DNA of 64,000 bases from Prorocentrum cordatum (Eukaryota > Sar > Dinophyceae > Prorocentrales > Prorocentraceae), in NCBI GenBank assembly GCA_963575745.1, contig CAUYUJ010020527.1:574464-638463 (forward strand). The letters are read 5' to 3'. The notes under the pieces are model-generated. The model searched no databases and had not been told where the DNA came from. It worked only from the letters and a program-made list of their open reading frames with translations. The position numbers were made by a program, and so were the translations under genes. Shown one piece after another: positions 1 to 64,000 of the stretch; position 1 is the first letter of the stretch; each line of letters begins with the position of its first letter.

Positions 1-309
1 GACACCAGCGGGACACCGGCGGGACACCGCGCGCCACCCGCCGCCCGGAAGAGACACATTTGGTCCGGCCGCGCCTCAGCCACAGGGACACCGACGGGAC
101 ACCAGCGGGACACCGGCGGGACACCGCGCGCCACCGGCCGCCCGGCGGAGAATCATTTGGTCCGGCCGCGCCTCAGCCACAGGGGACTTTCTCTCGCCCG
201 CCCACGCAGCTTCGCCTCGCCCGCACGCACGGCACGCACGAACACGAAACCGAAATCGATTTCCCGGTAGGGGGGCTCTCCGTTCCACTTCGATCTCACC
301 CCTCACCTC

Positions 310-311
<2 letters not shown>
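1..311 (+). repeat. Dispersed repeat R1, copy 1 (left end outside window)
   Basis: This copy contains two tandem blocks of about 97 bp, each built from an 11-bp subunit (GGGACACCGGC and variants) followed by a CCGGCCGCCCGG-type block and CCGCGCCTCAGCCACAG. A unique stretch of about 130 bp follows and ends near CCCGGTAGGGGGGCTCTCC and a TTCGATCTCACCCC block. The same order, nearly identical, is present at 53522-53852. The window begins inside this copy. The 3' end runs directly into a TA microsatellite, which would suit a retroposon-like tail. No protein is encoded. Confidence 0.9.
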
Positions 312-378
<67 letters not shown>

Positions 379-404
379 GATAGAAATATGTGTGTGTGTG
401 TATA
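312..404. repeat. TA and GT microsatellite
   Basis: An almost pure TA dinucleotide run of about 65 bp continues into a short GTGTGT stretch. It abuts the 3' end of repeat R1 exactly. Confidence 0.95.
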
Positions 405-1011
405 GATCTATATCTAAGACACCTGCGGCGAATCACCGCCGCCCCCTGCCTTTCAGAAACGCCCATGTGGCCACACGTTGGACCGAAACCTGGCCAAACT
501 ATTGGACTATGTGTTCCCCCAACCGTTGTGGAACCCCTTGGGGGAACACTCGGGAGAGGAACCGTTTGGAGCTTTTGCGCAGCACGGAGCGCGAGGAACA
601 AAAATGAGGGAGGAGGGCAAGGCATCAACCAGCCGAACGGCTGGCTGACACCTGGCCTGTAGCCGCCGCTACATCGCGCTCCCCTCCAGCCGCTAAGCCC
701 GTCTTCGGCGGACCTGCGTATCCGGGGAACTTGCTCTGCGCGACGCAGGCCCAATTCTCGCGACCCTTCTTGGAACGGTTGTAACGGCCAGTGGCAAGCT
801 GGCAAGCTTGCCGTGCGAACGCAATGGTGGCAAGCATACACGCTGAACTAAAGAACGGAAAATCCACCCTCAAGCACCCCGACAAACGAAGCCGTTTAGT
901 AAACGCACCCATGGAAGAAATCGAACAGGGCAGGGCTGTGTAGTAAACGCCCAAGGCTGTTTAGTAACCGCGAATTGTCGGGGTCGGGGTGGTTTTTCCA
1001 CCCTTGATAAA
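405..1011. other. No recognisable gene; short GTTTAGTAAACGC motif repeated
   Basis: I see no convincing coding sequence here. Near 890-970 the motif TTTAGTAAACGC or a close variant occurs three times at spacings of about 44 and 22 bp. Confidence 0.6.
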
Positions 1012-1353
1012 ATGGTCCCAGGAACCGAGACGATTGGTTTCACAAAGCATGAGACCCCAAACCCCCATGGGCTCTGGGACCGCAGCGACGACGCCTTGAG
1101 GCCACGTCGGGGCCGTGTCGGACCGACAATCCGACGCGCAAGAATCCAGGATATTGCCCTATATCGAGTTTCTCACGCCTGGAGCGCCGATCGCGCTTGC
1201 CGCGCTTGGAAATACAGTGAGCACTGGCGCGGGCACCTTGTCTCTCTTGGTTCCCATATGGGCTCTCTCAATGACCTCCAACTAGTTTTTGGTCTTGATG
1301 AGATCAGCGGCGGCGGCGCCGGGGAGAGCCCTTCGCGCGCGTCGCCTGACTAA
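1012..1353 (+). CDS. Unrecognised ORF, 113 aa
   Basis: The frame starts with an ATG in an AAAATGG context and ends at TAA. The protein is mixed and not repetitive, with no motif, signal peptide or membrane segment that I recognise. Its last 50 bp overlap the end of the retroelement relic on the opposite strand, so it may simply be open by chance in GC-rich DNA. It is listed because it is one of the few non-repeat frames with an ordinary ATG. I assign no function. Confidence 0.15.
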   Translation: MVPGTETIGFTKHETPNPHGLWDRSDDALRPRRGRVGPTIRRARIQDIALYRVSHAWSADRACRAWKYSEHWRGHLVSLGSHMGSLNDLQLVFGLDEISGGGAGESPSRASPD

Positions 1354-2720
1354 GGCAAGGCAGCGGTGGTGTCCAGCGGATCCGTGGCAAGGGCCTCGCG
1401 CGCGAACCCGATCGACCGCTTTCGCTCGGTTGCCTCGCCAGCTGCAGCGTCCGCAGCAGCGTTGCCCGTGGCCAAAAAACGCTTCCTGCGCGGAAAGACG
1501 GGTCGCGCTCAACAACGACGTCGCCCTCCCCGCGGCGGGGCCGCGCGTCCCCATTCCGACCACCGCAAGCGCGAAACCTCACCCGCTCCCAGCCGACGAG
1601 AAGATGCCGATTGTCCGTGATAAAACGGATGGAGCCCTTGGAACCCTCGAGAACTAACGCGAAAACGGTGAGCTCTGATCTGGGGGCCGTCTACGCCGCC
1701 AGCAACCTCGAAACCTTGGCCGAACTGACGGTGGACGGCGGCGCTGGATCTGCACCTTCTGCGGCGAGGGTCAAAAGAGAAGCAGCCTCCCGACCGATCG
1801 CTGCACATGAACCTGATTATGCCTGGCACGCTGCAAGCTTCGAGGGGAAGCCCGTTGACCGAAACAGGAGAGGCGGCGCCCCCATCGCCAGGAACATTTC
1901 GGGTGGGTCTGTCCGGCAGGCGCACCTCCTCTAGCCGCAGGCCTGGAAAAACGTCGGCGCCAGTTGATGCTTGCGGGACCAACCAATCGCTCTTGGCGTC
2001 ATCATTATGGCCTGTGTTGGCCTCGCGCAACCACGCTCGATGCATCATGGTTTCGGGGCACTTCTTGCAACGAGGACGCAGCTGATCCTGAGCAGCCCAC
2101 GGGACACCTCGTGGCGCGGGGCCACCGGGGGCCCCCAACATCCGCCATCGTGAGGCCGCGTTTAATTACTGACTGAGCAGACCATTTTTTAAGAATTGAA
2201 CGAAGCAGTTTGCGGCTGACGAGCAGGATATCGCCTCCATCATTCAAATCCCAGGCTGCTTCGTGCTGAGATGCCGCTCCCCAAGCTGCGGCCGAAGATC
2301 AAAACGCATCTTTTCCAAGAGCTCAAAATCGTCAAATGCGTGCAGATCAAAGCCTGGTCCAATAGAGATGGGCCCGCAACCTCTCCTTGCAGAAGCTCAC
2401 GGTCGCCGAGGCGCCCCTCGGTTGCCCGGCGCCAGCCCGTGCTGGCAATTCCTCTCCGCGCCACTCGAGCGAAGCCTTCTTCTTCGAGATGGCACGGCCA
2501 ACAGCGTTCACAGCGGGGCAGCCCCGCCACATGCATGCCCCAGCTGATCCCCCGCGCGAACGCGTCCAGGTGGCCCTGGGACTGCCGCGCCTTGCTGGTC
2601 TTCACCGCCAGCTTCCGGACGCGCCTCCTGTTCAGCTTCGGGGCCATGCTCAATGGGCGGGCCGCGGGCGGGCGCGATGGTGGATCGCGCTGCCGCGGAT
2701 CTGCGAGCCACAGTGAGCAA
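1300..2720 (-). pseudogene. Decayed non-LTR retrotransposon: RT tail, zinc knuckle and RNase H
   Basis: Read on the minus strand, three blocks appear in the order expected for the C-terminal half of a non-LTR retrotransposon polyprotein. At about 2648-2240 a frame carries RRRVRKLAVKTSKA followed by a RGISWGMHVAGLPR segment, resembling the region after the reverse transcriptase core in dinoflagellate retroelements. At 2069-2028 there is a C-x2-C then HRAW knuckle. From 1799 downwards comes SDRSGG with DPRRRRC, like the RNase H D-G-S-G-G and DPRLRRCG blocks. A frame change later gives ELTVFALVLEGSKG then FITDNRHLLVGW, with the acidic residue of the second RNase H motif, and at 1475-1425 GNAAADAAAGEA, the GN-xx-AD end motif. 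Stops and at least two frameshifts separate the blocks, the first motif reads DRSGG rather than DGSGG, and the RT catalytic core is absent. The element is therefore dead and 5'-truncated near 2750, where a minisatellite begins. Confidence 0.72.
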
Positions 2721-2884
2721 CTACGGAGGGGCGGGAACTCTGCGGGAGGAGCGGCAGCGCGGGTCATGCCACCAAGCGACGAACCCCCACCCCCCCCACC
2801 CCGTCCCCCCCGCGCCCCCGCGAGACGAAAGCGGCGTCCTGCGCGCGGGGGAGCGGCCCCGCGAAGCGGGGGCGGAATGCGCCG

Positions 2885-3235
2885 TGTGCGAAGCGCCCGG
2901 TGCCACGCGCGCCGCGTTCCTGCGGGCCTCTGACCCTGCGCAAGAGTGCCGCGTGCGCCAAGTGCGACAAGTGCGTCGGGCGCGTGACGTGTCAAGTGCG
3001 CCAGGTTCGGCAGGCGCACCACATGCGCCAAGTGCGCCTGGCGCGCCAGGCCGCGCAACAGAAGTGCCAAGTACGCAACGTGGTGCGCAGGGTGGCGCGC
3101 CCAGCGATCCAGTGCGGCGCGTCCCACGGGCGGGGGCGACAAAAGTGCCAAGTGCGTCAAACTTGACGAGGGCACCCCGCAGTTTCGCGTGCGCCAGATG
3201 TGCCAGGTGCGCAAAGTGAGACAGGCGGGCCACGG
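2885..3235. repeat. Minisatellite of CAAGTGCG units
   Basis: Degenerate units of 9-10 bp (CAAGTGCG, CCAGGTGCG, CAGGCGCAC) are repeated for about 350 bp. On the minus strand this reads as a run of HLAHLAHLAH-type residues. It abuts the truncated end of the retroelement relic. Confidence 0.85.
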
Positions 3236-3728
3236 GCGCCGAATGCACGAAGTCGCCAGGTGGAACGGACGCGGGCACGGTGTCGCCGCGCGCGCGCCGA
3301 TGGGGCTGCGGATTGACATGGCAAATGATGAAAAAACGGACATGCCTCCTCCTAGCGTTGCCCCCGATTCATCCCCTGGCCGTCTCCTGGCGGCCCAAAG
3401 AGCCCCCATGAGGGCGAATACATTAGGAGAAATTTGCCGCAACGATCTTTTCGCGGTGCCCGAAATGCATGATCAATCAGCGAGATCGGATCGGGTCGGA
3501 AAATGGTCCGGAGGGGCCTGCATCGGCACAGAGGCGAAATTGAATCGGTTCGGCCGCGCTAAGACGCACGACAACGCCATGCGCACGCTGGATTGTCCGC
3601 ATCGGACCGTTCTGAATCGTATCGTATCGGGCCGGCGGCCAGCGCCGATATCGCATTGGATCGATCGGATCGAAGCGGGGCCTGAAGTGTGGGTCTGGAG
3701 CCTTGGGCCTCCGTCCTCGTCACCGCTG

Positions 3729-3860
3729 TGTTTTTTTCCCACAGGCTGTGTTTTTTTTTTTTGTGTGTGTGTGTGTGTTTTTCCCCACATGTGTGTGTGT
3801 GTGTGTGTGTGTGTTTTGTATGTTTTTTCCCACAGTGTGTTTTTTTCCCACCATGTTTCT
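3729..3860. repeat. T-tract and GT microsatellite
   Basis: Runs of 7-12 T alternate with GT repeats and short TTTTTCCCACA blocks. The TTTTTCCCACA block itself recurs about four times. Confidence 0.9.
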
Positions 3861-4199
3861 TTTGTGTTTTTATCCTCGCCCCCCGCCCCCCTGTCCCCCC
3901 CCCTCTCTGCCGTTTCCTAGCGGGCCCACGACGCGAAGGCCGCGGGCGCGGCCTCGGGGCGGCGGCAGGAGACGAGGGCAATAGTTGTCCAGTCACCGTT
4001 CTCAAGCTGTTCGCGACTCTGGAATGATGCTTCCGTTGCTGCTAAGTCAATGTGTAAATGAGCTGCCCTAAATTTTGAGTTGAAGTCCACAAGCCAAACC
4101 GTTGCCAACAAAGAGATGCAGAGTGCGAGTAGTTTTTCGACCATCGCTTGAGCAACAGGGGGCAGGCGCAACCGCTCTCCCAGCGGAAACGTCCGAGTA

Positions 4200-4202
<3 letters not shown>

Positions 4203-4256
<54 letters not shown>
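4203..4256. repeat. GT microsatellite
   Basis: A nearly pure GT run of about 54 bp. The flanks, 3861-4202 and 4257-5020, contain no gene that I can recognise. Confidence 0.95.
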
Positions 4257-4257
<1 letters not shown>

Positions 4258-5023
4258 AGCGGGGAGTGGTTCGGGAACGGGAGAAGGAAGGTAGAGTGGT
4301 CTAGGAGCGGGGGAGTGGTCCAGGAGCATGCGAAGCATGTGAAAGCCACGCAGTGGCATACACCAGATCAAGCAAGCTTGTCAGGGAACAGTGAGGTGAC
4401 TTCGTCGCCGATGACTCGCTGCCTAGACGAAACGGCGTGGTGCGTAGGGTGCAGGCCCCAATCCACGGCCAACCCTGCCGAATCGACTAGCATGGGCAAC
4501 TCGATTAGTTCCCCAGGGTGAACGGACACAAGACCCCATAGGATTTACGGACCACATGGCCCCACCTCTCAACCAAATGCGCATTCCCCTGCTCCTGGTC
4601 CCAAAGCCAATGCTGCGGGCGCAGCTAACGCCATAAGCAGGAAGGCGACAGACGTCAAACTGCGGGTGCAGAACATACAAAACTGGCCAGTTGCACCTCT
4701 CACTACAAGCATCCAAAATGCTTCTTGACAATGTGTCCTGAAGGTGGAGAAACGCCATGTATTAGGTTACGGCATTCAGCGCCCACGCAGGGCGAGGGAG
4801 AGTGGTCGGGGAGGGTGGGGGGGGGCAGGGGGAGGAAAGGCGAAGCGAGAGTGTTGAGCGATCCGGGAGGGGCGGGGTGGACGGAGAGGGGGAGGGCTGC
4901 GTGGGACATCGCTCATTCGGGCCCTCTTGGAACCTTCCTGGTGCCCTCTCGGGGCCATCTCGGGCCTTCCTGAACCCCTCCTTGGAGCTCGTTCGGCACC
5001 ATGGAGCCTCGTGCACGCGTTCC

Positions 5024-5726
5024 TTAGAACGCACAGCCCGAATCCAAACATGTTGACGTCTTCCTTCTCCTTCCGCCGCCTGCCGCCGACCTCTGGCTGG
5101 CTTCCGTCGGCGGACCCGCCGCCGCTGTACTTCCGCCGCCTTCCGCTGAGGGCGAGGACGCCCCGACGGCGAGGCCAGCTCTGAGAGGCGCCACATGCGT
5201 GGCGAGAGAGGGGAACTGACCCCGCGGTCCCTGCCCCCCCCCACCTCTCAGGGACGACGGCGCCCAGACTTCTGGCCCGCCCGCCTGCTCCAGGGCCGCG
5301 GGCCTCTTCCAGGGGTCCGTGCCGGGCCCGCTGGCTTCCGTCGCCGCCCTCGGCTCGGCCGCCCGCGCCGCTGCTGGCCGCGGCAACGGCGACAGCGCCA
5401 CGCCCTCCTCGGCAGGCTCGCGCGGCGCCCGGACCTCTGGCTGGCCCGCCTGCTCGAGGGGCGCGGGCCTCTCCGAGGGGCCTGTGCCACTGTTAGCCTC
5501 CGCCGCCGCCATCAGCTCTGCCGCCAGCACCGCTGCCGGCAGCGCCGCTGCCGGCGACACCGGCACGTCCGACGCGGGCTCGTCGTCCTCGGCAGGCCAG
5601 CGCTCCACCAAGATGGTCTCGACCACGTCGTCGATGAGTGCAGCCCTCACGGCCGGCGCGCCCTGCGGGCACCGCCCGGCCGTGGAGGTGGGGCGGACGG
5701 TGCAGTCCGGCAGCCGCGGCTCCCGA

Positions 5727-5777
<51 letters not shown>

Positions 5778-5881
5778 GGGCGCGGCTGCTGCTGCACCTG
5801 CCGCGGCTGCCCATCCCCCTCCCCGCTCTCCCCCGCCCTCCCAGGATGGCATGGAGGAGGACCGCCTCTCCCCACCCACAC
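5024..5881 (-). CDS. Candidate exon with polyglutamine tract
   Basis: This is a 285-codon open frame. It has no ATG at its upstream limit, so it is treated as a possible exon rather than a whole gene. In this frame residues 36-51 are 16 glutamines, encoded by the CAG tract at 5728-5776. Residues 81-105 form a mixed acidic segment (ALIDDVVETILVERW). Two related segments lie at about 131-160 and 184-210, each with S-G-x-G, RPA, LEQAG and PEV. That duplicated protein-level pattern, together with the strong alanine, proline and glutamate bias, is compatible with a low-complexity linker of a real protein. The opposite strand is also open over most of the stretch, as expected in very GC-rich DNA, so the coding claim is weak. 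No domain is recognised. Confidence 0.3.
5728..5776. repeat. CAG/CTG trinucleotide repeat
   Basis: Sixteen uninterrupted GCT units (CAG on the minus strand), inside the candidate polyglutamine exon. Confidence 0.97.
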
Positions 5882-6275
5882 GAGGCCAGGGCTCCTGATC
5901 AGGGGAGAAAGCGATCCCTGGACCTCTCCTAGGGTGCGTCCTGGCCAGAATTTCGAGGCGGACCCAGCCGTGGCCGCGAGGGCGCCCCAGGACGATGAAA
6001 AACTCAGAAAGCGAACGTCGATCCTCGATCCTCAGAGCCTCCCCCCCCCAGCTTTGCCTCCAGGGCTTCGCTGCAAGGCCGGCTTGCTTTTGGCAATGCG
6101 GGGCCCCAAGGAGCCCAGACCCTTTCCCAGGGCCGGCTTTTCATCCCAAGTCCTCTTTTGACGGTGCTGGGGCCCAAGGCCCCCAGAGGCCAAACACGGC
6201 GCAGTACCTCTGGTCTTGACACCGTTTTAGCTCCTTGAAGGTCTGGAGGGCGAGGGGGGGTGGGGGGGGCAAGCT

Positions 6276-6370
6276 CGCCATCGCTCGGACGTTCCTTCCT
6301 CGTGCATCTTTCCATTGCGTCGGCCAGGGGTGTCCCTAACTGGGTTGAACCGAAAAGCCCGAAAAGCCAT
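6276..6370 (+). repeat. Dispersed repeat R2 (plus orientation) beginning with a family T3 end
   Basis: The stretch starts with GCCATCGCTCGGACGT, the terminal sequence of the small element family T3 (see 35714 and 63309). It continues through CATTGCGTCGGCCAGGGGTG to a GGGTTGAACCGAAAAGCCC block. The inner part recurs in reverse orientation at 9604-9690, and its opening resembles 11251-11305. Confidence 0.8.
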
Positions 6371-6489
6371 AAAATATCCTGGCAAAGCAACCTAACAGCG
6401 ATGTGTAGGAGCATATCTGGAAGCATTCCCAAGCATTCCCCTTAAGATTCAGATGAGAATCCAGTTGTAGAATTCTGCTGTTCTCGCAG

Positions 6490-7998
6490 TCGCAGTCGCA
6501 TTCGCGATGACAGTCGAAGTGGCAACGGCAGTCGCAGTCACAGCCTCAGCCTGCCTCAGCATCAGCCTCAGCCTCAGCCTGCCTCAGCCTCAGCCTCAGC
6601 CTCAGCCTCAGCCTCAGCCTGCCTCAGCCTCAGCCTCAGCCTGCCTCAGCCTCAGCCTCAGCCTGCCTTCAGCCTCAGCCTCAGCCTCAGCCTCTGCCTC
6701 AGCCTCAGCCTCAGCCTCAGCCTCAGCCTCAGCCTCAGCCTCAGCCTCAGCCTCAGCCTCAGCCTGCTTCAGCCTCAGCCTCAGTCTGCCTTCAGCCTCG
6801 GCCTCAGCCTCAGCCTGCCTCAGCCTCAGCCTGCATCAGCTCAGCCTCAGCCTCAGCCTCAGCCTGCCTCAGCATCAGCCTGCCTCAGCCTCAGCCTCAG
6901 CCTGCCTCAGCCTCAGCCTCAGCCTGCTTCAGCCTCAGCCTCAGTCTGCCTTCAGCCTCGCCTCAGCCTCAGCCTGCCTCAGCCTCAGCCTGCCTCAGCC
7001 TCAGCCTCAGCCCTCAGCCTCAGCCTCAGCCTCAGCCTCAGCCTGCTCAGCCTCAGCCTCAGTCTGCCTCAGCCTCAGCCTCAGCCTCCTCAGCCTCAGC
7101 CTCAGCCTCAGCCTCAGCCTCAGCCTCAGCCTGCCTCAGCAGCCTCAGCCTCAGCCTCAGCCTCAGCCTGCCTCAGCCTCAGCCTCAGCCTCAGCATCAG
7201 CCTCAGCCTCAGCCTCAGCCTGCCTCAGCCGCCTCAGCCTCAGCCTCAGCCTGCCTCAGCCTGCCTCAGCCTCAGCCTCAGCCTCAGCCTCAGCCTCAGC
7301 CTCAGCCTGCCTCAGCCTCAGCCTGCCTCAGCCTCAGCCTCAGCCTCAGCCTCAGCCTGCCTCAGCCTCAGCCTCAGCCTGCTTCAGCCTCAGCCTCAGT
7401 CTGCCTCAGCCTCGCCTCAGCCTCAGCCTCAGCCAGCCTGCCTCAGCCTCAGCCTCAGCCTCAGCCTCAGCCCTCAGCCTCAGCCTGCCTCAGCCTCAGC
7501 CTCAGCCTGCTCAGCCTCAGCCTCAGCCTCAGCCTGCCTCAGCATCAGCCTGCCTCAGCCTCAGCCTCAGCCTGCCTCAGCCTCAGCCTCAGCCTGCTTC
7601 AGCCTCCTCAGTCTGCCTTCAGCCTCGGCCTCAGCCTCAGCCTGCCTCAGCCTCAGCCTGCATCAGCCTCAGCCTCAGCCTCAGCCTGCCTCAGCATCAG
7701 CCTGCCTCAGCCTCAGCCTCAGCCTCAGCCTCAGCCTCCTGCCTCAGCCTCAGCCTCAGCCTCAGCCTCAGCCTCAGCCTCAGCCTCAGCCTCTGCTTCA
7801 GCCTCAGCCTTCAGCCTCCTCAGCCCTCAGCCTCAGCCTGCATCAGCCTCAGCCTCAGCCTCAGCCTCAGCCTCAGCCTCAGCCTGCCTCAGCCTCAGCC
7901 TCAGTCTGCTTCAGCCTCAGCCTCAGTCTGCCTTCAGCCTCGGCCTCCAGCCTGCCTCAGCCTCAGCCTGCTCAGCCTCAGCCTCAGCCTGCCTCAGC
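6490..7998. repeat. 1.5-kb GCCTCA hexamer array
   Basis: About 250 units of GCCTCA are interrupted every few units by a GCCTGCCTCA variant. Because the unit is 6 bp, long frames stay open and read as Ser-Leu, Ser-Ala or Pro-Gln dipeptide runs. I regard those as repeat translations, not proteins. Confidence 0.97.
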
Positions 7999-8310
7999 AT
8001 TCAAAATGTGGCCGGGAATAAAGTTCTGGGAACTCGAAGAACACGAAGTGGCCTACAGTTGGCTCATTCAAAATGTGGCCCGGGAATGGAGTTCTTCGAA
8101 GAGCACGAAGTGGCCTACAGTTGGCTCCGGGCATCCAAAATGTGGCCCGGGAATGGAGTTCTGGGAACTCGAAGAGCACGAAGTGGCCTACAGTTGGCTC
8201 CGGGCATCCAAAATGTGGCCCGGGAATGGAGTTCTGGGAAGTCGAAGAGCACGAAGTGGCCTACAATTGGCTCCGGGCATTCAAAATGTGGCCCGGGAAT
8301 GGAGTTCTAG
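7999..8310. repeat. 73-bp tandem repeat, about 4 copies
   Basis: The unit contains AAAATGTGGCCCGGGAATGG, GAGTTCTGGGAACTCGAAG and AGCACGAAGTGGCCTACAG. Later copies begin at 8131, 8204 and 8277, an exact 73-bp step. The first copies carry deletions and the last is truncated near 8310. The array follows the hexamer array without spacer. Confidence 0.95.
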
Positions 8311-8439
8311 CAGCGCCAAGAGCGATTTTGCGAGGATGTCCCAGGCGATTTGGGCTTCGACGGCACCCCCCTGAGGAGTCATGACGCTCTCTTTTGACCC
8401 TACTAGAAACCTATCAGTCTTCGCTGTTGGGTAAAAATC

Positions 8440-9600
8440 CCGGGTTGACCCGAAAAGCCCGAAAAGCCTGAAATGCCGAAACATCCTCGCAACTCGAACG
8501 TCGCCGCTCGAGACATCCTCGCAGCTCTGGCCAGGGTAGCCTGAGTAGCCCAAACAGCCCGAATGGGCGCCCAGGTCACCAGAAAAGCTCGAAAAGCCTG
8601 AAAAGCCAGAAAACGTTCCGGGTTGACCCGAAAAGCTAGAAAAGCCTGAAAAGCCTGAAAAGCCCGAAATACCGAAGCATCCTCGCAACTCGAAGGCGCC
8701 GCTCGAGGCATCCTCGCAGCTCTGGCCAGGGTACCCCGAGTAGCTGGGTCACCAGAAAAACCCGAAAAGCCCGGCAAAGCCCGAAAAACCCGAAGGGCTT
8801 TTCTGGCTTTTCGGGCTAATCCAATTGACCCGAAAAGCTCGAAACGCCCGAAACGCCTGAGAAGCCTGAAAAGCCAGAAAAACTGGAAAAAACCCGAAAA
8901 GCCCACCGCTCGAAACATCCTCGCAACTCTAGCCAGCGTAGCCCGAAAAGCCCGAAAAGCCAAAAGCCTGAAAAGCCCACCGCTCGAAACATCCTCGCAA
9001 CTCTAGCCAGCGTAGCCCGAAAAGCCAGAAAAGCCAGAAAAGCTAGAGAAGCCAGAAAAACGAGAAAAGCCCGAAAAGCCTGAAAAGCCCACCGCTCGAA
9101 ACATCCTCGCAACTCTGGCCAGCGTAGCCCGAAAAACCGGAAAAACCAGACAAACCCGAAAAGCCCGAAAAGTCAGAAAAGCTCATCGCTCGAGACATCC
9201 TCGCAACTCTGGCCAGCGTAGCCCGAAAAGCACGAAAAACCCGAAAAGCCCGGAAACTCGAAACATCCTCGCAACTCTGGCCAGCGTAGCCCGAAAAGCC
9301 AGAAAACCCAGAACAGCCCACCGCCCGAGACATCCTCGCCGCTCTGGCGACGCACCTCGAGACATCCTCGCAACTCTGGCCGGCGTAGTCCGAAAAGCCT
9401 GAAAAGCTCCAAAAGCCCACCGCTCGAGACATCCTCGCAACTCTGGCGCCGCCGCTCGAGACATCCTCGCAACTCTGGCCGGCGTACCTCGAAAAGCCCG
9501 AAAAGCCTGAAAAGCCAGAAAAGTTCACCGCTCGAGACATCCTCGCAACTCTGGCGCCGCCGCTCGAGACATCCTCGCAACTCTGGCATTTCGGCTTTTC
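8440..9600. repeat. Compound array of CGAAAAGCC units with a 40-bp spacer
   Basis: Runs of 9-10-bp units (CCCGAAAAGCC, CTGAAAAGCC, CAGAAAAGCC) alternate with a conserved spacer of about 40 bp containing CGCTCGAAACATCCTCGCA, ACTCTGGCCAGCGTAGC. This gives a higher-order period of roughly 100-150 bp with about ten repeats. On the minus strand it reads FSGFSG or FRAFRA followed by LARVARM or GQSCEDVS. The frames are shadows of the repeat. Confidence 0.93.
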
Positions 9601-9603
9601 GTT

Positions 9604-9690
9604 TTTTTCTGGCGTTTCGGGCTTTTCGGGCTTTTCGGGTCAACCCACTTTTCGGGCACCCCTGGCCGACGCAATGCATCCTTTGGCTTC
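9604..9690 (-). repeat. Dispersed repeat R2, inverted copy
   Basis: On the minus strand this reads TGCATTGCGTCGGCCAGGGG followed by a GGGTTGACCCGAAAAGCCC block, matching 6303-6368 read forward. The two inverted copies bracket the three arrays between 6.4 and 9.6 kb. Confidence 0.85.
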
Positions 9691-9703
9691 GTGCATGCAT
9701 TTT

Positions 9704-10750
9704 CTAGCAAGGGAGAGGAGGAGGGCTGCGCTGCAGAGGTCCCGGGCCTCGTGGTGCTGCTGGAGCGGTGGCTGCCAGGTGTCCCGCGCTGCCCAGTCCT
9801 GCGCGGCCACGGCGTGCTGCTCCCAGCGGTGGTTGGGCTCCAAGCGCTGGGGTTCGCCAGGCTTCTTGGCGGCTGCCGCCACGCCTGGGGCGACACCCCC
9901 GTCCGCCTCCCGCTGGCCCAACCCCAGATCTCCGACGACATGATTTGTTCAGTCTGGGCGTTTCTCCAGGAGGAGGAGGAGGAGGAGGAGGAGGAGGAGG
10001 AGGAGGAGGAGGAGGAGGAGGAGGAGGAGGAGTCGACTTCGGCCTCTGGGGCCCGTTCGTAGGCCCTGGGGCAGTCGAGCATGGATCCGGGGCGCAAAAG
10101 CACCCCTGTGGAGGCCGTCGGGCCCTCTGAGGCCGGCCGCGCGTCGAAGAAATCAGGTCGTCGGACAGCTGGGACTGGCGCTGTGGCTGCAGGTGCTGCT
10201 CCGCTGCAGGTGGTGCCGCGTCGCTCGGGGTGGGCTCCTCGGCTTCCCCAGGCGGCACCCTCCGCTCTGCGGGGCCGTGGTCGTCTGGGCACTGCTGGGG
10301 TGCGGCCACGATCGTGGTCCCCGAGCTGCTCGGCCAATGCCGGGCCGCCGCTGCTGCCTGCCACTGCAACTGCTGATGCTGCTGGTGCTCCAAGCCGTGG
10401 CTGCGTAGCGAGGTGGTAGCTGTCGTGGCTTCCATGCTGCGCGGCGTTGAGCTGCCTTTCACAACCGCGTCCTCGGGGATGATCGTTACGTCTGTCCAAC
10501 TTCTCCTCATCGATGCATCTGACAATCGGCCGTGAACCAGCGAGCCAGTCGAGATTCGACGGCGAAACCTTCCTGACGCTGGGCTGAGTTCCATCGGGCT
10601 CGTGGGAGCGCTCTGGTGCAGCTGCCTCGGTAGAGGAGGACGAGGCCGAGGCGGATTACAAGGAACAAATATAATAAAGACCAAGATGGTGAAACTTTGG
10701 ACGGATATCATGCATGCCGCTCTTCCGTACTCGTCTCTTTCTGGTGCCAT
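9704..10750 (-). CDS. Candidate exon or gene start with low-complexity tail
   Basis: This frame has a true ATG at 10750 and 348 codons. Residues 14-30 (MISVQSFTILVFIIFVP) are hydrophobic and could be a signal anchor. Residues 53-100 are non-repetitive and protein-like, with RFRRRISTGSLV followed by SDASMRRSWTDV and IIPEDAVV. A Gln/Ala-rich stretch (about 121-150) follows, then a polyproline run made by the GGA tract at 9968-10033. An alternative reading places a splice acceptor in the pyrimidine-rich stretch near 10625, with the exon starting at about residue 45. It is better than most frames here because the first 100 residues are not repeat-derived. No family is recognised, and downstream frames could not be joined with confidence. 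Confidence 0.35.
   Translation of the reverse strand: MAPERDEYGRAACMISVQSFTILVFIIFVPCNPPRPRPPLPRQLHQSAPTSPMELSPASGRFRRRISTGSLVHGRLSDASMRRSWTDVTIIPEDAVVKGSSTPRSMEATTATTSLRSHGLEHQQHQQLQWQAAAAARHWPSSSGTTIVAAPQQCPDDHGPAERRVPPGEAEEPTPSDAAPPAAEQHLQPQRQSQLSDDLISSTRGRPQRARRPPQGCFCAPDPCSTAPGPTNGPQRPKSTPPPPPPPPPPPPPPPPPPPPPGETPRLNKSCRRRSGVGPAGGGRGCRPRRGGSRQEAWRTPALGAQPPLGAARRGRAGLGSAGHLAATAPAAPRGPGPLQRSPPPLPC
9968..10033. repeat. GGA microsatellite
   Basis: Twenty-two GGA units, purine-rich on the plus strand. Confidence 0.97.
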
Positions 10751-10759
10751 CAGACAATG

Positions 10760-11316
10760 CCAGACGCGCAGTCCAGGACTTCATTTGCCGAAACGCATCA
10801 GACTCTACCCCAAATTCTCGCTCGAAGATTTTCAGCCAGCCCCAACAGCACCCAGATCTCCTCCGGAACAGGCCAACGGGAGGCCGAAGAGAGCGGCCTC
10901 AGTCGGATTCGGCAGCGGGGGCGAGCACGAGGAGCGCACCACAGCAGGGGCCGCCGCCGCCATCGTCGTTGAGCTCGTCGAGGTCATCCTCGCCGCCGCC
11001 GCCGAGCTCATCAAGGTCGCCACCGCCGCCGCCGAGGGAGCGTGGAGGGAGATTGGAGGGGCGTCGAAGGGAGGGGGGGGGGAGAGGCGGAGAGGGAGGA
11101 TCATGCACGGATGCCTCAGGAATCGTTCCGCTGATGCCGCGTTTCCGGTGTGAGCTCGAACCCCGCCTGCAGCCCGAGGCCGCAGCACCGCGCTACAGGG
11201 GCCACATGCTCTGACGGCGCGGTCTGCACGATCTGAGCGGCTCTGTCCTCGCCATCGCTCCGCTCCTTCCTTCTGCATCGTTCCCTCATTTGCTTCGGCG
11301 CGCCCCGTCGGACTGG
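10760..11316. other. No recognisable gene
   Basis: This is GC-rich sequence with weak CGC-CGC-CGC tracts at 10950-11040. A segment at 11251-11305 resembles the start of repeat R2 (CGCCATCGCTC, CTTCCTTCTGCAT). Frames open on both strands are unconvincing. Confidence 0.5.
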
Positions 11317-11500
11317 AGGAGGAGGAGGAGGAGGAGGAGGAGGAGGAGGAGGAGGAGGAGGAGGAGGAGGAGGAGGAGGAGGAGGAGGAGGAGGAGGAGG
11401 AGGAGGAGGAGGAGGAGGAGGATGGGGGAGGAGGAGGAGGATGGGGGAGGAGGAGGAGGAGGAGGAGGAGGAGGAGGAGGAGGAGGAGGAGGAGGAGGAG
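11317..11500. repeat. GGA microsatellite, 184 bp
   Basis: Almost pure GGA, broken twice by a GGATGGGGGAGG variant near 11420 and 11440. The minus strand reads as polyserine, polyproline or polyleucine depending on frame. Confidence 0.97.
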
Positions 11501-11699
11501 GCCCCCTTGCCCCTCCCTCCGCGGCCGTTCCCCACCCCACTCCTCGGGCTCCCCTGCGCACCACTCGCTTCGCTGTGGCCCGGCGCTTGCTACGACCGGC
11601 TCGCGCGTCCGCCGAGTCCGCGACAGACAACTTCTGGTGACGAGATGGCCCCAACAAGCATGGGAGGGTGACCCTTTCGATTCGTCCGCGCTGTTTTGA

Positions 11700-12130
11700 T
11701 GAAGATGGACGCCGAGATCACCGAGGTGATGATTAGAACAATGGCGACAGTGATGAGGACGGCGACGGCTGACGATTAAGGCAACGACGACGACGGCGGC
11801 GACCGCGCTGGGGAGGCAGCGACGGCGACAACAGCGGCAACGGCGACGAAGACGGCGGCGACCGCGGCGACGACGCGGCGACGGCGACGGCGACGGCGGC
11901 GGCGACGCCCTAGATGACTCTAGAAGGCTGCCGAAGGTGCAATTTTTTTGGACGCACTTCGAGGTCACCGCGGTGATGGTGAGTCTGTCATCGGCAATGG
12001 CGAGGCCGACGATGACGGCGACGGCTGAGGACGAGAGCAACGGCGACGATGGCGACGACGGCGGCGATGGCGACGGCGACGGTGGCGACCGCAGCGGCCG
12101 TAACGGCTAGTTGGCGACGGCGGCGACGTC
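11700..12130. repeat. GGCGAC-type degenerate minisatellite
   Basis: Interleaved GAC, GGC and GGCGAC triplets and hexamers run for about 430 bp. A non-repetitive break of about 60 bp near 11910-11960 includes AATTTTTTTGGACGCACTTC. Sequence from 12135 to 12930 shows no recognisable gene. Confidence 0.85.
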
Positions 12131-12934
12131 AACGGTGGATATGACGACAAGGGCAGTGGCGATGACGTGACGACGCTCGACAATATTCTGAGCGTCGAGG
12201 GAATCTCAAAGGTTCTAAGCGCTGCGAGAAGAGTCCAGAAGAGGTTTGCTCTCGAAGCCCGAGGGTGTCGAAGGAAGGCAAAATGTCGCAGAAAGGAAAG
12301 TAAGAACCCTACCGTGGCGTATCCTAGCCCTAGGTGCACTCGCGCCGTATCTGACGGGCTACCCCTTCCACCCATCCCTTCACATTGTGCTGAATTAGGC
12401 TCTGTCCGCCGACTGGGGTGTCCTGTGGAACCTTCATTCTCCCAAGCGGCCCCATTGTGTGATTCGCAAATTCGTGAGGGGGGATTCGTACATAGGAAGA
12501 GAAAGAGGAGGACGACGAGGAGGTGGAGGATGTGTGCGGATGAGCAGGAGGACGAGGCGGATGATGAGGACGGAGGTGGAGCAGCAGGAGCATGAGGCAA
12601 GAGGATCAGGGGACGGCGGAAGAAGGGACAGGAGGGGAACGGCAACGACGAGGAAGGACTCGGATCAAGAAACGTTGCCTGCGCTGGGGCGAGAGCGCCT
12701 TTCTGAAGGATGGGCGCATAGCGCCGATTCTGAAACGTGGTCAACGCTGTAGCGGGAAAACCTCCTTTCAAGGACGGAGTACTTTTCGATCGACCGAAAC
12801 AACACATTTAAACACACCTTCTGTGTAAAAGTCAGAACGCGGACGAGTTGGGAGCAGGCTGGCGCAAAATCCAAGGAAAGAGGGTAGCACATTCCCCAAA
12901 CAGTGCTTGCACTCAAAGGTTCTGACTTCTTTTC

Positions 12935-13115
12935 GAAGGGGCCTGGCGGCCGGTCTGGCGGCCTTGTCGCCGCCGTCGCCGCTAGTCGTCTGGGCCTGAC
13001 GGCCAGTCTGGCGCCCATGTCGCCGCCATCGCCGCCCCGTCGCCGCCTCGTCGCCGCCCGTCGTCTGGGCCTGTCTGGAGCTCTGGCCGCCATGTCGCCG
13101 CCGTCGCCGCCGCCC
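12935..13115. repeat. Local duplication of a CTGGCGGCC/GTCGCCGCC segment
   Basis: A segment with GTCTGGCG, TGTCGCCGCCGTCGCCGC and TCGTCTGGGCCTG occurs at about 12950-13000 and again, with insertions, at 13005-13110. Confidence 0.7.
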
Positions 13116-13144
13116 CGCCCTAGATTCTCCTTTCTGAAAGACTA

Positions 13145-13295
13145 ATAGATTCTACCCCCCCCCCCCCGGACTTATCGGTTACCCCGCGCGTGCTGTAAAT
13201 TACATATGATTCTGACCACATGTCCATCCTAAATATGAATTCATACCATCCCAGCCAGGCCGGGTTCCCCCCCCCTGCGGTTCCCTTGTAAAAAA
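13145..13295 (+). repeat. Dispersed repeat R3, copy 1
   Basis: This copy shares with 14640-14775 and 15905-16055 the order GATTATCGGTACCCC (here TTATCGGTTACCCCG), ACATGTGATTCTG, TGTCCATCCTAAATATGAAT and TCGTACCAT-type segments, ending near CCCTGC. A long C-tract lies at its left end. Confidence 0.85.
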
Positions 13296-13339
13296 CACTA
13301 TGCGGTGACATTTTTTGTTATAACATAGCACTTTTTCGT

Positions 13340-13805
13340 GAATCCCTTGCAACAATGGGACGAAGTGCACACGCGCGCGTCGTCGCGCGCGCATGCCGAA
13401 ATCCTTCAAAAACCTTCGGTGCCGGAAGGATTTCGCAATCGAGTTTCCGAAAAACATACAACAACACATGGTTTCGCAACACTGATTTGCTAAAAAAACT
13501 TCCGCGTGAGGTCTTGCGAAATCTTAAGAAAACCATAGGTTTTCCAAGATTTTCACAAAATGCTACCAAACGGGCTTCGCGCGCGCGCATGTCGAAATCG
13601 GTCGAACGCCCTTGCGCGTGTGCCGTCGCGAGAATCCTCTGCAAAAAATGGGACGAAGTGCAGACGCGCGCGTCGTTGCGGGCGTATGCCGAAATCCTTC
13701 AAAAACCATCGGTTTCAGAAGGATTTCAAAATCGTGCGTCCAAAAAACCTACAAGAACCCAAGGTTTCGCAACACGGATTTTCAACAAAAGCGTGCGCGC
13801 GCGCT
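13340..13805. repeat. 290-bp satellite, first block
   Basis: The unit starts near GGGACGAAGTGCACACGCGC and contains TGCCGAAATCCTTCAAAAAC, ACAACACATGGTTTCGCAAC and CATGTCGAAATCGGTCG. Starts at 13354 and 13646 give a 292-bp period. The second unit is cut at about 13805 by a GTC triplet tract. It is AT-richer than its surroundings, with GCGCGC clusters. Confidence 0.88.
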
Positions 13806-14470
13806 CTTGCGTCGTCGTCGTCGTCGTCCTCCCTCCTCCTTCGTCGTCGTCGTCGTCGCCGCCGTCGTCGTCTTCTGTCTTTCCTCGTCGTCGTTGTCGT
13901 CGTCTTGGCGTCGTCGTCGTTTCCGTCGTCGTTGTCGCCGTGGTCGTCCTTCCTCCCTCGTTGTCTTCGTCGGCGTCTCGTCGTTGTCCCTCCTATTTCG
14001 TCGCGTCGTCGTCGTCGTCGTCGTCGTGGTCTTCACTCCTCCCTCGTCGTTATCCTCCTCCCTCGTCGTCGTCGTCCGTCGTCGGCGTCTCGTCGTCGTC
14101 CTTTCATTTCGTCGCCGTCGTCGTCGTCTTCGTCGTCGTTGTCATCGTCGTCGTCTTCCCTCCTCCCTCGTCGTTGTCGTCGTCGGCGTCGCCGTCCTTC
14201 CTCCTTCTTCGTCGTTGGCGTCGTCGCCGTCTTCCCTCCTCCATCGTCGTTGTCGTCGTTGTCGCCGTCGTCGTTTTTTCTCCTCCCTCGTCGTCGTCTC
14301 CGTTGGCGACGTCGTCGTCGTCTTCGTCGTCGTCGTCGGCGTCGTTGTCGTCGTCGTCGGTGTCGTCGTCGTTGTCGCCGTCGAAAACATTGGAGACGTC
14401 GTCGGTGTCGTCGCAGTCGCTGTCGGCGGCGCCGTCGTCGTCGATGTCGCTGTGGTCGTCGGCATCGGTG
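13806..14470. repeat. GTC/TCG triplet tract, 660 bp
   Basis: Degenerate GTCGTC units mixed with CCTCCCTCCTC and TTCC breaks. It separates the two blocks of the 290-bp satellite. Long frames in it (Val/Ser/Arg runs, Thr/Asp runs on the minus strand) are repeat translations. Confidence 0.95.
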
Positions 14471-14519
14471 TCGTGGCCAATTGCCATGTGGTACCTACCG
14501 TCACGGTCTTGTCTGAAGA

Positions 14520-14775
14520 GGTCTTGCGACCAAGTTGCGGGTGGGAGGGTGGGATGTTTGCACAAGCAGTGGAGAGGACAGCTTCAAGACGGTCAAGATT
14601 AATTGCAAAACGTAGATTCTCGTTTCTTACAATGAATTAACTTCACCCCCCAAGATTATTCGCCCCCCTTTTCCGTATAACAGTTGATTCCGCCCCATCG
14701 TCCATCCTAAACATGAATTCGTACCATCACAAGCAGCCGGTATCGTCATACCCTGTCATCCTCTGCAACAAATCG
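14520..14775 (+). repeat. Dispersed repeat R3, copy 2 (extended)
   Basis: It begins with AAGTTGCGGGTGGGAGGGTG and GGATGTTTGCA, then GAATTAACTTCACC, CCGTATAACAGTTGATTC, CATCGTCCATCCTAAACATG and AAGCAGCCGGTATCG. The same blocks occur in the same order at 15820-16055. Confidence 0.88.
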
Positions 14776-14829
14776 TATGCGCGCGCACACGTTTGCACAC
14801 CATCATCATTTTCAATAACCCCATGTAAA

Positions 14830-15480
14830 CAGATGCGACGAAGTGCGTACGCGCGCGTCGTCGCGCGCATGCCGGAATCCTTCAAAAACTTTTGGTCTTG
14901 CAAACGGTTCCAAACCGAATGCCAAAACCACAAATAACAACACATGTGTTCGCAACAACAATTTTCAAAAAAGCTTGCGCGCGCGCTCTTGCACTCGTTT
15001 TGAAGCCATATTTTTCAACTGGCTCAGACACTGCTACCGTGCGGGCTTCATGCGCGCATGTCGAAATCGTTCGGACGCCCTTGCGCGCGTGCTGTCGCAA
15101 GAATCATTTGCAACATATGAGACGAAGTGCACACGCGCGCGTCGTCGCGCGCACATGCCAAAATCGTTCGGAAAGTTCCGGTTTTGCACGGGGTTCAAAA
15201 CCGAGTGTCTTGAAATCAAATAAAACATATCGTTTCGCAGCGTCAGTTTGCAACACAACCTGGGCTCGAGCTCTTGCGAATTCTTAACACAAGTCATCGT
15301 TTTTGTTCCAATATTGTTTCATGGAGTTCTGCCAAACGGGCCTCTCGCGCCGCATGCTGAAATCATTCGCACGCGCTTGTGCGCGTGGGGGGGGGGAGGG
15401 GCACGATCCGTGTCAATAATTCCATGCGGGCCACTCTCGCGCGTCGGCCGCGCGCGCATGTCGAATTCCTTCCAAAATTA
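14830..15480. repeat. 290-bp satellite, second block
   Basis: Units start at 14834 (GCGACGAAGTGCGTACGCGC) and 15119 (GAGACGAAGTGCACACGCGC), a 285-bp step, and a third, weaker unit starts near 15405. The internal blocks match those at 13354-13800. Confidence 0.85.
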
Positions 15481-15815
15481 TCATCGCCGACGCGAGGACG
15501 CCGTCATCGTCGCCAGCGTGATCAGCATCGGCGCCATCACTGGCCGTGCCGCCGTCGTTGTCAATATCTTCGCCAACCAACATCGCTACTATCATCATCG
15601 TGCCAACCGTTGTCGACGTTGCCATGGTACTGCGCCCGCCAACGTCGCCGACTCGCACTGAAGTGCCTGCTGGGATGCGCCCAGCGGTGAGCGCCACCGC
15701 GGCCGCGACGGTCGCGCCGAACTAGCTGGCCGCTGCGCGCGCGTGCTTGGGTAGGCGCGGCCGCCGAGATGCACCAGCCAACACCAAGCACTCATCGCAA
15801 TCGCCGCCGCATGGG
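15481..15815. other. No recognisable gene
   Basis: GC-rich sequence with scattered CATCGTCGCC triplets and no protein-like frame that I trust. Confidence 0.5.
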
Positions 15816-15819
15816 TTTT

Positions 15820-16055
15820 GCAATCCAAGTTGCGGGTGGGTGGGTGGAATGTTTGCAAAAGCGCGGCATGTGTAAACTCGTTTGTAAAAACAAACCCCAA
15901 AAGGAATTAGCTTCGACCACCCACTTCCGGGATTATCGGTACCCCTTTCCGTATTGCAATTTACATGTGATTCTGCCCCATTGTCCATCCTGAACATGAG
16001 CTCGTACTATTCTAAGCAGGCCGGTATCGACGGAACCCGCCATCCCCTGCAACAT
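15820..16055 (+). repeat. Dispersed repeat R3, copy 3
   Basis: It matches 14520-14775 from AAGTTGCGGGTGGGTGGG through GAATTAGCTTCGACCACC, TTATCGGTACCCC, CATTGTCCATCCTGAACATG and AAGCAGGCCGGTATCG to CCCTGCAAC. The 3' end runs straight into an ATGT microsatellite. Confidence 0.9.
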
Positions 16056-16222
16056 ATATGTATGTATGTATACATGCATGCATGCATGCATGTATGTATG
16101 TATGTATGTATGCATGCATGTATGTATGTATGTATGCATGCATGTATGTATGTATGTATGTATGTATGTGTGTATGTATGTATATATGTATGTATGCATG
16201 TATGTATGTATGTATGTATGTA
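16046..16222. repeat. ATGT/ATGC tetranucleotide microsatellite
   Basis: About 44 units of ATGT with interspersed ATGC and ATAT. It is attached to the end of repeat R3. Confidence 0.97.
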
Positions 16223-16248
16223 ATGTATTCCTCTTCTTATATTTGTGC

Positions 16249-17222
16249 AAGCCCAGGCGGGCCCCCCCCCTCTCCTCGCCCAAACCAGACTCCCGGGATC
16301 TGGGGCTTTGGGCCCCCCGGACGGGCCTCGAAGCGGCCCCCCAGGCCTCGCAAGGCGTTTTGCCAAGCCTTCCCAGCGCGCCTAGGGCGATCAGGGGGGT
16401 CATCGGAGACGTCCCGTACGTCGACGAAATGTTGCACCACTTTTGCCGCGCATTGTCAGCTGTTTTGCATTGCTCCTCCCCCCCCCTCCCCCTGATCTTA
16501 ATATTGGGCACATGGCAAAGGTCCCTTGGCGCCCCCCTCAGGGCTCGCGACAGAATGTTGCACCACCGAGCCGTTTCGATGAACCCGGGACCGCAGCCAA
16601 TGTTAAGATTGGGGGGAGGGGGGGGGTGGAAGCGAACGTCCATTGCAAAATCGGCTTGCTTTCTTGACAACAACAGGTGGTGCAACATTTTGTCGATGTA
16701 CCGTCCCAGAGACCCCCAAGACAGCGCAAGAGCGCTCCAAGAGTGACCGACGTGACCTCGAAGAGGCCTCCAAGAGCACCCCCAAGAAGGCCCCAAGCGG
16801 CAAAAATCATTGGTTTTCTGAAGGATTTTGGTGAATTTTGGGGTTCTCCTCTTTTCGGCTTCCGACGCTCCAAGGCGGTCTTCTGGGCGTCCGAAGCCGC
16901 CTGGGAGGCTCCGAAATCGCCCCGCAAACATCCGAAAGGGCTTCCAGGCAGTCCGAGAGAGCCCCAAAACGGCACAACACGGGTCCAACGTGGCCCTCAG
17001 ACAACCCCATGGCGGCCCAAAATGGCCCCAAGACACCTTCCGAAGCATTCCAAATCGTGACCCGGTCGTTCAGGGAGACCGCGGTTGGAGGCAGGATTGC
17101 CCGAGGAAGGCCCCAGAGCCCCCCAGAATGCGCCCAGGAGGCCTCCAGAAGGCCTTAATAATGCCCGAAACAACTTTTGTTAGGCCCCCATAGGCTCTCC
17201 AAGGAGGAGCCTCCGCAAAAAA
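16249..17222 (+). repeat. Dispersed repeat R4, copy 1
   Basis: It starts with AAGCCCAGGCGGGCCCCCC and CCAGACTCCCGGGATCTGGGGCTTTGGG. It ends with a long degenerate minisatellite of CCCCCAAGAGGC-like 11-12-bp units and the terminal block GAGCCTCCGCAAAAAAG. The same start and end blocks bracket 50262-51003. A foldback segment (16413-16707) is present in this copy and absent from the other, so it is a likely insertion. Confidence 0.82.
16413..16707. mobile_element. Foldback element inside R4
   Basis: GACGTCCCGTACGTCGACG and AAATGTTGCACCAC at the left pair with the reverse complement of GTGGTGCAACATTT and TGTCGATGTACCGTCCC at 16677-16712. A second inner pair is the C-tract plus TGATCTTAATATTGGG (about 16475-16508) against CCAATGTTAAGATTGGGG (about 16600-16620). 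Arms are roughly 100 bp each around a loop of about 90 bp. It has no coding capacity. Confidence 0.75.
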
Positions 17223-17239
17223 GAGCTCAGGAGGATGGG

Positions 17240-17475
17240 GAGAACGCGCATGGTATGGCAAAAATGAGGAACAAGAAGCATGAGGGAAGGATGACGAACG
17301 ACATGCTTATAGCGGCGATGCTGGAAAAGGCAACAAAGAGTTATCGCTACATTGTCGACTTGACCTTCCTGCTATTCCGCCTGCGCGCCCAAACTTCAAG
17401 GACCAAGCTGCATGGCGCGAAGCGTCGCTGCAGTCTTGTGCGCACATTTTTATATCCTATATATATATATATAAA
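17240..17475 (+). repeat. Dispersed repeat R5, copy 1
   Basis: It shares AAACTTCAAGGACCAAGCTG, GCATGGCGCGAAGCG, CGCAGTC and CTTGTG with 51730-51925. Both copies end in a TATATA tract. Confidence 0.8.
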
Positions 17476-17479
17476 TGTA

Positions 17480-17824
17480 TTCTGTCATACGGCTTCAATA
17501 CCTCACTGCATCCACATAAGGATACACTGGCACCGCAGAGCCCGACACATCATGTCCGAAACATCTTGTGTGAGGGCTAATGCTCTGGAGCGGGGTGCGA
17601 GGCCAGATCCCCCTCGCACCTAGCCCGACTGTGGGCAGGCGGGGAGGCCAAGGCGCAGGGGCAGTTTCAGGGTTGTCCTGCCCGCCGCGCCTGCTCGCGC
17701 ATCGAAATCCTTTGGCGAAGAGCATCGAACCTGGCCGTGTACTCTGGGGTCTCAGGCGGAGCCGCTGAGCGATTTGACCCTGCACTGTTGTCTACTGCTC
17801 CCTGAGCTGATACGCGCCGGTTTC
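17480..17824. other. No recognisable gene
   Basis: Mixed sequence with no conserved frame or obvious repeat. Confidence 0.5.
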
Positions 17825-19205
17825 AGGGTGGGGGAAACGCATGCGAGAGTAGCCACTGGGGCCTTCAGTGGAGCTCCCTATGGGGCCACGAAGCGCTGCC
17901 AGGGTGGGGGAAACGCATGCGAGAGCAGCCTCTGGGGCCTTCGGTGGAGCTCCCTATGGGGCCGCGAAGCGCTGCCAGGGTGGGGGAAACGCATGCGAGA
18001 GTAGCCTCTGGGGCCTTCGGTGGAGCTCCCTATGGGGCCACGAAGCGCTGCCAGGGTGGGGGAAACGCATGCAAGAGTAGCCTCTGGGGCATTCGGTGGA
18101 GCTCCCTATGGGGCCACGAAGCGCTGCCGTGGGTGGGGGAAACGCATGCGAGAGCAGCCGCTGGGGCCTTCGGTGGAGCTCCCTATGGGGCCACGAAGCG
18201 CTGCCCAGGGGGGGGGAAACGCATGCGAGAGCAGCCTCTGGGGCCTTCGGTGGAGCTCCCTATGGGGCCACGAAGCGCTGCCAGGGTGGGGGAAACGCAT
18301 GCGAGAGCAGCCACTGGGGCTTCGGTGGAGCTCCCTATGGGGCACGAAACGCTGCCCAGGGTGGGGGAACGCATGCGAGAGCCACTGGGGCCTTCGGTGG
18401 AGCTCCCTATGGGGCCACGAAGCGCTGCCCTGGGTGGGGGAACGCATGCGAGAGCAGCCACTGGGGCCTTCGGTGGAGCTCCTCTGCCCAGGGTGGGGGG
18501 CATGCGAAACGGGGCCACGAAGCGCTGCCAGGGTGGGGGAAACGCATGCGAGGGTAGCCTCTGGGGCCTTCGGTGGAGCTCCCTATGGGGCCACGAAGCG
18601 CTGCCCTGGGTGGGGGGAACGCATGCGAGAGCAGCCACTGGGGGTGGAGCTCCCTATGGGGCCCGCTGCCCAGGGTGGGGGAAACGCATGCGAGAGCAGC
18701 CACTGGGGCCTTCTGGAGCTCCCTATGGGCCACGAAACGCTGCCAGGGTGGGGGAAACGCATGCGAGAGCAGCCACTGGGGCCTTCGGTGGAGCTCCCTA
18801 TGGGGCCACGAAGCGCTGCCCAGGGTGGGGGAAACGCATGCGAGAGCAGCCACTGGGGCCTTCGGTGGAGCTCCCTATGGGGCCACGAAGCGCTGCCCTG
18901 GGTGGGGGAAACGCATGCGAGAGCAGCCACTGGGGCCTTCGGTGGAGCTCCCTATGGGGCCACGAAGCGCTGCCCAGGGTGGGGGAAACGCATGCGAGAG
19001 CAGCCTCTGGGGCGTGGAGCTCCCTATGGGGCCACGAAGCGCTGCCCAGGGTGGGGGAAACGCATGCGAGAGCAGCCACTGGGGCCTTCGGTGGAGCTCC
19101 CTATGGGGCCACGAAGCGCTGCCCAGGGCGGGGGAAACGCATGCGAGAGCAACCACTGGGGCCTTCGGTGGAGCTCCCTATGGGGCCACGAAACGTGTGA
19201 GAGGT
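17825..19205 (+). repeat. 77-bp tandem array, about 18 copies
   Basis: The unit is GCCAGGGTGGGGGAAACGC, ATGCGAGAGCAGCC, TCTGGGGCCTTCGGTGGAGC, TCCCTATGGGGCCACGAAGC. Most copies are 76-77 bp, and several have small deletions. It is a shorter variant of the unit of about 90 bp in composite family K. Long frames on both strands are repeat translations. Confidence 0.96.
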
Positions 19206-19305
19206 GTGCCGAGAGCAAAGGCAAGGAGGGGGGGGAGGAGGAAGGAGGAGACGCGGGGCGCTGTCTCTTCAAAACGAGGATCCAACACCACAGGATGGTT
19301 GGGAA
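17825..19305 (+). mobile_element. Composite element family K, member A (3' end only)
   Basis: After the 77-bp array come CGAAACGTGTGAGAGGTGTG, a purine-rich tract (19215-19250) and the conserved terminal block with CGCGGGGCGCTGTCTCTTC, AAAACGAGGATCCAACACCA and CAGGATGGTTGGGAA. The usual 5' terminal block is not found at the left side. Confidence 0.8.
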
Positions 19306-19721
19306 TAGGCAGCGAAGCGGCGCCCCAAGAAGCCGGATGGTGCTGTAGACGACCCCCCGGGTAGCCTCAGACGGGAACAGTTAACTGCCGGAGGCTGCTG
19401 CTCGGTACAGAATGCCCGAAACTCAGATGGGAGGCGAGAAAGAACGTGAGGACGCTGGATGTAAACGAATGAGTTCGGGAAGGCGGACATGCCAAAAGGA
19501 GCTCCGGGAGGCTTCCGGACATCCGCAGGCCCCAAGAGGGCCCAGGAGGGCTCAAGACGCCTCAAAGTGGCCCCGAAGGTGCTCCCGAGAGGCCCCTAAG
19601 ATGGCTTTCAACGGAGTCCCCGGACCATATGAGTGCCACACTGGCGGGGAAACTTCCCAGAAGAGGGTCCGCCATGGTTCCCGCTCTGCGGGCCCACTGG
19701 CCCACCCTACCCTCACCCACC

Positions 19722-19880
19722 TTTAGGTCGGGCATGTCCTCTTACAGGCGGATTTTGGAAGAATCATGAAGCATAACCAACAAATAATCAACAATCGCCC
19801 GGCAATTATACAAAACCGTCACCAAACAATTTTTGCCTATTTTTGACTATTCCTCCTGTAGAGGGACATGCCCCGGCCGG
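19722..19880. mobile_element. Small inverted-repeat element T1, copy 1
   Basis: The left end TTTAGGTCGGGCATGTCC TCTTACAGGCGGA pairs with the right end TCCTCCTGTAGAGGGACATG CCCCGGCC. The interior is AT-rich and contrasts with the GC-rich surroundings. See 33906-34080 for the best-preserved copy. Confidence 0.88.
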
Positions 19881-20074
19881 TCGGGTCTGGCCGTGCTCCC
19901 CCCTGCCTTTGGCGCAGTTGCAGCAGCTCGCCGCTGGTGATGGAGAAGGCCTGCGCCGCGTGCACGGTGGCCCGCAGCTTGGCACGCCCGCGCGCGACCT
20001 CCGCGCGCCGCGCTGCTGCAAGGCCAGCAATCGTCATTCTATGGTCGATGTGTGGGTGCGTTCTCGGCCGAGAG

Positions 20075-20196
20075 GAGGAGGAGGAGGAGGAGGAGGAGGA
20101 GGAGGAGGAGGAGGAGGAGGAGGAGGAGGAGGCGGAGGAGGAGGAGGAGGAGGAGGAGGAGGAGGAGGAGGAGGAGGAGGAGGAGGAGGAGGAGGC
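20075..20196. repeat. GGA microsatellite
   Basis: About 40 GGA units with a single GGC interruption. Confidence 0.97.
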
Positions 20197-20224
20197 CCAC
20201 AGGTCCGATAGGAGGGGCATGCGG

Positions 20225-20350
20225 GCCGAGAGTCGAGGGGTGTACGCCGAGGGTCGACCCTTGACCCTCGGAACCTTCGCCCTCGACCCTCGGCCGGGAG
20301 TCGAGTCGAGGGGCGGGCCCTCCCATTGACCCTCGGCCGAGGGTCGAGGG
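20225..20350. repeat. Short palindromic GAGGGTCGA cluster
   Basis: GAGGGTCGA and its reverse complement occur repeatedly, including an 18-bp perfect palindrome GACCCTCGGCCGAGGGTC at 20328-20345. Confidence 0.85.
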
Positions 20351-20635
20351 GCGGATCCTCGCCCTCTCCCAGCCGCCCAGAGGGCGAGGAGGACCCCGAG
20401 AGGCTCTCGGCGGGCAGGCGCCGGAGAGGTCCTGCAGGAGGGGCCGCCGAAGAGGCCCGAGGAGGCCCTCCGAGAAGAGAGCCCCGACGCAGGCCTCGGT
20501 GCTCTGCCACGCGCGGGCCACGAGGAGGGGGAGGGGGAGGGGACCCAGGCATCTGGCGCAACGCAAGAATCGGGACGGAGGCTTTTCATAATCTTCCAGG
20601 GCGACGGACCCCCTGGGTGCTATCCGAGCGCAGCC

Positions 20636-20762
20636 GATCAGCCGATCGGCTGATCGGCTGATCGGCCGCCGATCGGCTGATCGGCTGCTCGGCATTCTCG
20701 GCCGCTGATCGGCTGGTCGGCTGCTCGGTCGCTGAGCGGCTCGTAGGCTGGTCGGCCGATGG
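20636..20762. repeat. CGGCTGATCGG tandem palindromic units
   Basis: Ten-bp units of GATCGGCTGATCGGC and variants (GCTCGGTC, GGTCGGCC) run for about 125 bp. Each unit is close to self-complementary. Confidence 0.92.
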
Positions 20763-20764
20763 AT

Positions 20765-21020
20765 GATCCCAAGGCTGCCAAGAGGCCCATGTTGGCCCAA
20801 GAAGGCCCCAAGATGGGGAACAGGAGTTGAGATTTCGAGCCCTCCGCCCCCAGAGGGGGCCCGAGACCGCCAAGAGGCTCCCCACGAGGCCCCCCACGAG
20901 GACCCAAGAGGCCCTCAAGAGGCTTATAGAGATGCCCAAGCGGCCCCCGAGAGTCAACAGGCCCCCTTATGAGGCCCCCAGAGGCTTCAAAACTGCCTCC
21001 CATAGGCTCCCCAGAATTCC
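20765..21020. repeat. CCCCAAGAGGC degenerate minisatellite
   Basis: Loose 11-15-bp units (GCCCCCAAGAGGC and variants) of the same type as the second half of repeat R4. Other short patches lie at 19520-19600, 22705-22760, 26480-26640 and 26890-26935. Confidence 0.7.
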
Positions 21021-21179
21021 CCAGGAGACCCGGATAAGCATCCAAGAGGTCTTTGACTCAGACCCACAATCCAGGCACGGTGGCGGGATGGACCGAAGGC
21101 CAATCGATCCGCCGCCCTTTGTCGTCTTGCCACAAGGGTGCCTGGCGTGCCAGGCTTCTTCTGGTTTGGTGTTGGTTCT

Positions 21180-21625
21180 TTTCCCGAATATTCCAGATAT
21201 TCCCAGAGACTACTCTGAGCTTGCAGCGCACTCCCTGGAAAAATCTGGGATTTCTGGAACATCTGGAAAGCCCATTTTTTTTACCTGGTAGTCTTTGGGA
21301 AGATCTGGAATATCTAGAAAACACAAGGTTTTTCACCTGTGTAGTCTCTGGGAATATATGGAATACATGCAAAATCTGGAAAACACATGGTATTTCACAT
21401 GGGTAGTCTCTGGGGAGATCTGGAATATCTGGGAAATCTGGAAAACACATTTTTTTCACCTGGGTAGCTTCTGGGGAGATCACGAATACCTGGGAAATCT
21501 GGAAACACATGGTTTTTCTCCCGGGTAATCTCTGGGATAATCTGGAATACGGAGAATCCGGACAACACATGGTTTTTCACCTGGGTAGTCTCTGGGAAGA
21601 CCTGGAATATCTGGAACATCTGGAA
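21180..21625. repeat. 60-bp tandem repeat, about 6 copies, with one inverted unit
   Basis: Units carry CACCTGGGTAGTCTCTGGG, GAGATCTGGAATATCTGG and GAAAACACATGGTTTTT with spacing of 55-65 bp. The first unit (about 21182-21215, GAATATTCCAGATATTCC then CAGAGACTAC) is in opposite orientation, which gives a foldback at the array edge. Confidence 0.9.
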
Positions 21626-21634
21626 AACAGGTTT

Positions 21635-21636
<2 letters not shown>

Positions 21637-21672
<36 letters not shown>

Positions 21673-21705
21673 AGAGAGAGAGAGATAGAGAGAGTGAGAG
21701 AGAGA
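21637..21705. repeat. GA microsatellite
   Basis: GAGAGA run with two AA breaks, directly after the 60-bp array. Confidence 0.95.
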
Positions 21706-21774
21706 GAGACAAATGAACAGCAGCAGTCGAGGATGACGATGCGAAAAGGTATGATGACGTGTGGGGGGGGGCGA

Positions 21775-21912
21775 CCATATATGTGTATATATGTATATAT
21801 ATATAGATATACATATACACACATATATATACATCTATCAATATACATAGATGTGTGAACACACACATATATACATATATATATACATATATATATACAT
21901 ACATATATATAT
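21775..21912. repeat. TATACA-type microsatellite
   Basis: TATATG/TACATA alternations for about 140 bp, with short ACACAC patches. Confidence 0.93.
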
Positions 21913-22115
21913 ATGAGGAGGCCGGCACTTGACGTACGACACTAAGATGCGACATCTCTCCCTGCGTACGGTGCTCAAGTCTCTTCCGCTCAAGAACGAC
22001 ACGGGTGCGCCCCTGCTTCTGGGGCCCGCCTCCAGCCATGGGAGGCCGTGCGAAGGGCATGCACGCAGACCATGACTTGGGGCCTCCACGTGCGGGACAC
22101 AACACGCTTTCAGAG

Positions 22116-22276
22116 GGGCCCTGGGACACACAAGCAAATACACACAAATAGCAAGATACCCCATATTTTCCCATATTTTCTCGGGGCTTTGTTCTTCCCC
22201 CCCACTTCTCATGTTTTCCCATATTTCCTGGGGGTCGACGATGAATTGTGTCCGTGTGTATTTTTTCCCCTCCTGA
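22116..22276 (+). repeat. Dispersed repeat R6, copy 1
   Basis: It shares GGGGCCCTGGGACACACAA, AATACACACAAATA, CCCATATTTTC, TTTTCCTGGGAGTGGACGA-like and AATTGTGTCCGTGTGT blocks, ending at TTTTTCCCCTCCTGA, with 42289-42449. Each copy is about 160 bp. Confidence 0.92.
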
Positions 22277-22279
22277 ATG

Positions 22280-23380
22280 TCTCGTGCAGAGGCGGGCCTC
22301 TAAGCAACGAGGCCAAGATCAGCCCACAGCGGGCGCTGTGGACCAGGCCCTCTGGAACGATCTGAAGGCGTGTTGGACCGAGTGGACAATCAGAACGGCG
22401 AGAACGGTTGGAATCCGTGGCGCCTGGAAGCCCATTCCCCTGGGAGCAAGGACCCGATGCCGCCACGCCTCCTGCACAGAATGTCCGCTTGGCAACCTCC
22501 GACGCTGCCGGCCACAGACACCTGATACCTCGCGCTCAAGAAAGGGCCAGGGAGAGATTGAGGAATTGTCATCGCTTCTTCTGCACAGGGTGGCGAATGG
22601 CGGCGGAAACAGAACTCGTTGGGCCGTCTTGGATGGTTGGAACACCAAAACGGAGGAACATCCCAAATCCTTCAAACACCTAGGGTAAATCAATGATTTT
22701 TACTCCCTCGGGCCTTCCTGGAGGACCTCTTGGAAGCCTCTGGGGCCATCTTGGAAGCTGGCGAACACTCGGGTGCCCCCCCAACGAGATTCCGATGTTG
22801 CTCGATTCAGGGCTTCTGGAGTCGGGATAACCCGAGCCCCCTCGCGAAGGAGAGGGGCCCTCCTTCGCCAATGTTTTTCACAGCGCAATATTTTGGAGAG
22901 GGTTGGAGAGGGACGGTCAGGGAACATGCAGAGCACCACATCTCTCCAGCCGACTGCCAATCGCACGCGGCCACACACAGCCAGCCAAGCCCGATATAAA
23001 AACCCTGGACTCGCACAGTCCTCCTTCGCCAAATACTTCCTCACCTGCTGCGCGACCGCATCAGGGGTAGTGGGCTAGGGGGAATCCACCACGCATGGCG
23101 CATCTGGGCCCCCCCCTCCCTCACCTTGAGACGGGCGCGGAAATGTGTCCTCATGATTTCGTTGGCGACAAGAACAGGAGTATGGGACAAACTGGAGCAG
23201 GAATTAAGTGATAATTGAAGAACCGAACGAATGCGACACAGCGAGCGTGTCAGACGGCCCAGCAATTGGCAACCATTGTGAACGTGAATCACCAGAACAT
23301 GTCTGTGACTGCACCTCTCGAACCTTAGCGCTGCAGCCCCCTTCGCTAGGCTCTTCTGGCGCAGCAGTCGCGTATATGAG
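22280..23380. other. No recognised gene; one protein-like frame at its right end
   Basis: The stretch is mostly non-repetitive and AT-richer than average. A plus-strand frame from about 23208 reads as an ordinary mixed protein (ECDTASVSDGPAIGNHCERE, later NAKIREETKWHEQK) and runs into the first foldback element near 23420. It has no ATG and no recognised domain. It could be an exon remnant. Confidence 0.35.
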
Positions 23381-23615
23381 CAATGCGAAAATTCGAGAGG
23401 AAACAAAATGGCATGAACAAAAACTTTCGGAGCTGCGCGCAGATTTCTTGGATCTGCGCCGGACCCCCCTCCTTGGCGCGCGGAGCGCGCCAGGGGCTGC
23501 GTTGGAGGCGCCGCCAGGGGGGGGGGGCCCAGCGCAGATCCAAGAAATCCGCGCGGAGCTCCGAAGGTAAATGCTCCTGCAGCGTTGTTGTTCCTCGCTC
23601 TGGCAAGTTTTTCGG
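23380..23615. mobile_element. Foldback element F5, copy 1
   Basis: The inner arms TTTCGGAGCTGCGCGCAGAT, TTCTTGGATCTGCGC (23427-23461) pair with GCGCAGATCCAAGAAATCC, GCGCGGAGCTCCGAA (23533-23568). The outer part of the arms (GAGAGGAAACAAAATGGC) matches, in inverted form, the right flanks of copies 2 and 3. The loop holds GGCGCGCGGAGCGCGCC. Confidence 0.88.
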
Positions 23616-23847
23616 AACGGCGCTGGCCACAAGAGCGTCTGCGGCACCGCCCGAGCACGGGCACAGCCCTCCGATCACGTGGTAGCGCCTGCGCCGTCGA
23701 TCCTCCTGTCCCCACGGGGTCCGCAGACGGCTCCGCCACCGAAGCGCGCGGACAGCTATCGGAGGAAGGAGAAGACCGCCTCCACAAACTGGCCGACGAG
23801 GCCCTGCGGCAGCCGCGCCATCGGGCAGCTCAGGGGGCTCTCCTTGC
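23616..23847 (+). CDS. Unrecognised helical frame between foldback elements
   Basis: Between foldback copies 1 and 2 one plus-strand frame reads GQLSEEGEDRLHKLADEALR followed by AAQGALLAQRDAREKNRQ. It is charged and helix-like, with no repeats at DNA level. It has no ATG and no clear limits, so it would be an exon if real. The opposite strand is also open. No function is assigned. Confidence 0.2.
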
Positions 23848-24065
23848 ACAGCGCGATGCACGGGAGAAGAACCGCCAGATGAACATGAGCTTTCGGAGGC
23901 CCGCGCGGATGTCTTGGATCTGCGCTGAGCCCCCCTCCCTGGCGCGCGAAGCCCGCCAGGGGCGGTGCTGGAGGCGCCGTCAGGGCGGGGCCCAGCGCCG
24001 GTCCAGGGAAGCCGCGCGGAGCTCCGACGGCTTCTGTTTATGACGCTTTCTCCTCCTCGAGATGC
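23848..24065. mobile_element. Foldback element F5, copy 2
   Basis: AGCTTTCGGAGGCCCGCGCG with TTGGATCTGCGCTGAG at the left pairs with CCAGCGCCGGTCCAGGG and GCGCGGAGCTCCGACGG at the right. Outer arms GATGCACGGGAGAAGAACC and TTTATGACGCTTTCTCCTCC extend the inverted repeat. Confidence 0.85.
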
Positions 24066-24399
24066 AGAGGAGGCGGCGCCGAGGCCAGTCCTTCTGCGGT
24101 CGGACCTTCACAACAGCCCGTGGTCCCCTGGACACTGCGGCGTGGCCTCTGGCGGGCACGGGCAGCGCGGCGCGGCGCGGCGCGGGCGACTGCAGCTCGG
24201 AGCGCGCCTGGCGGAACTGCCTCGCGGCCTCTGCCAAGGTGCAGGGCGCCTCTTCCACCATGGCCGCCGCTGTTTGGCGGCGAGCCCGGGGGGGAAGTGA
24301 GGAGGGGCGGGCCTTCTCAAAGGCCGGAGGGCTTCTGGGAAGTACCGCCGACTTCCGAGAAGGCCTTCTCGTTCTCATTTCCCCCCTCGCTCGCCGCCG

Positions 24400-24585
24400 A
24401 GCTGTGCAGGAAGAAAAAACTGCACAACAATTAGCTTTCGGAGGTCTGCGCGGATTTCTTGGATCTGCGCTGAACGTGGCGGCGCCGGAGGCGCCGCCAG
24501 TGGGGGCCAGCGCCTATCCAAGAAATCCCCGCAGAGCTCCGAAACATTTCGTTTATGACGTTTTTTCTTCTTCGATGCTGGCGAC
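24400..24585. mobile_element. Foldback element F5, copy 3
   Basis: AGCTTTCGGAGGTCTGCGCG, GATTTCTTGGATCTGCGCTG pairs with CAGCGCCTATCCAAGAAATC, GCAGAGCTCCGAAAC. The right outer arm GTTTATGACGTTTTTTC matches that of copy 2. The copy is about 30 bp shorter in the loop than copies 1 and 2. Confidence 0.87.
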
Positions 24586-24589
24586 CGAA

Positions 24590-25205
24590 GCCAGCCGTGC
24601 TCGCTGTTAAGCAGATGCTGGACAGTGATCTGCTCCGGCGCGGGGGTCTTGTTCTTCACGGGCGGGAGCCGCGGCATTGCGCACGGCTTGGCGCACTGTG
24701 CGGCTCGCATAGGCTCACCCAAACCCTAGCACTCAACGCCGTGATCCGAGACGGCTGCGTAAGGAAGAAAAGAAAGCCAATCGCCAAGATTCGCGGTCCT
24801 CCGTTCCAGACTGCAGATCAGACGTATCCCCCAACCGACTTTTTACGACCAGGGAGGGATGGAACGAGCAACAACATCCGCCGACGCACCCGGCGCATAC
24901 AAGGGGGCTTTTTTTCCATTCAAGAGGTGGAGCAATTGAGGAGGAAAACTCACAAGAGGAGAAGGAGATGAAACATGTGGAGACACAGAAGTGTCAGGGG
25001 GAAGCCGAGGAGGAGCAGTATGATATCCTGGTGATGGTGACGACGATGACGACGGGGAGGGAATCATTAACTACTCGCCGATACCTTCGGCACCAACATG
25101 GGCAAAACCGCTCCACGACGGCTCGAGATGGCCACGGAACATCCCAAGCCTCCCTCGCTGTTTGCCTATGCGTGTCTCTTCCTCCCCCCCCGTCAACTCT
25201 TATGG
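24590..25205 (+). other. Mixed region with a basic-tailed frame
   Basis: A plus-strand frame from an ATG at 24555 (inside the foldback arm) runs 138 codons and ends with a basic tail (RRKTHKRRRR) at 24971. A second frame begins at ATG 24968, overlapping its stop. Neither is recognised. A block TTAACTACTCGCCGATACC, TTCGGCACCAACATGGG at 25067-25110 recurs at 26397-26440. Confidence 0.25.
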
Positions 25206-25421
25206 GCATCGTTTCTGGATGGGTTGGTGGGGATCCTTTTGTTTGCAACGCAACCGCAAGCGGACAGCCGCGCTGCGTCGTGGAGTCGCATGAAAACCAA
25301 GCCAACAACGGCCAGGACAGAGGCCAGGCACAACAGCAGGCGAGCGCTGGTGGGGATATTTTTTGATTGCGAGTGACGCGGAAGATGCCGCGCACCGTCA
25401 ACAGGGTCGATCAGCGGAAAA

Positions 25422-25577
25422 ATGAACAGGCCATTACGCGGACAGCGCAAGGGGAACGAAGACAACACGAGGCGGAAGAGTGAGAAACGGGACGAGAAGA
25501 ACAAGAAGCGAAGAGAAAAGAAAACACAACAGAGAGAGAGGAAACGCGCCGCAGCTCAGGCTCAGGCCAAGAAGTAA
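25422..25577 (+). CDS. Short, very basic ORF, 51 aa
   Basis: The frame starts at an ATG (25422) and ends at TAA (25575-25577). The protein is dominated by Lys, Arg, Glu and Gln (EDNTRRKSEKRDEKNKKRRE, later QQRERKRAAAQAQAKK) and would be a highly charged helix. Such a sequence suits the C-terminal tail of a nuclear or RNA-binding protein, but no family can be named. One copy of the GCTGGTGGGGATA motif follows the stop directly. AG-rich DNA of this kind can be open by chance, so confidence is low. Confidence 0.3.
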   Translation: MNRPLRGQRKGNEDNTRRKSEKRDEKNKKRREKKTQQRERKRAAAQAQAKK

Positions 25578-26353
25578 GCTGGTGGGGATACTTTTTGGTC
25601 CGCGGCTCCAAGGCGAGGGACATGGAGCGAGCACAACGTCCGGGGCGCGGTGCGTAGATAATTGGCGCGAGATTGCCGCAGACTCCAGCGGACAACACAC
25701 GCAGCGGCACATGCACATGCCAGGGACAAAATGCCCCTCATTGAGACGCATTTCAGCGTCTGCTGGTGACCGGCCCAGACAGCCCGGCTGGTGGGGAAGC
25801 AAAAGGCGCGGCAACCGGCAACGGAACGGGGGGGAGAAGTCGCCCTTGCGGCGCCAAGCTCCAGCCGAACCGCAATCGGAAGCAAGGCCGAGACGGACAG
25901 CAAGGCACCGTAAAAGCCGCGGGCGGAACGCGAGTCCGAGTGGCCAATGACCGGGCGGAACCCACGTGTGTGCACACAGATCCAGGCCGTCCAAGACCTC
26001 GGAAAAGGGGGGTGAGCGCGAGCGAGAGCAACTAACTCAGACTCACTGCAGCTCCACGAGCATACGATGGTGCGGCGAGGGAGACCCGACTCACCAAGGC
26101 TCACTGAAGCTGAGGTGTGGCTGATCCGCGTCAGAGCGCCATGCAGTAGAGGCAGACCACTGGTGTGCGCAACCTCCAGCCTGTAGCCTGTGCGCTCACA
26201 TCGTATCCGAATCACGCTGTTCGGGGGCACAACGATGCAATGTACTGACGAGGGCTGGTGGCTGTGGCTGCGCCGAGAATAGTGAAACGAACTCGAACCG
26301 CAGAAGGCTGAACCACTCAATGCAGGGCCGTTCACTTTGACGAAGCCAATCAC
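25562..26353 (-). CDS. Unrecognised open frame, 263 codons, no ATG
   Basis: A long minus-strand frame without internal DNA repeats. Its upstream limit codon is GTG, so no start can be defined. The sequence is Ser/Arg/Ala-rich with several Cys and His (for example VAHTSGLPLLHGALTRISHT). No conserved motif is visible. It could be an exon, a decayed element or chance. Part of the plus strand is open as well. Confidence 0.2.
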   Translation of the reverse strand: MIGFVKVNGPALSGSAFCGSSSFHYSRRSHSHQPSSVHCIVVPPNSVIRIRCERTGYRLEVAHTSGLPLLHGALTRISHTSASVSLGESGLPRRTIVCSWSCSESELVALARAHPPFPRSWTAWICVHTRGFRPVIGHSDSRSARGFYGALLSVSALLPIAVRLELGAARATSPPRSVAGCRAFCFPTSRAVWAGHQQTLKCVSMRGILSLACACAAACVVRWSLRQSRANYLRTAPRTLCSLHVPRLGAADQKVSPPAYFLA

Positions 26354-26399
26354 CAGCTGTGTGGCGGAGCTGGTGGGGATACGCGAAGCGTCAAGACCT

Positions 26400-27100
26400 A
26401 ACTACTCGCCGACTTCTTCGGTACCAACCTGGGAAACGCCTGCCACTTCCGAACCGTCCCTCCGAGGGCGCTTCGGAAGGGGGACGGAAACGCCGAGAGG
26501 GCTCTGGGCACCCGAGCTGCTCCAAGAGGGGTTGGGACGTCGCCAAGACAGCCCAAACAGGTCCGGACGGCGCGCGGTGCCCCAGGAAAACTCCCGAGAG
26601 AGCCCCCAAGGGGCTCCACGAAGGATGCAAAAGAGCTCCCGCCCCTCCCCGGGTCGAGGGGCCCGCGGCGCGGGGAGGGAGCCGCCCCCCTGTCCGGCGA
26701 GGCGCCCTCCTCTCCGCGCGCCTCTCCGTGCTTCTCCCTCCCTCGGCCCGTCGGGGAGCGGCCCCCTCCGCGCTCCCTCCCTCGCCGTCGGGGAGAGGGC
26801 CCCCACCACGAGTCCCAGACAACGAGGACCACGGGCAAGCTGCCTGGCCTTCCGTTCCAGCGTAACCCACTACGAAGTGGCCCAATCACCTCCCCAAGCG
26901 GCCCGCGAGGGGGCCCCGAGAGAGCCTCTACGAGGCCTGCGCATCCGCAATCTGAGCTGGCCTGGCATCGGCGTGCTGGCGGGGGGCGGGGCTAGGCGAG
27001 GGATGGACATACGAAAGCAAGCTGCTTGCGGAACCCCAGTGGGTATTGACGCCGCCAGGCTGACTGCCCCCCAATTGGATGACCTTCTCCTGGTCGATGC
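26400..27100. other. No recognisable gene; CCCCAAGAGG-type patches
   Basis: GC-rich sequence with the CTAACTACTCGCCGACTTC block at 26397-26440 and CCGAGAGAGCCCCCAAGG-like patches at 26480-26640 and 26890-26935. Frames open on both strands are not convincing. Confidence 0.5.
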
Positions 27101-27106
27101 ACCCGA

Positions 27107-27922
27107 TTGATTGCACGTAGTTGTCGTCCTTCAGCCTGGCCCCGGCTGCGGGGGAGAGCTCACCCGGCTGTTGCCGCCTGTGCTGTGGAAAGCAGTGTCA
27201 GCTTGCATTGGGGCAAAACAAAAAGTTACGGTCAGGAACTTTTGCATGGCGTCTGGCGTGGCTGCCTTGGTGAAACGCTACGCCCTGCGAGCGGATGGCG
27301 CGTCGCTCCTCTCCGCGGGACGGGAGGTTTCGGAAGGCTCGGGAAGTTGACGCTTGGAGACCAGGGCGTGGTCAGCGTGTCGCGCGGAAGCGTGGTGATA
27401 CGTGGTGGGCCAGAACCGGCGGCGCGACATTCTAAGCAAAAGTTTCGGACCGTAGTTCCACCGACCTGTGCAAGCCTTCAGCAAGAAATTCACCAGCGGC
27501 GTCCCCGTGGTTTGGCACTGACCGCGCCCCCTTTTCCTGCTGGGTGCAACGTGCCCCCTTTTCCTGCTGGGTGCAACGTCGAGGCGCGAAACATGGCGAT
27601 GCAATTGCACCTCACCTGCAACCGAAGTAACCCACATTCGAACTTGCGGGATCGACCTCACGACTGGCTGTCAAGTTCTGTGGAACGGCTACCGTGTGTG
27701 CCATCAGACTGGTTTGGTGCTCGTGGCCCTGCTTCCCCTCCGTCCATTGGGGGCTGCTTATATGAGGCCGCAATTGGTGGAGTTTGGGCAATCGCGCCGC
27801 ATCGCCGATGCACCGGAGACTTCGGGTTGGACGACATCGGTCCTCCGACCCCATCTGCTCCGGCCCCTTGGGGGCAGCCTGGATCCTCCCGCCAATCTCG
27901 CCATGACGGCAAGTGGTCCTGA
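27107..27922 (+). CDS. Unrecognised open frame, 271 codons, no ATG
   Basis: A mostly non-repetitive plus-strand frame. It begins with TTG, so its start is unknown. It carries a 27-bp direct duplication (27524-27550 and 27551-27577) that preserves the frame and duplicates a nine-residue APPFPAGCN-type segment. No domain is recognised. The minus strand is open for 127 codons over part of it. The preserved frame of the duplication is the only coding hint. Confidence 0.2.
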   Translation: MIARSCRPSAWPRLRGRAHPAVAACAVESSVSLHWGKTKSYGQELLHGVWRGCLGETLRPASGWRVAPLRGTGGFGRLGKLTLGDQGVVSVSRGSVVIRGGPEPAARHSKQKFRTVVPPTCASLQQEIHQRRPRGLALTAPPFPAGCNVPPFPAGCNVEARNMAMQLHLTCNRSNPHSNLRDRPHDWLSSSVERLPCVPSDWFGARGPASPPSIGGCLYEAAIGGVWAIAPHRRCTGDFGLDDIGPPTPSAPAPWGQPGSSRQSRHDGKWS

Positions 27923-28357
27923 GAGCGGCGGGTCCCAGACCCCAGGACTTTCCCGATGGCCAGCTCTCGCATAGGGGATTGACTACAGAGTTGATTTACT
28001 CCCAACTTGGTTTGCCGCTCAAGATGCAAGAAACGCGTAGTATAGTTATCGCCGGTCTACGTGACATGATGCGCATTGTTTCGCAGCTTCGGCGGGAAAA
28101 TCGACTTTGGGGTACATCAATTCTGTTGTCGATCCCCTACCCGAGGCTCTTCATCCCGCCTCGCTTCCTGGCTGTCCTATGGCCCGCGGAGGGCCCCAGG
28201 CTGCCAGCCCCCCTCCGCCGCCGCGCAGCGCTCTACAGCGATATCCCGATCCAGGACCGCGCCGCGCCAGCAGGCGCCGAGCAGGCGCGCGCGGCGGGAG
28301 ACGTGCCCTTTGGCCTCTTCGGGCGCCACCGAAGATGGTTTCCTGAAAAGGAAAGGA

Positions 28358-28457
28358 GGAGGAGGAGGAGGAGGAGGAGGAGGAGGAGGAGGAGGAGGAG
28401 GAGGAGGAGGAGGAGGAGGAGGAGGAGGAGGAGGAGGAGGAGGAGGAGGAGGAGGAG
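28358..28457. repeat. GGA microsatellite
   Basis: Thirty-three pure GGA units. Confidence 0.97.
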
Positions 28458-28730
28458 GGCCCGTACCACACCCTGAAAGTACCAAGGATGGAGGGTGGGG
28501 CAGGGACTGGAGTGAGGCTGCGAGTGCGCCTGCTCCTCCTCCTCCCCTGAGTTGCTCCCGGAAACGGCCTCTCGACCTGCACCGTCTTCAGGAAGTGCGC
28601 CGGCAGCCGCACGCGCGAGGGGTGCTCCCAGGCAGTCTGGCCGGTCTCCTGGGCAAGGGGTGGGCCGGGGGCATGGGCAAAACACGGTGCGCGCGCGAAC
28701 GGCCTGGCCGAGCGGAAGGGCTGATGGACA

Positions 28731-28905
28731 GACGATGACGATGACGATGACGATGACGGCGACGATGACGACGACGATGACGATGACGATGACGACGACG
28801 ACGTGTCGTCGTCATCGTCGTCGTCATCGTCATCGTCATCATCGTCGTCGTCGTCGTCGTCATCGTCGCCGTCATCATTGTCATCGTCATCGTCGTCGCC
28901 ATCGC
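28731..28905. repeat. Head-to-head GATGAC and GTCATC arrays (giant hairpin)
   Basis: A GATGAC/GACGAC array (28731-28803) meets its own reverse complement, a GTCGTC/GTCATC array (28804-28905), at ACGACGTGTCGTCGT. The arms are about 75-100 bp and could form one long hairpin. Confidence 0.95.
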
Positions 28906-28999
28906 GAGCAGGAATCTGGCACACAGACGCAGATGGACAGGCGCGCGGGAGCACACACGACTATTCGACGTCGGCGGGGGCGAAGGCGCGGAGCACGAG

Positions 29000-29330
29000 G
29001 GTTTCCGCTTCCTCTGTGGCCGCGGGCCGCGGCCGCGCTCCCTCCCGAACGCTGGCCGCGGGCCGCGGCCTCCCCAACACGGCGGACTCATAGCCCCGAC
29101 GCCGTGCTTTTTCGCGTCGCGGACCCCTGGAGGTCTGGACCCCTTCCCAAGGACCGGCTTTCCGTGTTTGTCTTTCAGCGCCCGAAACCGGAGACTTGAA
29201 AGACCGTCCGTCGGGATGTCTTCACGGCGGAAGGGGGTATTCGGGGGCAGCGCGTCCTAGGCTCGCGCGCAGTTCGTGCGCAGCTTCCGGGCAGCGTTCC
29301 CGAAGCGCGCTCGCAGCTTCTAGGCAGCTC
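29000..29330. other. No recognisable gene; GGCCGCGGGCCGCGGCC duplicated
   Basis: GCCGCGGGCCGCGGCC occurs twice about 35 bp apart near 29020-29070. Nothing else is recognised. Confidence 0.5.
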
Positions 29331-29336
29331 CTACTG

Positions 29337-29580
29337 CTTTGACAAACTAACAGCAGTGTTCAAATACGTGTCACGCAGCTGTCATGCGCGCAAGGCACGT
29401 GTTGGCGGCGCACCCCCTTCAATGTCAGTCATCGTGGAACTTCCGAGTCTTCGCAACCCGCCCAGACCGCGTGTCGCTCTGCTTTGGGGGCGACACTGAC
29501 TGGGTGGAAGGGAGCGACATTGAAGTGGCGCGTCGACCGCTTCTGAAGCTGATCTTGTCGAAGGCTGTAGGCGGCGCTTC
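29337..29580 (+). repeat. Dispersed repeat R7, copy 1
   Basis: It shares with 43973-44219 GACAAACTAACAGCAG-like, GTGTCACGCA, AATGTCAGTCATCGTGGAAC, TTCCGAGTC, CGCGTGTCGCTCTGCT and GACATTGAAGTGGCGCGTC, in the same order over about 245 bp. Confidence 0.88.
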
Positions 29581-29739
29581 CTGGGCACGCGCCCAGCTGC
29601 AGCGCAACGCTTCCCGGGCTCGCGCGCAGCGCCCCGGCTGCATCGGCTGCCGCTCCGCCCCCAGTGCCCGCGCGCAGGCGGGCAGGCGCACCGACAGGGT
29701 GCCGGCCCGCCTTGGAGCGCCTGCCGAAGAGAGGGAGAG

Positions 29740-29790
29740 AGACTGAGAGAGAGAGAGAGAGAAAGGGCGAGAGATAGAGAGAGAGGACGA
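29740..29790. repeat. GA microsatellite
   Basis: GAGAGA run with minor breaks. Confidence 0.93.
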
Positions 29791-29879
29791 ATTCGGGCAG
29801 AGAGTCTGTCCAGGCCCGCGGGATACAAGCTCCCGCCGGACTTTCCCCTAGCGGCGGGGACGTGCCGCGGTGAGATGCA

Positions 29880-31610
29880 GGGGTGGCTCCCGTTGTGCAG
29901 TTCGACGCGGTAGTTCTCCACCCTCTGGCGCTGCTCAGTGTCGAGGCGCTGGTGGCCGACGTGCTGCTGAAAGACGTGGTGGTGGTTCTGGATCCCGTCG
30001 CGCTGCCCAACGTCGTGGAGGTCGACTCGGTCACGTTGCTCAGTGCAGAGGTACTAGTCGCAGACGTGCTGCTGAAAGATGTGAGGGTCGATGAGCCGCT
30101 CATCTCACTCGTATGTGCAAGGCTGTTGAGGCTGGATTCCGTCATGACGCTCGACGACGTGGTGGTTGACATAGTCATGCTACGCGGTGTCACTATGGTT
30201 TCGGACGTGTTGCTCGAAGGTGTGGTGCGCGTTGCCCTGCTCGTCTCACTTGTGGATGTGGGGCGGCTTGATGCGCGACGCCGTGATGCTTGGTCTCACC
30301 GTATGCTCGCTGCACTGCTTGTCCACCTCGTGAGTGCGAGGCTGTTGGCACTGGATCACATCGTAATGCTCAGCGTCGTGGCGTTCAGCTCCATCGCGTT
30401 GCTCAGTGTCGAGGTGCTGGTCACCGGCGTGTGCTGCAGGGCGTGGTGTTCGTAGCGGTGCTCGTATCGCTCGTAGGTGTTTGGGGCTGCTGATGCAATA
30501 TCCTATGATTGTGCACGTCGTGATGGTGCTCGACTCCGTCGTGCCGCCTGTGACCTGGATCTGGTCCCAGACGTACTGCTCAAAGACATGGTGCTCGCTG
30601 CATTGCACGGTGCCGAGGTGGCTTCGGACGTTCTGCTCGAAGATGTGAGGTTGCTTTTGCTGCTGGTTCCCGTCTTCGTGCGCAACGTCATTGCGCTTGG
30701 TCTCGCCGTGCTGCTCCGTGTCGAGGTGCTGGTCCCTGGCGTGTTGCTGGCAGACGTGGTGGGCGCTGTGCTGGTCGTCTCACTCGTAGTGACGCTATCG
30801 GTGCAGGATCCCGTCGTACTGCGCAGCGTCGTGGTGCTCAGCTCCGTGGCGTTTCTCGGTGTCGAAGCGCCGGTTATAGTTTGGTTGTTGGCGGGCGTGG
30901 TGTTCCATGCTCTGCTCGTCCCACTTGGCGTGAGGCTGCTGATGCTGGATCCCGTAACACTGCACGTCGTGGTGGACTCGACTCCGCCGTGCTGCGCGGC
31001 GTCCCGATGCTGGTCGCGTAGGTGCTGCAAGTGGACGTGCTGCCCGTAGCACTGCTCATCGCAGTCGTGAGTGTGAGGCTGCTGGTACCCATGCGCGCGA
31101 GCCTTTGTGGGCTGGCCATGGACCTCACTGCGCTGCTCGTCACGCTCGTGAGTGTGGGGGTGCTGGTGCTGGCTCCCGTCGCAAGGTTCGACGCCGTGGT
31201 GCTTGGTGCTCCAACCCCTCGCACCGCTCAGTCTCGACGTGCTGGTGACAGACGTGCTGCTGAAAGACGTGGTGCTGGATCCCGTCATGCTGCCCGACCT
31301 CGCGGTACTCGACTCCGTCGCGTTGTCGAGTCGAGGTGCTGGTCGCAGACGTGCTGCCGAAAGACGTGGCGTGTGCTGCGCTGCTCGTCTCGCTCGCAGG
31401 TGTGAGGCTGGCGGGGATGTAACCCTCGTGCTGCCCGACGTCGTGATGCTCGATTTCGTCGTGCTGCACGGTGTCGCGATGGTCCCAGGCGTGCTGCTCG
31501 AAGTCGTGGTGCTCGTTGCACTGCTCGTCACAATCCTGGTTGTGCGGCTGCTGGTATTGGAGCCCGTCTTGATGTGCAACGTCGTGGCACTTGGTCACAT
31601 TGTACTTCTC
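29880..31610 (-). repeat. 150-bp coding-like repeat block, His/Gln-rich on the minus strand
   Basis: About eleven degenerate units of roughly 150 bp. On the minus strand a unit reads like HHVFQQHVCDQHLDTEQRDG, then EHHDGIQHQQPHTHERDEQ and RSEHH. Clear examples are CHQHVETERCEG and GLQYQQPHNQDCDEQCNEHH near 31140-31598 and DQHLDTEQRDGAERHDAEHY near 30380. Frameshifts move the pattern between frames, and the other minus frame reads Ser/Thr-rich (FSSTSATSTSTLS). The plus strand is also open and reads Val/Leu/Asp-rich. Compared with the microsatellites nearby, the unit is complex and protein-like. It may be a decayed gene for a His/Gln-rich repeat protein, or a minisatellite that resembles one. 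Confidence 0.6.
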
Positions 31611-31635
31611 TTGTCCGCGAACCCTGGTATGCTAT

Positions 31636-32496
31636 TCACGACGATGACGGCGAAGAAGACGAGGGATACGCGCCGGTAAGCGCCCGAAGGGAGCTTGTGC
31701 CGATATGCGCCCGTGCGGAGTTCGCCAAAGCGCTCCTTCTGCCCCCGGGTGTATGTGGGGACGGTGCCACAATTGTTGGTGCGACGACTGACATCTGAGA
31801 TGCGAACACGGGCTTCCGCATGTGCGCCGGCGGGCCTGGTGGCTCAGCCCTAGGCCCCGCCGTCGGCAAGGCAGACGTCTCAGTTGACCTGGGCTCTGAC
31901 GTTGATGCAGGGTTTCCTCTCACCCTGTTGGCCTGTACATGGAGGTTCAGCATCTGCGGAAGCGAGGGCTCAGTCTTGACGTGAACAGGACGGCAATATT
32001 GCCATTGGTCCGTTGGTCGGGACCACCCAATACTGACTCTGATCTCCATTGATGCAGGGTTTCCTCTCACCCTGTTGGCCTCCTCAGGGAGGTTCAGCAT
32101 CTGGGGGAGCGAGGGCTCAGTCTTGACGTGAACAAGACGGCAATATTGCCCTTGATCCGTCCACCCAATACTGATTCTGATCCCCAGTGCGGCCAACGAC
32201 GGTACCGTGCTGGCCGCCAATGGGGTTCTTCGTCTGGTTGGTGACCGTTCCCGGTGCCCTCCTGGATGGGGGCGGACCACCCAATGCTGATTCTGGTCCC
32301 CCGTGCAGCCGATGACGGTGCCGTGTTGGCCGCCAGTGGAGTTCTTCATCTGGTTGGTGACCGTTCCCGGTGCCCTCCTGGATGGGCAGAAGTTGAGGGA
32401 TGAATAAACGCCTCTACCCTGGGTTACAAGTGGGTGGTCTGTAGACCTCCTGGGAGCTCCCAAAGGCCAGAGAGCCGCCAGGATACTGCGCGACAC
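31636..32496 (-). CDS. Repeat-containing open frame, 286 codons
   Basis: A minus-strand frame without an ATG at its upstream limit; the first ATG is at about codon 50. It contains two near-identical units, 32187-32049 and 32048-31902, each carrying ISIGW, QYCR, HVKTEPSLPQMLNL and ANRVRGNPAS. The DNA period of the second unit is 147 bp, or 49 codons. The two protein units differ by an in-frame length change (WTDQGQ against WSRPTDQWQ), so the frame survives the indel. Upstream, 32188-32395 holds another direct repeat of about 115 bp (GGCCGCCAATGGGGTTCTTC, CTGGTTGGTGACCGTTCCCG, GGTGCCCTCCTGGATGGG) that shifts frame between copies. No family is recognised. Confidence 0.35.
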   Translation of the reverse strand: MSRSILAALWPLGAPRRSTDHPLVTQGRGVYSSLNFCPSRRAPGTVTNQMKNSTGGQHGTVIGCTGDQNQHWVVRPHPGGHRERSPTRRRTPLAASTVPSLAALGIRISIGWTDQGQYCRLVHVKTEPSLPQMLNLPEEANRVRGNPASMEIRVSIGWSRPTDQWQYCRPVHVKTEPSLPQMLNLHVQANRVRGNPASTSEPRSTETSALPTAGPRAEPPGPPAHMRKPVFASQMSVVAPTIVAPSPHTPGGRRSALANSARAHIGTSSLRALTGAYPSSSSPSSS

Positions 32497-32584
32497 GCGC
32501 GAAACGAAGCGCTTGCCCTGTCAGCCCGCAGGAGGTTCAGCGCACAGCGCCTCGTAAACCAGGTCTGGGGCGTCCTTTAAGCCC

Positions 32585-32960
32585 TTGAAGAAGCAGAAAA
32601 GGCGGGACGAGGCCTGTGGTGTCGGGCACCGTTTCGCCCCTGGTGGGCCCTGCGTTTGCCCCGGCCCAGGCTCAGCCCCGAGATCGGGCGACCGGGCCCG
32701 CACGCTGCTCCGCACTCTGTTCGGCAAATTTGCCTCGACGCCGAAATCCTTTACCCCATCTGGCGCGTCAGCTCGCGCGCGTGCTGCCGTGGGAGCCGGT
32801 GACGTGGAAGGTAATGCTGTCAGTGGCGCTTGCCGTGCCGTGTGTGTCACTGAGGCCTCGCCTGTACTCGCCCAAGGGTTCCACCCTGGTGGGCGTACCC
32901 GTAGGGTTTGGCGGTGGTTGCAGCGGATGAATCTAGGGTCCTCTGGTGGCAGTACCCCCC
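32585..32960 (+). other. Unrecognised mixed frame
   Basis: A plus-strand frame of about 100 codons without ATG (VLPWEPVTWKVMLSVALAVP, then RPRLYSPKGSTLVGVPVG) is protein-like and contains a possible hydrophobic segment. The opposite strand is also open. It is noted only as a place to test for an exon. Confidence 0.2.
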
Positions 32961-32983
32961 CCGAGGCAACCGCTGGGAAATCG

Positions 32984-33045
32984 GAGAGAGAGAGAGAGAG
33001 AGAGAGAAAAAGAGAGAAAGGGAGAGAGTGAGAGAGAGAGAGAGC
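32984..33045. repeat. GA microsatellite
   Basis: GAGAGA with AAAA and GGG breaks. Confidence 0.93.
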
Positions 33046-33528
33046 GAGAACAAGAAAGCAACATATCTGTACCCATGGTCCTTTGGTCACCCCACGGGCT
33101 GGTTGAGGCAGGAGCAGCCCGACGGACTTTGCTCTGGAAGCGGCAATGCAGAACCCGAGTGAGGCGGGGCCCACGCACGCCATCGGCGAATACAAGCGAG
33201 CGCCGATCGAAAAACAACGGGTCTTGCGCGAGATGACACAGCGACCTTCCGCGCTGGCTTACGCGGACCGCCAGCGCGGCAAGCCACAAGGGAGACGAGG
33301 GCGCTTAAGCGCGATCTCGCACGGGCAGCTTACGAGCCAATATCGGTGAAGATGAACCTTTCTTTTGCGCCGCTCGATGGAACTCGTAGGGTATTGCCTC
33401 TGGCAACCTCGGCGTGCCGACGCCCACCGCCGTCGCGCGCAGCTTGCGTCGGCGGCGAGACAAGGGAAGTCCGCGCTGGCGGAAAGGTCGACACGGGGAT
33501 GCCGTCAGGGCAGATTGTGACACCATGC

Positions 33529-33531
<3 letters not shown>

Positions 33532-33594
<63 letters not shown>

Positions 33595-33595
33595 G
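33532..33595. repeat. GAT microsatellite
   Basis: Twenty-one GAT units, pure until one GGT at the end. Confidence 0.97.
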
Positions 33596-33905
33596 TGATG
33601 ACACGCCCGTAAAGACGGGTTCCCGAGATCCACACGACTCAGAAGCGCCACCACCAGCCGTCCCTCGACAGAAGGTGGGGAAGAAGAGAGAGAAGCGAGA
33701 GGAGAGAGAGTAGGAGGGGGAGCAGGAGGGGGACGCGGCCGAAAGAGGGGCGCGGAAGCAGCGAGCTGCTCAGGGGGACGGGTCACGCCCCGAGCGTCCG
33801 TGACGCGCACCCTCTGCGAGCCGACGCCCCGTGGGCCAGGGCTCGCCAAAGGCCGACGGGCGTCCTGTGCTGCGCTGCCGCGGGTCCAGATCGTTACCGC
33901 TAAGC

Positions 33906-34080
33906 TTAAGTCGGGCATGTCCCCCTACATGCGGAATTCGGACGACAAAATTAAACGTAGTCGAAAATACCCCAACATGTTCAAAAATGGTGAAACATTG
34001 TCCCCATATTATGATGTTCTTATTTTATATTAATGTGTATTTTTGAATATTCCTCCTGTTGAGGGTCAGGCCCGACTTAA
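33906..34080. mobile_element. Small inverted-repeat element T1, copy 2 (best copy)
   Basis: This 175-bp element begins TTAAGTCGGGCATGTCCCCC and ends with GAGGGTCAGGCCCGACTTAA. The terminal 11 bp are perfectly inverted, and similarity extends for about 30 bp (CTACATGCGGAATTC against GAATATTCCTCCTGTTG). TTAA lies at both extremes and may be target-derived. The interior is AT-rich and non-coding. Confidence 0.93.
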
Positions 34081-34494
34081 CGCTAGGCCTGGCTGTCCAG
34101 TGGAGGCCAATCCACAAGAAACCTTACGCAAGAAACCCAACCCGTGAGACCCCAGGAAGCCCATTGAGATTTGGCATTGGAAAGTCACGCTTTCCACAAC
34201 AAAACCATCGAAGTACAAGAAACCCAGGGCACCTTGGAGGCAAGCAGGGTGTTTCTTGGCACGAGTTTCCACTGTATTCGCTGATGGCGAATGTGTGCCG
34301 GGGATCTCCTGGCCCGGGTCAATCCAGACCCGGGTCAGTGCAGGATCCTGCAAGACCCTGCGGGAGTCCTGCGCCCAAGCCCGGGTCAGTGCGCCCTTGG
34401 CACTGCAGGATCCTGCAAGCTCCGGCGTTCTGTCTGACCCCCGTTTGCACTGACCCCCGCCTGCACGGTTTCCCCCGGGGCCGTAGGCGACCCG

Positions 34495-34672
34495 AGGAGG
34501 AGGAGGAGGAGGAGGAGGAGGAGGAGGAGGAGGAGGAGGAGGAGGAGAAGGAGGAGTGGAGGAGGGAGAGGGGGAGGAGGAGATGTACGAGGGGAGGAGG
34601 AGGAGGAGGAGGAGGAGGAGGAGAGGAGAGATGAGGAGGAGGAGGAGGAGGAGGAGGAGGAGGAGGGGTCGC
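34495..34672. repeat. GGA-rich tract
   Basis: GGA units in two blocks separated by GTGGAGGAGGGAGAGGG and GATGTACGAGG segments. Confidence 0.95.
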
Positions 34673-35061
34673 CTAAGCCCTTCGGAGAAACCCTCCACCC
34701 CCGTCCCTTGAGCCCCGAATGTGGGCGCGGGCGGCGCTGCCGGCGGACCTCCTACCGAGTCGGGGCTGCTGTGGTCGGCGTTTTTTTGGGGGGGCGTGCC
34801 GATCTCGGAGAGAACGCGCGCTTCACGGGCGCCTGCCTTGGGAACAGTCGGCGGCGCGTTTCAAACCGGGGGATGCCCCCCCCCCCCCCCCCAACACTAG
34901 GCGCCGTCGATCGAAACCAGGGGGACTCCCCTCCCCGCCAAACCCCTCCCCTCCCGAACCCCCCCACCCCCCCAATCCCCCCAAGGGGGGGGGTTCAAAC
35001 CCTCCCCCCCCCTCGGCGCCGGCGCCGGCGCTGGCGGCCGCCAGCAGCGCCCACGGCGGGG

Positions 35062-35239
35062 ATAGACGCCGCGCTCGGGGACCACCCCTTGCGCACCCCC
35101 TATGGTGTCGAGAAGGTACCACGCCTGCTATGCCCTGCGCCATGGCCCGCATAGACGCCGCGCTCGGGGACCACCCCCTGCGCACCCCCTATGGTGTCGA
35201 GAAAGTGCCACGCCTGCAATGCCCTGCGCCATGGCCCAC
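35062..35239. repeat. 90-bp direct duplication
   Basis: ATAGACGCCGCGCTCGGGGA, CCACCCC, TATGGTGTCGAGAA and CCCTGCGCCATGGCCC occur at 35062-35151 and again at 35152-35239 with a few substitutions. Confidence 0.95.
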
Positions 35240-35339
35240 GTGTGCGGCAATATCGGGACGTGTGCCTCATGTGTGTGCCCAATCTGTACGCATACATCGC
35301 GTGTATGTGTTATGTGTGTGTGTGTGTGTCTGTTTGTGC

Positions 35340-36300
35340 GTGAGGAGAGGGAGAAGGAGAGGGAGGCGCGTGGAAGACGCGGGTGCGACGCGGCAGAGAA
35401 GAAAACCATAACCCCACGACACATTTTTTTGGTCGGCGGCGCGAGAGCGAACCTCTTCCGCTAAAAGCTAGGCGGGCTACGCATAAACCCCACGAAACAT
35501 GTGGGGAAGAAATGCCACAGCAACGCAGGACATGGCAAGGCCAAGACCTCCGGGCGGGCGGCGGCGCGCGGTGCAGCGCATAGAACTGAAGGGGCCCTCC
35601 CTGTGCGCGTAGTACGGCCGGCCGCTCGAGCTCTTGACCTCGTACCACTTGGCCAGCTCGCCCTCGCCGGCGCGCCCGCGCCCGCGGGCGCGCGCGCGGC
35701 GGGCCGCAGGACTCGCCATCGCTCGGACGTCCATTCCCGGTGCGCTTTTTCGGCCTCGCGCGTGCACTTTTTTGGCACGGCGCACGAACATGCTCCTCGA
35801 GGGTCCTTGCCGGGGGAAAAAAATGCACACGTCCGAGCGATGCCAATGGGAGACGATGGCCTCGACGCCGCCAGGGGAGCGCCCCCCGCGCCCCTCGGTC
35901 CGGGGCTCCCACGGCTGCACGCAGGAATCGACTGAGTTGGAGCTCCTCCAGGCCCTGTTTCGGGCGCGGGAGGCGCGGGTGAGGCTGGAACGTGTCGCCG
36001 CCCGGCTCGCACGCTCACGCGGCTCGGCTCTGGGCAAGAGGGGCCTCTGGTGTGCGCGGCTCGCCGATCGCTCGGCTCCGTGCGACAGTGTCGGCAGGAA
36101 GCGGGCGGGTCCTGGACCTCAAGACCGTGCCCCCCGGGACCAACTCTTCGCCCTGAGCTGTGCCTTGACAGCCCCAGGGGCCCGTGGAAGGCCCCAGTTT
36201 GCCCGAAAACGGCGGCGCATTTCAGGTACAGGTACAGCCTGCATGCAGCTCCAGAGGAGCGGTCCCTCAAAGGGGCAGGCGGCGACCAAGGATTATGAAA
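35340..36300. other. No recognisable gene apart from an inserted T3 element
   Basis: GC-rich sequence with overlapping frames on both strands; the longest minus-strand frame (35461-36270) runs through the T3 element. I see no conserved domain. From 36080 to 36300 nothing is recognised. Confidence 0.45.
35714..35844. mobile_element. Small inverted-repeat element T3, copy 1
   Basis: CGCCATCGCTCGGACGTCCA at the left pairs with GCACACGTCCGAGCGATGCC at the right. The element is about 130 bp. The interior contains TTTTTCGGCCTCGCGCGTG and CCTCGAGGGTCCTTGCC, matching the same order at 63309-63430. Confidence 0.9.
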
Positions 36301-36302
36301 CG

Positions 36303-36402
36303 CTTAACTCAGGGACCGCTTCGTTAACTCAGGGCCCGCTTCGTTTGTGAAACGTTTACCCCATGGCCCGCTCCGTCAACTCAGGGACCGCTTCGTTCCC
36401 GG
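36303..36402. repeat. Short tandem GTTAACTCAGGGACCGC units
   Basis: TTAACTCAGGGACCGCTTCG or variants (CCCATGGCCCGCTCC, GTCAACTCAGGGACCGC) recur four times at about 25-30 bp. Confidence 0.88.
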
Positions 36403-36649
36403 CGACGGCGGCGGCCCGCGTGCTCGGTTCCGCCGCCCCCTCTCCCCTCCCCGCGCCCCCCCGCAAGCTGCGGGCCACACTTCCGCCTGGCCTCCGCACC
36501 TCCCACCTCGGGCCTCCGGCGGCCGCTCGGGACGATCTCGGCGCCCCCCGAAGGCACTCGTCTGGGCGCAGCTGCTGGAGCGCATCCCGAGGCGGGGGAG
36601 CACCCAGGAACCGACGATGACGTCCGAGAGCCCGGAGGAGGGGAAAGAG

Positions 36650-36918
36650 AGGAAGGAGGAGGAGGAGGAGGAGGAGGAGGGAGGAGGAGGAGGAGGAGGA
36701 GGAGGAGGAGGAGGAGGAGGAGGAGGAAGGAGGAGGAGGAGGAGGAGGAGGAGGGAGGAGGAGGAGGAGGAGGAGGAGGAGGAGGAAGTGGAGGAGGGGG
36801 AGAAGAAAGAGAGGGCGAGGAGGAGGATGAGGGAGAGGAGAGGCAAGAGGAAATGGAGGAGGGGGAGGAGGAAGAGAGGGCGAGGAGGAGGAGGTGGAGG
36901 AGGAGGAGGAGGAGGACC
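36650..36918. repeat. GGA-rich tract, 270 bp
   Basis: GGA units with GGGAGG, AAGTGG and GAGAGGGCG breaks. The GAGAGGGCGAGGAGGAGG segment recurs about 60 bp apart. Confidence 0.95.
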
Positions 36919-37216
36919 TCCCATCCGCCTCCCATTCCTTCATCCCCGACTCGGTGGCCCTGGGGCCCCGCAGTTCGTGCGCAAGCCTGCTCCTGCGGCC
37001 GTCCGTCGTGCCTCTGCCGTCCTGAGGTCACCGCAGCCTCGCACGTCGCGCCCCGCGGGTGCGCGACGCGCGATTTTTCTTCGCGCCCTCGCGCTGCCGC
37101 CCCGGAGGATGGCGCGATAGTCTTCGCGGCCCTGGGGGTGACCTGGGCTGCCGCCCTTGCCCCGAGGCAGCTGCCGAGGAGAGGGCGACCCGCGCTGCTC
37201 ATCTGCATGTGCGTTT

Positions 37217-38420
37217 TGCCCCATCCATCCTGTGGTTTTGGGTCCTCGTTTTGAAAAGGCAGCGCCCCGCGTTCCTCCTCTTGCCGCCCCCTCTTCCATC
37301 CTCCCATCCTTGCCTCTGCCCTCCGCAGTCAACCATTCCGGCACACTCCTCACACGTTTCGTGGCCCCATAGGGAGCTCCACCGAAGGCCCCAGAGGCGA
37401 CGTTTGCATGTGCGCGTCACGCCCGCTTCGGCACACCCCTTACGCGTTCCGTGGCCTCATGAGGAGCTCCACCGAAGGCCCCAGTGGTGGCGTTCGCATG
37501 TGGGCGTCACGCCCCTTGCGGCACACCCCTCAAATGTGTCGTGGCCCCACAGGAAGCTCCACCGAAGGCCCCAGTGGCCGTGTCCAGATGCGGCCGCCCC
37601 ACCCATGTCAGCACACCCCTCGCACGTTTCGTGGCCCTACGGGGAGCTCCACCGAAGGGCCCCTGTGGCGGTGTCCACATGTGGGCGTCACGCCCGTTTC
37701 GGCACACCCTTCACGCGTTTCGTAGCACAGAGAGCTCCACCTGAGGCCCCAGCGGCGGTGATCAAATGCGGGCGTCACGCCCGTTGCGGCACCCCTCACA
37801 CGTTTCGTGGCCCCACAGGGAGCTCCACCGAAGGTCTCAGTGGCGGTGTCCACAACATGCGGCCGCCCAACCCCTGTCGGCACACCCCTCACACGTTTCG
37901 TGGCCCCGCATGGAGCTCCACGTGAGGCCCCAGTGGCGACGTTCGCATTCCCATGTGGGCGTCACGCCCGTTTCGGCACACCCCTCTCACGCGTTTTCGT
38001 GGCCCTACAAGGAGCTCCACCGAAGGCCACAATGCGGTGTCCACATGCGTCCGTCACGCCCGTTTCGGCACACCCCTCACACGTTTCGTGGCCCCAGAGA
38101 AAGAAAGAGACCCGCCTGAGGCCCCAGTGGCGGTGCCCACATGCTGGCGCCCCACCCACGTTGCCAAACCGCTTACACGTTTCGTGGCCCCATGGGGAGC
38201 TCCCCCGAAGGAACCGCCGAGGGCCGCAGTGACAGCGCCCGCACGGTGGCCCCGCTCCATGTCGGCACCCCCCTTGCACGCTTGGTGGCCCCGTGCAAGG
38301 GCCCCGTCGAAAGCCCCAGTGGCAGCGCCCGCCGGGCTGCTCGGCCCCATGTCGGCGCACCCTCCGCGCGCTTCGTGGCCTCAAGCGGAGACCCACCGAA
38401 GGCGGTGCTCACAGCGCCGG
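37217..38420 (-). mobile_element. Composite element family K, member B (3' end and array)
   Basis: On the plus strand it opens with CCATCCATCCTGTGGTTTTG, GGTCCTCGTTTTG and GCGCCCCGCG, then a CCTCCCATCCTTGCCTCTGC block, then about 12 diverged 85-90-bp units (ACACGTTTCGTGGCCCCATA, GGGAGCTCCACCGAAGGCCC). The units become more diverged to the right, and no 5' terminal block is visible. Confidence 0.82.
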
Positions 38421-38742
38421 GCCCTTCGCAAGGACAGCTCTGCCCGGTCTGCCGCGGGCGCGAGGGCCTGAGGCTGGGAGCAGCCCGAGCGAGTCAGCGG
38501 GGCCCAGGTGCAGCACGTCCTGTGCGAAACAAGAACCGAATCCAGAAGTCAAATCGGCGATCGAAATAAATCGGATCGGCAGGGGTCGGCAGCGAAGTCA
38601 GGAGACGTCGAATTGGCGGAAAGCAGGTCAGCGAGGCCTCCACGGAGAAACCGAAATCCAAATCGGAACACAAGGACGAATCGAAACGGAATCGGAATCG
38701 GTCGAAATCGAATCGCGACGGACAGATTCTGCGAACTCTCTC

Positions 38743-38913
38743 GGCTACACGCAGGTGTGGCCCTAGGCAGGAGTGACCTCTGGTGCGCGGATTAAGGGGA
38801 CGCAGGGTGGCCAAGCCCAAGCACGCAAGCAGCCAGTCGTATCGCGCTCAGCGATCGGGGGATCCGATTGGGCCCGCCCCCGAAACTCACTCCGGCGAAG
38901 GGTCACTCTTACC
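38743..38913. mobile_element. Small inverted-repeat element T2, copy 1
   Basis: The left end GGCTACACGCAGGTGTGGCC, CTAGGCAGGAGTGACC pairs through its inner GAGTGACC with the right end GGTCACTCTTACC. The element is about 171 bp. The right half contains ACTCCGGCGAAGGGTC, as in the other copies. Confidence 0.82.
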
Positions 38914-38997
38914 TACGTGTATGAGACTTCTGGCCTCCGGGGGCAATTTCTGGGCCCTGGCGCCTTCAGAAACAGACCCTCGGGGGTCGACAAGACC

Positions 38998-39156
38998 TCA
39001 AGTCGGGCCTGTCCCTCTACAGGAGGAATATTCAAAAATAGTCAAAACATAGTCGGGGGACGATTATTGTAGTATTTTTTGAACATGCTGGAATATTTTG
39101 TGACCATTTTCAATTTTTCCTCCACCACCCCCTGCAGGGGGACATGCCCGACCTAA
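38998..39156. mobile_element. Small inverted-repeat element T1, copy 3
   Basis: Left end CAAGTCGGGCCTGTCCCTCT, ACAGGAGGAATATTC; right end TTTTTCCTCC, then GGGGGACATGCCCGACCTAA. AT-rich interior. Confidence 0.9.
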
Positions 39157-39306
39157 CAAGACCCCCTGAAGCACAACACCCTCGAGTGGAAACGACCCAG
39201 GGCCAGACCAGGCGGGCGCATGGCCGCAAGAACTGCGGCCGCAACACCCTCTCGAGAACAGAGGAAGGGGCAAGTCGCTGATCGACTTGGCAGGGTGGGG
39301 GTTGTA

Positions 39307-39460
39307 TTAGGTTGGACATGTCCCCCCTACAGGGGGATCGTGGACGAAACATTAAAACATTCAAATGCTCAGAAATAAAAAATAGAGAATTGTGTATATA
39401 CATGTATTGAAACAAACTATTTTTGAATACTCCTCCTGTAGAGGGGCACGCCCGACTTAA
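39307..39460. mobile_element. Small inverted-repeat element T1, copy 4
   Basis: Left end TTAGGTTGGACATGTCCCCC; right end ACTCCTCCTGTAGAGGGGCA, CGCCCGACTTAA. It lies only 150 bp from copy 3. Confidence 0.9.
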
Positions 39461-39464
39461 GGGT

Positions 39465-39925
39465 TGTAGCAAACTCCGACTCTCCTCCTCCAGCCTCTCC
39501 TTCTCCAGGTCTCTCGCCCTCCCCTCCTCCACGCTCCCTGCTTTGTCGCCCTCCCTGCTTCTCGCCCTCTCCCTCTCATCCCTTTGCTCCTTTATCCTTT
39601 CCATCTCCCTGCCTCTCGCCCTCCTGCCTCTCCTCCTTTTCCCTCCTCCTCCCTCCTCCTTTTCCCTCCTCCTCCCTCCTCCCTCCTCCCTCCTCCCTCC
39701 TCCCTTCTCCCTCCTCCCTGCTCCCTCCTCCCTCCTCCCTTCTCCTCCTCCCTCCTCTCCTCCTCCTCCTCTCTTCCTCTCCTCCTCCTCCTCCTCTCCT
39801 CCTCCTCCTCCTCCCTCTCCTCCTCCTCCTCCTCCTCCTCCTCCTCCTCCTCCTCCTCCTCCTCCTCCTCCTCCTCCTCCTCCTCCTCCTCCTCTCCCCT
39901 CTCCTCCTCCTCCCTGCTGCTCCTC
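39465..39925. repeat. CTC/CCT-rich tract
   Basis: Polypyrimidine sequence grading from mixed CTCTCGCCCTCC into CCTCCCTCC and finally about 110 bp of pure CTC. It is the main tract here with pyrimidines on the plus strand. Confidence 0.95.
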
Positions 39926-39994
39926 CCCAGCCCCTCGAAGAGGAGCCGCCGGGACGGGGCGCCGAGGCCTTGGTCTCCGCCTCCCACCTCTGGC

Positions 39995-40975
39995 GGCCAG
40001 ATGAATGATCATGATGATGCTGACGATGATGGTTATGCCGCTGCTGCTGCTGCTGCTGCTGATGGTCGTGTTGCTGCTGACGATGATGGTCATGCTGATG
40101 CCGATGGTGGCGAGGAGGAGAAGGAGGAAGATGAGGAGGAGGAGGGGAGTGCGGAGGAGGGCTGCGGGGAGAAGGGGGTATCAGGAGTGGAGATGTGAGG
40201 GGGAAAAGGAAGAGAAAGGCGAGAGTGATGATGATGATAACGATGCTGATGATGATACTGATGATGATGATGATGCCGATGACGATGATGATGCTGATGA
40301 CGGTGATGATGATGATGACGATGATGCTAACGATGCTGATGAGGAGGAGGATGAGGATAATCATGATGATGACGACTATGATGATGCTGATGATGCCGAT
40401 GATGATAATGAAAGTGATGATGACGTTTTTCATGACAACGATGAGCATGATGTTGACAGTAATGACGTTTGCTGGATGCTGTTTTCTGACAGTGATGCTG
40501 ACGATGATGCTGATTATGATGATGATGCTACTGATGGTGATGCTGAGGATGCTCACAATGCTAATGATGATGATGCTGCTGATGATGATGGTGATGCTGA
40601 TGGTGATGTTTATGCTGCTGCTGGTGATGCTGATGCTGATGATGATGATGCTGAGCATGATGATGCTGATGATGCTGATGCTGCTGCTGACGATGACGAT
40701 GACGATGCTGCTGCTGATAATGCTGATAATGATGATGCTGATGTTAATGACGATGCTGATGATGACGATGATGATGCTGATGATGATGATGGTGGCAATG
40801 CTGCTGCTGCTGCTGATGATGATGATGACGATGACGATGGCGACGACTATGACGACGATGACGATGGCGAGGATGACGATGATGATGATGCTGATGATGA
40901 TGATGGTGGTGATGATGATGCTGATGACGATAATGATGATGATGCTGATGATGATGATTATGATGATGATGCTGC

Positions 40976-41013
<38 letters not shown>

Positions 41014-41160
41014 CAGCTGATGGTAACGATGATAATGATGATGCTGCTGATGATGATGATGATGACGGTGATGGTGATGATGAAGATGAGGGTGAGGATG
41101 ATGATAATCATGCTGCTACTGATGATGATAACGCTGGTAGCCATGCTGATGACGATGTTG
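39995..41160. repeat. GAT-rich tract, 1.2 kb
   Basis: GATGAT, GATGCT, GACGAT and GCTGCT triplets with minor interruptions (for example CATGACAACGATGAGC). One frame reads as an Asp/Ala run of more than 300 residues, another as Met runs. I treat these as repeat translations. Confidence 0.95.
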
Positions 41161-41507
41161 TTTCCCACAGACCACCCCTTCTCAGCCGCTCGGCCGCGGG
41201 CCCGCGCCGTACACCAGGCGCAAGGCGGCAAGGATGACGATGATGACGTGGAGGAGAAGGAGGAAGACGAGGAGAGAAAGAAAGGGCGGAGGAGGACTGA
41301 GAAGGGGAGGGGTCAGGAGCGGAGGTGGGAATGGAAAAGGAGGAGAAAGGGGAGAATAGGGAGGACGATGAGGAGGAGAAAGACCAGTGTAAACTCAACA
41401 CTCATCAACGATGTTAAAGTAACCCCCCTCCAAATTCCCTCCTCATAGGTCCCTACAACAATTCATTTTCCCTGAGGGAAGTGCCCCGTTTGAATACAAT
41501 CGTTAAA

Positions 41508-41700
41508 CAATCCTGCAACGTCCCAAAACACCAATCCTGGGACTTCAACGCCGCGAATCAACGGTACTGTTGCGCCCTGACGGTCCTGAAGTATGCCAGA
41601 GCACCATCCCTGGGACCCGAACGCCGCGAATCAACGTGACTGTTGCGCCCTGACGCAGTCCTACAACGTGCCGAAACATTGTTTCTGGGACGTCAGCTAC
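41508..41700. repeat. 75-bp tandem repeat, 2.5 copies
   Basis: AACGCCGCGAATCAACG, CTGTTGCGCCCTGACG and CCTGGGACTTC-type blocks recur at 41508, 41584 and 41661. Confidence 0.92.
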
Positions 41701-41704
41701 AAGA

Positions 41705-42100
41705 GCCCTTGCAAACGTTGTAGCCTCTTGAAACGACTGTGCGCGGCGCTGAGGCGAGAGCTGCATCTTGAAAACCGCCCGCCCTCAATCCGTGAAGCTG
41801 ATACACGTCGTTCATTTCTGATCGTGCTCATTTCCAATTGTGCTCGTTTCTACTTGTTCCTGGCCCCGTAGTGGCCAGGAAGAGGCCCAGGATAGAACAA
41901 TTAGACATGACAGGATCTAGGCCCCCCCAAAAAAACAAAGAACTTTCGAAGCCTTAGAAATGAACAGTGCGTATGCAAACCTTGCATCAACCGAGTGTGC
42001 GCGGGGCCGACACCAAGACCACATGTTGTGAGAGAGCCGCCCGCCCCACCCCACCCGGGCAGCTCGCTTGGCACACTTTCAACAGCCGAATGCGCGCGGC
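41705..42100. other. No recognisable gene
   Basis: Mixed sequence, with ACCGAGTGTGCGCGGGGCCG near 41990 and CAGCCGAATGCGCGCGGCGC near 42080 resembling each other. Confidence 0.5.
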
Positions 42101-42107
42101 GCTAACG

Positions 42108-42264
42108 TTACGTCGGGCCTGTCCCCCTACAGGGGAATTTCGACGACAAATAACAAATACTCAACAAATGCTCCAAAATGGTCAATACATATTCAACAAA
42201 TAATCCCCAGACTATTTTTTGACTATTTCTGGATATTCCCCCTGTAGAGGAACAGGCCCCACTT
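42108..42264. mobile_element. Small inverted-repeat element T1, copy 5
   Basis: Left end TTACGTCGGGCCTGTCCCCC, TACAGGGGAATTTC; right end ATATTCCCCCTGTAGAGGAA, CAGGCCCCACTTG. AT-rich interior (CAAATACTCAACAAATGC). Confidence 0.9.
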
Positions 42265-42288
42265 GCGGGCCGCGCGCAAACCTAATTG

Positions 42289-42449
42289 GAAGGGGCCCTG
42301 GGACACACAAATAAATAGACACAAATAACAGGATTCCCATATTTTCGAATCTTTTCTGGGTTTTTGTCTCCCCCCCATTTCCCATATTTTCCCCTATTTT
42401 CCTGGGAGTGGACGATTAATTGTGTCTGTGTGTTTTTCCCTCCTGATAA
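42289..42449 (+). repeat. Dispersed repeat R6, copy 2
   Basis: GGGGCCCTGGGACACACAAA, TAGACACAAATAACAGG, CCCATATTTTC, TTTTCCTGGGAGTGGACGA and TTAATTGTGTCTGTGTG match 22116-22276. It lies 25 bp from T1 copy 5. Confidence 0.92.
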
Positions 42450-42789
42450 TTGCCTAGCGCACGGGGACCGACGGCCGAACCTAAGCTGCCTAAGCTGCCT
42501 AAGCTGCCGGGCGGCGCGAGGTGGTGCCAGGAAGCGGGGCAGGGCCCGAAACCCTGCCGACGGGCGATGCAACTGCGACAGCGACCTGCGCACTGCTGCC
42601 AGCAGGGTCAGCAGGGTGTCGTGCGATTTGTCGTGCTGCAGCCCTGCCTTCTCACTGCAGCAGGGCCGGCAGGGGGCATACCCCGCAGCTCAAGGACCGA
42701 GCTCCGAGATGGCCCCGTGAGAGAGGCTCGCTACCTTACATCACGGGGCGCTGCAGAGAGGACAGGAGGAGGCTGGCTGACCCCCGCAG

Positions 42790-42795
<6 letters not shown>

Positions 42796-42827
<32 letters not shown>

Positions 42828-42875
42828 GCCCCGTCGGCGCCGTCGGCGTCGTCGGCGTCGTCGGCGGCGTCCCCT
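42796..42875. repeat. GTC microsatellite
   Basis: GTCGTC run followed by GTCGGCGCC variants. Confidence 0.95.
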
Positions 42876-43070
42876 CGAATGGACGTCAACGGAGGGGGGT
42901 GGTAATCACACGGGGGGGGGGCGGCCCAGGGTCGCAGGCAAGTGGCGCGAAGTGGCCCCTGAGCCACCCCCGCGGCCCCAGACCCTGAGCTCCGACGGCG
43001 CAGGAGGAGTGCACCCATCGCAGGACACTACGACCTGGAGCCCTCGACCCCTCCTCCTGGCGACACGTCT

Positions 43071-43598
43071 TCAGCTGGATGGATCTGCGAGGGCCCCAGG
43101 GCTTATATTGCCGCCACCGAACTTAAGGATCACATCCCAAGAATAATTTCGAGCACCCAAGACAGTATCGAAACAGTGTCGATCGTGTATCGCCTCCCAG
43201 AGCCCGACACTTGAAAACCCGCCAGTTTCGGTACTTTCTTGGTGCTCGAAATTCTCTCTGGTGATAGAGTAAGTTGGAACAGCATAACCCAAGGCCCGAA
43301 CCTGGATGAATACGCCCAGCGTGAGAAAAATATGCCAGGAGCTCAGGGAGATGCGCTGGAAAAATGCGCTTTTCTTCGCGCCCCAATCGTTCTCGCCGTT
43401 CCCGTCCGCCCGACCCCATCCTGAGCCCTCAAAGTCTGGATCTTTGCGGAACGTGGACCCCGGGAGGTTGGGACCCCTTCTCGGGGACCCTTTTTTATCC
43501 CGAGCCATCTTTGGGAGCCGGTGAGGTCCCTTTGGAGGCCGGAGATGGCCGACATCTCCCGTCGCTTTTTGTCGCGACGCGAGGAGGTTCGGGCTCAC
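43071..43598 (-). CDS. Unrecognised open frame, 175 codons
   Basis: A minus-strand frame in one of the few stretches without DNA repeats, and less GC-rich than its surroundings. No ATG lies at its upstream limit; the first Met is at codon 31. The C-terminal two thirds look like an ordinary protein (ISLSSWHIFLTLGVFIQV, LGYAVPTYSITRENFEHQ, ILKFGGGNISPGAL). A hydrophobic stretch of about 14 residues could be a membrane segment. No family is recognised. It could be an exon or an old element. Confidence 0.3.
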   Translation of the reverse strand: MSPNLLASRQKATGDVGHLRPPKGPHRLPKMARDKKGSPRRGPNLPGSTFRKDPDFEGSGWGRADGNGENDWGAKKSAFFQRISLSSWHIFLTLGVFIQVRALGYAVPTYSITRENFEHQESTETGGFSSVGLWEAIHDRHCFDTVLGARNYSWDVILKFGGGNISPGALADPSS

Positions 43599-43796
43599 TG
43601 CCCTAAGTCCTCTCAGAAGAAGCCCCCAAACTCCTGCTGGGGTTCATCCTGGCCAATGTGTCGAGCTGCGGCCCGCCGTGGCGACGACAGTTTCCAACCA
43701 CGCACAAAAACCTTTGATCCCAAATCTCGATCCTCCTCGAACTTCAGAGCCGGCCTCGCCCCCCCCTCCCCCCCCACAGGTTTCCGCCCACTTTTC

Positions 43797-43967
43797 GGCT
43801 ACACGCAAGAATGGCCCTAGGCACGAGTGACCTTCGTGCGCGGTTTTACGGGGGCCCAGGGAGACCAAATCCACGCGCGCAAACCGCTGCTAGCGCACTG
43901 CACTCAGCAATCGAAGGATCCCGAAGGGCCCGCACCAGAGGTCACTTTGGCGAAGGTCCCTCTTACC
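43797..43967. mobile_element. Small inverted-repeat element T2, copy 2
   Basis: GGCTACACGCAAGAATGGCC, CTAGGCACGAGTGACC at the left and GGCGAAGGTCCCTCTTACC at the right; 171 bp. The repeat R7 copy begins directly after its right end. Confidence 0.85.
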
Positions 43968-43972
43968 ACCCT

Positions 43973-44219
43973 CGACAAAACTAACCTCAAACATGTGTCA
44001 CGCGATATCCCTGTCGCGCGCGCAGAGTACGCGTTGGCGCCCGTTCACCAACCAATGTCGGTCATCGTGGAACCTCCGAGTCGCACCCGCCTGGAACGCG
44101 TTTCGCTCTGCTCCGACATCGAAGGGGATGACGGTGCATGGGCGAAAGGGTGCGGCATTGAAGTGGCGTGTCAACCACTCCTTAGTTTTCTGTTGCTGTC
44201 GAGGGTTGTAGGTGTAGCC
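43973..44219 (+). repeat. Dispersed repeat R7, copy 2
   Basis: GACAAAACTAACC, GTGTCACGCG, AATGTCGGTCATCGTGGAAC, CTCCGAGTCGC, TTTCGCTCTGCTCCG and GGCATTGAAGTGGCGTGTC match 29337-29580. It is squeezed between T2 copy 2 and T1 copy 6. Confidence 0.88.
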
Positions 44220-44380
44220 TTAGGTCGGGCATGTCCCCCTACAGGCGGATATTGGATGACACATCGAACATACGCAAAACATGCTCAAATATAATCCAAA
44301 AATGCATCACAAATCGTCCCCAGACGATCTTTGCACTATCTTTGAATATTCCTCCTGCAGAGGGCCAGGCACGACTTAAG
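44220..44380. mobile_element. Small inverted-repeat element T1, copy 6
   Basis: Left end TTAGGTCGGGCATGTCCCCC, TACAGGCGGATATTG; right end GAATATTCCTCCTGCAGAGG, GCCAGGCACGACTTAA. The extremes read CCTTAG|GT and TTAAG|TG, so GT-AG removal is formally possible. Confidence 0.92.
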
Positions 44381-44589
44381 TGCAGCCGAGCTTTTCGAGG
44401 TACCGCGGGCCGCCTCCTCTGCATGGTCTCCAGCGCCTGCCGCCGCGTGTCGGGAGCTCCGCTCGGCCGCCCTGCCTCGAGAGAGGGGGCGCCCCCCATG
44501 GCGTGCGGCACGGCCCTCCTTGGAGCTGACCTGCGGAGCCTCAGATCTGGGAGGCGCAAGAGAAACGTCGCGACCTTGTTTCGTGCTTG

Positions 44590-44929
44590 AACCCCACCAT
44601 CCTATGGTGTAGGGTCCTGGTTCTGAAGAGACAGCGTCCCGCGTCCCACCTCCTCCTCCTCCTCCTGCTCCTCCTCCTGCTCCTCCTCCCGCTGCCCTTC
44701 CTCCTCCCATCCCTGCCTCTGCACTCCGCATGTCAACCACTTCGGTACACCCCTCCCACGTTTCGTTGCTCCATAGGGAGCTCCACCGAAGGCCCCAACG
44801 GCAGCGTCCGCATGGCGCACCCGCACCCCATTCGGCACACCACTCACACGTTCCGTGGCCCCACAGGGAACTCCACCGACGGCCCCGACAGCAGCATCCG
44901 CATGGCGTACCCGCACCAAATGCGTCAGA

Positions 44930-44963
<34 letters not shown>

Positions 44964-45815
44964 GCGTATCGTGGCCTCGTATGGAGCTCCACCGGAGGCC
45001 TCAGCAGCAGCGTCCGCATGGCGTACCCGCGCCCACTGCGGCAGACCCCTCACACGTTCCGTGGCCCCATAGGGAACTCCACCGAAGGCCCCAACGGCAG
45101 CGTCCGCATGGCGTTCTCGCGCCCAATTCGGCACTCCTGACACGTTCCGTGGCCCCACAGGGAACTCCACCGAAGGCCTCAGCGGCGGCGTGTTCATGGC
45201 GTACCCGCAACCGATGGCCCCCCGTCACACGTATGGTGGCCCCATAGGAAACTCCACCGAAAGCCCCAACGGCATCGTCCGCATGGCATACCCGCGTCGA
45301 CTTCGTCACACCCGTCACGTGTTCCGTGGCCTCACGGGGAGCTCCAGTGCAGGCCCCAGTGGCAGCGCCCACATGGCGCACCCACACCCAATTCGGCAGA
45401 ATCTTCACACGTTTCTTTGCCCCATAGGGAGCTCCACCGAAGGCCCCAGCGGGGCAGTCTGCATGGCGTACCCGCACCCTATCTGGTACACCCCTCACAC
45501 GTTTCGTGGCTCTTTCGGGAGCTCCGGTGCAGGCCCCTGTGGCAGCGCCCGCATGGCGCACCCGCGTCCAATTCGGCAGAACCTTCACACGTTTCTTGGC
45601 CCCATAGGGAACTCCACCGAAGGCCCCAGCGGCGCAGTCCGTATGGCGTACCCGCACCCGATCTGGTACACCCCTCACACGTTTCGTGGCTCTGTAGGGA
45701 GCTCTGTTGCAGCCTCCAGTGGCGGCGCCCGCATGGCGGCCCCGCACTCAATTCGGCACACCCCCTCACACGTTCCGTGGCCTCACAAGGGGCTCCACCG
45801 GAGGCCTTAGCGGCT
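44590..45815 (-). mobile_element. Composite element family K, member C
   Basis: It opens with ACCCCACCATCCTATGGTGT, AGGGTCCTGGTTCTGAAGAG, CAGCGTCCCGCG, a CCTCCTCC tract and CCTCCCATCCCTGCCTCTGC, then about 12 units of 85-90 bp (ACACGTTCCGTGGCCCCATA, GGGAACTCCACCGAAGGCCC, GCATGGCG, ACCCGCACCCAATTCGG). A CTCTCTCTATATATATAT tract (44931-44962) interrupts one unit. No 5' terminal block is visible at the right. Confidence 0.85.
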
Positions 45816-45852
45816 GAAGGCCTTCACCTGCACGCGATACTCGCAGCTGCAC

Positions 45853-46080
45853 ATGTTTTGGTTTGTTTTGCTTGTCGCTCTTGTCATGCTTGGCTTTTGT
45901 CGCCGTTTTGCCTGGCCCATGGGCCTTCAAACGACGGCTTCGCGGGGAGAAAAGGTCGAGGTCTTCGGGGGGCGACTGCACGGACAACATGCGTCGTTGG
46001 AGGTGACTCTCCGACGACGCACGTTGTCCGTGCCAGCTACGCCCGACGCGCAGCGACCGATCAAGACGCGGCGCCGATGA
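45853..46080 (+). CDS. Unrecognised ORF, 75 aa, hydrophobic N-terminus
   Basis: ATG to TGA frame. Residues 1-16 (MFWFVLLVALVMLGFC) form a strongly hydrophobic segment followed by RRFAW, resembling a signal peptide or membrane anchor. The remainder is basic and includes the translation of a strong DNA hairpin (45977-46034), which argues that this part is not under protein constraint. It is most likely a chance frame. Confidence 0.15.
   Translation: MFWFVLLVALVMLGFCRRFAWPMGLQTTASRGEKVEVFGGRLHGQHASLEVTLRRRTLSVPATPDAQRPIKTRRR
45977..46034. repeat. 26-bp stem hairpin
   Basis: GCACGGACAACATGCGTCGT pairs with ACGACGCACGTTGTCCGTGC around a short spacer with GGTGAC. Only about two mismatches occur in 26 positions. 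Confidence 0.92.
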
Positions 46081-46360
46081 GGCAGCTCAGCGCTGGCGCA
46101 AGCGCGCATGAAGAAGCATGCGCGATGCCCGACGGGCGCGCGGTGCGAACGCAACTCGTGCAGACGCTCAAACTTCCCCCCAAAACGCAGCATTCACACG
46201 GCGAGTTTAGTTTACGGCTTTTTTTCCTCTCTAGGGGAGGGACGGTGAGGGGGCAAAAAAGTGGAACCCCCTCGTCGTCGATACCATGTTCGTGCCCCCC
46301 ACTCCCCCCCGACTCGAAGCTGGGCTCTGGCGTGGTGGAGGCCCCGGGGGCTCCATTTTT

Positions 46361-47606
46361 TCCCAACCATCCTGTGGTGTTGGGTCCTCGTTTTGAAGAG
46401 ACGGTCCCCGCGTCCTCCTCTCCTCTCCTCTCCTCTCCTCTCCTCCTCTCCTCTCCTCCTCTCCTCTCCTCCTCCTCTCCTCCTCTCCTCTTCACCCACC
46501 CAGTACACCGTTTCGTGGCCCCATAGGGAGCTCCGCCGAAGGCCCCAGTGCTGCCGCCCGCATGCGTCACCCACACTCAAGTCGGCACACCCCTCACACG
46601 TTTCGTGGCCCCATAGGGAGCCCCACCGAAGGCCCCAGTGCTGCCGCCCGCATGCGTCACCCACACCCAATTCGGCACACCCCTCACACGTTTCGTGGCC
46701 CCATAGGGAGCCCCGCGGAAGGCCCCAGTGCTGCCGCCCGCATGCGTCCCGCACACCCAATTCGGCACACCCCTCACACGTTTCGTGGCCCCATAGGGAG
46801 CCCCACAGAAGGCCCCAGTGCTGCCGCCCGCATGCGTCCCGGCGGTGCTCACATGCGCATGCGTCCCGCACACCCATTTCGGCACATCCCTGACAGGTTT
46901 CGTGGCCCCATCATCCACCGGAGGCCCCAGTGGCGGCGCTCACATGCGTCACCCACACCCACCCAATTCGGCACACCCCTCACACGTTTCGTGGCCCCAT
47001 AGGGAGCTCCACCGAAGGCCCCAGCGGCCGCGCTCACATGCGTCCCCGCCACCCATCCCGGCACGCCCCTCACAACAACAGGTTTCGTGGCCCCATGGGG
47101 AGCTCCACCGAAGGCCCCAGTGCACCGCCCGCATGCGTCACCACCCGCACCCAATTCGGCACACCCCTCACACGTTTCGTGGCCCCATAGAGAGCTGCAC
47201 CGAAGGCCCCAGTGGCGGCGCTCACATGCGTCCCCGCCACACATCCCAGTACACCCCTCACGCGCTTCGTGGCCCCATAGGGAGCTCCACCGAAGGCCCC
47301 AGTAGCGGCGCTTACATGCGTCTCCGCCGCCCATCCCGCCCCCCCCCCGCAGCAGCATCATGTTTCGGGGACCCATACGGAGCTCCACTGGAGGCCCCAG
47401 TGGCGGCCCGTACATGCGTTTCCGCCACCCATGTCGGCACGCCCCGCGCGTGTTTCATGTCGGCACCCAGTGGCCGAATGCCCCAGTGGCACCCATCTCG
47501 GCACACCCCTCACACGTTCCGTAGTCCTATGGGGAGTTCCATTGAAGATGAAACCCGCAGCTGCGGTACTGACAACTGCATATGGTTGGGTTCTTCGCCA
47601 GGCTAA
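46361..47606 (-). mobile_element. Composite element family K, member D (complete)
   Basis: Read on the minus strand it starts at 47606 with TTAGCCTGGCGAAGAACCCA, ACCATATGCAGTTG and a unique segment (AGCTGCGGGTTTCATCTTC). About 11 units of 85-90 bp follow, then a GAGAGGAGAGGAGG purine tract and the terminal block with GGACCGTCTCTTCAAAACG, AGGACCCAACACCACAGG and ATGGTTGGGAA ending at 46361. Both ends share CCCAACCATC in inverted orientation. ATTTTT flanks both sides and may be a target duplication. Frames of 30-codon units (GVGDACGRQHWGLRWGSLWG, HETCEGCAEL) stay open. Confidence 0.88.
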
Positions 47607-47609
47607 TTT

Positions 47610-48019
47610 TTCGTTTGTCCTTTCTAGCCTGCGCTCTGGAACGTCTGGGAACAACTGTGAGTGTGGGGGGAGGGGAGGCAGCAGAGTCAAGGGCTCCACT
47701 TTTTTGTCCATCTGCGGGGGCATCGCTCTCCCCCTCCAGCTCGGCGGCGCCTCGGCGACGGGGCGCCGGAACAGGCCTCGGGCCACGCCCGCAGTAATCT
47801 GCCAGGGGGCGGCGACCGCTCGCTGTCGACTCCGTGAGGGGGTCAGCGAAGAAGGGGAACGGCGAAGAGGAGAAACGAAGAGCGGCCCCACCACCCACCT
47901 CGGCTCCTCTTCCCTTCCCTGCTCCTCCCTGTCTCCTTCCTCGCTTTCGCACGAGCGTTTCGTGTAGCTGCGCCTGTGTATTCTACGCCCCGTCGCTGCG
48001 CGCGAGGCCGTGACCGCTC
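47610..48019. other. No recognisable gene
   Basis: Spacer between composite members D and E. GC-rich, with no clear repeat or coding signal. Confidence 0.5.
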
Positions 48020-48112
48020 ATATATATATATATATATATATGTATATACATACATACATACATACATACATACATACATACATACATACATACATACATA
48101 CATACATACATG
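48020..48112. repeat. TA and CATA microsatellite
   Basis: TATATA run continuing into about 18 CATA units, located just outside the end of composite member E. Confidence 0.97.
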
Positions 48113-48140
48113 CATATATTCCCATTCCTCTTCCTATGTT

Positions 48141-50262
48141 TTTCCCAACCATCCTGTGGTGTTGGGTCCTCGTTTTGAAGAGACGGTGCCCCGCGTTCTC
48201 CTCTCCTCTCCTCTCCTCTCATCTCCTCTCCTCTCCTCTCCTCCTCCCCCTCCTCCCTCCTCCCTCCTCCATTTCGGCACACGCCTCACACGTTTCGTGG
48301 CCCCGTAGGGAGCCCCACCGAACGCCCCAGTGCTGCCGCCCGCATGCGTCACCCACACCCACTTCGGCACACCCCTCACACGTTTCGTGGCCCCATAGGG
48401 AGCCCCACCGAAGGCCCCAGTGCTGCCGCCCGCATGCGTCACCCACGCCCATCGCGGCACACCCTCACACGTTTCGTGGCCCCATAGGGAGCCCCACCGA
48501 AGGCCCCAGTGCTGCCGCCCGCATGCGTCACCCACACCCAATTCGGCACACCCCTCACACGTTTCGTGGCCCCATAGGGAGCCCCACCGAAGGCCCCAGT
48601 GCTGCCGCCCGCATGCGTCCCCACACCCATTCGGCACACCCCTCACACGTTTCGTGGCCCCATAGGGAGCCCCACCGAAGGCCCCAGTGCTGCCGCCCGC
48701 ATGCGTCACCCACACCCAATTCGGCACACCCCTCACACGTTTCGTGGCCCCATAGGGAGCCCCACCGAAGGCCCCAGTGCTGCCGCCCGCATGCGTCACC
48801 ACACCCATTCGGCACACCCCTCACACGTTTCGTGGCCCCATAGGGAGCCCCACCGAAGGCCCCAGTGCTGCCGCCCGCATGCGTCCCCACACCCAATTCG
48901 GCACACCCCTCACACGTTTCGTGGCCCCATAGGGAGCCCCACCGAAGGCCCCAGTGCTGCCGCCCGCATGCGTCCCCACACCCATTCGGCACACCCCTCA
49001 CACGTTTCGTGGCCCCATAGGGAGCCCCACCGAAGGCCCCAGTGCTGCCGCCCGCATGCGTCACCGCACACCCAATTCGGCACACCCCTCACACGTTTCG
49101 TGGCCCCATAGGGAGCCCCACCGAAGGCCCCAGTGCTGCCGCCCGCATGCGTCACCCACACCCAATTCGGCACACCCCTCACACGTTTCGTGGCCCCATA
49201 GGGAGCCCCACCGAAGGCCCCAGTGCTGCCGCCCGCATGCGTCACCCACACCCAATTCGGCACACCCCTCACACGTTTCGTGGCCCCATAGGGAGCCCCA
49301 CCGAAGGCCCCAGTGCTGCCGCCCGCATGCGTCACGCACACCCAATTCGGCACACCCCTCACACGTTTCGTGGCCCCCATTCGTGGCCTATGGGGAGCTC
49401 CACCGAAGGCTCCAGTGGGTGTGCCCGCATGCGTCCCGCACACCCATTTCGGCACACCCCTCACGCGTTTCGTGGCCCCATAGGGAGCTCCACCGAAGGC
49501 CCCAGTGGCGGCGCTCACATGCGCATGCGTCCAGCACACCCATTTCGGCACATCCCTCACTGGTTTCGTGGTCCCGTCATCCACCGGAGGCCCCAGTGGC
49601 GGCGCTCACATGCGCCACCAACACCCACCCATGTCGGCACACCCCTCACACATTTCGTGGCCCCATAGGGAGCTCCACCGAAGGCCCCAGCGGCCGCGCT
49701 CAAATGCGTCCCCGCCACCCATCCCGGCACGCCCCTGGCCCCATAGGGAGCCCCACCGAAGGCCCCAGTGGCACCGCCCGCATGCGTCACCACCCGCACC
49801 CAATTCGGCACACCCCTCACACGTTTCGTGGCCCCATAGGGAGCTGCACCGAAGGCCCCAGTGGCGGCGCTCACATGCGTCCCCGCCACACATCCCAGTA
49901 CACCCCTCACGCGCTTCGTGGCCCCATAGGGAGCTCCACCGAAGGCCCCAGTAGCGGCGCTTACATGCGTCTCCGCCACCCATCCCGGCACCCCCCCCCG
50001 CAGCAGCATCATGTTTCGGGGACCCATAGGGAGCTCCACTGGAGGCCCCAGTGGCGGCCCTCACATGCGTTTCCGCCACCCATGTCGGCACGCCCCGCGC
50101 GTGTTTCATGTCCCCATAGGGAGCTTCGCCGAATGCCCTAGTGGCACCCATCTCGGCACACCCCTCACACGTTCCGTAGTCCTATGGGGAGTTCCATTGA
50201 AGATGAAACCCGCAGCTGCGGTACTGACAACTGCATATGGTTGGGTTCTTCGCCGGGCTAAT
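48141..50262 (-). mobile_element. Composite element family K, member E (complete, longest)
   Basis: It has the same design and orientation as member D. The 5' block TTAGCCCGGCGAAGAACCCA, ACCATATGCAGTTG ends at 50262, and the 3' block with TCTTCAAAACGAGGACCCA and CAGGATGGTTGGGAAA ends at 48141. About 21 units are present. Many are exactly 90 bp (for example starts at 49166 and 49256) and some lack 1-3 bp. The right 0.75 kb is nearly identical, unit by unit, to the right part of member D, including the deviant unit with CATCATCCACCGG. D and E are therefore recent duplicates that differ in unit number. Confidence 0.9.
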
Positions 50263-51003
50263 TACAAGCCTGGGGAGCGGGGGAAACCCTCCCCCCTCCA
50301 AAACCGGACTCCCAGGATCCGGGGCTTTGGGGCCCCTGGACGCCCTTGGAAGAGGTCCTCCAGCCCTGCCGCGCCTCCCAAGGCGCCTTTCCGGGCCTTG
50401 CCCAGCATACCAAAAACGATCAGAGAAGAAGTCGAAGAGGCGCAAGAGAGCCCCAAGACAACGCAAATCGGCCCCAAGGCAGCCCAAGATGCCCCCAAGA
50501 CGGCCCCAAAGGCCGTCTTCAGGAAGGCACCCAAGAGGCAAACATCTTCCCATTCCCTTTGGGGACACGTGCATTTTCAGCGTGTTCGCTGTTTGTGTAG
50601 TAGCAGCGATCACGACGGACCGAAAGGCCTCCGAGATCGCCCGAGGACGTCCTACGAGGCCCCCAAGAGGGCTTCAAGACAGCCCGAGAGGGCCCCAAGA
50701 CTGCCCCAAGACAACCCCAAAGAAGCTCACGAGGCCCCCGAAGGCTCCCAAGAGAGACTCACGAGGGCCATGGGGGGTCCACAGGGGGGCCCAAGATGGC
50801 CCCAAGAAGGCCAGTAGAAGCTCAAATGCTCCAAGAAGGCCCCAGCACAGCTCAAGAGGGGCCCAAGACGGCTCGAACGAGTTTCAAAAGGACCCCCAAG
50901 ACAGCCCAGAGAGGCGCTTGGGAGGCCTCCAGGTGTCCCCCCAAACCCTTGAAACATTCGTGAGGCCCCCAAGACAACTCTAACGGTGAACCTCCGCAAA
51001 AAG
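50262..51003 (+). repeat. Dispersed repeat R4, copy 2
   Basis: It starts with CAAGCCTGGGGAGCGGGGG, GACTCCCAGGATCCGGGGC, continues as an 11-12-bp CCCCCAAGACGGC minisatellite and ends with GAACCTCCGCAAAAAGACC. It lacks the foldback segment found in copy 1. Confidence 0.82.
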
Positions 51004-51725
51004 ACCTGCGGCACACGGGGAATGGTTCGCAGCGCCAGGCGTAAACGAGGATGAACGAGAGGAACGATGTGGAGCGATAATGCGATGCTGTCCATTGCTT
51101 TGCACTGTGCGACAGGGCAACTTTGGCCACGGGCGAGCCTGTGAGGTGGCCGCGCGAAGGGTCCCGAACATCATTCCTTTGCATGTCCGTCTTCCAGAAG
51201 GCGTCTTTCTACGAAATGCACCAAACTGACCCGAATCCCGGGTTTCCATCAACATTCCTCAGAAATCTGTGGCGAACCCGGGTTTCGGTCTAGTTGCAAG
51301 ACCATGCCGGTATTGCTTGACATGGCTTTGCTTCGTATTCTGCGGCGTTGCTGGGCAGTGCGTTGCTTTGTTCGACATGCACTCGCGTGGCTTACCATTT
51401 TTTTGCATTGCGCGCCCGGACAGCCTGGGACACGAGCGGGCTAGTGTGTGGGCCACACGAGGGCTCTCCACGTCATTCACGCGAACATGTTCTTCAATTG
51501 TGTACGTATTCATGCATCCGTGGCGGTTGGCTAGAGTACTTTATTCAAGCTCCCGCATGCGCCACATCCTTCATGTCTGTAATCGCTTGCTCGGATTGTA
51601 GCGAAACCCTGCCTTTTCGGAGCCTCCAGGTGGCGTTTCTGTCGCCACGTCATCGGGCCCGCCTCGAAATTCTTCCAAACGCACCCCAAGAAACATTCGG
51701 GTGGCGCACGAACATGTAAATCGAG
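51004..51725. other. Non-repetitive stretch without recognisable gene
   Basis: About 720 bp of AT-richer unique sequence. Short frames (the longest about 120 codons) show no conserved motif. It includes an AACCCGGGTTTCGG and ATCCCGGGTTTCC pair near 51230-51285. Confidence 0.45.
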
Positions 51726-51729
51726 GGCG

Positions 51730-51925
51730 AGGGCAAATAAGAAACGGGTAAAGAGGTTGTGAAAAGGAAGCGGCCAAATTTCAAAGGCCAAAGAGGATGA
51801 CGCCAAGTGCCAACATCGGCGAAACTTGAAGGACCAAGGTGCATGGCGCGAAGCGCCAACGCAGTCGAATGCAGCCTTGTGTATATACATATATGTATAC
51901 ACATGTTTATGTATATGTGTGTGTG
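51730..51925 (+). repeat. Dispersed repeat R5, copy 2
   Basis: GCGAAACTTGAAGGACCAAG, GTGCATGGCGCGAAGCGCC and GCAGCCTTGTGTATATACAT match 17240-17475. It again ends in a TA/GT tract. Confidence 0.82.
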
Positions 51926-52104
51926 TGTACATGCCGTTCGACGGTCCCTGTCCGCTGCCTCGCTGCCAAGGCGCCGCACCTGGCCACTGCCCCGTGAGGC
52001 GTCGGCCGTCTCGCCTTTTCCTTACCTCACTTTGACTTCTGGGCGCGCGCGTTGTCCTCCGCTCGGCGCGTCTGACAACGTGCCGAGTCGCCCGTCCGCG
52101 ACGA

Positions 52105-52222
52105 CCGAGAAATGGTGTGTGTGTGTGTGTGTGTGCGAGCGTTCGAGTGTGTGTGTGTGTGTGTGTGTGAACGCGTGTGCTTTGGTGAGTGCGTGAGTGC
52201 GTGTGTCTGTGTGTGTGTGTGA
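52105..52222. repeat. GT microsatellite in three blocks
   Basis: GTGTGT runs separated by CGAGCGTTCGAGT and AACGCGTGTGCTTTGG. Confidence 0.95.
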
Positions 52223-52504
52223 ATTTACTTGTGTGCTTGTGCTGTTGTTTGTCAATCGTCGGTTCGGGTTGCACATCTGTTTTCGTTCGTCGCGCGTTTT
52301 GTGTTGTTGTTCACCCTCGGACGGCCCTCTTTTGACGCCGGGGGGGGGGGGGATGCCACTTTACCTCTGAACGGGGCCCTTCCCGTCCCCTGTGCTTCAC
52401 AGCGGCCCGTCCGAATCCGCTCGGCTGCACCCTGGCGGCAAACTGCCCCAAACAACATGCTGCATGTGCATACCAACTCAAACGTTCTACTGTGCTGCAC
52501 GTGC

Positions 52505-52995
52505 GGGAGGGCACGCGATGGACCACGCGGGAAAACCGACGGGAAAGCAGACGTGAACACATACGGGAGAACGAGTGGGAGAACCTGCAGGGGGAACAGA
52601 AAAGAACCGAACATACGAGAGAACACACGGGAGACTAGACGGGAGAACGTGCGGCAACACGTGCGAAAGAACCTACGGGAACATGAGACGAAAGACCACA
52701 CGGGAGAGCATACGGGGAACATGCGGGAGAACTCACGGGAGAACAACAAGGGGAACATACGGTAGAACATACGGGGGACATGCGAGAACCCATACGGGGA
52801 AACATGCGGGATATCACACTGGAGAATATACGGGAACACAAACGGGATAACACAAGGGATACCGTACGGCAACATATACGGGGTATCACCCCATATACCA
52901 TACGGTGGGACATACGGGGTAACATAGAGGAAGGCACACGGGAGAACATGCGGGGGAACATACGGGTGACTATACGGGACAACATGCGAGAACGT
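52505..52995. repeat. 15-bp minisatellite (ACATACGGGAGAACA)
   Basis: About 30 degenerate units of 14-16 bp such as ACACACGGGAGACTA and ACATGCGGGAGAACT. The plus strand reads as NIREN/TRETR-type residues. The array resumes at 53853-53945 beyond a CAT tract and repeat R1. Confidence 0.92.
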
Positions 52996-53084
52996 ACCTA
53001 TACGACCACCCTGCGGGTGATAAGGAGGTTTGGGGGGGGGGGGCCAGCAATGGGCAACAGTGGTGAATGTTGTGACATGACACT

Positions 53085-53362
53085 ATCGATCTCACAATCG
53101 ATATCACTATCGACGTCGTCATCATCATCATCGACATCACCATTAACATCATCATCATCGTCATCATCATCATCAGCATCATCATCATCATCATCAACGT
53201 CGTCATCATCATCACAATCATCATCACCATCATGGCCATCATCACCATCAGCATCGCACAATCGATCTCACATTCGGTCTCACTATCGATATCACAATCG
53301 ATCTCACAATCGACATCATCATCATCATGATCATCATCATCAACGACACCAACATCATCATC

Positions 53363-53393
<31 letters not shown>

Positions 53394-53428
53394 TGATCAT
53401 GATCATCATCATCATCATCATCATCATC

Positions 53429-53460
<32 letters not shown>

Positions 53461-53463
53461 TAC

Positions 53464-53511
<48 letters not shown>

Positions 53512-53518
53512 AATATCC
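53085..53518. repeat. ATC/CAT microsatellite and TATCGATCTCACAATCG units
   Basis: Long CATCAT runs, flanked and interrupted by units CACTATCGATATCACAATCG and GATCTCACAATCG. Confidence 0.95.
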
Positions 53519-53521
53519 ACG

Positions 53522-53852
53522 TCATCATCGGGACACCGACGGGACACCGAAGGGACACCAGCGGGACACCGGCGGGACACCGCGCGGCACCGGCCGCCCG
53601 GTCAAGGTTCTTTTGCCCGGCCGCGCCTCAGCCACACGGGACACCAGCGGGACACCGGCGGGACACCGCGGGGCACCGGCCGCCCGGTCAAGGTTCTTTT
53701 GCTCCGGCCGCGCCTCAGCCACAGGAGACTTTCTCTCGCCCGCCCACGCAGCTTCGCCTCGCCCGCACGGCACGCACGAACACGAAACCGAAATCGATTT
53801 CCCGGTAGGGGGGCTCTCCGTTCCACTTCGATCTCACCCCCCAACCTCCGAT
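53522..53852 (+). repeat. Dispersed repeat R1, copy 2 (complete)
   Basis: GGGACACCGACGGGACACC subunits, two blocks of about 97 bp ending in CCGCGCCTCAGCCACA, and the 3' part with TTTCTCTCGCCCGCCCACGC, GAACACGAAACCGAAATCG and GGGGGGCTCTCCGTTCC match 1-311. It lies between a CAT tract and the continuation of the 15-bp minisatellite, so it appears inserted into that composite array. Confidence 0.92.
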
Positions 53853-54469
53853 ACGGGATAACATATGGGAACACATCCGGAATCACACACACACACACGG
53901 GAAACTATACAATGAACCGTACGGGAGAACATACGGGACACCACGAGCGACCGATTCTGGACCCATGGAACCTTACACGCAGCTTTAAAATGCTTATCCA
54001 GACGAAAGACCCAACCACGAGCAGCTGCGAGCATCGCGGGGCAAGTGAGACGAAACAAGGTGGCCAGCAAACGTATGCAGGGTGTGCCGAAATCGGTGCG
54101 GTGCCGCCATGCGAACGCAACCACCGGGGCCTTCGGCGGAGCTCCATATGAGGGCCACGAAGCATGTGAGAGGTGTGCCGAAATTGGTGGGGTGCCGCCA
54201 TGCGGACACTGCCATTGCGGCCTTCGGTGGAGCTTCCTTTGGGGCCACGACACGAATGAGGGGTCTGTCGAAATGGGGGCGGTGCCGCCATGCGAACGCA
54301 GCCGCTGGGGCCTTTGGCGGAGCCCCCTGTGAGGCCACGAAGAGTGTAATGGTGGCGGTGCCGCCATGCGGGCGCAGCCACTGGGGGCCTCCGGCGGAGC
54401 TCCCATGAGCTCCCTTATGGGGCCCCGCAGCGAGCGAGGCGTGTACCGGTATGGATGCGGTGCCGCTTC

Positions 54470-54641
54470 GGCTATACGCAAGAGTGACCCTGGGTAAGAG
54501 TGACCGGGTGCGCCACTTTTTGGGGGCCGCTGGGGGACCAAACCTGGGCGCGCAAGCAGCTGCTGCTGCTTCGTTTTCAGCCATATGGGGACCCATCTGT
54601 GCCCGTACCACAAGTCACTCCGGCGAAAGGTCACTCTTACG
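54470..54641. mobile_element. Small inverted-repeat element T2, copy 3 (nested)
   Basis: GGCTATACGCAAGAGTGACC, CTGGGTAAGAGTGACC at the left; ACTCCGGCGAAAGGTCACTC, TTAC at the right. The inner left end GTAAGAGTGACC and right end GGTCACTCTTAC are a perfect 12-bp inverted repeat. The element splits a unit of composite member F, which makes it the younger insertion. Confidence 0.9.
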
Positions 54642-55137
54642 TCCAGTCGACCGCTATGCGAACGCAACCACTGTGGCCTTCGGTGTAGCTCCCTATGGGG
54701 CCCCGAAGCGTGTGAGAGGTGTGCCGACATGGGAGCGGTGCCGCCGTGCGAACGCAGCCACTGTGGCCTTCGGCGGAGCTCCCTATGGGGCCGCGAAACG
54801 CGTGAGAGGTGCGCCGGCACAGGGGCGGTGCTGCCACGCGGACCCTGCCACAGAGGCCTCCAGCGGAGCTCCCTATGGGTCCACGAAGCGTGTGACAGGT
54901 GTGCCGACATGGGGGTTGTGTTGCCATGCGAACGCGACCACTGGGGCCTTCGGTGGAGCTCCCTATGGGGCCACGAAGCGCGTGAGGTGTTTGTGTGTGT
55001 GTGTGTGCATGTGTGTGTGTGTGTGTGTGCCGCCGTACGGACGCTGCCGCTGGGGCCCTTCGGCGGAGCTCCCTATAGTGTCACGAAGGATGTGAGGGGT
55101 GTGCCGATGACAACGGCGATGAGGCTGATGAATCAAG

Positions 55138-55550
55138 GGTGAAGGATGATGAGGATGATGATGATGATAATGATGACGATGGCGATGAAAATGATGAAGA
55201 TGATGCTGCTGATGATGATGCTGCTGCTGATGATGATCGTGCTGATGATACTGATGATCATGCTGCTGATGCTGATGCTGATGGTGATGGCAACGATGAT
55301 GCTGCTGATGATGCCGATGACGTTGGCGGTCACGATGATGATGGTGTTGACACTGGCGGACGGTGTTGACGCGTACGACGATGATTGCGATGCTGCTTCT
55401 GATGATGATGCTAATGATGATGCTGCTGCTGAGGATGATCATCATGACGACGATGACGATGACGATTATAATGATGCTGATGATGATGCTGATTCCGATG
55501 ATGACGACGATGTTGATGATGATGGCGACTGTGAGGACCTGCGGAGTGTA
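55138..55550. repeat. GAT/GCT-rich tract
   Basis: GATGATGCTGCTGATGATG-type sequence with a central non-triplet break near 55325-55385. Confidence 0.95.
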
Positions 55551-55669
55551 GATACAGGGATGAAATGAGGGAGCATGAAGAGGAGGGGGAGGGCATCGGA
55601 AGGGAAGGAAGGAGATGCGGGGCGATGTGTATTCAAAACGAGGACCCAAGACCACTGGACGTCTGGAAA

Positions 55670-56079
55670 GAATAGAAGACCATTAAAGACGAGCTGCTTA
55701 AGGGAAATCAATCACTGGACTTCTACCGAGGTTCATCTTGGCCAATTTTTCGAGCCGCGTCCAACCGTGGAGGACCTCCAGACACGCCCACCACCTTCCG
55801 AGGCGAAGGCGTCAACGATGACGCCGTCCACACTGCACGCGACCTGGCACCTGCTTCAAGAAATCATAGCGATCCAGGTGTCTTTGGCAAGGCCTCGACT
55901 CATCTTCTGCGCGCCGCCTGTTTGAGAGCAGGTCTGCCAACGCGAATGCGCGCATGTTTCCGGAAGACGGTGATGAAGCGGACCGGGACCCAGAGCCCTG
56001 GGGGAGACGGACAAGACGCAATCTGCAAGATAATCTCAAGACCACACGGCACGCGTCCACGAGCTCCCGCATGGCCTGG
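55670..56079. other. No recognised gene
   Basis: Mixed sequence with frames on both strands. Nothing conserved is recognised. Confidence 0.45.
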
Positions 56080-56202
56080 GAAGACTCGCTGCTCCCGCTG
56101 CTGCTGCTCCTGCGCCTGCTGTTCGCCCCGCTGCTCCTGCTCCTCCCGCATCCTCCGCTGCGCCATGCGCTGGGCGGCGCGCGTTTGACGACCCTGCAGG
56201 CT
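56080..56202 (-). CDS. Candidate coiled-coil exon fragment
   Basis: Within a longer ATG-less minus-strand frame (55900-56259), this segment reads SLQGRQTRAAQRMAQRRM, then REEQEQRGEQQAQEQQQR. It is a strongly charged Gln/Glu/Arg helix of about 40 residues, as in coiled coils. The DNA is not a simple tandem repeat, though it contains a few CAG and GAG triplets. Flanking residues (VFPGHAGARGRV, VPVRFITVFRKHARI) continue without a stop. No partner domain is visible. Confidence 0.3.
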
Positions 56203-56620
56203 CCGGCAGGCACGTTCGCATCCGCTGCTGCTACAACTACTCCAAGCACCTGGCGTCACGCTTCGCGCCGCGCGCAGCGCGAAGCGCGATTGGCATTCTG
56301 CTCTCGCGCCGCCCCCCCCGGGACGTCACTGGGGACAAGCGCCTTTCCAGCCCAGACCGCCAAGCGTGGTTGTCCCGGCGCCCCTGAGGGTGACCCAGCG
56401 TTCATTCTCGTACGTCTGTGTTCTGGCTGGCAGAGCGGCGCGCACGCCCTTCGGATGTGGCGGCTGTGCGCGTTAGAATCAACTCCCAGCCGCCAATCTG
56501 GCAGCAAGCGGTGGGAGGCGGTCAACTCTGCCGATCCGCGAACCACGCGCACTTTCCTCAGGGACCATGGGCTGGCAGGCCGCGCGCAGCACAGCAGCAG
56601 GACGGAAGCGCATTCAAACA
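56203..56620. other. No recognised gene
   Basis: Mixed GC-rich sequence before composite member H. Both strands have open frames of 70-190 codons without recognisable motifs. Confidence 0.45.
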
Positions 56621-57746
56621 TTAGCCTGGCGAAGGACCCAACCATCTGCAAGTGTGAGTAACGCAATTGTGAACATCGTCTTCGGTGGAGCCCCCTATGG
56701 GGCCACGAAGCGTGTGAAGGGTGTGCTGTGATCGGTGCGGGGGACGCAAACGAGAACCGCCACTTGGGCTTGCGGTGCTGCCCCCATGAGGCCACGAAGC
56801 GTGTGATGGGGTGTGCCGACATGTGTGCGGGGGGCGCATGCGGGAATCGCGGCTGGGGCCGTCGGTGGAGCTCCCTCTGGGGGCACGAAATGTATGAGGG
56901 GTGTGCCGAAATGGGTGCAGGGGACGCAAGCGAGAACCGCCACTGGGGCTTGCGGTCAACCCCCTTATGGGGCCATGAAACGTGCGAGGGATGCGCCGAA
57001 ATGGACGCGGGGGACGCATGCGAGAACCGCCACGGGGCTTTCGGTGGAACTCACCATGGGGCCATGAAACGTGTGATGGGGTGTGTCGTAACTGGTGCGG
57101 GGGGCGCATGCGAGAACCACTACTGGGCCCTTCGGTGGAGCTCCCTATGGGGCCACGACGCGTGTGAAGGGTGTGCCGACGTGGCTGCGGGGGACGCATG
57201 CGAGAACCGCCACTGGGGCTTGCGGTGAATGGGACCACGAAGCGTGTGAGGGGTGTGCCGACATGTGTGCGGGGGACGCATGGGAGAACCGCCAGTGGAG
57301 CCTTCGGTGGAGCTCCCTATGGGGCCACGAGCGTGAGGGGTGCGCCGACATGAGCGCGGTGTCGCCATGCGGAGCCTCCCACGAGCCGTGTAAGGGGTGT
57401 GCCGTATTGGGTGAGGGTGTACCATGCGGACGCTGATGCTGGGCCCTTTGGTGGAGCTCCCTACGGGGCCACGAAGCGCGTGAAGGGTGTGCCGAATCGG
57501 GTGCGGGTGCGCCATGCGGACGCTGACGCTGGGGCCTTCGGTGGAGCTCCCTACGGGGCCACGAAGCGTGTGGGGTGTGTGCCGAATCAGCATGCGGAGG
57601 GGGAGGGAGGGAGGAGGGAGGGGGGAGGAGGAGGAGGAGGAAGATAGGAGAAGGAGGAGGAGGAGGAGGAGGAGGAGGAGGAGGAGGAGGACGCGGGGCA
57701 TTGTCTCCTCAAAACGAGGACCCAACACCATAGGATGGTTGGGAGC
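56621..57746 (+). mobile_element. Composite element family K, member H (complete)
   Basis: The 5' block TTAGCCTGGCGAAGGACCCA, ACCATCTGCAAGTGTGAGT is followed by about 10 units (TTCGGTGGAGCCCCCTATG, GGGCCACGAAGCGTGTG, GGGGGACGCATGCGAGAACC, GCCACTGGGGC), then CATGCGGAGGGGGAGGG, a GGA tract (57640-57690) and the terminal block CGCGGGGCATTGTCTCCTC, AAAACGAGGACCCAACACCA, TAGGATGGTTGGGA. Confidence 0.9.
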
Positions 57747-57794
57747 AGTCACGCGTAATCATGGAGCGCGAGGATGTAGGGCACCTGCCACGCG

Positions 57795-58354
57795 CTAAGA
57801 TGCCAGAACATCTGTGAATTTGGAAAGCGAATCAGCATGCACAACGTGCCCAGAAATGGAAGATGCAAGGGTGCCGCGTTTCAGAGGCTCATCCTTAACG
57901 CAAGGTTTGTCAGCAAACGGAGCAACATGGTGGAACCAAATCCTGGACCCCAGGACTCTTTCCTGGGACAACCTTCTCAACCTGAATCGTTTGTTTGTTT
58001 CGCCCCCCGAAGGCCGGGAAGAGCCCCAGGAGCCCGAGGACGGAGAAGCACTCCCAGGACCCCTTTCTTCCAGTACCTGCCGGGACGCTTCCCCGCGCAG
58101 CCCGAAGGCACCCGCCTGTGCGCCTCCCGGGGGAGCCCGGGAGTGCCTGCCAGGACGCTCTCCCGGGCAGCCCGACGGTGCCCCCTGCCTTCGTGGCGAG
58201 ACCTGCTGCGAAGCTGACGTGGCCGCGTGCACGGGCACCGCCGCCGCCCTCGCGCGGCCTACCGACGGGGCCGGCTCCTTCTCAGAGGTGCCCCAAAGAC
58301 GGGTGCCCAACGCCCACGTGCCCGCTGCTCCGGTGCCGAGCGGCTCACTCTTCC

Positions 58355-58386
<32 letters not shown>

Positions 58387-58523
58387 TTCTTCTTGTGTCC
58401 TCCCCTCTCTCCTCCTCCTGGTGTGCTACCCTTTGCTCTGGGCCCCTGAGGATCGGGGAGGTTCTCGGACGTTTCTGGTCTGGCAAGCTCTGGGGGTCTC
58501 CCGAGGCCTCCAAGGGCCTCCAA
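57795..58523. CDS. Region open on both strands; candidate exon
   Basis: The plus strand (57814-58449) and minus strand (58523-57795) each have a frame of more than 210 codons without ATG at the limit. The plus frame includes GATWWNQILDPRTLSWDNLL and LFVSPPEGREEPQEPEDG, then a polyphenylalanine run. The minus frame reads that tract as KKKKKKRKKKKKKRK, and also NKRFRLRRLSQERVLGSRIW and SSISGHVVHADSLS. The lysine reading is the more plausible if either is coding. No domain is recognised, and the strand cannot be decided from sequence alone. Confidence 0.25.
58350..58396. repeat. TTC microsatellite
   Basis: TTCTTC run with CTCTTC breaks inside the frame pair described at 57795-58523. Confidence 0.95.
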
Positions 58524-58654
58524 GGACGTCCGAGGTCAGGATCCGGGGCGTCTGCAGAACTCACCCGCCCTCTCCCTTGCCCTCCTCCTTCGCGACCTCG
58601 TCTTCCTTGCCCTTTCCCGCGTCCTCGACCAGGTCCCCGTCCTCATCCCCGTCT

Positions 58655-58788
58655 GGGTCGTCTGTGTCGTCGTCGTCTGGGTCGTCTGGGTCGTCTGGGT
58701 CGTCTGGGTCGTCTGGGTCGTCTGGGTCGTCTGGGTCGTCGTCGTCGTCGTCGTCTGGGTCGTCGTCGTCGTCGTCGTCGTCGTCTGG

Positions 58789-58832
<44 letters not shown>

Positions 58833-58835
58833 TGG
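58655..58835. repeat. GTC and GTCGTCTGG microsatellite
   Basis: Nine-bp units GTCGTCTGG grade into pure GTC. Confidence 0.95.
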
Positions 58836-58839
58836 GTTT

Positions 58840-59395
58840 ACTGTACCTCCGTTGCCATCATCCTCCGCCGCCACGGGTCTCCTCCACGCCCTCCTCCCTC
58901 GGCCTCTCTACTGCCTCATCGCCATCATCCTCGTCATCGTCCTCACTACTATGGTCGATGAATGGCCACGAGGATGCAGGCCAAGAAGACGAGTCCTTTC
59001 GCCGAAGGCCCAAGGTCCCCTCAGGAGATCTCCCCTAAACGGAACCCATTCCAAAGTGGAGAGGCCAAACAAGATGACTAGAAGGGCATCTCTTCACAAG
59101 CAGGATTGTTCTCAGCCCTCGTGCCAGCTGTATCACCATTCGACATCGTCATCGTCATTCTGATTACCTACCTCGCTAGCGTCATCGCAGTGTTTCTCGT
59201 CTCCGATGCCCTACTCACCCTGCCCTTCCACGTATGACTGTTTGCCTGAGTCCTGGGTGGAACAGTGCCTCTAATTCATGCTGCTTGCACCCTAGATTCC
59301 CGTGCAAGAAGCGGCAATTCAGAAGGAATCTGAAACTACCCCCTTAATCCCACCACTGCTCTGGGCGTACGCAGTTGAGCAGGTCAGATCTTCCA
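58840..59395. other. No recognisable gene
   Basis: Mixed AT-richer sequence with CATCGTCATCGTC patches. No frame is convincing. Confidence 0.5.
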
Positions 59396-59397
59396 AC

Positions 59398-60170
59398 ATC
59401 GCCTGGCGAAGGACCCAATCATCTGCAGTTGCGAGTGCCGTCGTTGTGAGTATCGCCTCCGGTGGATCTCCTAATGGGGCTACGAAGTGTGTGAAGGGTG
59501 TGCCGAAATTGGGCGGGGCGGCCATGCGGGCGCTGCCACTGAGGCTTTACGTAGAGCCCCTTACGGGGCTACGAAGCGTATGAGGGGTGTGCCGACATGG
59601 GCGGGGCCGTCATGCGGGCGCTGTCACTGGGGCCTTCGGTGGAGCTCCCTATGGGACCACGAACCGTGGCATGCTGGCACTGGCACTGGGACCTTCGGTG
59701 GAGCTTCCTTCGGGGCCACGAAGCGTGTGAAGGGTCTGCCGAATTGGGTGCGAGTGCTCCATGCGGGCGCTGACGCTGGGGCCTTCGGTGGAGCTCTCAA
59801 GGGGGCTACGCACCGTGTGAGGGGTGCGCCGATATGGGTGGGGCGGCCGCATGTGGTACACCCCCCTGGGGGCCTTCGGTGGAGCTCCATATGGGGCCAC
59901 GAAGCGTGTGATAGGTGTGCCGAGCGGGGCGGCCGTATGTGGTACATCCCCCTAGGGCCTTCGGTGGAGCTCCCTATGGTGACACGAAACGTGTGGGGTG
60001 TGTGCCGAACTGGTTGACATGCGGAGGGTGGAGAGCAGAGGCCAGGATGGGAGGAGGAAGGAGGAGGAGGAGGAGGAGGAGGAGAAGGAGGAGGAGAAGG
60101 AGGAGGAGGAGTAGGACGCGGGGCACTGTCTCTTCAAAAAAAAACCCCAACACCACAGGATGGTTGGGAA
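59398..60170 (+). mobile_element. Composite element family K, member I (complete, shortest)
   Basis: The 5' block TCGCCTGGCGAAGGACCCAA, TCATCTGCAGTTGCGAGT is followed by about 7 units (TTCGGTGGAGCTCCATATG, GGGCCACGAAGCGTGTG), then GAACTGGTTGACATGCGGAG, a GGA tract (60056-60112) and the terminal block CGCGGGGCACTGTCTCTTC, CCCAACACCACAGGATGG, TTGGGAA. A run of nine A replaces the usual AAAACGAGG. Confidence 0.9.
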
Positions 60171-60239
60171 CAAAGTCCTTCCCTTCTTCCACTTCGGGGA
60201 GGGGTTTAGCCCTCCCTCTCGCTCTCTGTGGGGCCTCGA

Positions 60240-60375
60240 CGCACATCCATGCAATATCCTGCAAAGCGACGCTGAAAAGGATCCTTGCAGTAGCCTGCAT
60301 GCCATACTCCTGCAATACCCAGCCGACCCTTGCTGAAACGACCCTGCAATACTCCGCAATGGCTGTGCGAATCCC
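60240..60375. repeat. Scattered TGCAATA and CCTGCA motifs
   Basis: ATGCAATATCCTGCAA, CTTGCAGTAGCCTGCATG, CCTGCAATACCC, CCTGCAATACTCCGCAATG and GTTGCACTGCAAGC are spaced roughly 25-30 bp apart, giving a faint periodic pattern. The following 60380-61130 shows no recognisable gene. Confidence 0.55.
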
Positions 60376-61139
60376 TGCGTTGCACTGCAAGCTTCCGTTT
60401 CCCTTACCTTCCGATATTGCATCTCACTTCCCTGCTTGCGGTAGCTCGCCTAAGAACCTTTTCTGGCTGTGCTGGCAGAAGACTCGCGAGGCGCTAACAA
60501 TAGCCAATGCTGACAACATATGTAGCATACCCTTGCCGATATGAGATCGTGCTGCCCAGAGCCCTCGGAATACTAGATTCGCAAAAGCTTTGTGTGAGGC
60601 TGGGGCGGGCTTTCCCCGCTGTTTCGACGAGACATGCAAGTTTCGAAGATCGCTGGGGAGGCGCCTGACACACCCCTGCCATCAAATCGAAGAAGAAAGG
60701 AAGCGCCCGACAAAAACAACACACACACATAAGGACAACAACAAGAGGGGAGGAGCCAACGACTGGTTGACCTGTATCCACTCGAAATTCAGGCGCCCTG
60801 TCCAGATCGCGCGCACGGTTATTCTCGTCTTACGTATGCGGGCACCGCGCCATCCACTTGATGTGATTCTCCAACTTTGGCTCAAATCACAGGTCGAACC
60901 AGCCACGCGCCTGTCTGCCCCGAAGGGGCTCCATACCCACCTCCCAGGTAGATGTGCCTAAGTGTAATCGGGACGAGCCTGCCGAACAGCATTCTCTCGC
61001 GCAAAGCCCGTACGCTCTGGGGCGCAGGAGTGCGGTCCCCGGGCCGACCCCTGCCGCGCCCGAGTGCCTCCTCGAGCGGGTGCCTCCACGTCGTCTCGCG
61101 GGTGGCCTGGCCGGTCTCGTGGGGGGGGGGGGGCACGCA

Positions 61140-61378
61140 GAGGAGGAGGAGGAGGAGGAGGAGGAGGAGGAGGAGGAGGAGGAGGAGGAGGAGGAGAGGA
61201 GGAGGATAGGGGGAGGAGGAAGAGGAAAAGGAGGAGGAGGAGGAGGAGGAGGAGGAAGAGGAGGAGGATCAGGAGGAGGATCAGGAGGAGGGAGGAGGAG
61301 GAGGAGGAGGAGGAGGAGGAGGAGGAGGAGGAGGAGGAGGAGGAGGAGGAGGAGGAGGAGGAGGAGGAGGAGGAGGAG
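61140..61378. repeat. GGA-rich tract, 240 bp
   Basis: GGA units with GATCAGGAGGAG and AAGAGG breaks, followed at 61419-61442 by a GA run. Confidence 0.96.
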
Positions 61379-61546
61379 CGCAGGGAGGCGGGACCGCGAG
61401 GCGCAGTCAGTCACGGCAGAGAGAGAGAGAGAGAGAGAGAGCGACCCGCCATGCCTGCGGGCCCGCCAGGCGTCGGCATCGGGCTCAGGATGTCCACTCG
61501 CCCCGCCCCTGTGCAGGAGCGGGGCGCCGGGCCTCGTGACTAATGG

Positions 61547-61708
61547 TTGAGTCGGGCGTGTCCCCCTACAGGGGGATTTTGGGCGACAAATTTTAAAAAT
61601 ACCCTCCACAATACCCCCCAAATGGCCAAAACAGCCAAAAAGTCGTCACCAGACTATTTTTTGACTATTTTTGAAGATTCCGCCTGTAGAGGGACAGGCC
61701 CGACTTAA
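61547..61708. mobile_element. Small inverted-repeat element T1, copy 7
   Basis: Left end TTGAGTCGGGCGTGTCCCCC, TACAGGGGGATTTTG; right end GAAGATTCCGCCTGTAGAGG, GACAGGCCCGACTTAA. AT-rich interior. Confidence 0.92.
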
Positions 61709-61864
61709 GACTAACTGGGTGTGCAGGGTGAGGGGGGGTGGAGAAGGAGGATCAGGACGAGTACCAATGACAAACGGGCGATGAGGATCAGGAAGACACG
61801 ATGCTGAAGAGACCCAGAAGCCGACATGGCCTGCCAAGAGGGCAAGGGGGGAATCACCACAGGC

Positions 61865-61952
61865 CGAGATGGTCAGCCAGACGCAAGCCAATGCAGGCGG
61901 GATCCCTGTGGACTCTGGTCAGTCTGGCGAAAGGTCATTCTTTCGCGCAGCC
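61865..61952 (+). repeat. Possible diverged right half of a T2 element
   Basis: GTCAGTCTGGCGAAAGGTCA, TTCTTTCG and an upstream GCGGGATCCC resemble the right half of T2 (ACTCCGGCGAAAGGTCACTC). No left end is found. Confidence 0.4.
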
Positions 61953-62107
61953 GAAAGAAATGTCCCTGGCCCAGGGTGTCCACAAGATCTCGAGGGAAAT
62001 CCAGTGGACACTGGGAGCATCCCTGTCCACGAATGTCGAGACCCAGAGGGCCAAATGGTGCTCCAAAGCGAACTCGGAAAACGTGGGGACGCCCTGGCCT
62101 CGGGACG

Positions 62108-62562
62108 TCTGACTTCTTCGCCCTCCTGGCAACTCTATTCTTGGGCCCCCCCCACTTTACATACAAATTCCTGACGGGATCCGGCCCTGTTCCAGCCACC
62201 GCGTCTGACCTCCGCACCCTCCTGGCAGCTCTGTTCTTGAGCCTCTCCATCCTACACTTGCCAGACCGGATCCGGCCCTGTTCTAGCCACCAGGTCTGAC
62301 CTCCGCACCCGCCTGGCAGCTCTGTTCTTGGGCCCCCCCACCTTGCAATTTTCCGATCGGATCTGACCGTGGCCTGGCCACCAGGTCTGACCTCCGCATC
62401 CTCTTGCAGCTCTGTTCTTGGGCCCCTCCACCCTACAATTTCCCGACCGGGTCCGACACTGTTCTAGCCACAGCGTCTGACTTCCGCACCCTCCTGGCAG
62501 CTCTGTTCTTGGGCTCCTCCACCCTGTAACTTTCCTGCCGAATCCGACCCTGTTCTAGGGCC
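62108..62562. repeat. 91-bp tandem repeat, 5 copies
   Basis: The unit contains CTGACCTCCGCACCCTCC, GGCAGCTCTGTTCTTGGGC, CCCTCCACC and TCCGGCCCTGTTCTAGCCAC. Starts at 62205, 62296, 62387 and 62477 give 90-91-bp steps. Confidence 0.95.
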
Positions 62563-62715
62563 CGCGGCGCCACGGGGGGCAATGGGGGATTGTGAGGGCT
62601 CCTCTTCCCTCAACAATTACTCAATATGAATACTTCTCTCCTCTTTCCCCTGATGACGTCCGGAAGATTTTTTTTTTGTTCCTCTCTCTCTCTCTCTGTT
62701 GTTTGTCCAAAATGT

Positions 62716-62860
62716 TGCTCCCGCTGAAGCGCTGGCCTCATTTTCGGGCTTCTGCTCGTTCCGAATCGTGCTCCCGCTGCAGCGCTGGCCTCATTTCTGC
62801 GCTTCCGCTCGTTTCGAATCGTGCTCCCGCTGCAGCGCTGGCATCATTATTTCCAGTGCC
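62716..62860. repeat. 53-bp tandem repeat, 2.6 copies
   Basis: TGCTCCCGCTGCAGCGCTGG, CCTCATTT and CTGCTCGTTCCGAATCG recur at 62716, 62769 and 62822. Confidence 0.95.
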
Positions 62861-62999
62861 ATGCCACGGCACACAACGCAATGCTGTGTGGTGCTCCGCT
62901 GGACGATGCCATGCTTTCAGCTGCAATGCTAGGGTATGCCCTGCTCGACATCCGACTGTGCGAATCGAGAGGAGTTCTCCGCCATGGTACTAGGCGGCG

Positions 63000-64000
63000 C
63001 GCCAAGGGGGGAAATGAGAAGGGCGGGCCTTCTAAGAAGGCTCGGAAGTCTTCGCAGCCTCCCAAGGATGGCGAGGTACCGTTTGGGTCTGCGTGGGAGC
63101 CCACTGTGTTGGCTCCCCCAGCAGCCCTCGAACATGTGGACAATTTTCCCCGTTTGCAGCCCACAGGAACGGCGAGGTCCCGATTGGATCTGCGTGGGCC
63201 TCCTTGTGCGGGCTCCCCAAGCAGTCCTCGAAAGTGGCGACGATTTCGCACTTCGCACCCCCCGGGGATGGCGAGGCCCTGTTTGGTCTGCGTGGGACCC
63301 AACAACCTGCCATCGCTCGGACGTCCATTTCCCGTGCATTTTTCGGTTTCGTGCGTGTTTTTTTGCGCGATGGTCGAGGATGGTCCTCGATGGTTCTCGC
63401 CGAAAAAAATGCACACGTCCGAACGATGCCAGGACAATGCTGCCCTCCCCCAGCAGCCCTCCCGAACCGCGACGATCTCACACTTCGCAGCCCCCCAAGG
63501 ATGGCGAGGTCGCGTTTCGGTCTGCGCGGGGCCTCCCGTGTGCTGGCCCCCCCCCCCAGCAGCCCTCGGACATGGCGAGGTCCCGCTCGGGTCTGCGGGG
63601 CACCCCGCTCTGCCAACTCCCCCAGCGGCCCTCGAAAGTGGCGACAATTTCACGGTCCGCAGCCTCCCAGGGATGGCGAGGTCCCGCTCGGGTCTGCGGG
63701 GCACCCCGCTCTGCCAACTCCCCCAGCGGCCCTCGAAAGTGGCGACGATTTCACGGTCCGCAGCCTCCCAAGGATGGCGAGGTACCGTTTGGGTCTGCGG
63801 GGCACCCCGCTCTGCCAACTCCCCCAGCGGCCCTCGAAAGTGTCGACAATTTCACACTTCGCACCCTCCCAAATATGGTGAGTTCCCGTTTGGGTTTGCG
63901 TGGAACCCCCAGCGGCCCTCGAAAATGGCGACAATTTCGCACTTCGCAGCCCCCCGCAGGGATGGCGAGGGTTTGTGTGGGGCACAAGCCTTTGTAAATG
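63000..64000. repeat. 102-bp tandem array, about 9 copies, continues off the window
   Basis: The unit contains AAGGATGGCGAGGTACCG, GGGTCTGCGGGGCACCCC, CTCTGCCAACTCCCCCAG and CGGCCCTCGAAAGTGGCGAC. Steps of 101-103 bp occur at 63570, 63673, 63774 and 63873. A T3 element is inserted at 63309-63430. The minus-strand frame of about 320 codons through it is a repeat translation. Confidence 0.94.
63309..63430. mobile_element. Small inverted-repeat element T3, copy 2
   Basis: GCCATCGCTCGGACGTCCAT at the left pairs with GCACACGTCCGAACGATGCC at the right. Interior CATTTTTCGGTTTCGTGCGT and GAGGATGGTCCTCGATGG match 35714-35844. It interrupts one unit of the 102-bp array. Confidence 0.92.

Follow-up and report, generated by a model that had tools for sequence, protein, structure and literature searches.

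Eight tandem-repeat arrays lie in the window (the whole stretch of DNA analyzed, 64,000 nucleotides), and an earlier note assigned them to one family, K, with a defined block at each end. The locus thus raises the question of whether these blocks belong to an inserted element, and to which kind, or are merely the surroundings of a repeat. We consider it probable that the K blocks represent one DNA element, inserted several times, whose fixed ends enclose an array; it is most plausibly a non-autonomous rolling-circle transposon moved by the Rep/helicase of other elements in the same genome. The elements are read here in the opposite orientation to that of the earlier note, so that its 3' block is our 5' end.

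Scanning both strands of the window by mismatch counting, with at most 16 mismatches in 41 tolerated, identified 94 repeat units inside the eight K copies and none elsewhere; clustering of this kind is not due to chance. A search of the window with the 5' module gave eight matches, one for each of the eight arrays. The block architecture and the positions of the copies were as first described. The features are as follows, with unit counts from the mismatch scan.

17826..19305, minus strand: element A, with a 5' module followed by 16 units (about 77 bases each)
37219..~38437, plus strand: element B, with a 5' module and 11 units; right end approximate
44591..~45840, plus strand: element C, with a 5' module, 12 units and a 3' module decayed as judged by eye; right end approximate
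46361..47606, plus strand: element D, complete, 10 units; array at about 46509-47536
about 46361-46410, plus strand: 5' module of D, consisting of the subTIR CCCAACCATCC and the inverted repeat GTGTTGGG
46362..46384, plus strand: 5' subTIR of D with its complementary inverted repeat, a hairpin in the predicted fold
46413-46491, plus strand: TCC-rich microsatellite of D
47584..47606, plus strand: 3' end of D, a second subTIR GGTTGGG followed by the tail TTCTTCGCCAGGCTAA, terminating in GGCTAA at 47606
48143..50261, plus strand: element E, complete, 22 units, the longest array; microsatellite at 48197-48270, array at about 48269-50191
53994..55668, minus strand: element F, with both ends but diverged, 8 units; array broken by other sequence at 54449-54655
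56621..57744, minus strand: element H, complete, 8 units; microsatellite at 57596-57691, array at about 56681-57586
59399..60169, minus strand: element I, complete, 7 units, the shortest array

The arrays at 17826-19305, 37219-~38437 and 44591-~45840 are taken to be the copies A, B and C of the earlier note, which gave each of them a single end. This held for A, where no 3' module was seen by eye, but B and C keep a shortened or decayed 3' end; the 3' module of B, as judged by eye, was apparently truncated when a deletion took out the second subTIR. D, E, H and I are two-ended and F is interrupted, as had been claimed, and F also carries a GAT-rich tract (55145-55524) between its 5' end and its array. 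The range of 7-21 units of about 90 bp needed adjustment to 7-22 in the five two-ended copies and to a unit of about 77 bases in A. The window is rich in tandem repeats overall; ten selected open frames had no Pfam match, and a tRNA scan and an Rfam search at the gathering score found nothing in it.

We compared copies across their boundaries by ungapped pairwise identity in 10-base bins, leaving B, C and F out of the averages. At the 5' boundary (A, D, E, H and I) identity was 0.60-0.80 inside and 0.20-0.29 outside. At the 3' boundary (D, E, H and I) it was 0.43-0.75 inside and outside fell to 0.35 over the first 10 bases, which are T-rich, and then to 0.23-0.28. Homology among the copies compared was thus lost sharply at both ends, and the flanks were unrelated. 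These boundaries bear on the idea that segmental duplication has spread K as a dispersed satellite or minisatellite, the end blocks being mere flanks. Tandem repeats are abundant in the window, and D and E, which are separated by 536 bases, have their last units in the same order, both in keeping with such a history. We nevertheless hold it to be very improbable because the window has no unit beyond its eight bounded elements, homology stops at the same two points next to unrelated flanks, and empty sites exist.

Using element I as the query for relatives genome-wide, and counting duplicate copies once where loci overlapped (L020/L035 and L031/L039 are the same places), we found arrays of 3-22 units across 33 complete copies from the window and the fetched genome loci. 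In 20 of the 33, the distance from the last counted unit to the 3' end was exactly 90 bases. A unit core of about 45 bases is strongly conserved, which could suggest that the unit has a function, as a coding repeat or a structured RNA, and that the element ends are its gene boundaries. This is the least probable of the readings, and we give it almost no weight. All three unit reading frames occur (by eye) among the 23 database proteins that match the array frame, proteins that all lie on ENA contigs shorter than 3 kb and may be from another genome. The consensus unit folded like shuffled sequence (z of 0.22 and -0.69), and Rfam had no match at the gathering score in the window.

The ends themselves are built from short modules. 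At the 5' end the subTIR CCCAACCATCC sits 1-2 bases inside a T or TT start, the first base being uncertain owing to the T tract, and GTGTTGGG, a complementary inverted repeat, follows directly. Pairing between these two in 34 distinct 5' ends formed 231 of 272 pair cells compared with a shuffled mean of 225, a value matched by 8 of 500 shuffles. Hairpin energies relative to shuffles gave z values of -4.05 (H), -1.28 (D), -1.18 (C), 0.91 (B) and 0.86 (F), so only H was clearly better than shuffles among the five 5' ends folded. A microsatellite of the TCC or TCTCC type completes the left module and is clear in D, E, H, I and C. The 3' subTIR GATGGTTGGG, or a near form, was present in D, E, F, H and I and in the fetched loci. 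The end strings of the family are TTCCCAACCATCC and CCTTCGCCAGGNTAA. As the earlier note had observed, both ends share CCCAACCATC in inverted orientation; its placement is asymmetric, 1-2 bases inside one end but about 15 inside the other. No palindrome was found at the 3' end of D (47584..47606), and four 3' ends folded like shuffles (z of -0.39, 1.21, 1.23 and 0.18). Among 73 distinct 3' ends perfect stems were overall no longer than in shuffles, and stems of six pairs occurred in 10 of the 73 compared with 3.1 expected.

We then considered the insertion sites. Upstream of CCCAACC, T made up 84, 75, 53, 78 and 78% of bases at positions -1 to -5 (n=32, 20 end-to-end joins excluded), and T made up 60-76% at four positions after the NTAA tail (n=42, 18 joins excluded); the background is 19-20%. 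Canonical Helitrons, according to the parts of the literature drawn on here, target the position between A and T and carry a 3' hairpin. By contrast, the K 5' flank is mostly T, with A at -1, -2 and -3 in 1/32, 1/32 and 6/32 copies, and no such hairpin was found in K. The first tail base was C in 20/42 copies and A in 18/42, which departs from the canonical CTRR with a hairpin about 11 bases upstream.

Empty sites were found for three of 35 complete copies tried: L025 (empty at L031, L039 and L081), L036 (empty in four window repeats) and L040 (empty at L023). These sites are diverged, with a similarity of about 65-74%; L031 is a tandem repeat in its own right and the L081 match has E=0.011. 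The short target duplications that the earlier note had proposed to look for did not appear clearly at any of the three, within a few ambiguous T-rich bases: the repeated flank was limited to Ts, alignment gaps reached 7 bases near the joint, and the TTTG motif of L036 was already in its empty repeats. The best direct repeats at five window copies were 6, 3, 3, 4 and 3 bases, within the range of 20 swapped pairs (mean 3.5, 2-6). A shared-string test of the flanks of 18 copies, from which 15 join-like copies of the 33 were excluded, gave 4.33 compared with 3.81 (p=0.005), a signal that faded when L036 was dropped (p=0.08) and further when L037 was dropped as well (p=0.18). Target duplications are thus not supported by these comparisons. 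That K is a mobile, non-autonomous element with defined ends and an interior that grows and shrinks, as first proposed, is supported by the empty sites together with the 5' module at all eight window arrays.

These data also address whether K is a cut-and-paste, MITE-like element with short inverted repeats that carries a minisatellite by chance, which we judge unlikely. The inverted CCCAACCATC at the two ends fits such an element, and MITEs with tandem repeats have been reported in the part of the literature consulted. The symmetric terminal inverted repeats and target duplication of MITE/TIR elements were not observed: the repeats are asymmetric (1-2 and about 15 bases from the ends), the three empty sites have no clear duplication, and head-to-tail joins far exceed 3'-to-3' joins, although the two search patterns were unequal. 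Lack of a clear target duplication fits a rolling-circle element better than cut-and-paste movement.

The earlier note knew of no described family with this design. This did not stand, since the portions seen of two papers (PMC4067079, PMC7492417) describe animal HINE and DINE-1 elements, with Pearl re-categorized among them, in the same order of parts and with central tandem repeats. In HINE/DINE-1 elements (non-autonomous Helentrons; Thomas et al. 2014, PMC4067079), as that account was available to us, one subTIR lies near the 5' end and a second inside the 3' end, an inverted repeat adjoins the 5' subTIR in DINE-1, a microsatellite is present, some copies have tandem repeats, sites are T-rich and insertion does not modify the target. 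K likewise has a 5' subTIR next to its 5' end, in keeping with the 2-4 bases of HINEs, a complementary inverted repeat, a left microsatellite, a 3' subTIR and a T-rich target on both sides. It differs in that no palindrome was found after the 3' subTIR, in a tail only about 15 bases past the subTIR compared with 38-60 reported in mite HINEs, and in that no partner with common ends was found. For want of the 3' palindrome and of a same-end partner in our searches, we do not file K as a HINE.

Cg_HINE of the Pacific oyster (Vojvoda Zeljko et al. 2020, PMC7492417), in the sections of that paper used here, is similar in its satellite-like, short arrays (longest 29 monomers), its left module ending in a microsatellite, its right module of about 60 bases and a partner that is likewise not linked. 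Its units average 140-180 bases compared with 77-90 in K, the oyster 3' palindromes examined can form stem loops, and the K host is probably not an animal. Pearl and other tandem-repeat MITEs and the Tetris foldback element, likened by description in the same sections, also have defined ends around tandem repeats. The main text of the Prorocentrum cordatum genome paper contains the word Helitron zero times, and the literature surveyed in part on Helitrons and Helentrons in dinoflagellates, protists and algae yielded nothing on family K. Judged against these partly seen sources, what is new is that the host is probably a dinoflagellate and that concatemer-like junctions are numerous; the design itself is already known from animals. 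If correct, this reading would widen the range of rolling-circle elements with tandem repeats, described from animals in those sources, to include an alveolate alga whose genome is very large, and would make K elements an origin of some of its dispersed tandem repeats.

A possible source of the enzyme is present. The Helitron Rep domain PF14214 had 1615 first-look candidates in the genome, of which 150 were scored; all matches listed were above the cut-off, with open frames of up to 3573 aa among them. The coding partner with the same ends that the earlier note had envisaged was not found in the partial stretches searched around these loci. Thirty Rep loci with 1.5-kb flanks had no clear K end, one weak 3'-like match in L055 having 8/26 mismatched, and 18 kb more held nothing in L073 or L074 and one 5'-like string in L095 with 16/41 mismatched. 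Searches of phages and plasmids gave no match, and two long patterns had none in viral contigs. An 18-base pattern matched nine loci in bacterial genomes and three in viral contigs, once each, about as expected by chance on rough reckoning. On these searches we rejected a phage, plasmid, viral or bacterial origin.

Exact head-to-tail end junctions numbered 246 in the 4.13-Gb genome, compared with none for a reversed-pattern control; 3'-to-3' junctions, searched with a different pattern and spacer, gave nine matches at seven places. Precise head-to-tail junctions are also reported for circles of Helitron/Helraiser, and deletion of the Helraiser 3' hairpin made non-canonical read-through events more frequent (PMC4778049, in the part consulted). 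The rolling-circle reading of K is based on its fixed ends, the sharp loss of homology, the T-rich sites, three empty sites without clear duplication, these junctions, the genomic Rep domains and a module order equal to that of HINEs in the published descriptions seen. Counting against it are the failure to find a 3' palindrome, the weak 5' hairpin, the lack of clear K ends around the Rep loci searched, the tandem pairs that are not siblings, the shared-string signal, and the divergence and gaps at the empty sites. By this reading, a Rep protein would nick a strand at the 5' end (TTCCCAACC), and one strand would be peeled off as far as the 3' end (GGTTGGGTCCTTCGCCAGGNTAA) and inserted into a T-rich site. 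A missed stop at the 3' end could generate head-to-tail concatemers, and, with the outer junctions fixed, slippage or unequal exchange may add or remove 77-90-base units.

One assembly with exact end-to-end junctions in the hundreds allows a direct test of the read-through model for rolling-circle transposition. In 20 fetched loci, nine tandem pairs had both 3' ends in reach. The 3' regions were sibling-like in five of the nine (identity 0.92-0.99, a level seen in no more than 1.4% of 144 between-locus comparisons) and non-sibling in the other four; at the 5' region three of nine stood out. This suggests that some joins may have arisen when a copy inserted next to an older one. A rolling-circle element whose joins are mostly new copies landing in the T tract next to old ones, rather than read-through concatemers, is a serious competitor, though we lean against it. 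Targets are T-rich and, if insertion is strand-specific, neighbors would have a common orientation; the pairs that are not siblings (4/9 by 3' regions, 6/9 by 5' regions) agree with this. Against it are the five sibling-like 3' regions and two loci in which adjacent whole copies were 0.80 and 0.82 alike, whereas the closest other copy reached 0.63 and 0.66 (L094 excluded as a comparator). Somewhat more speculatively, K may belong to a dinoflagellate rolling-circle lineage that has no 3' terminator hairpin and so often reads through into concatemers, its array serving as a mobile satellite nursery across the 4-Gb genome.

Outside the window, a few ends stand apart from any unit: among the fetched loci, L089 has such a 5' end and L032 such a 3' end, and the database protein P0027 has a 5' end but lacks an array. 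Of the other database proteins, P0028 has a 5' end with an array, and P0010 and P0026 each have a readable 3' end.

The 64-kb window contains eight elements of the K family (A, B, C, D, E, F, H and I). A typical copy, read in the direction opposite to the labels of the earlier note, begins at its 5' end with TTCCCAACCATCCTGTGGTGTTGGGTCCTCGTTTTGAAGAGAC followed by a TCC-rich microsatellite, a short linking sequence and an array whose units measure about 77 or 90 bases; it ends in a short 3' module with a terminal GGTTGGGTCCTTCGCCAGGCTAA. Both ends are present in D, E, F, H and I. The 5' module is also present in A, B and C; by eye, the 3' module is shortened in B, decayed in C and missing from A. 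A mismatch-counting scan of the window placed 94 of 94 K units inside the eight elements, bearing out the blocks described in the earlier note.

Comparison of the copies (A, D, E, H and I for the 5' end; D, E, H and I for the 3' end) showed that identity between copies falls to the level of unrelated sequence at both ends of K. Elements D and E, which are 536 bases apart, have their last units in common and in the same order (D7-E18, D8-E19, D9-E20 and D10-E22), and the first half of the E array is a long stretch of near-identical units. Together these features indicate that the array has changed since the copies were formed. We assembled 33 distinct complete copies, five from the window and 28 from genome loci, after dropping two repeated copies from a set of 35. 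These are 508 to 2356 bases long with 3 to 22 units, and the distance from the last counted unit to the 3' end is exactly 90 bases in 20 of the 33 and 180 bases in four. The variable unit number and the distance to the 3' end show that the array changes within a fixed frame, and these features mark K as an element rather than a satellite. The mobile-element reading proposed earlier was right in essence.

Beside the 90-base type, a spacing of 76-77 bases is commonest in a subfamily formed by genome loci L075, L085, L088 and L094 and the window copy at 17826-19305. The database protein entry P0027 (9.8-kb ENA contig) and locus L089, from base 1518, contain the 5' module and microsatellite with no recognisable array after them. 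These array-less modules are possibly another cargo type of the K element.

The assembly containing the window comprises 4,128,499,153 bases in 21,875 contigs, and the window is 61% GC; the available text on the published Prorocentrum cordatum assembly gives 4.15 Gb, 22,724 scaffolds and 59.7% GC (PMC10666404). Using copy I as a genome query returned 15,605 first-look candidates, 40 of which were scored, a figure that is not a copy count. A recognisable 5' end was found in 19 of the 30 loci returned, one of which is the window's own copy.

Insertion sites were examined in a non-redundant set of flanks of the collected copies from which end-to-end joins had been removed: 20 of 52 flanks at the 5' end and 18 of 60 at the 3' end. 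T occupied positions -1 to -5 before CCCAACC in 84, 75, 53, 78 and 78% of flanks (n = 32) and the four positions directly after the NTAA tail in 76, 62, 71 and 60% (n = 42), against a background of 19-20%. The window and the fetched loci were also searched for matches to the joined flanks of the 35 complete copies. There was no match across the joint for 18 copies, 14 were in tandem with K flanks, and three had a usable paralogue.

Empty sites for three K insertions
L025: paralogues in L031 and L039, and a weak one in L081
L036: four copies of another repeat, with GGGGGACATGCCC-type ends, at window 19720-19873, 39000-39156, 42112-42259 and 44218-44379
L040: in L023

The repeats matching L036 belong to a separate family of about 150-160 bases, palindromic by eye, of which one genome copy (L036) holds a K insertion. 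Inspection of the alignments, which have gaps of up to 7 bases in T-rich stretches near the joint, revealed no repeated flank at the three empty sites apart from Ts, and part of these Ts may come from the start of the element itself. The paralogous sites match at only about 65-74%, and L031 is itself a tandem repeat, so this absence of target duplication is suggestive, not final. A shared-string test at the flanks gave an excess (p=0.005) that weakened without L036 (p=0.08) and without both L036 and L037 (p=0.18); the shared motif at L036 is already in the empty repeats.

A pattern in which the K 3' tail is followed within 3-9 bases by a 5' start had 246 exact genome matches, and its reversed control had none; these head-to-tail joins are taken as a probable rolling-circle signature. 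Among 100 listed linkers, 64 start with NTAA and 50 consist of NTAA and Ts only. For the 3'-to-3' arrangement, a different pattern with a wider spacer matched 9 times at 7 places, making the ratio to head-to-tail only indicative. The target of K is probably strand-specific, and side-by-side insertion into such a T-rich target would also yield head-to-tail order. We compared siblings at 20 of the 246 junctions, taken first by contig number rather than drawn at random. Where both 3' ends were in reach, the 3' regions of five of nine tandem pairs were 0.92-0.99 identical, and no more than 1.4% of 144 between-locus comparisons came as high; the other four pairs were not this similar. Where both 5' ends were in reach, three of nine pairs exceeded all 144 comparisons and six did not. 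In two loci, adjacent complete copies were 0.80 and 0.82 alike, whereas the closest other copy reached 0.63 and 0.66; the arrays of one such pair contain 16 and 15 units. The comparison thus separates read-through concatemers from side-by-side insertion in part, and both routes probably occur.

The earlier note held the design of K to be unknown, which was mistaken. In the available descriptions, DINE-1, HINEs (non-autonomous Helentrons) and the oyster Cg_HINEs have the same order of modules: subTIR, inverted repeat, microsatellite, central repeats and subTIR. The T-rich sites of HINEs agree with those of K, and nothing at the empty sites speaks against the comparison. However, the 3' palindrome of HINEs was not found in K overall, either by folding four ends or by a stem search of 73 distinct ends. 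K does have the motif of the 5' hairpin, which, among five ends folded, clearly beats shuffles only in H. Because this defining 3' feature was looked for and not found, K is HINE-like and not a HINE. Deleting the 3' hairpin of the Helitron Helraiser reportedly makes non-canonical read-through more frequent (PMC4778049), and the frequent junctions of K may have a similar cause. The interest of K is moderate and lies in its host, its abundance and these junctions.

A search for the Helitron Rep domain (PF14214) returned 1615 candidates in the genome, 150 of which were scored, and every listed match was over the curated cut-off. Open frames with this domain reach 3573 aa. Two Rep frames, cut at the locus ends, contain PF14214 and one weak replication-initiator match each, below cut-off, in Pfam. 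At loci L043-L072, several groups of Rep copies are about 99% identical or more and have long open frames, a pattern that suggests recent activity of autonomous Rep-bearing elements. No clear K ends were found within 1.5 kb of 30 fetched Rep loci (one weak 3'-like hit, L055) or in four further stretches totalling 18 kb (one L095 string with 16 of 41 bases wrong), so these elements are only presumed to be the autonomous partner of K. In the available text on Cg_HINE, the authors likewise did not link a partner.

The window also contains two short tandem arrays of GGGACACCGGC-like sequence, with 97- and 86-base units, at 1-184 and 53529-53723.
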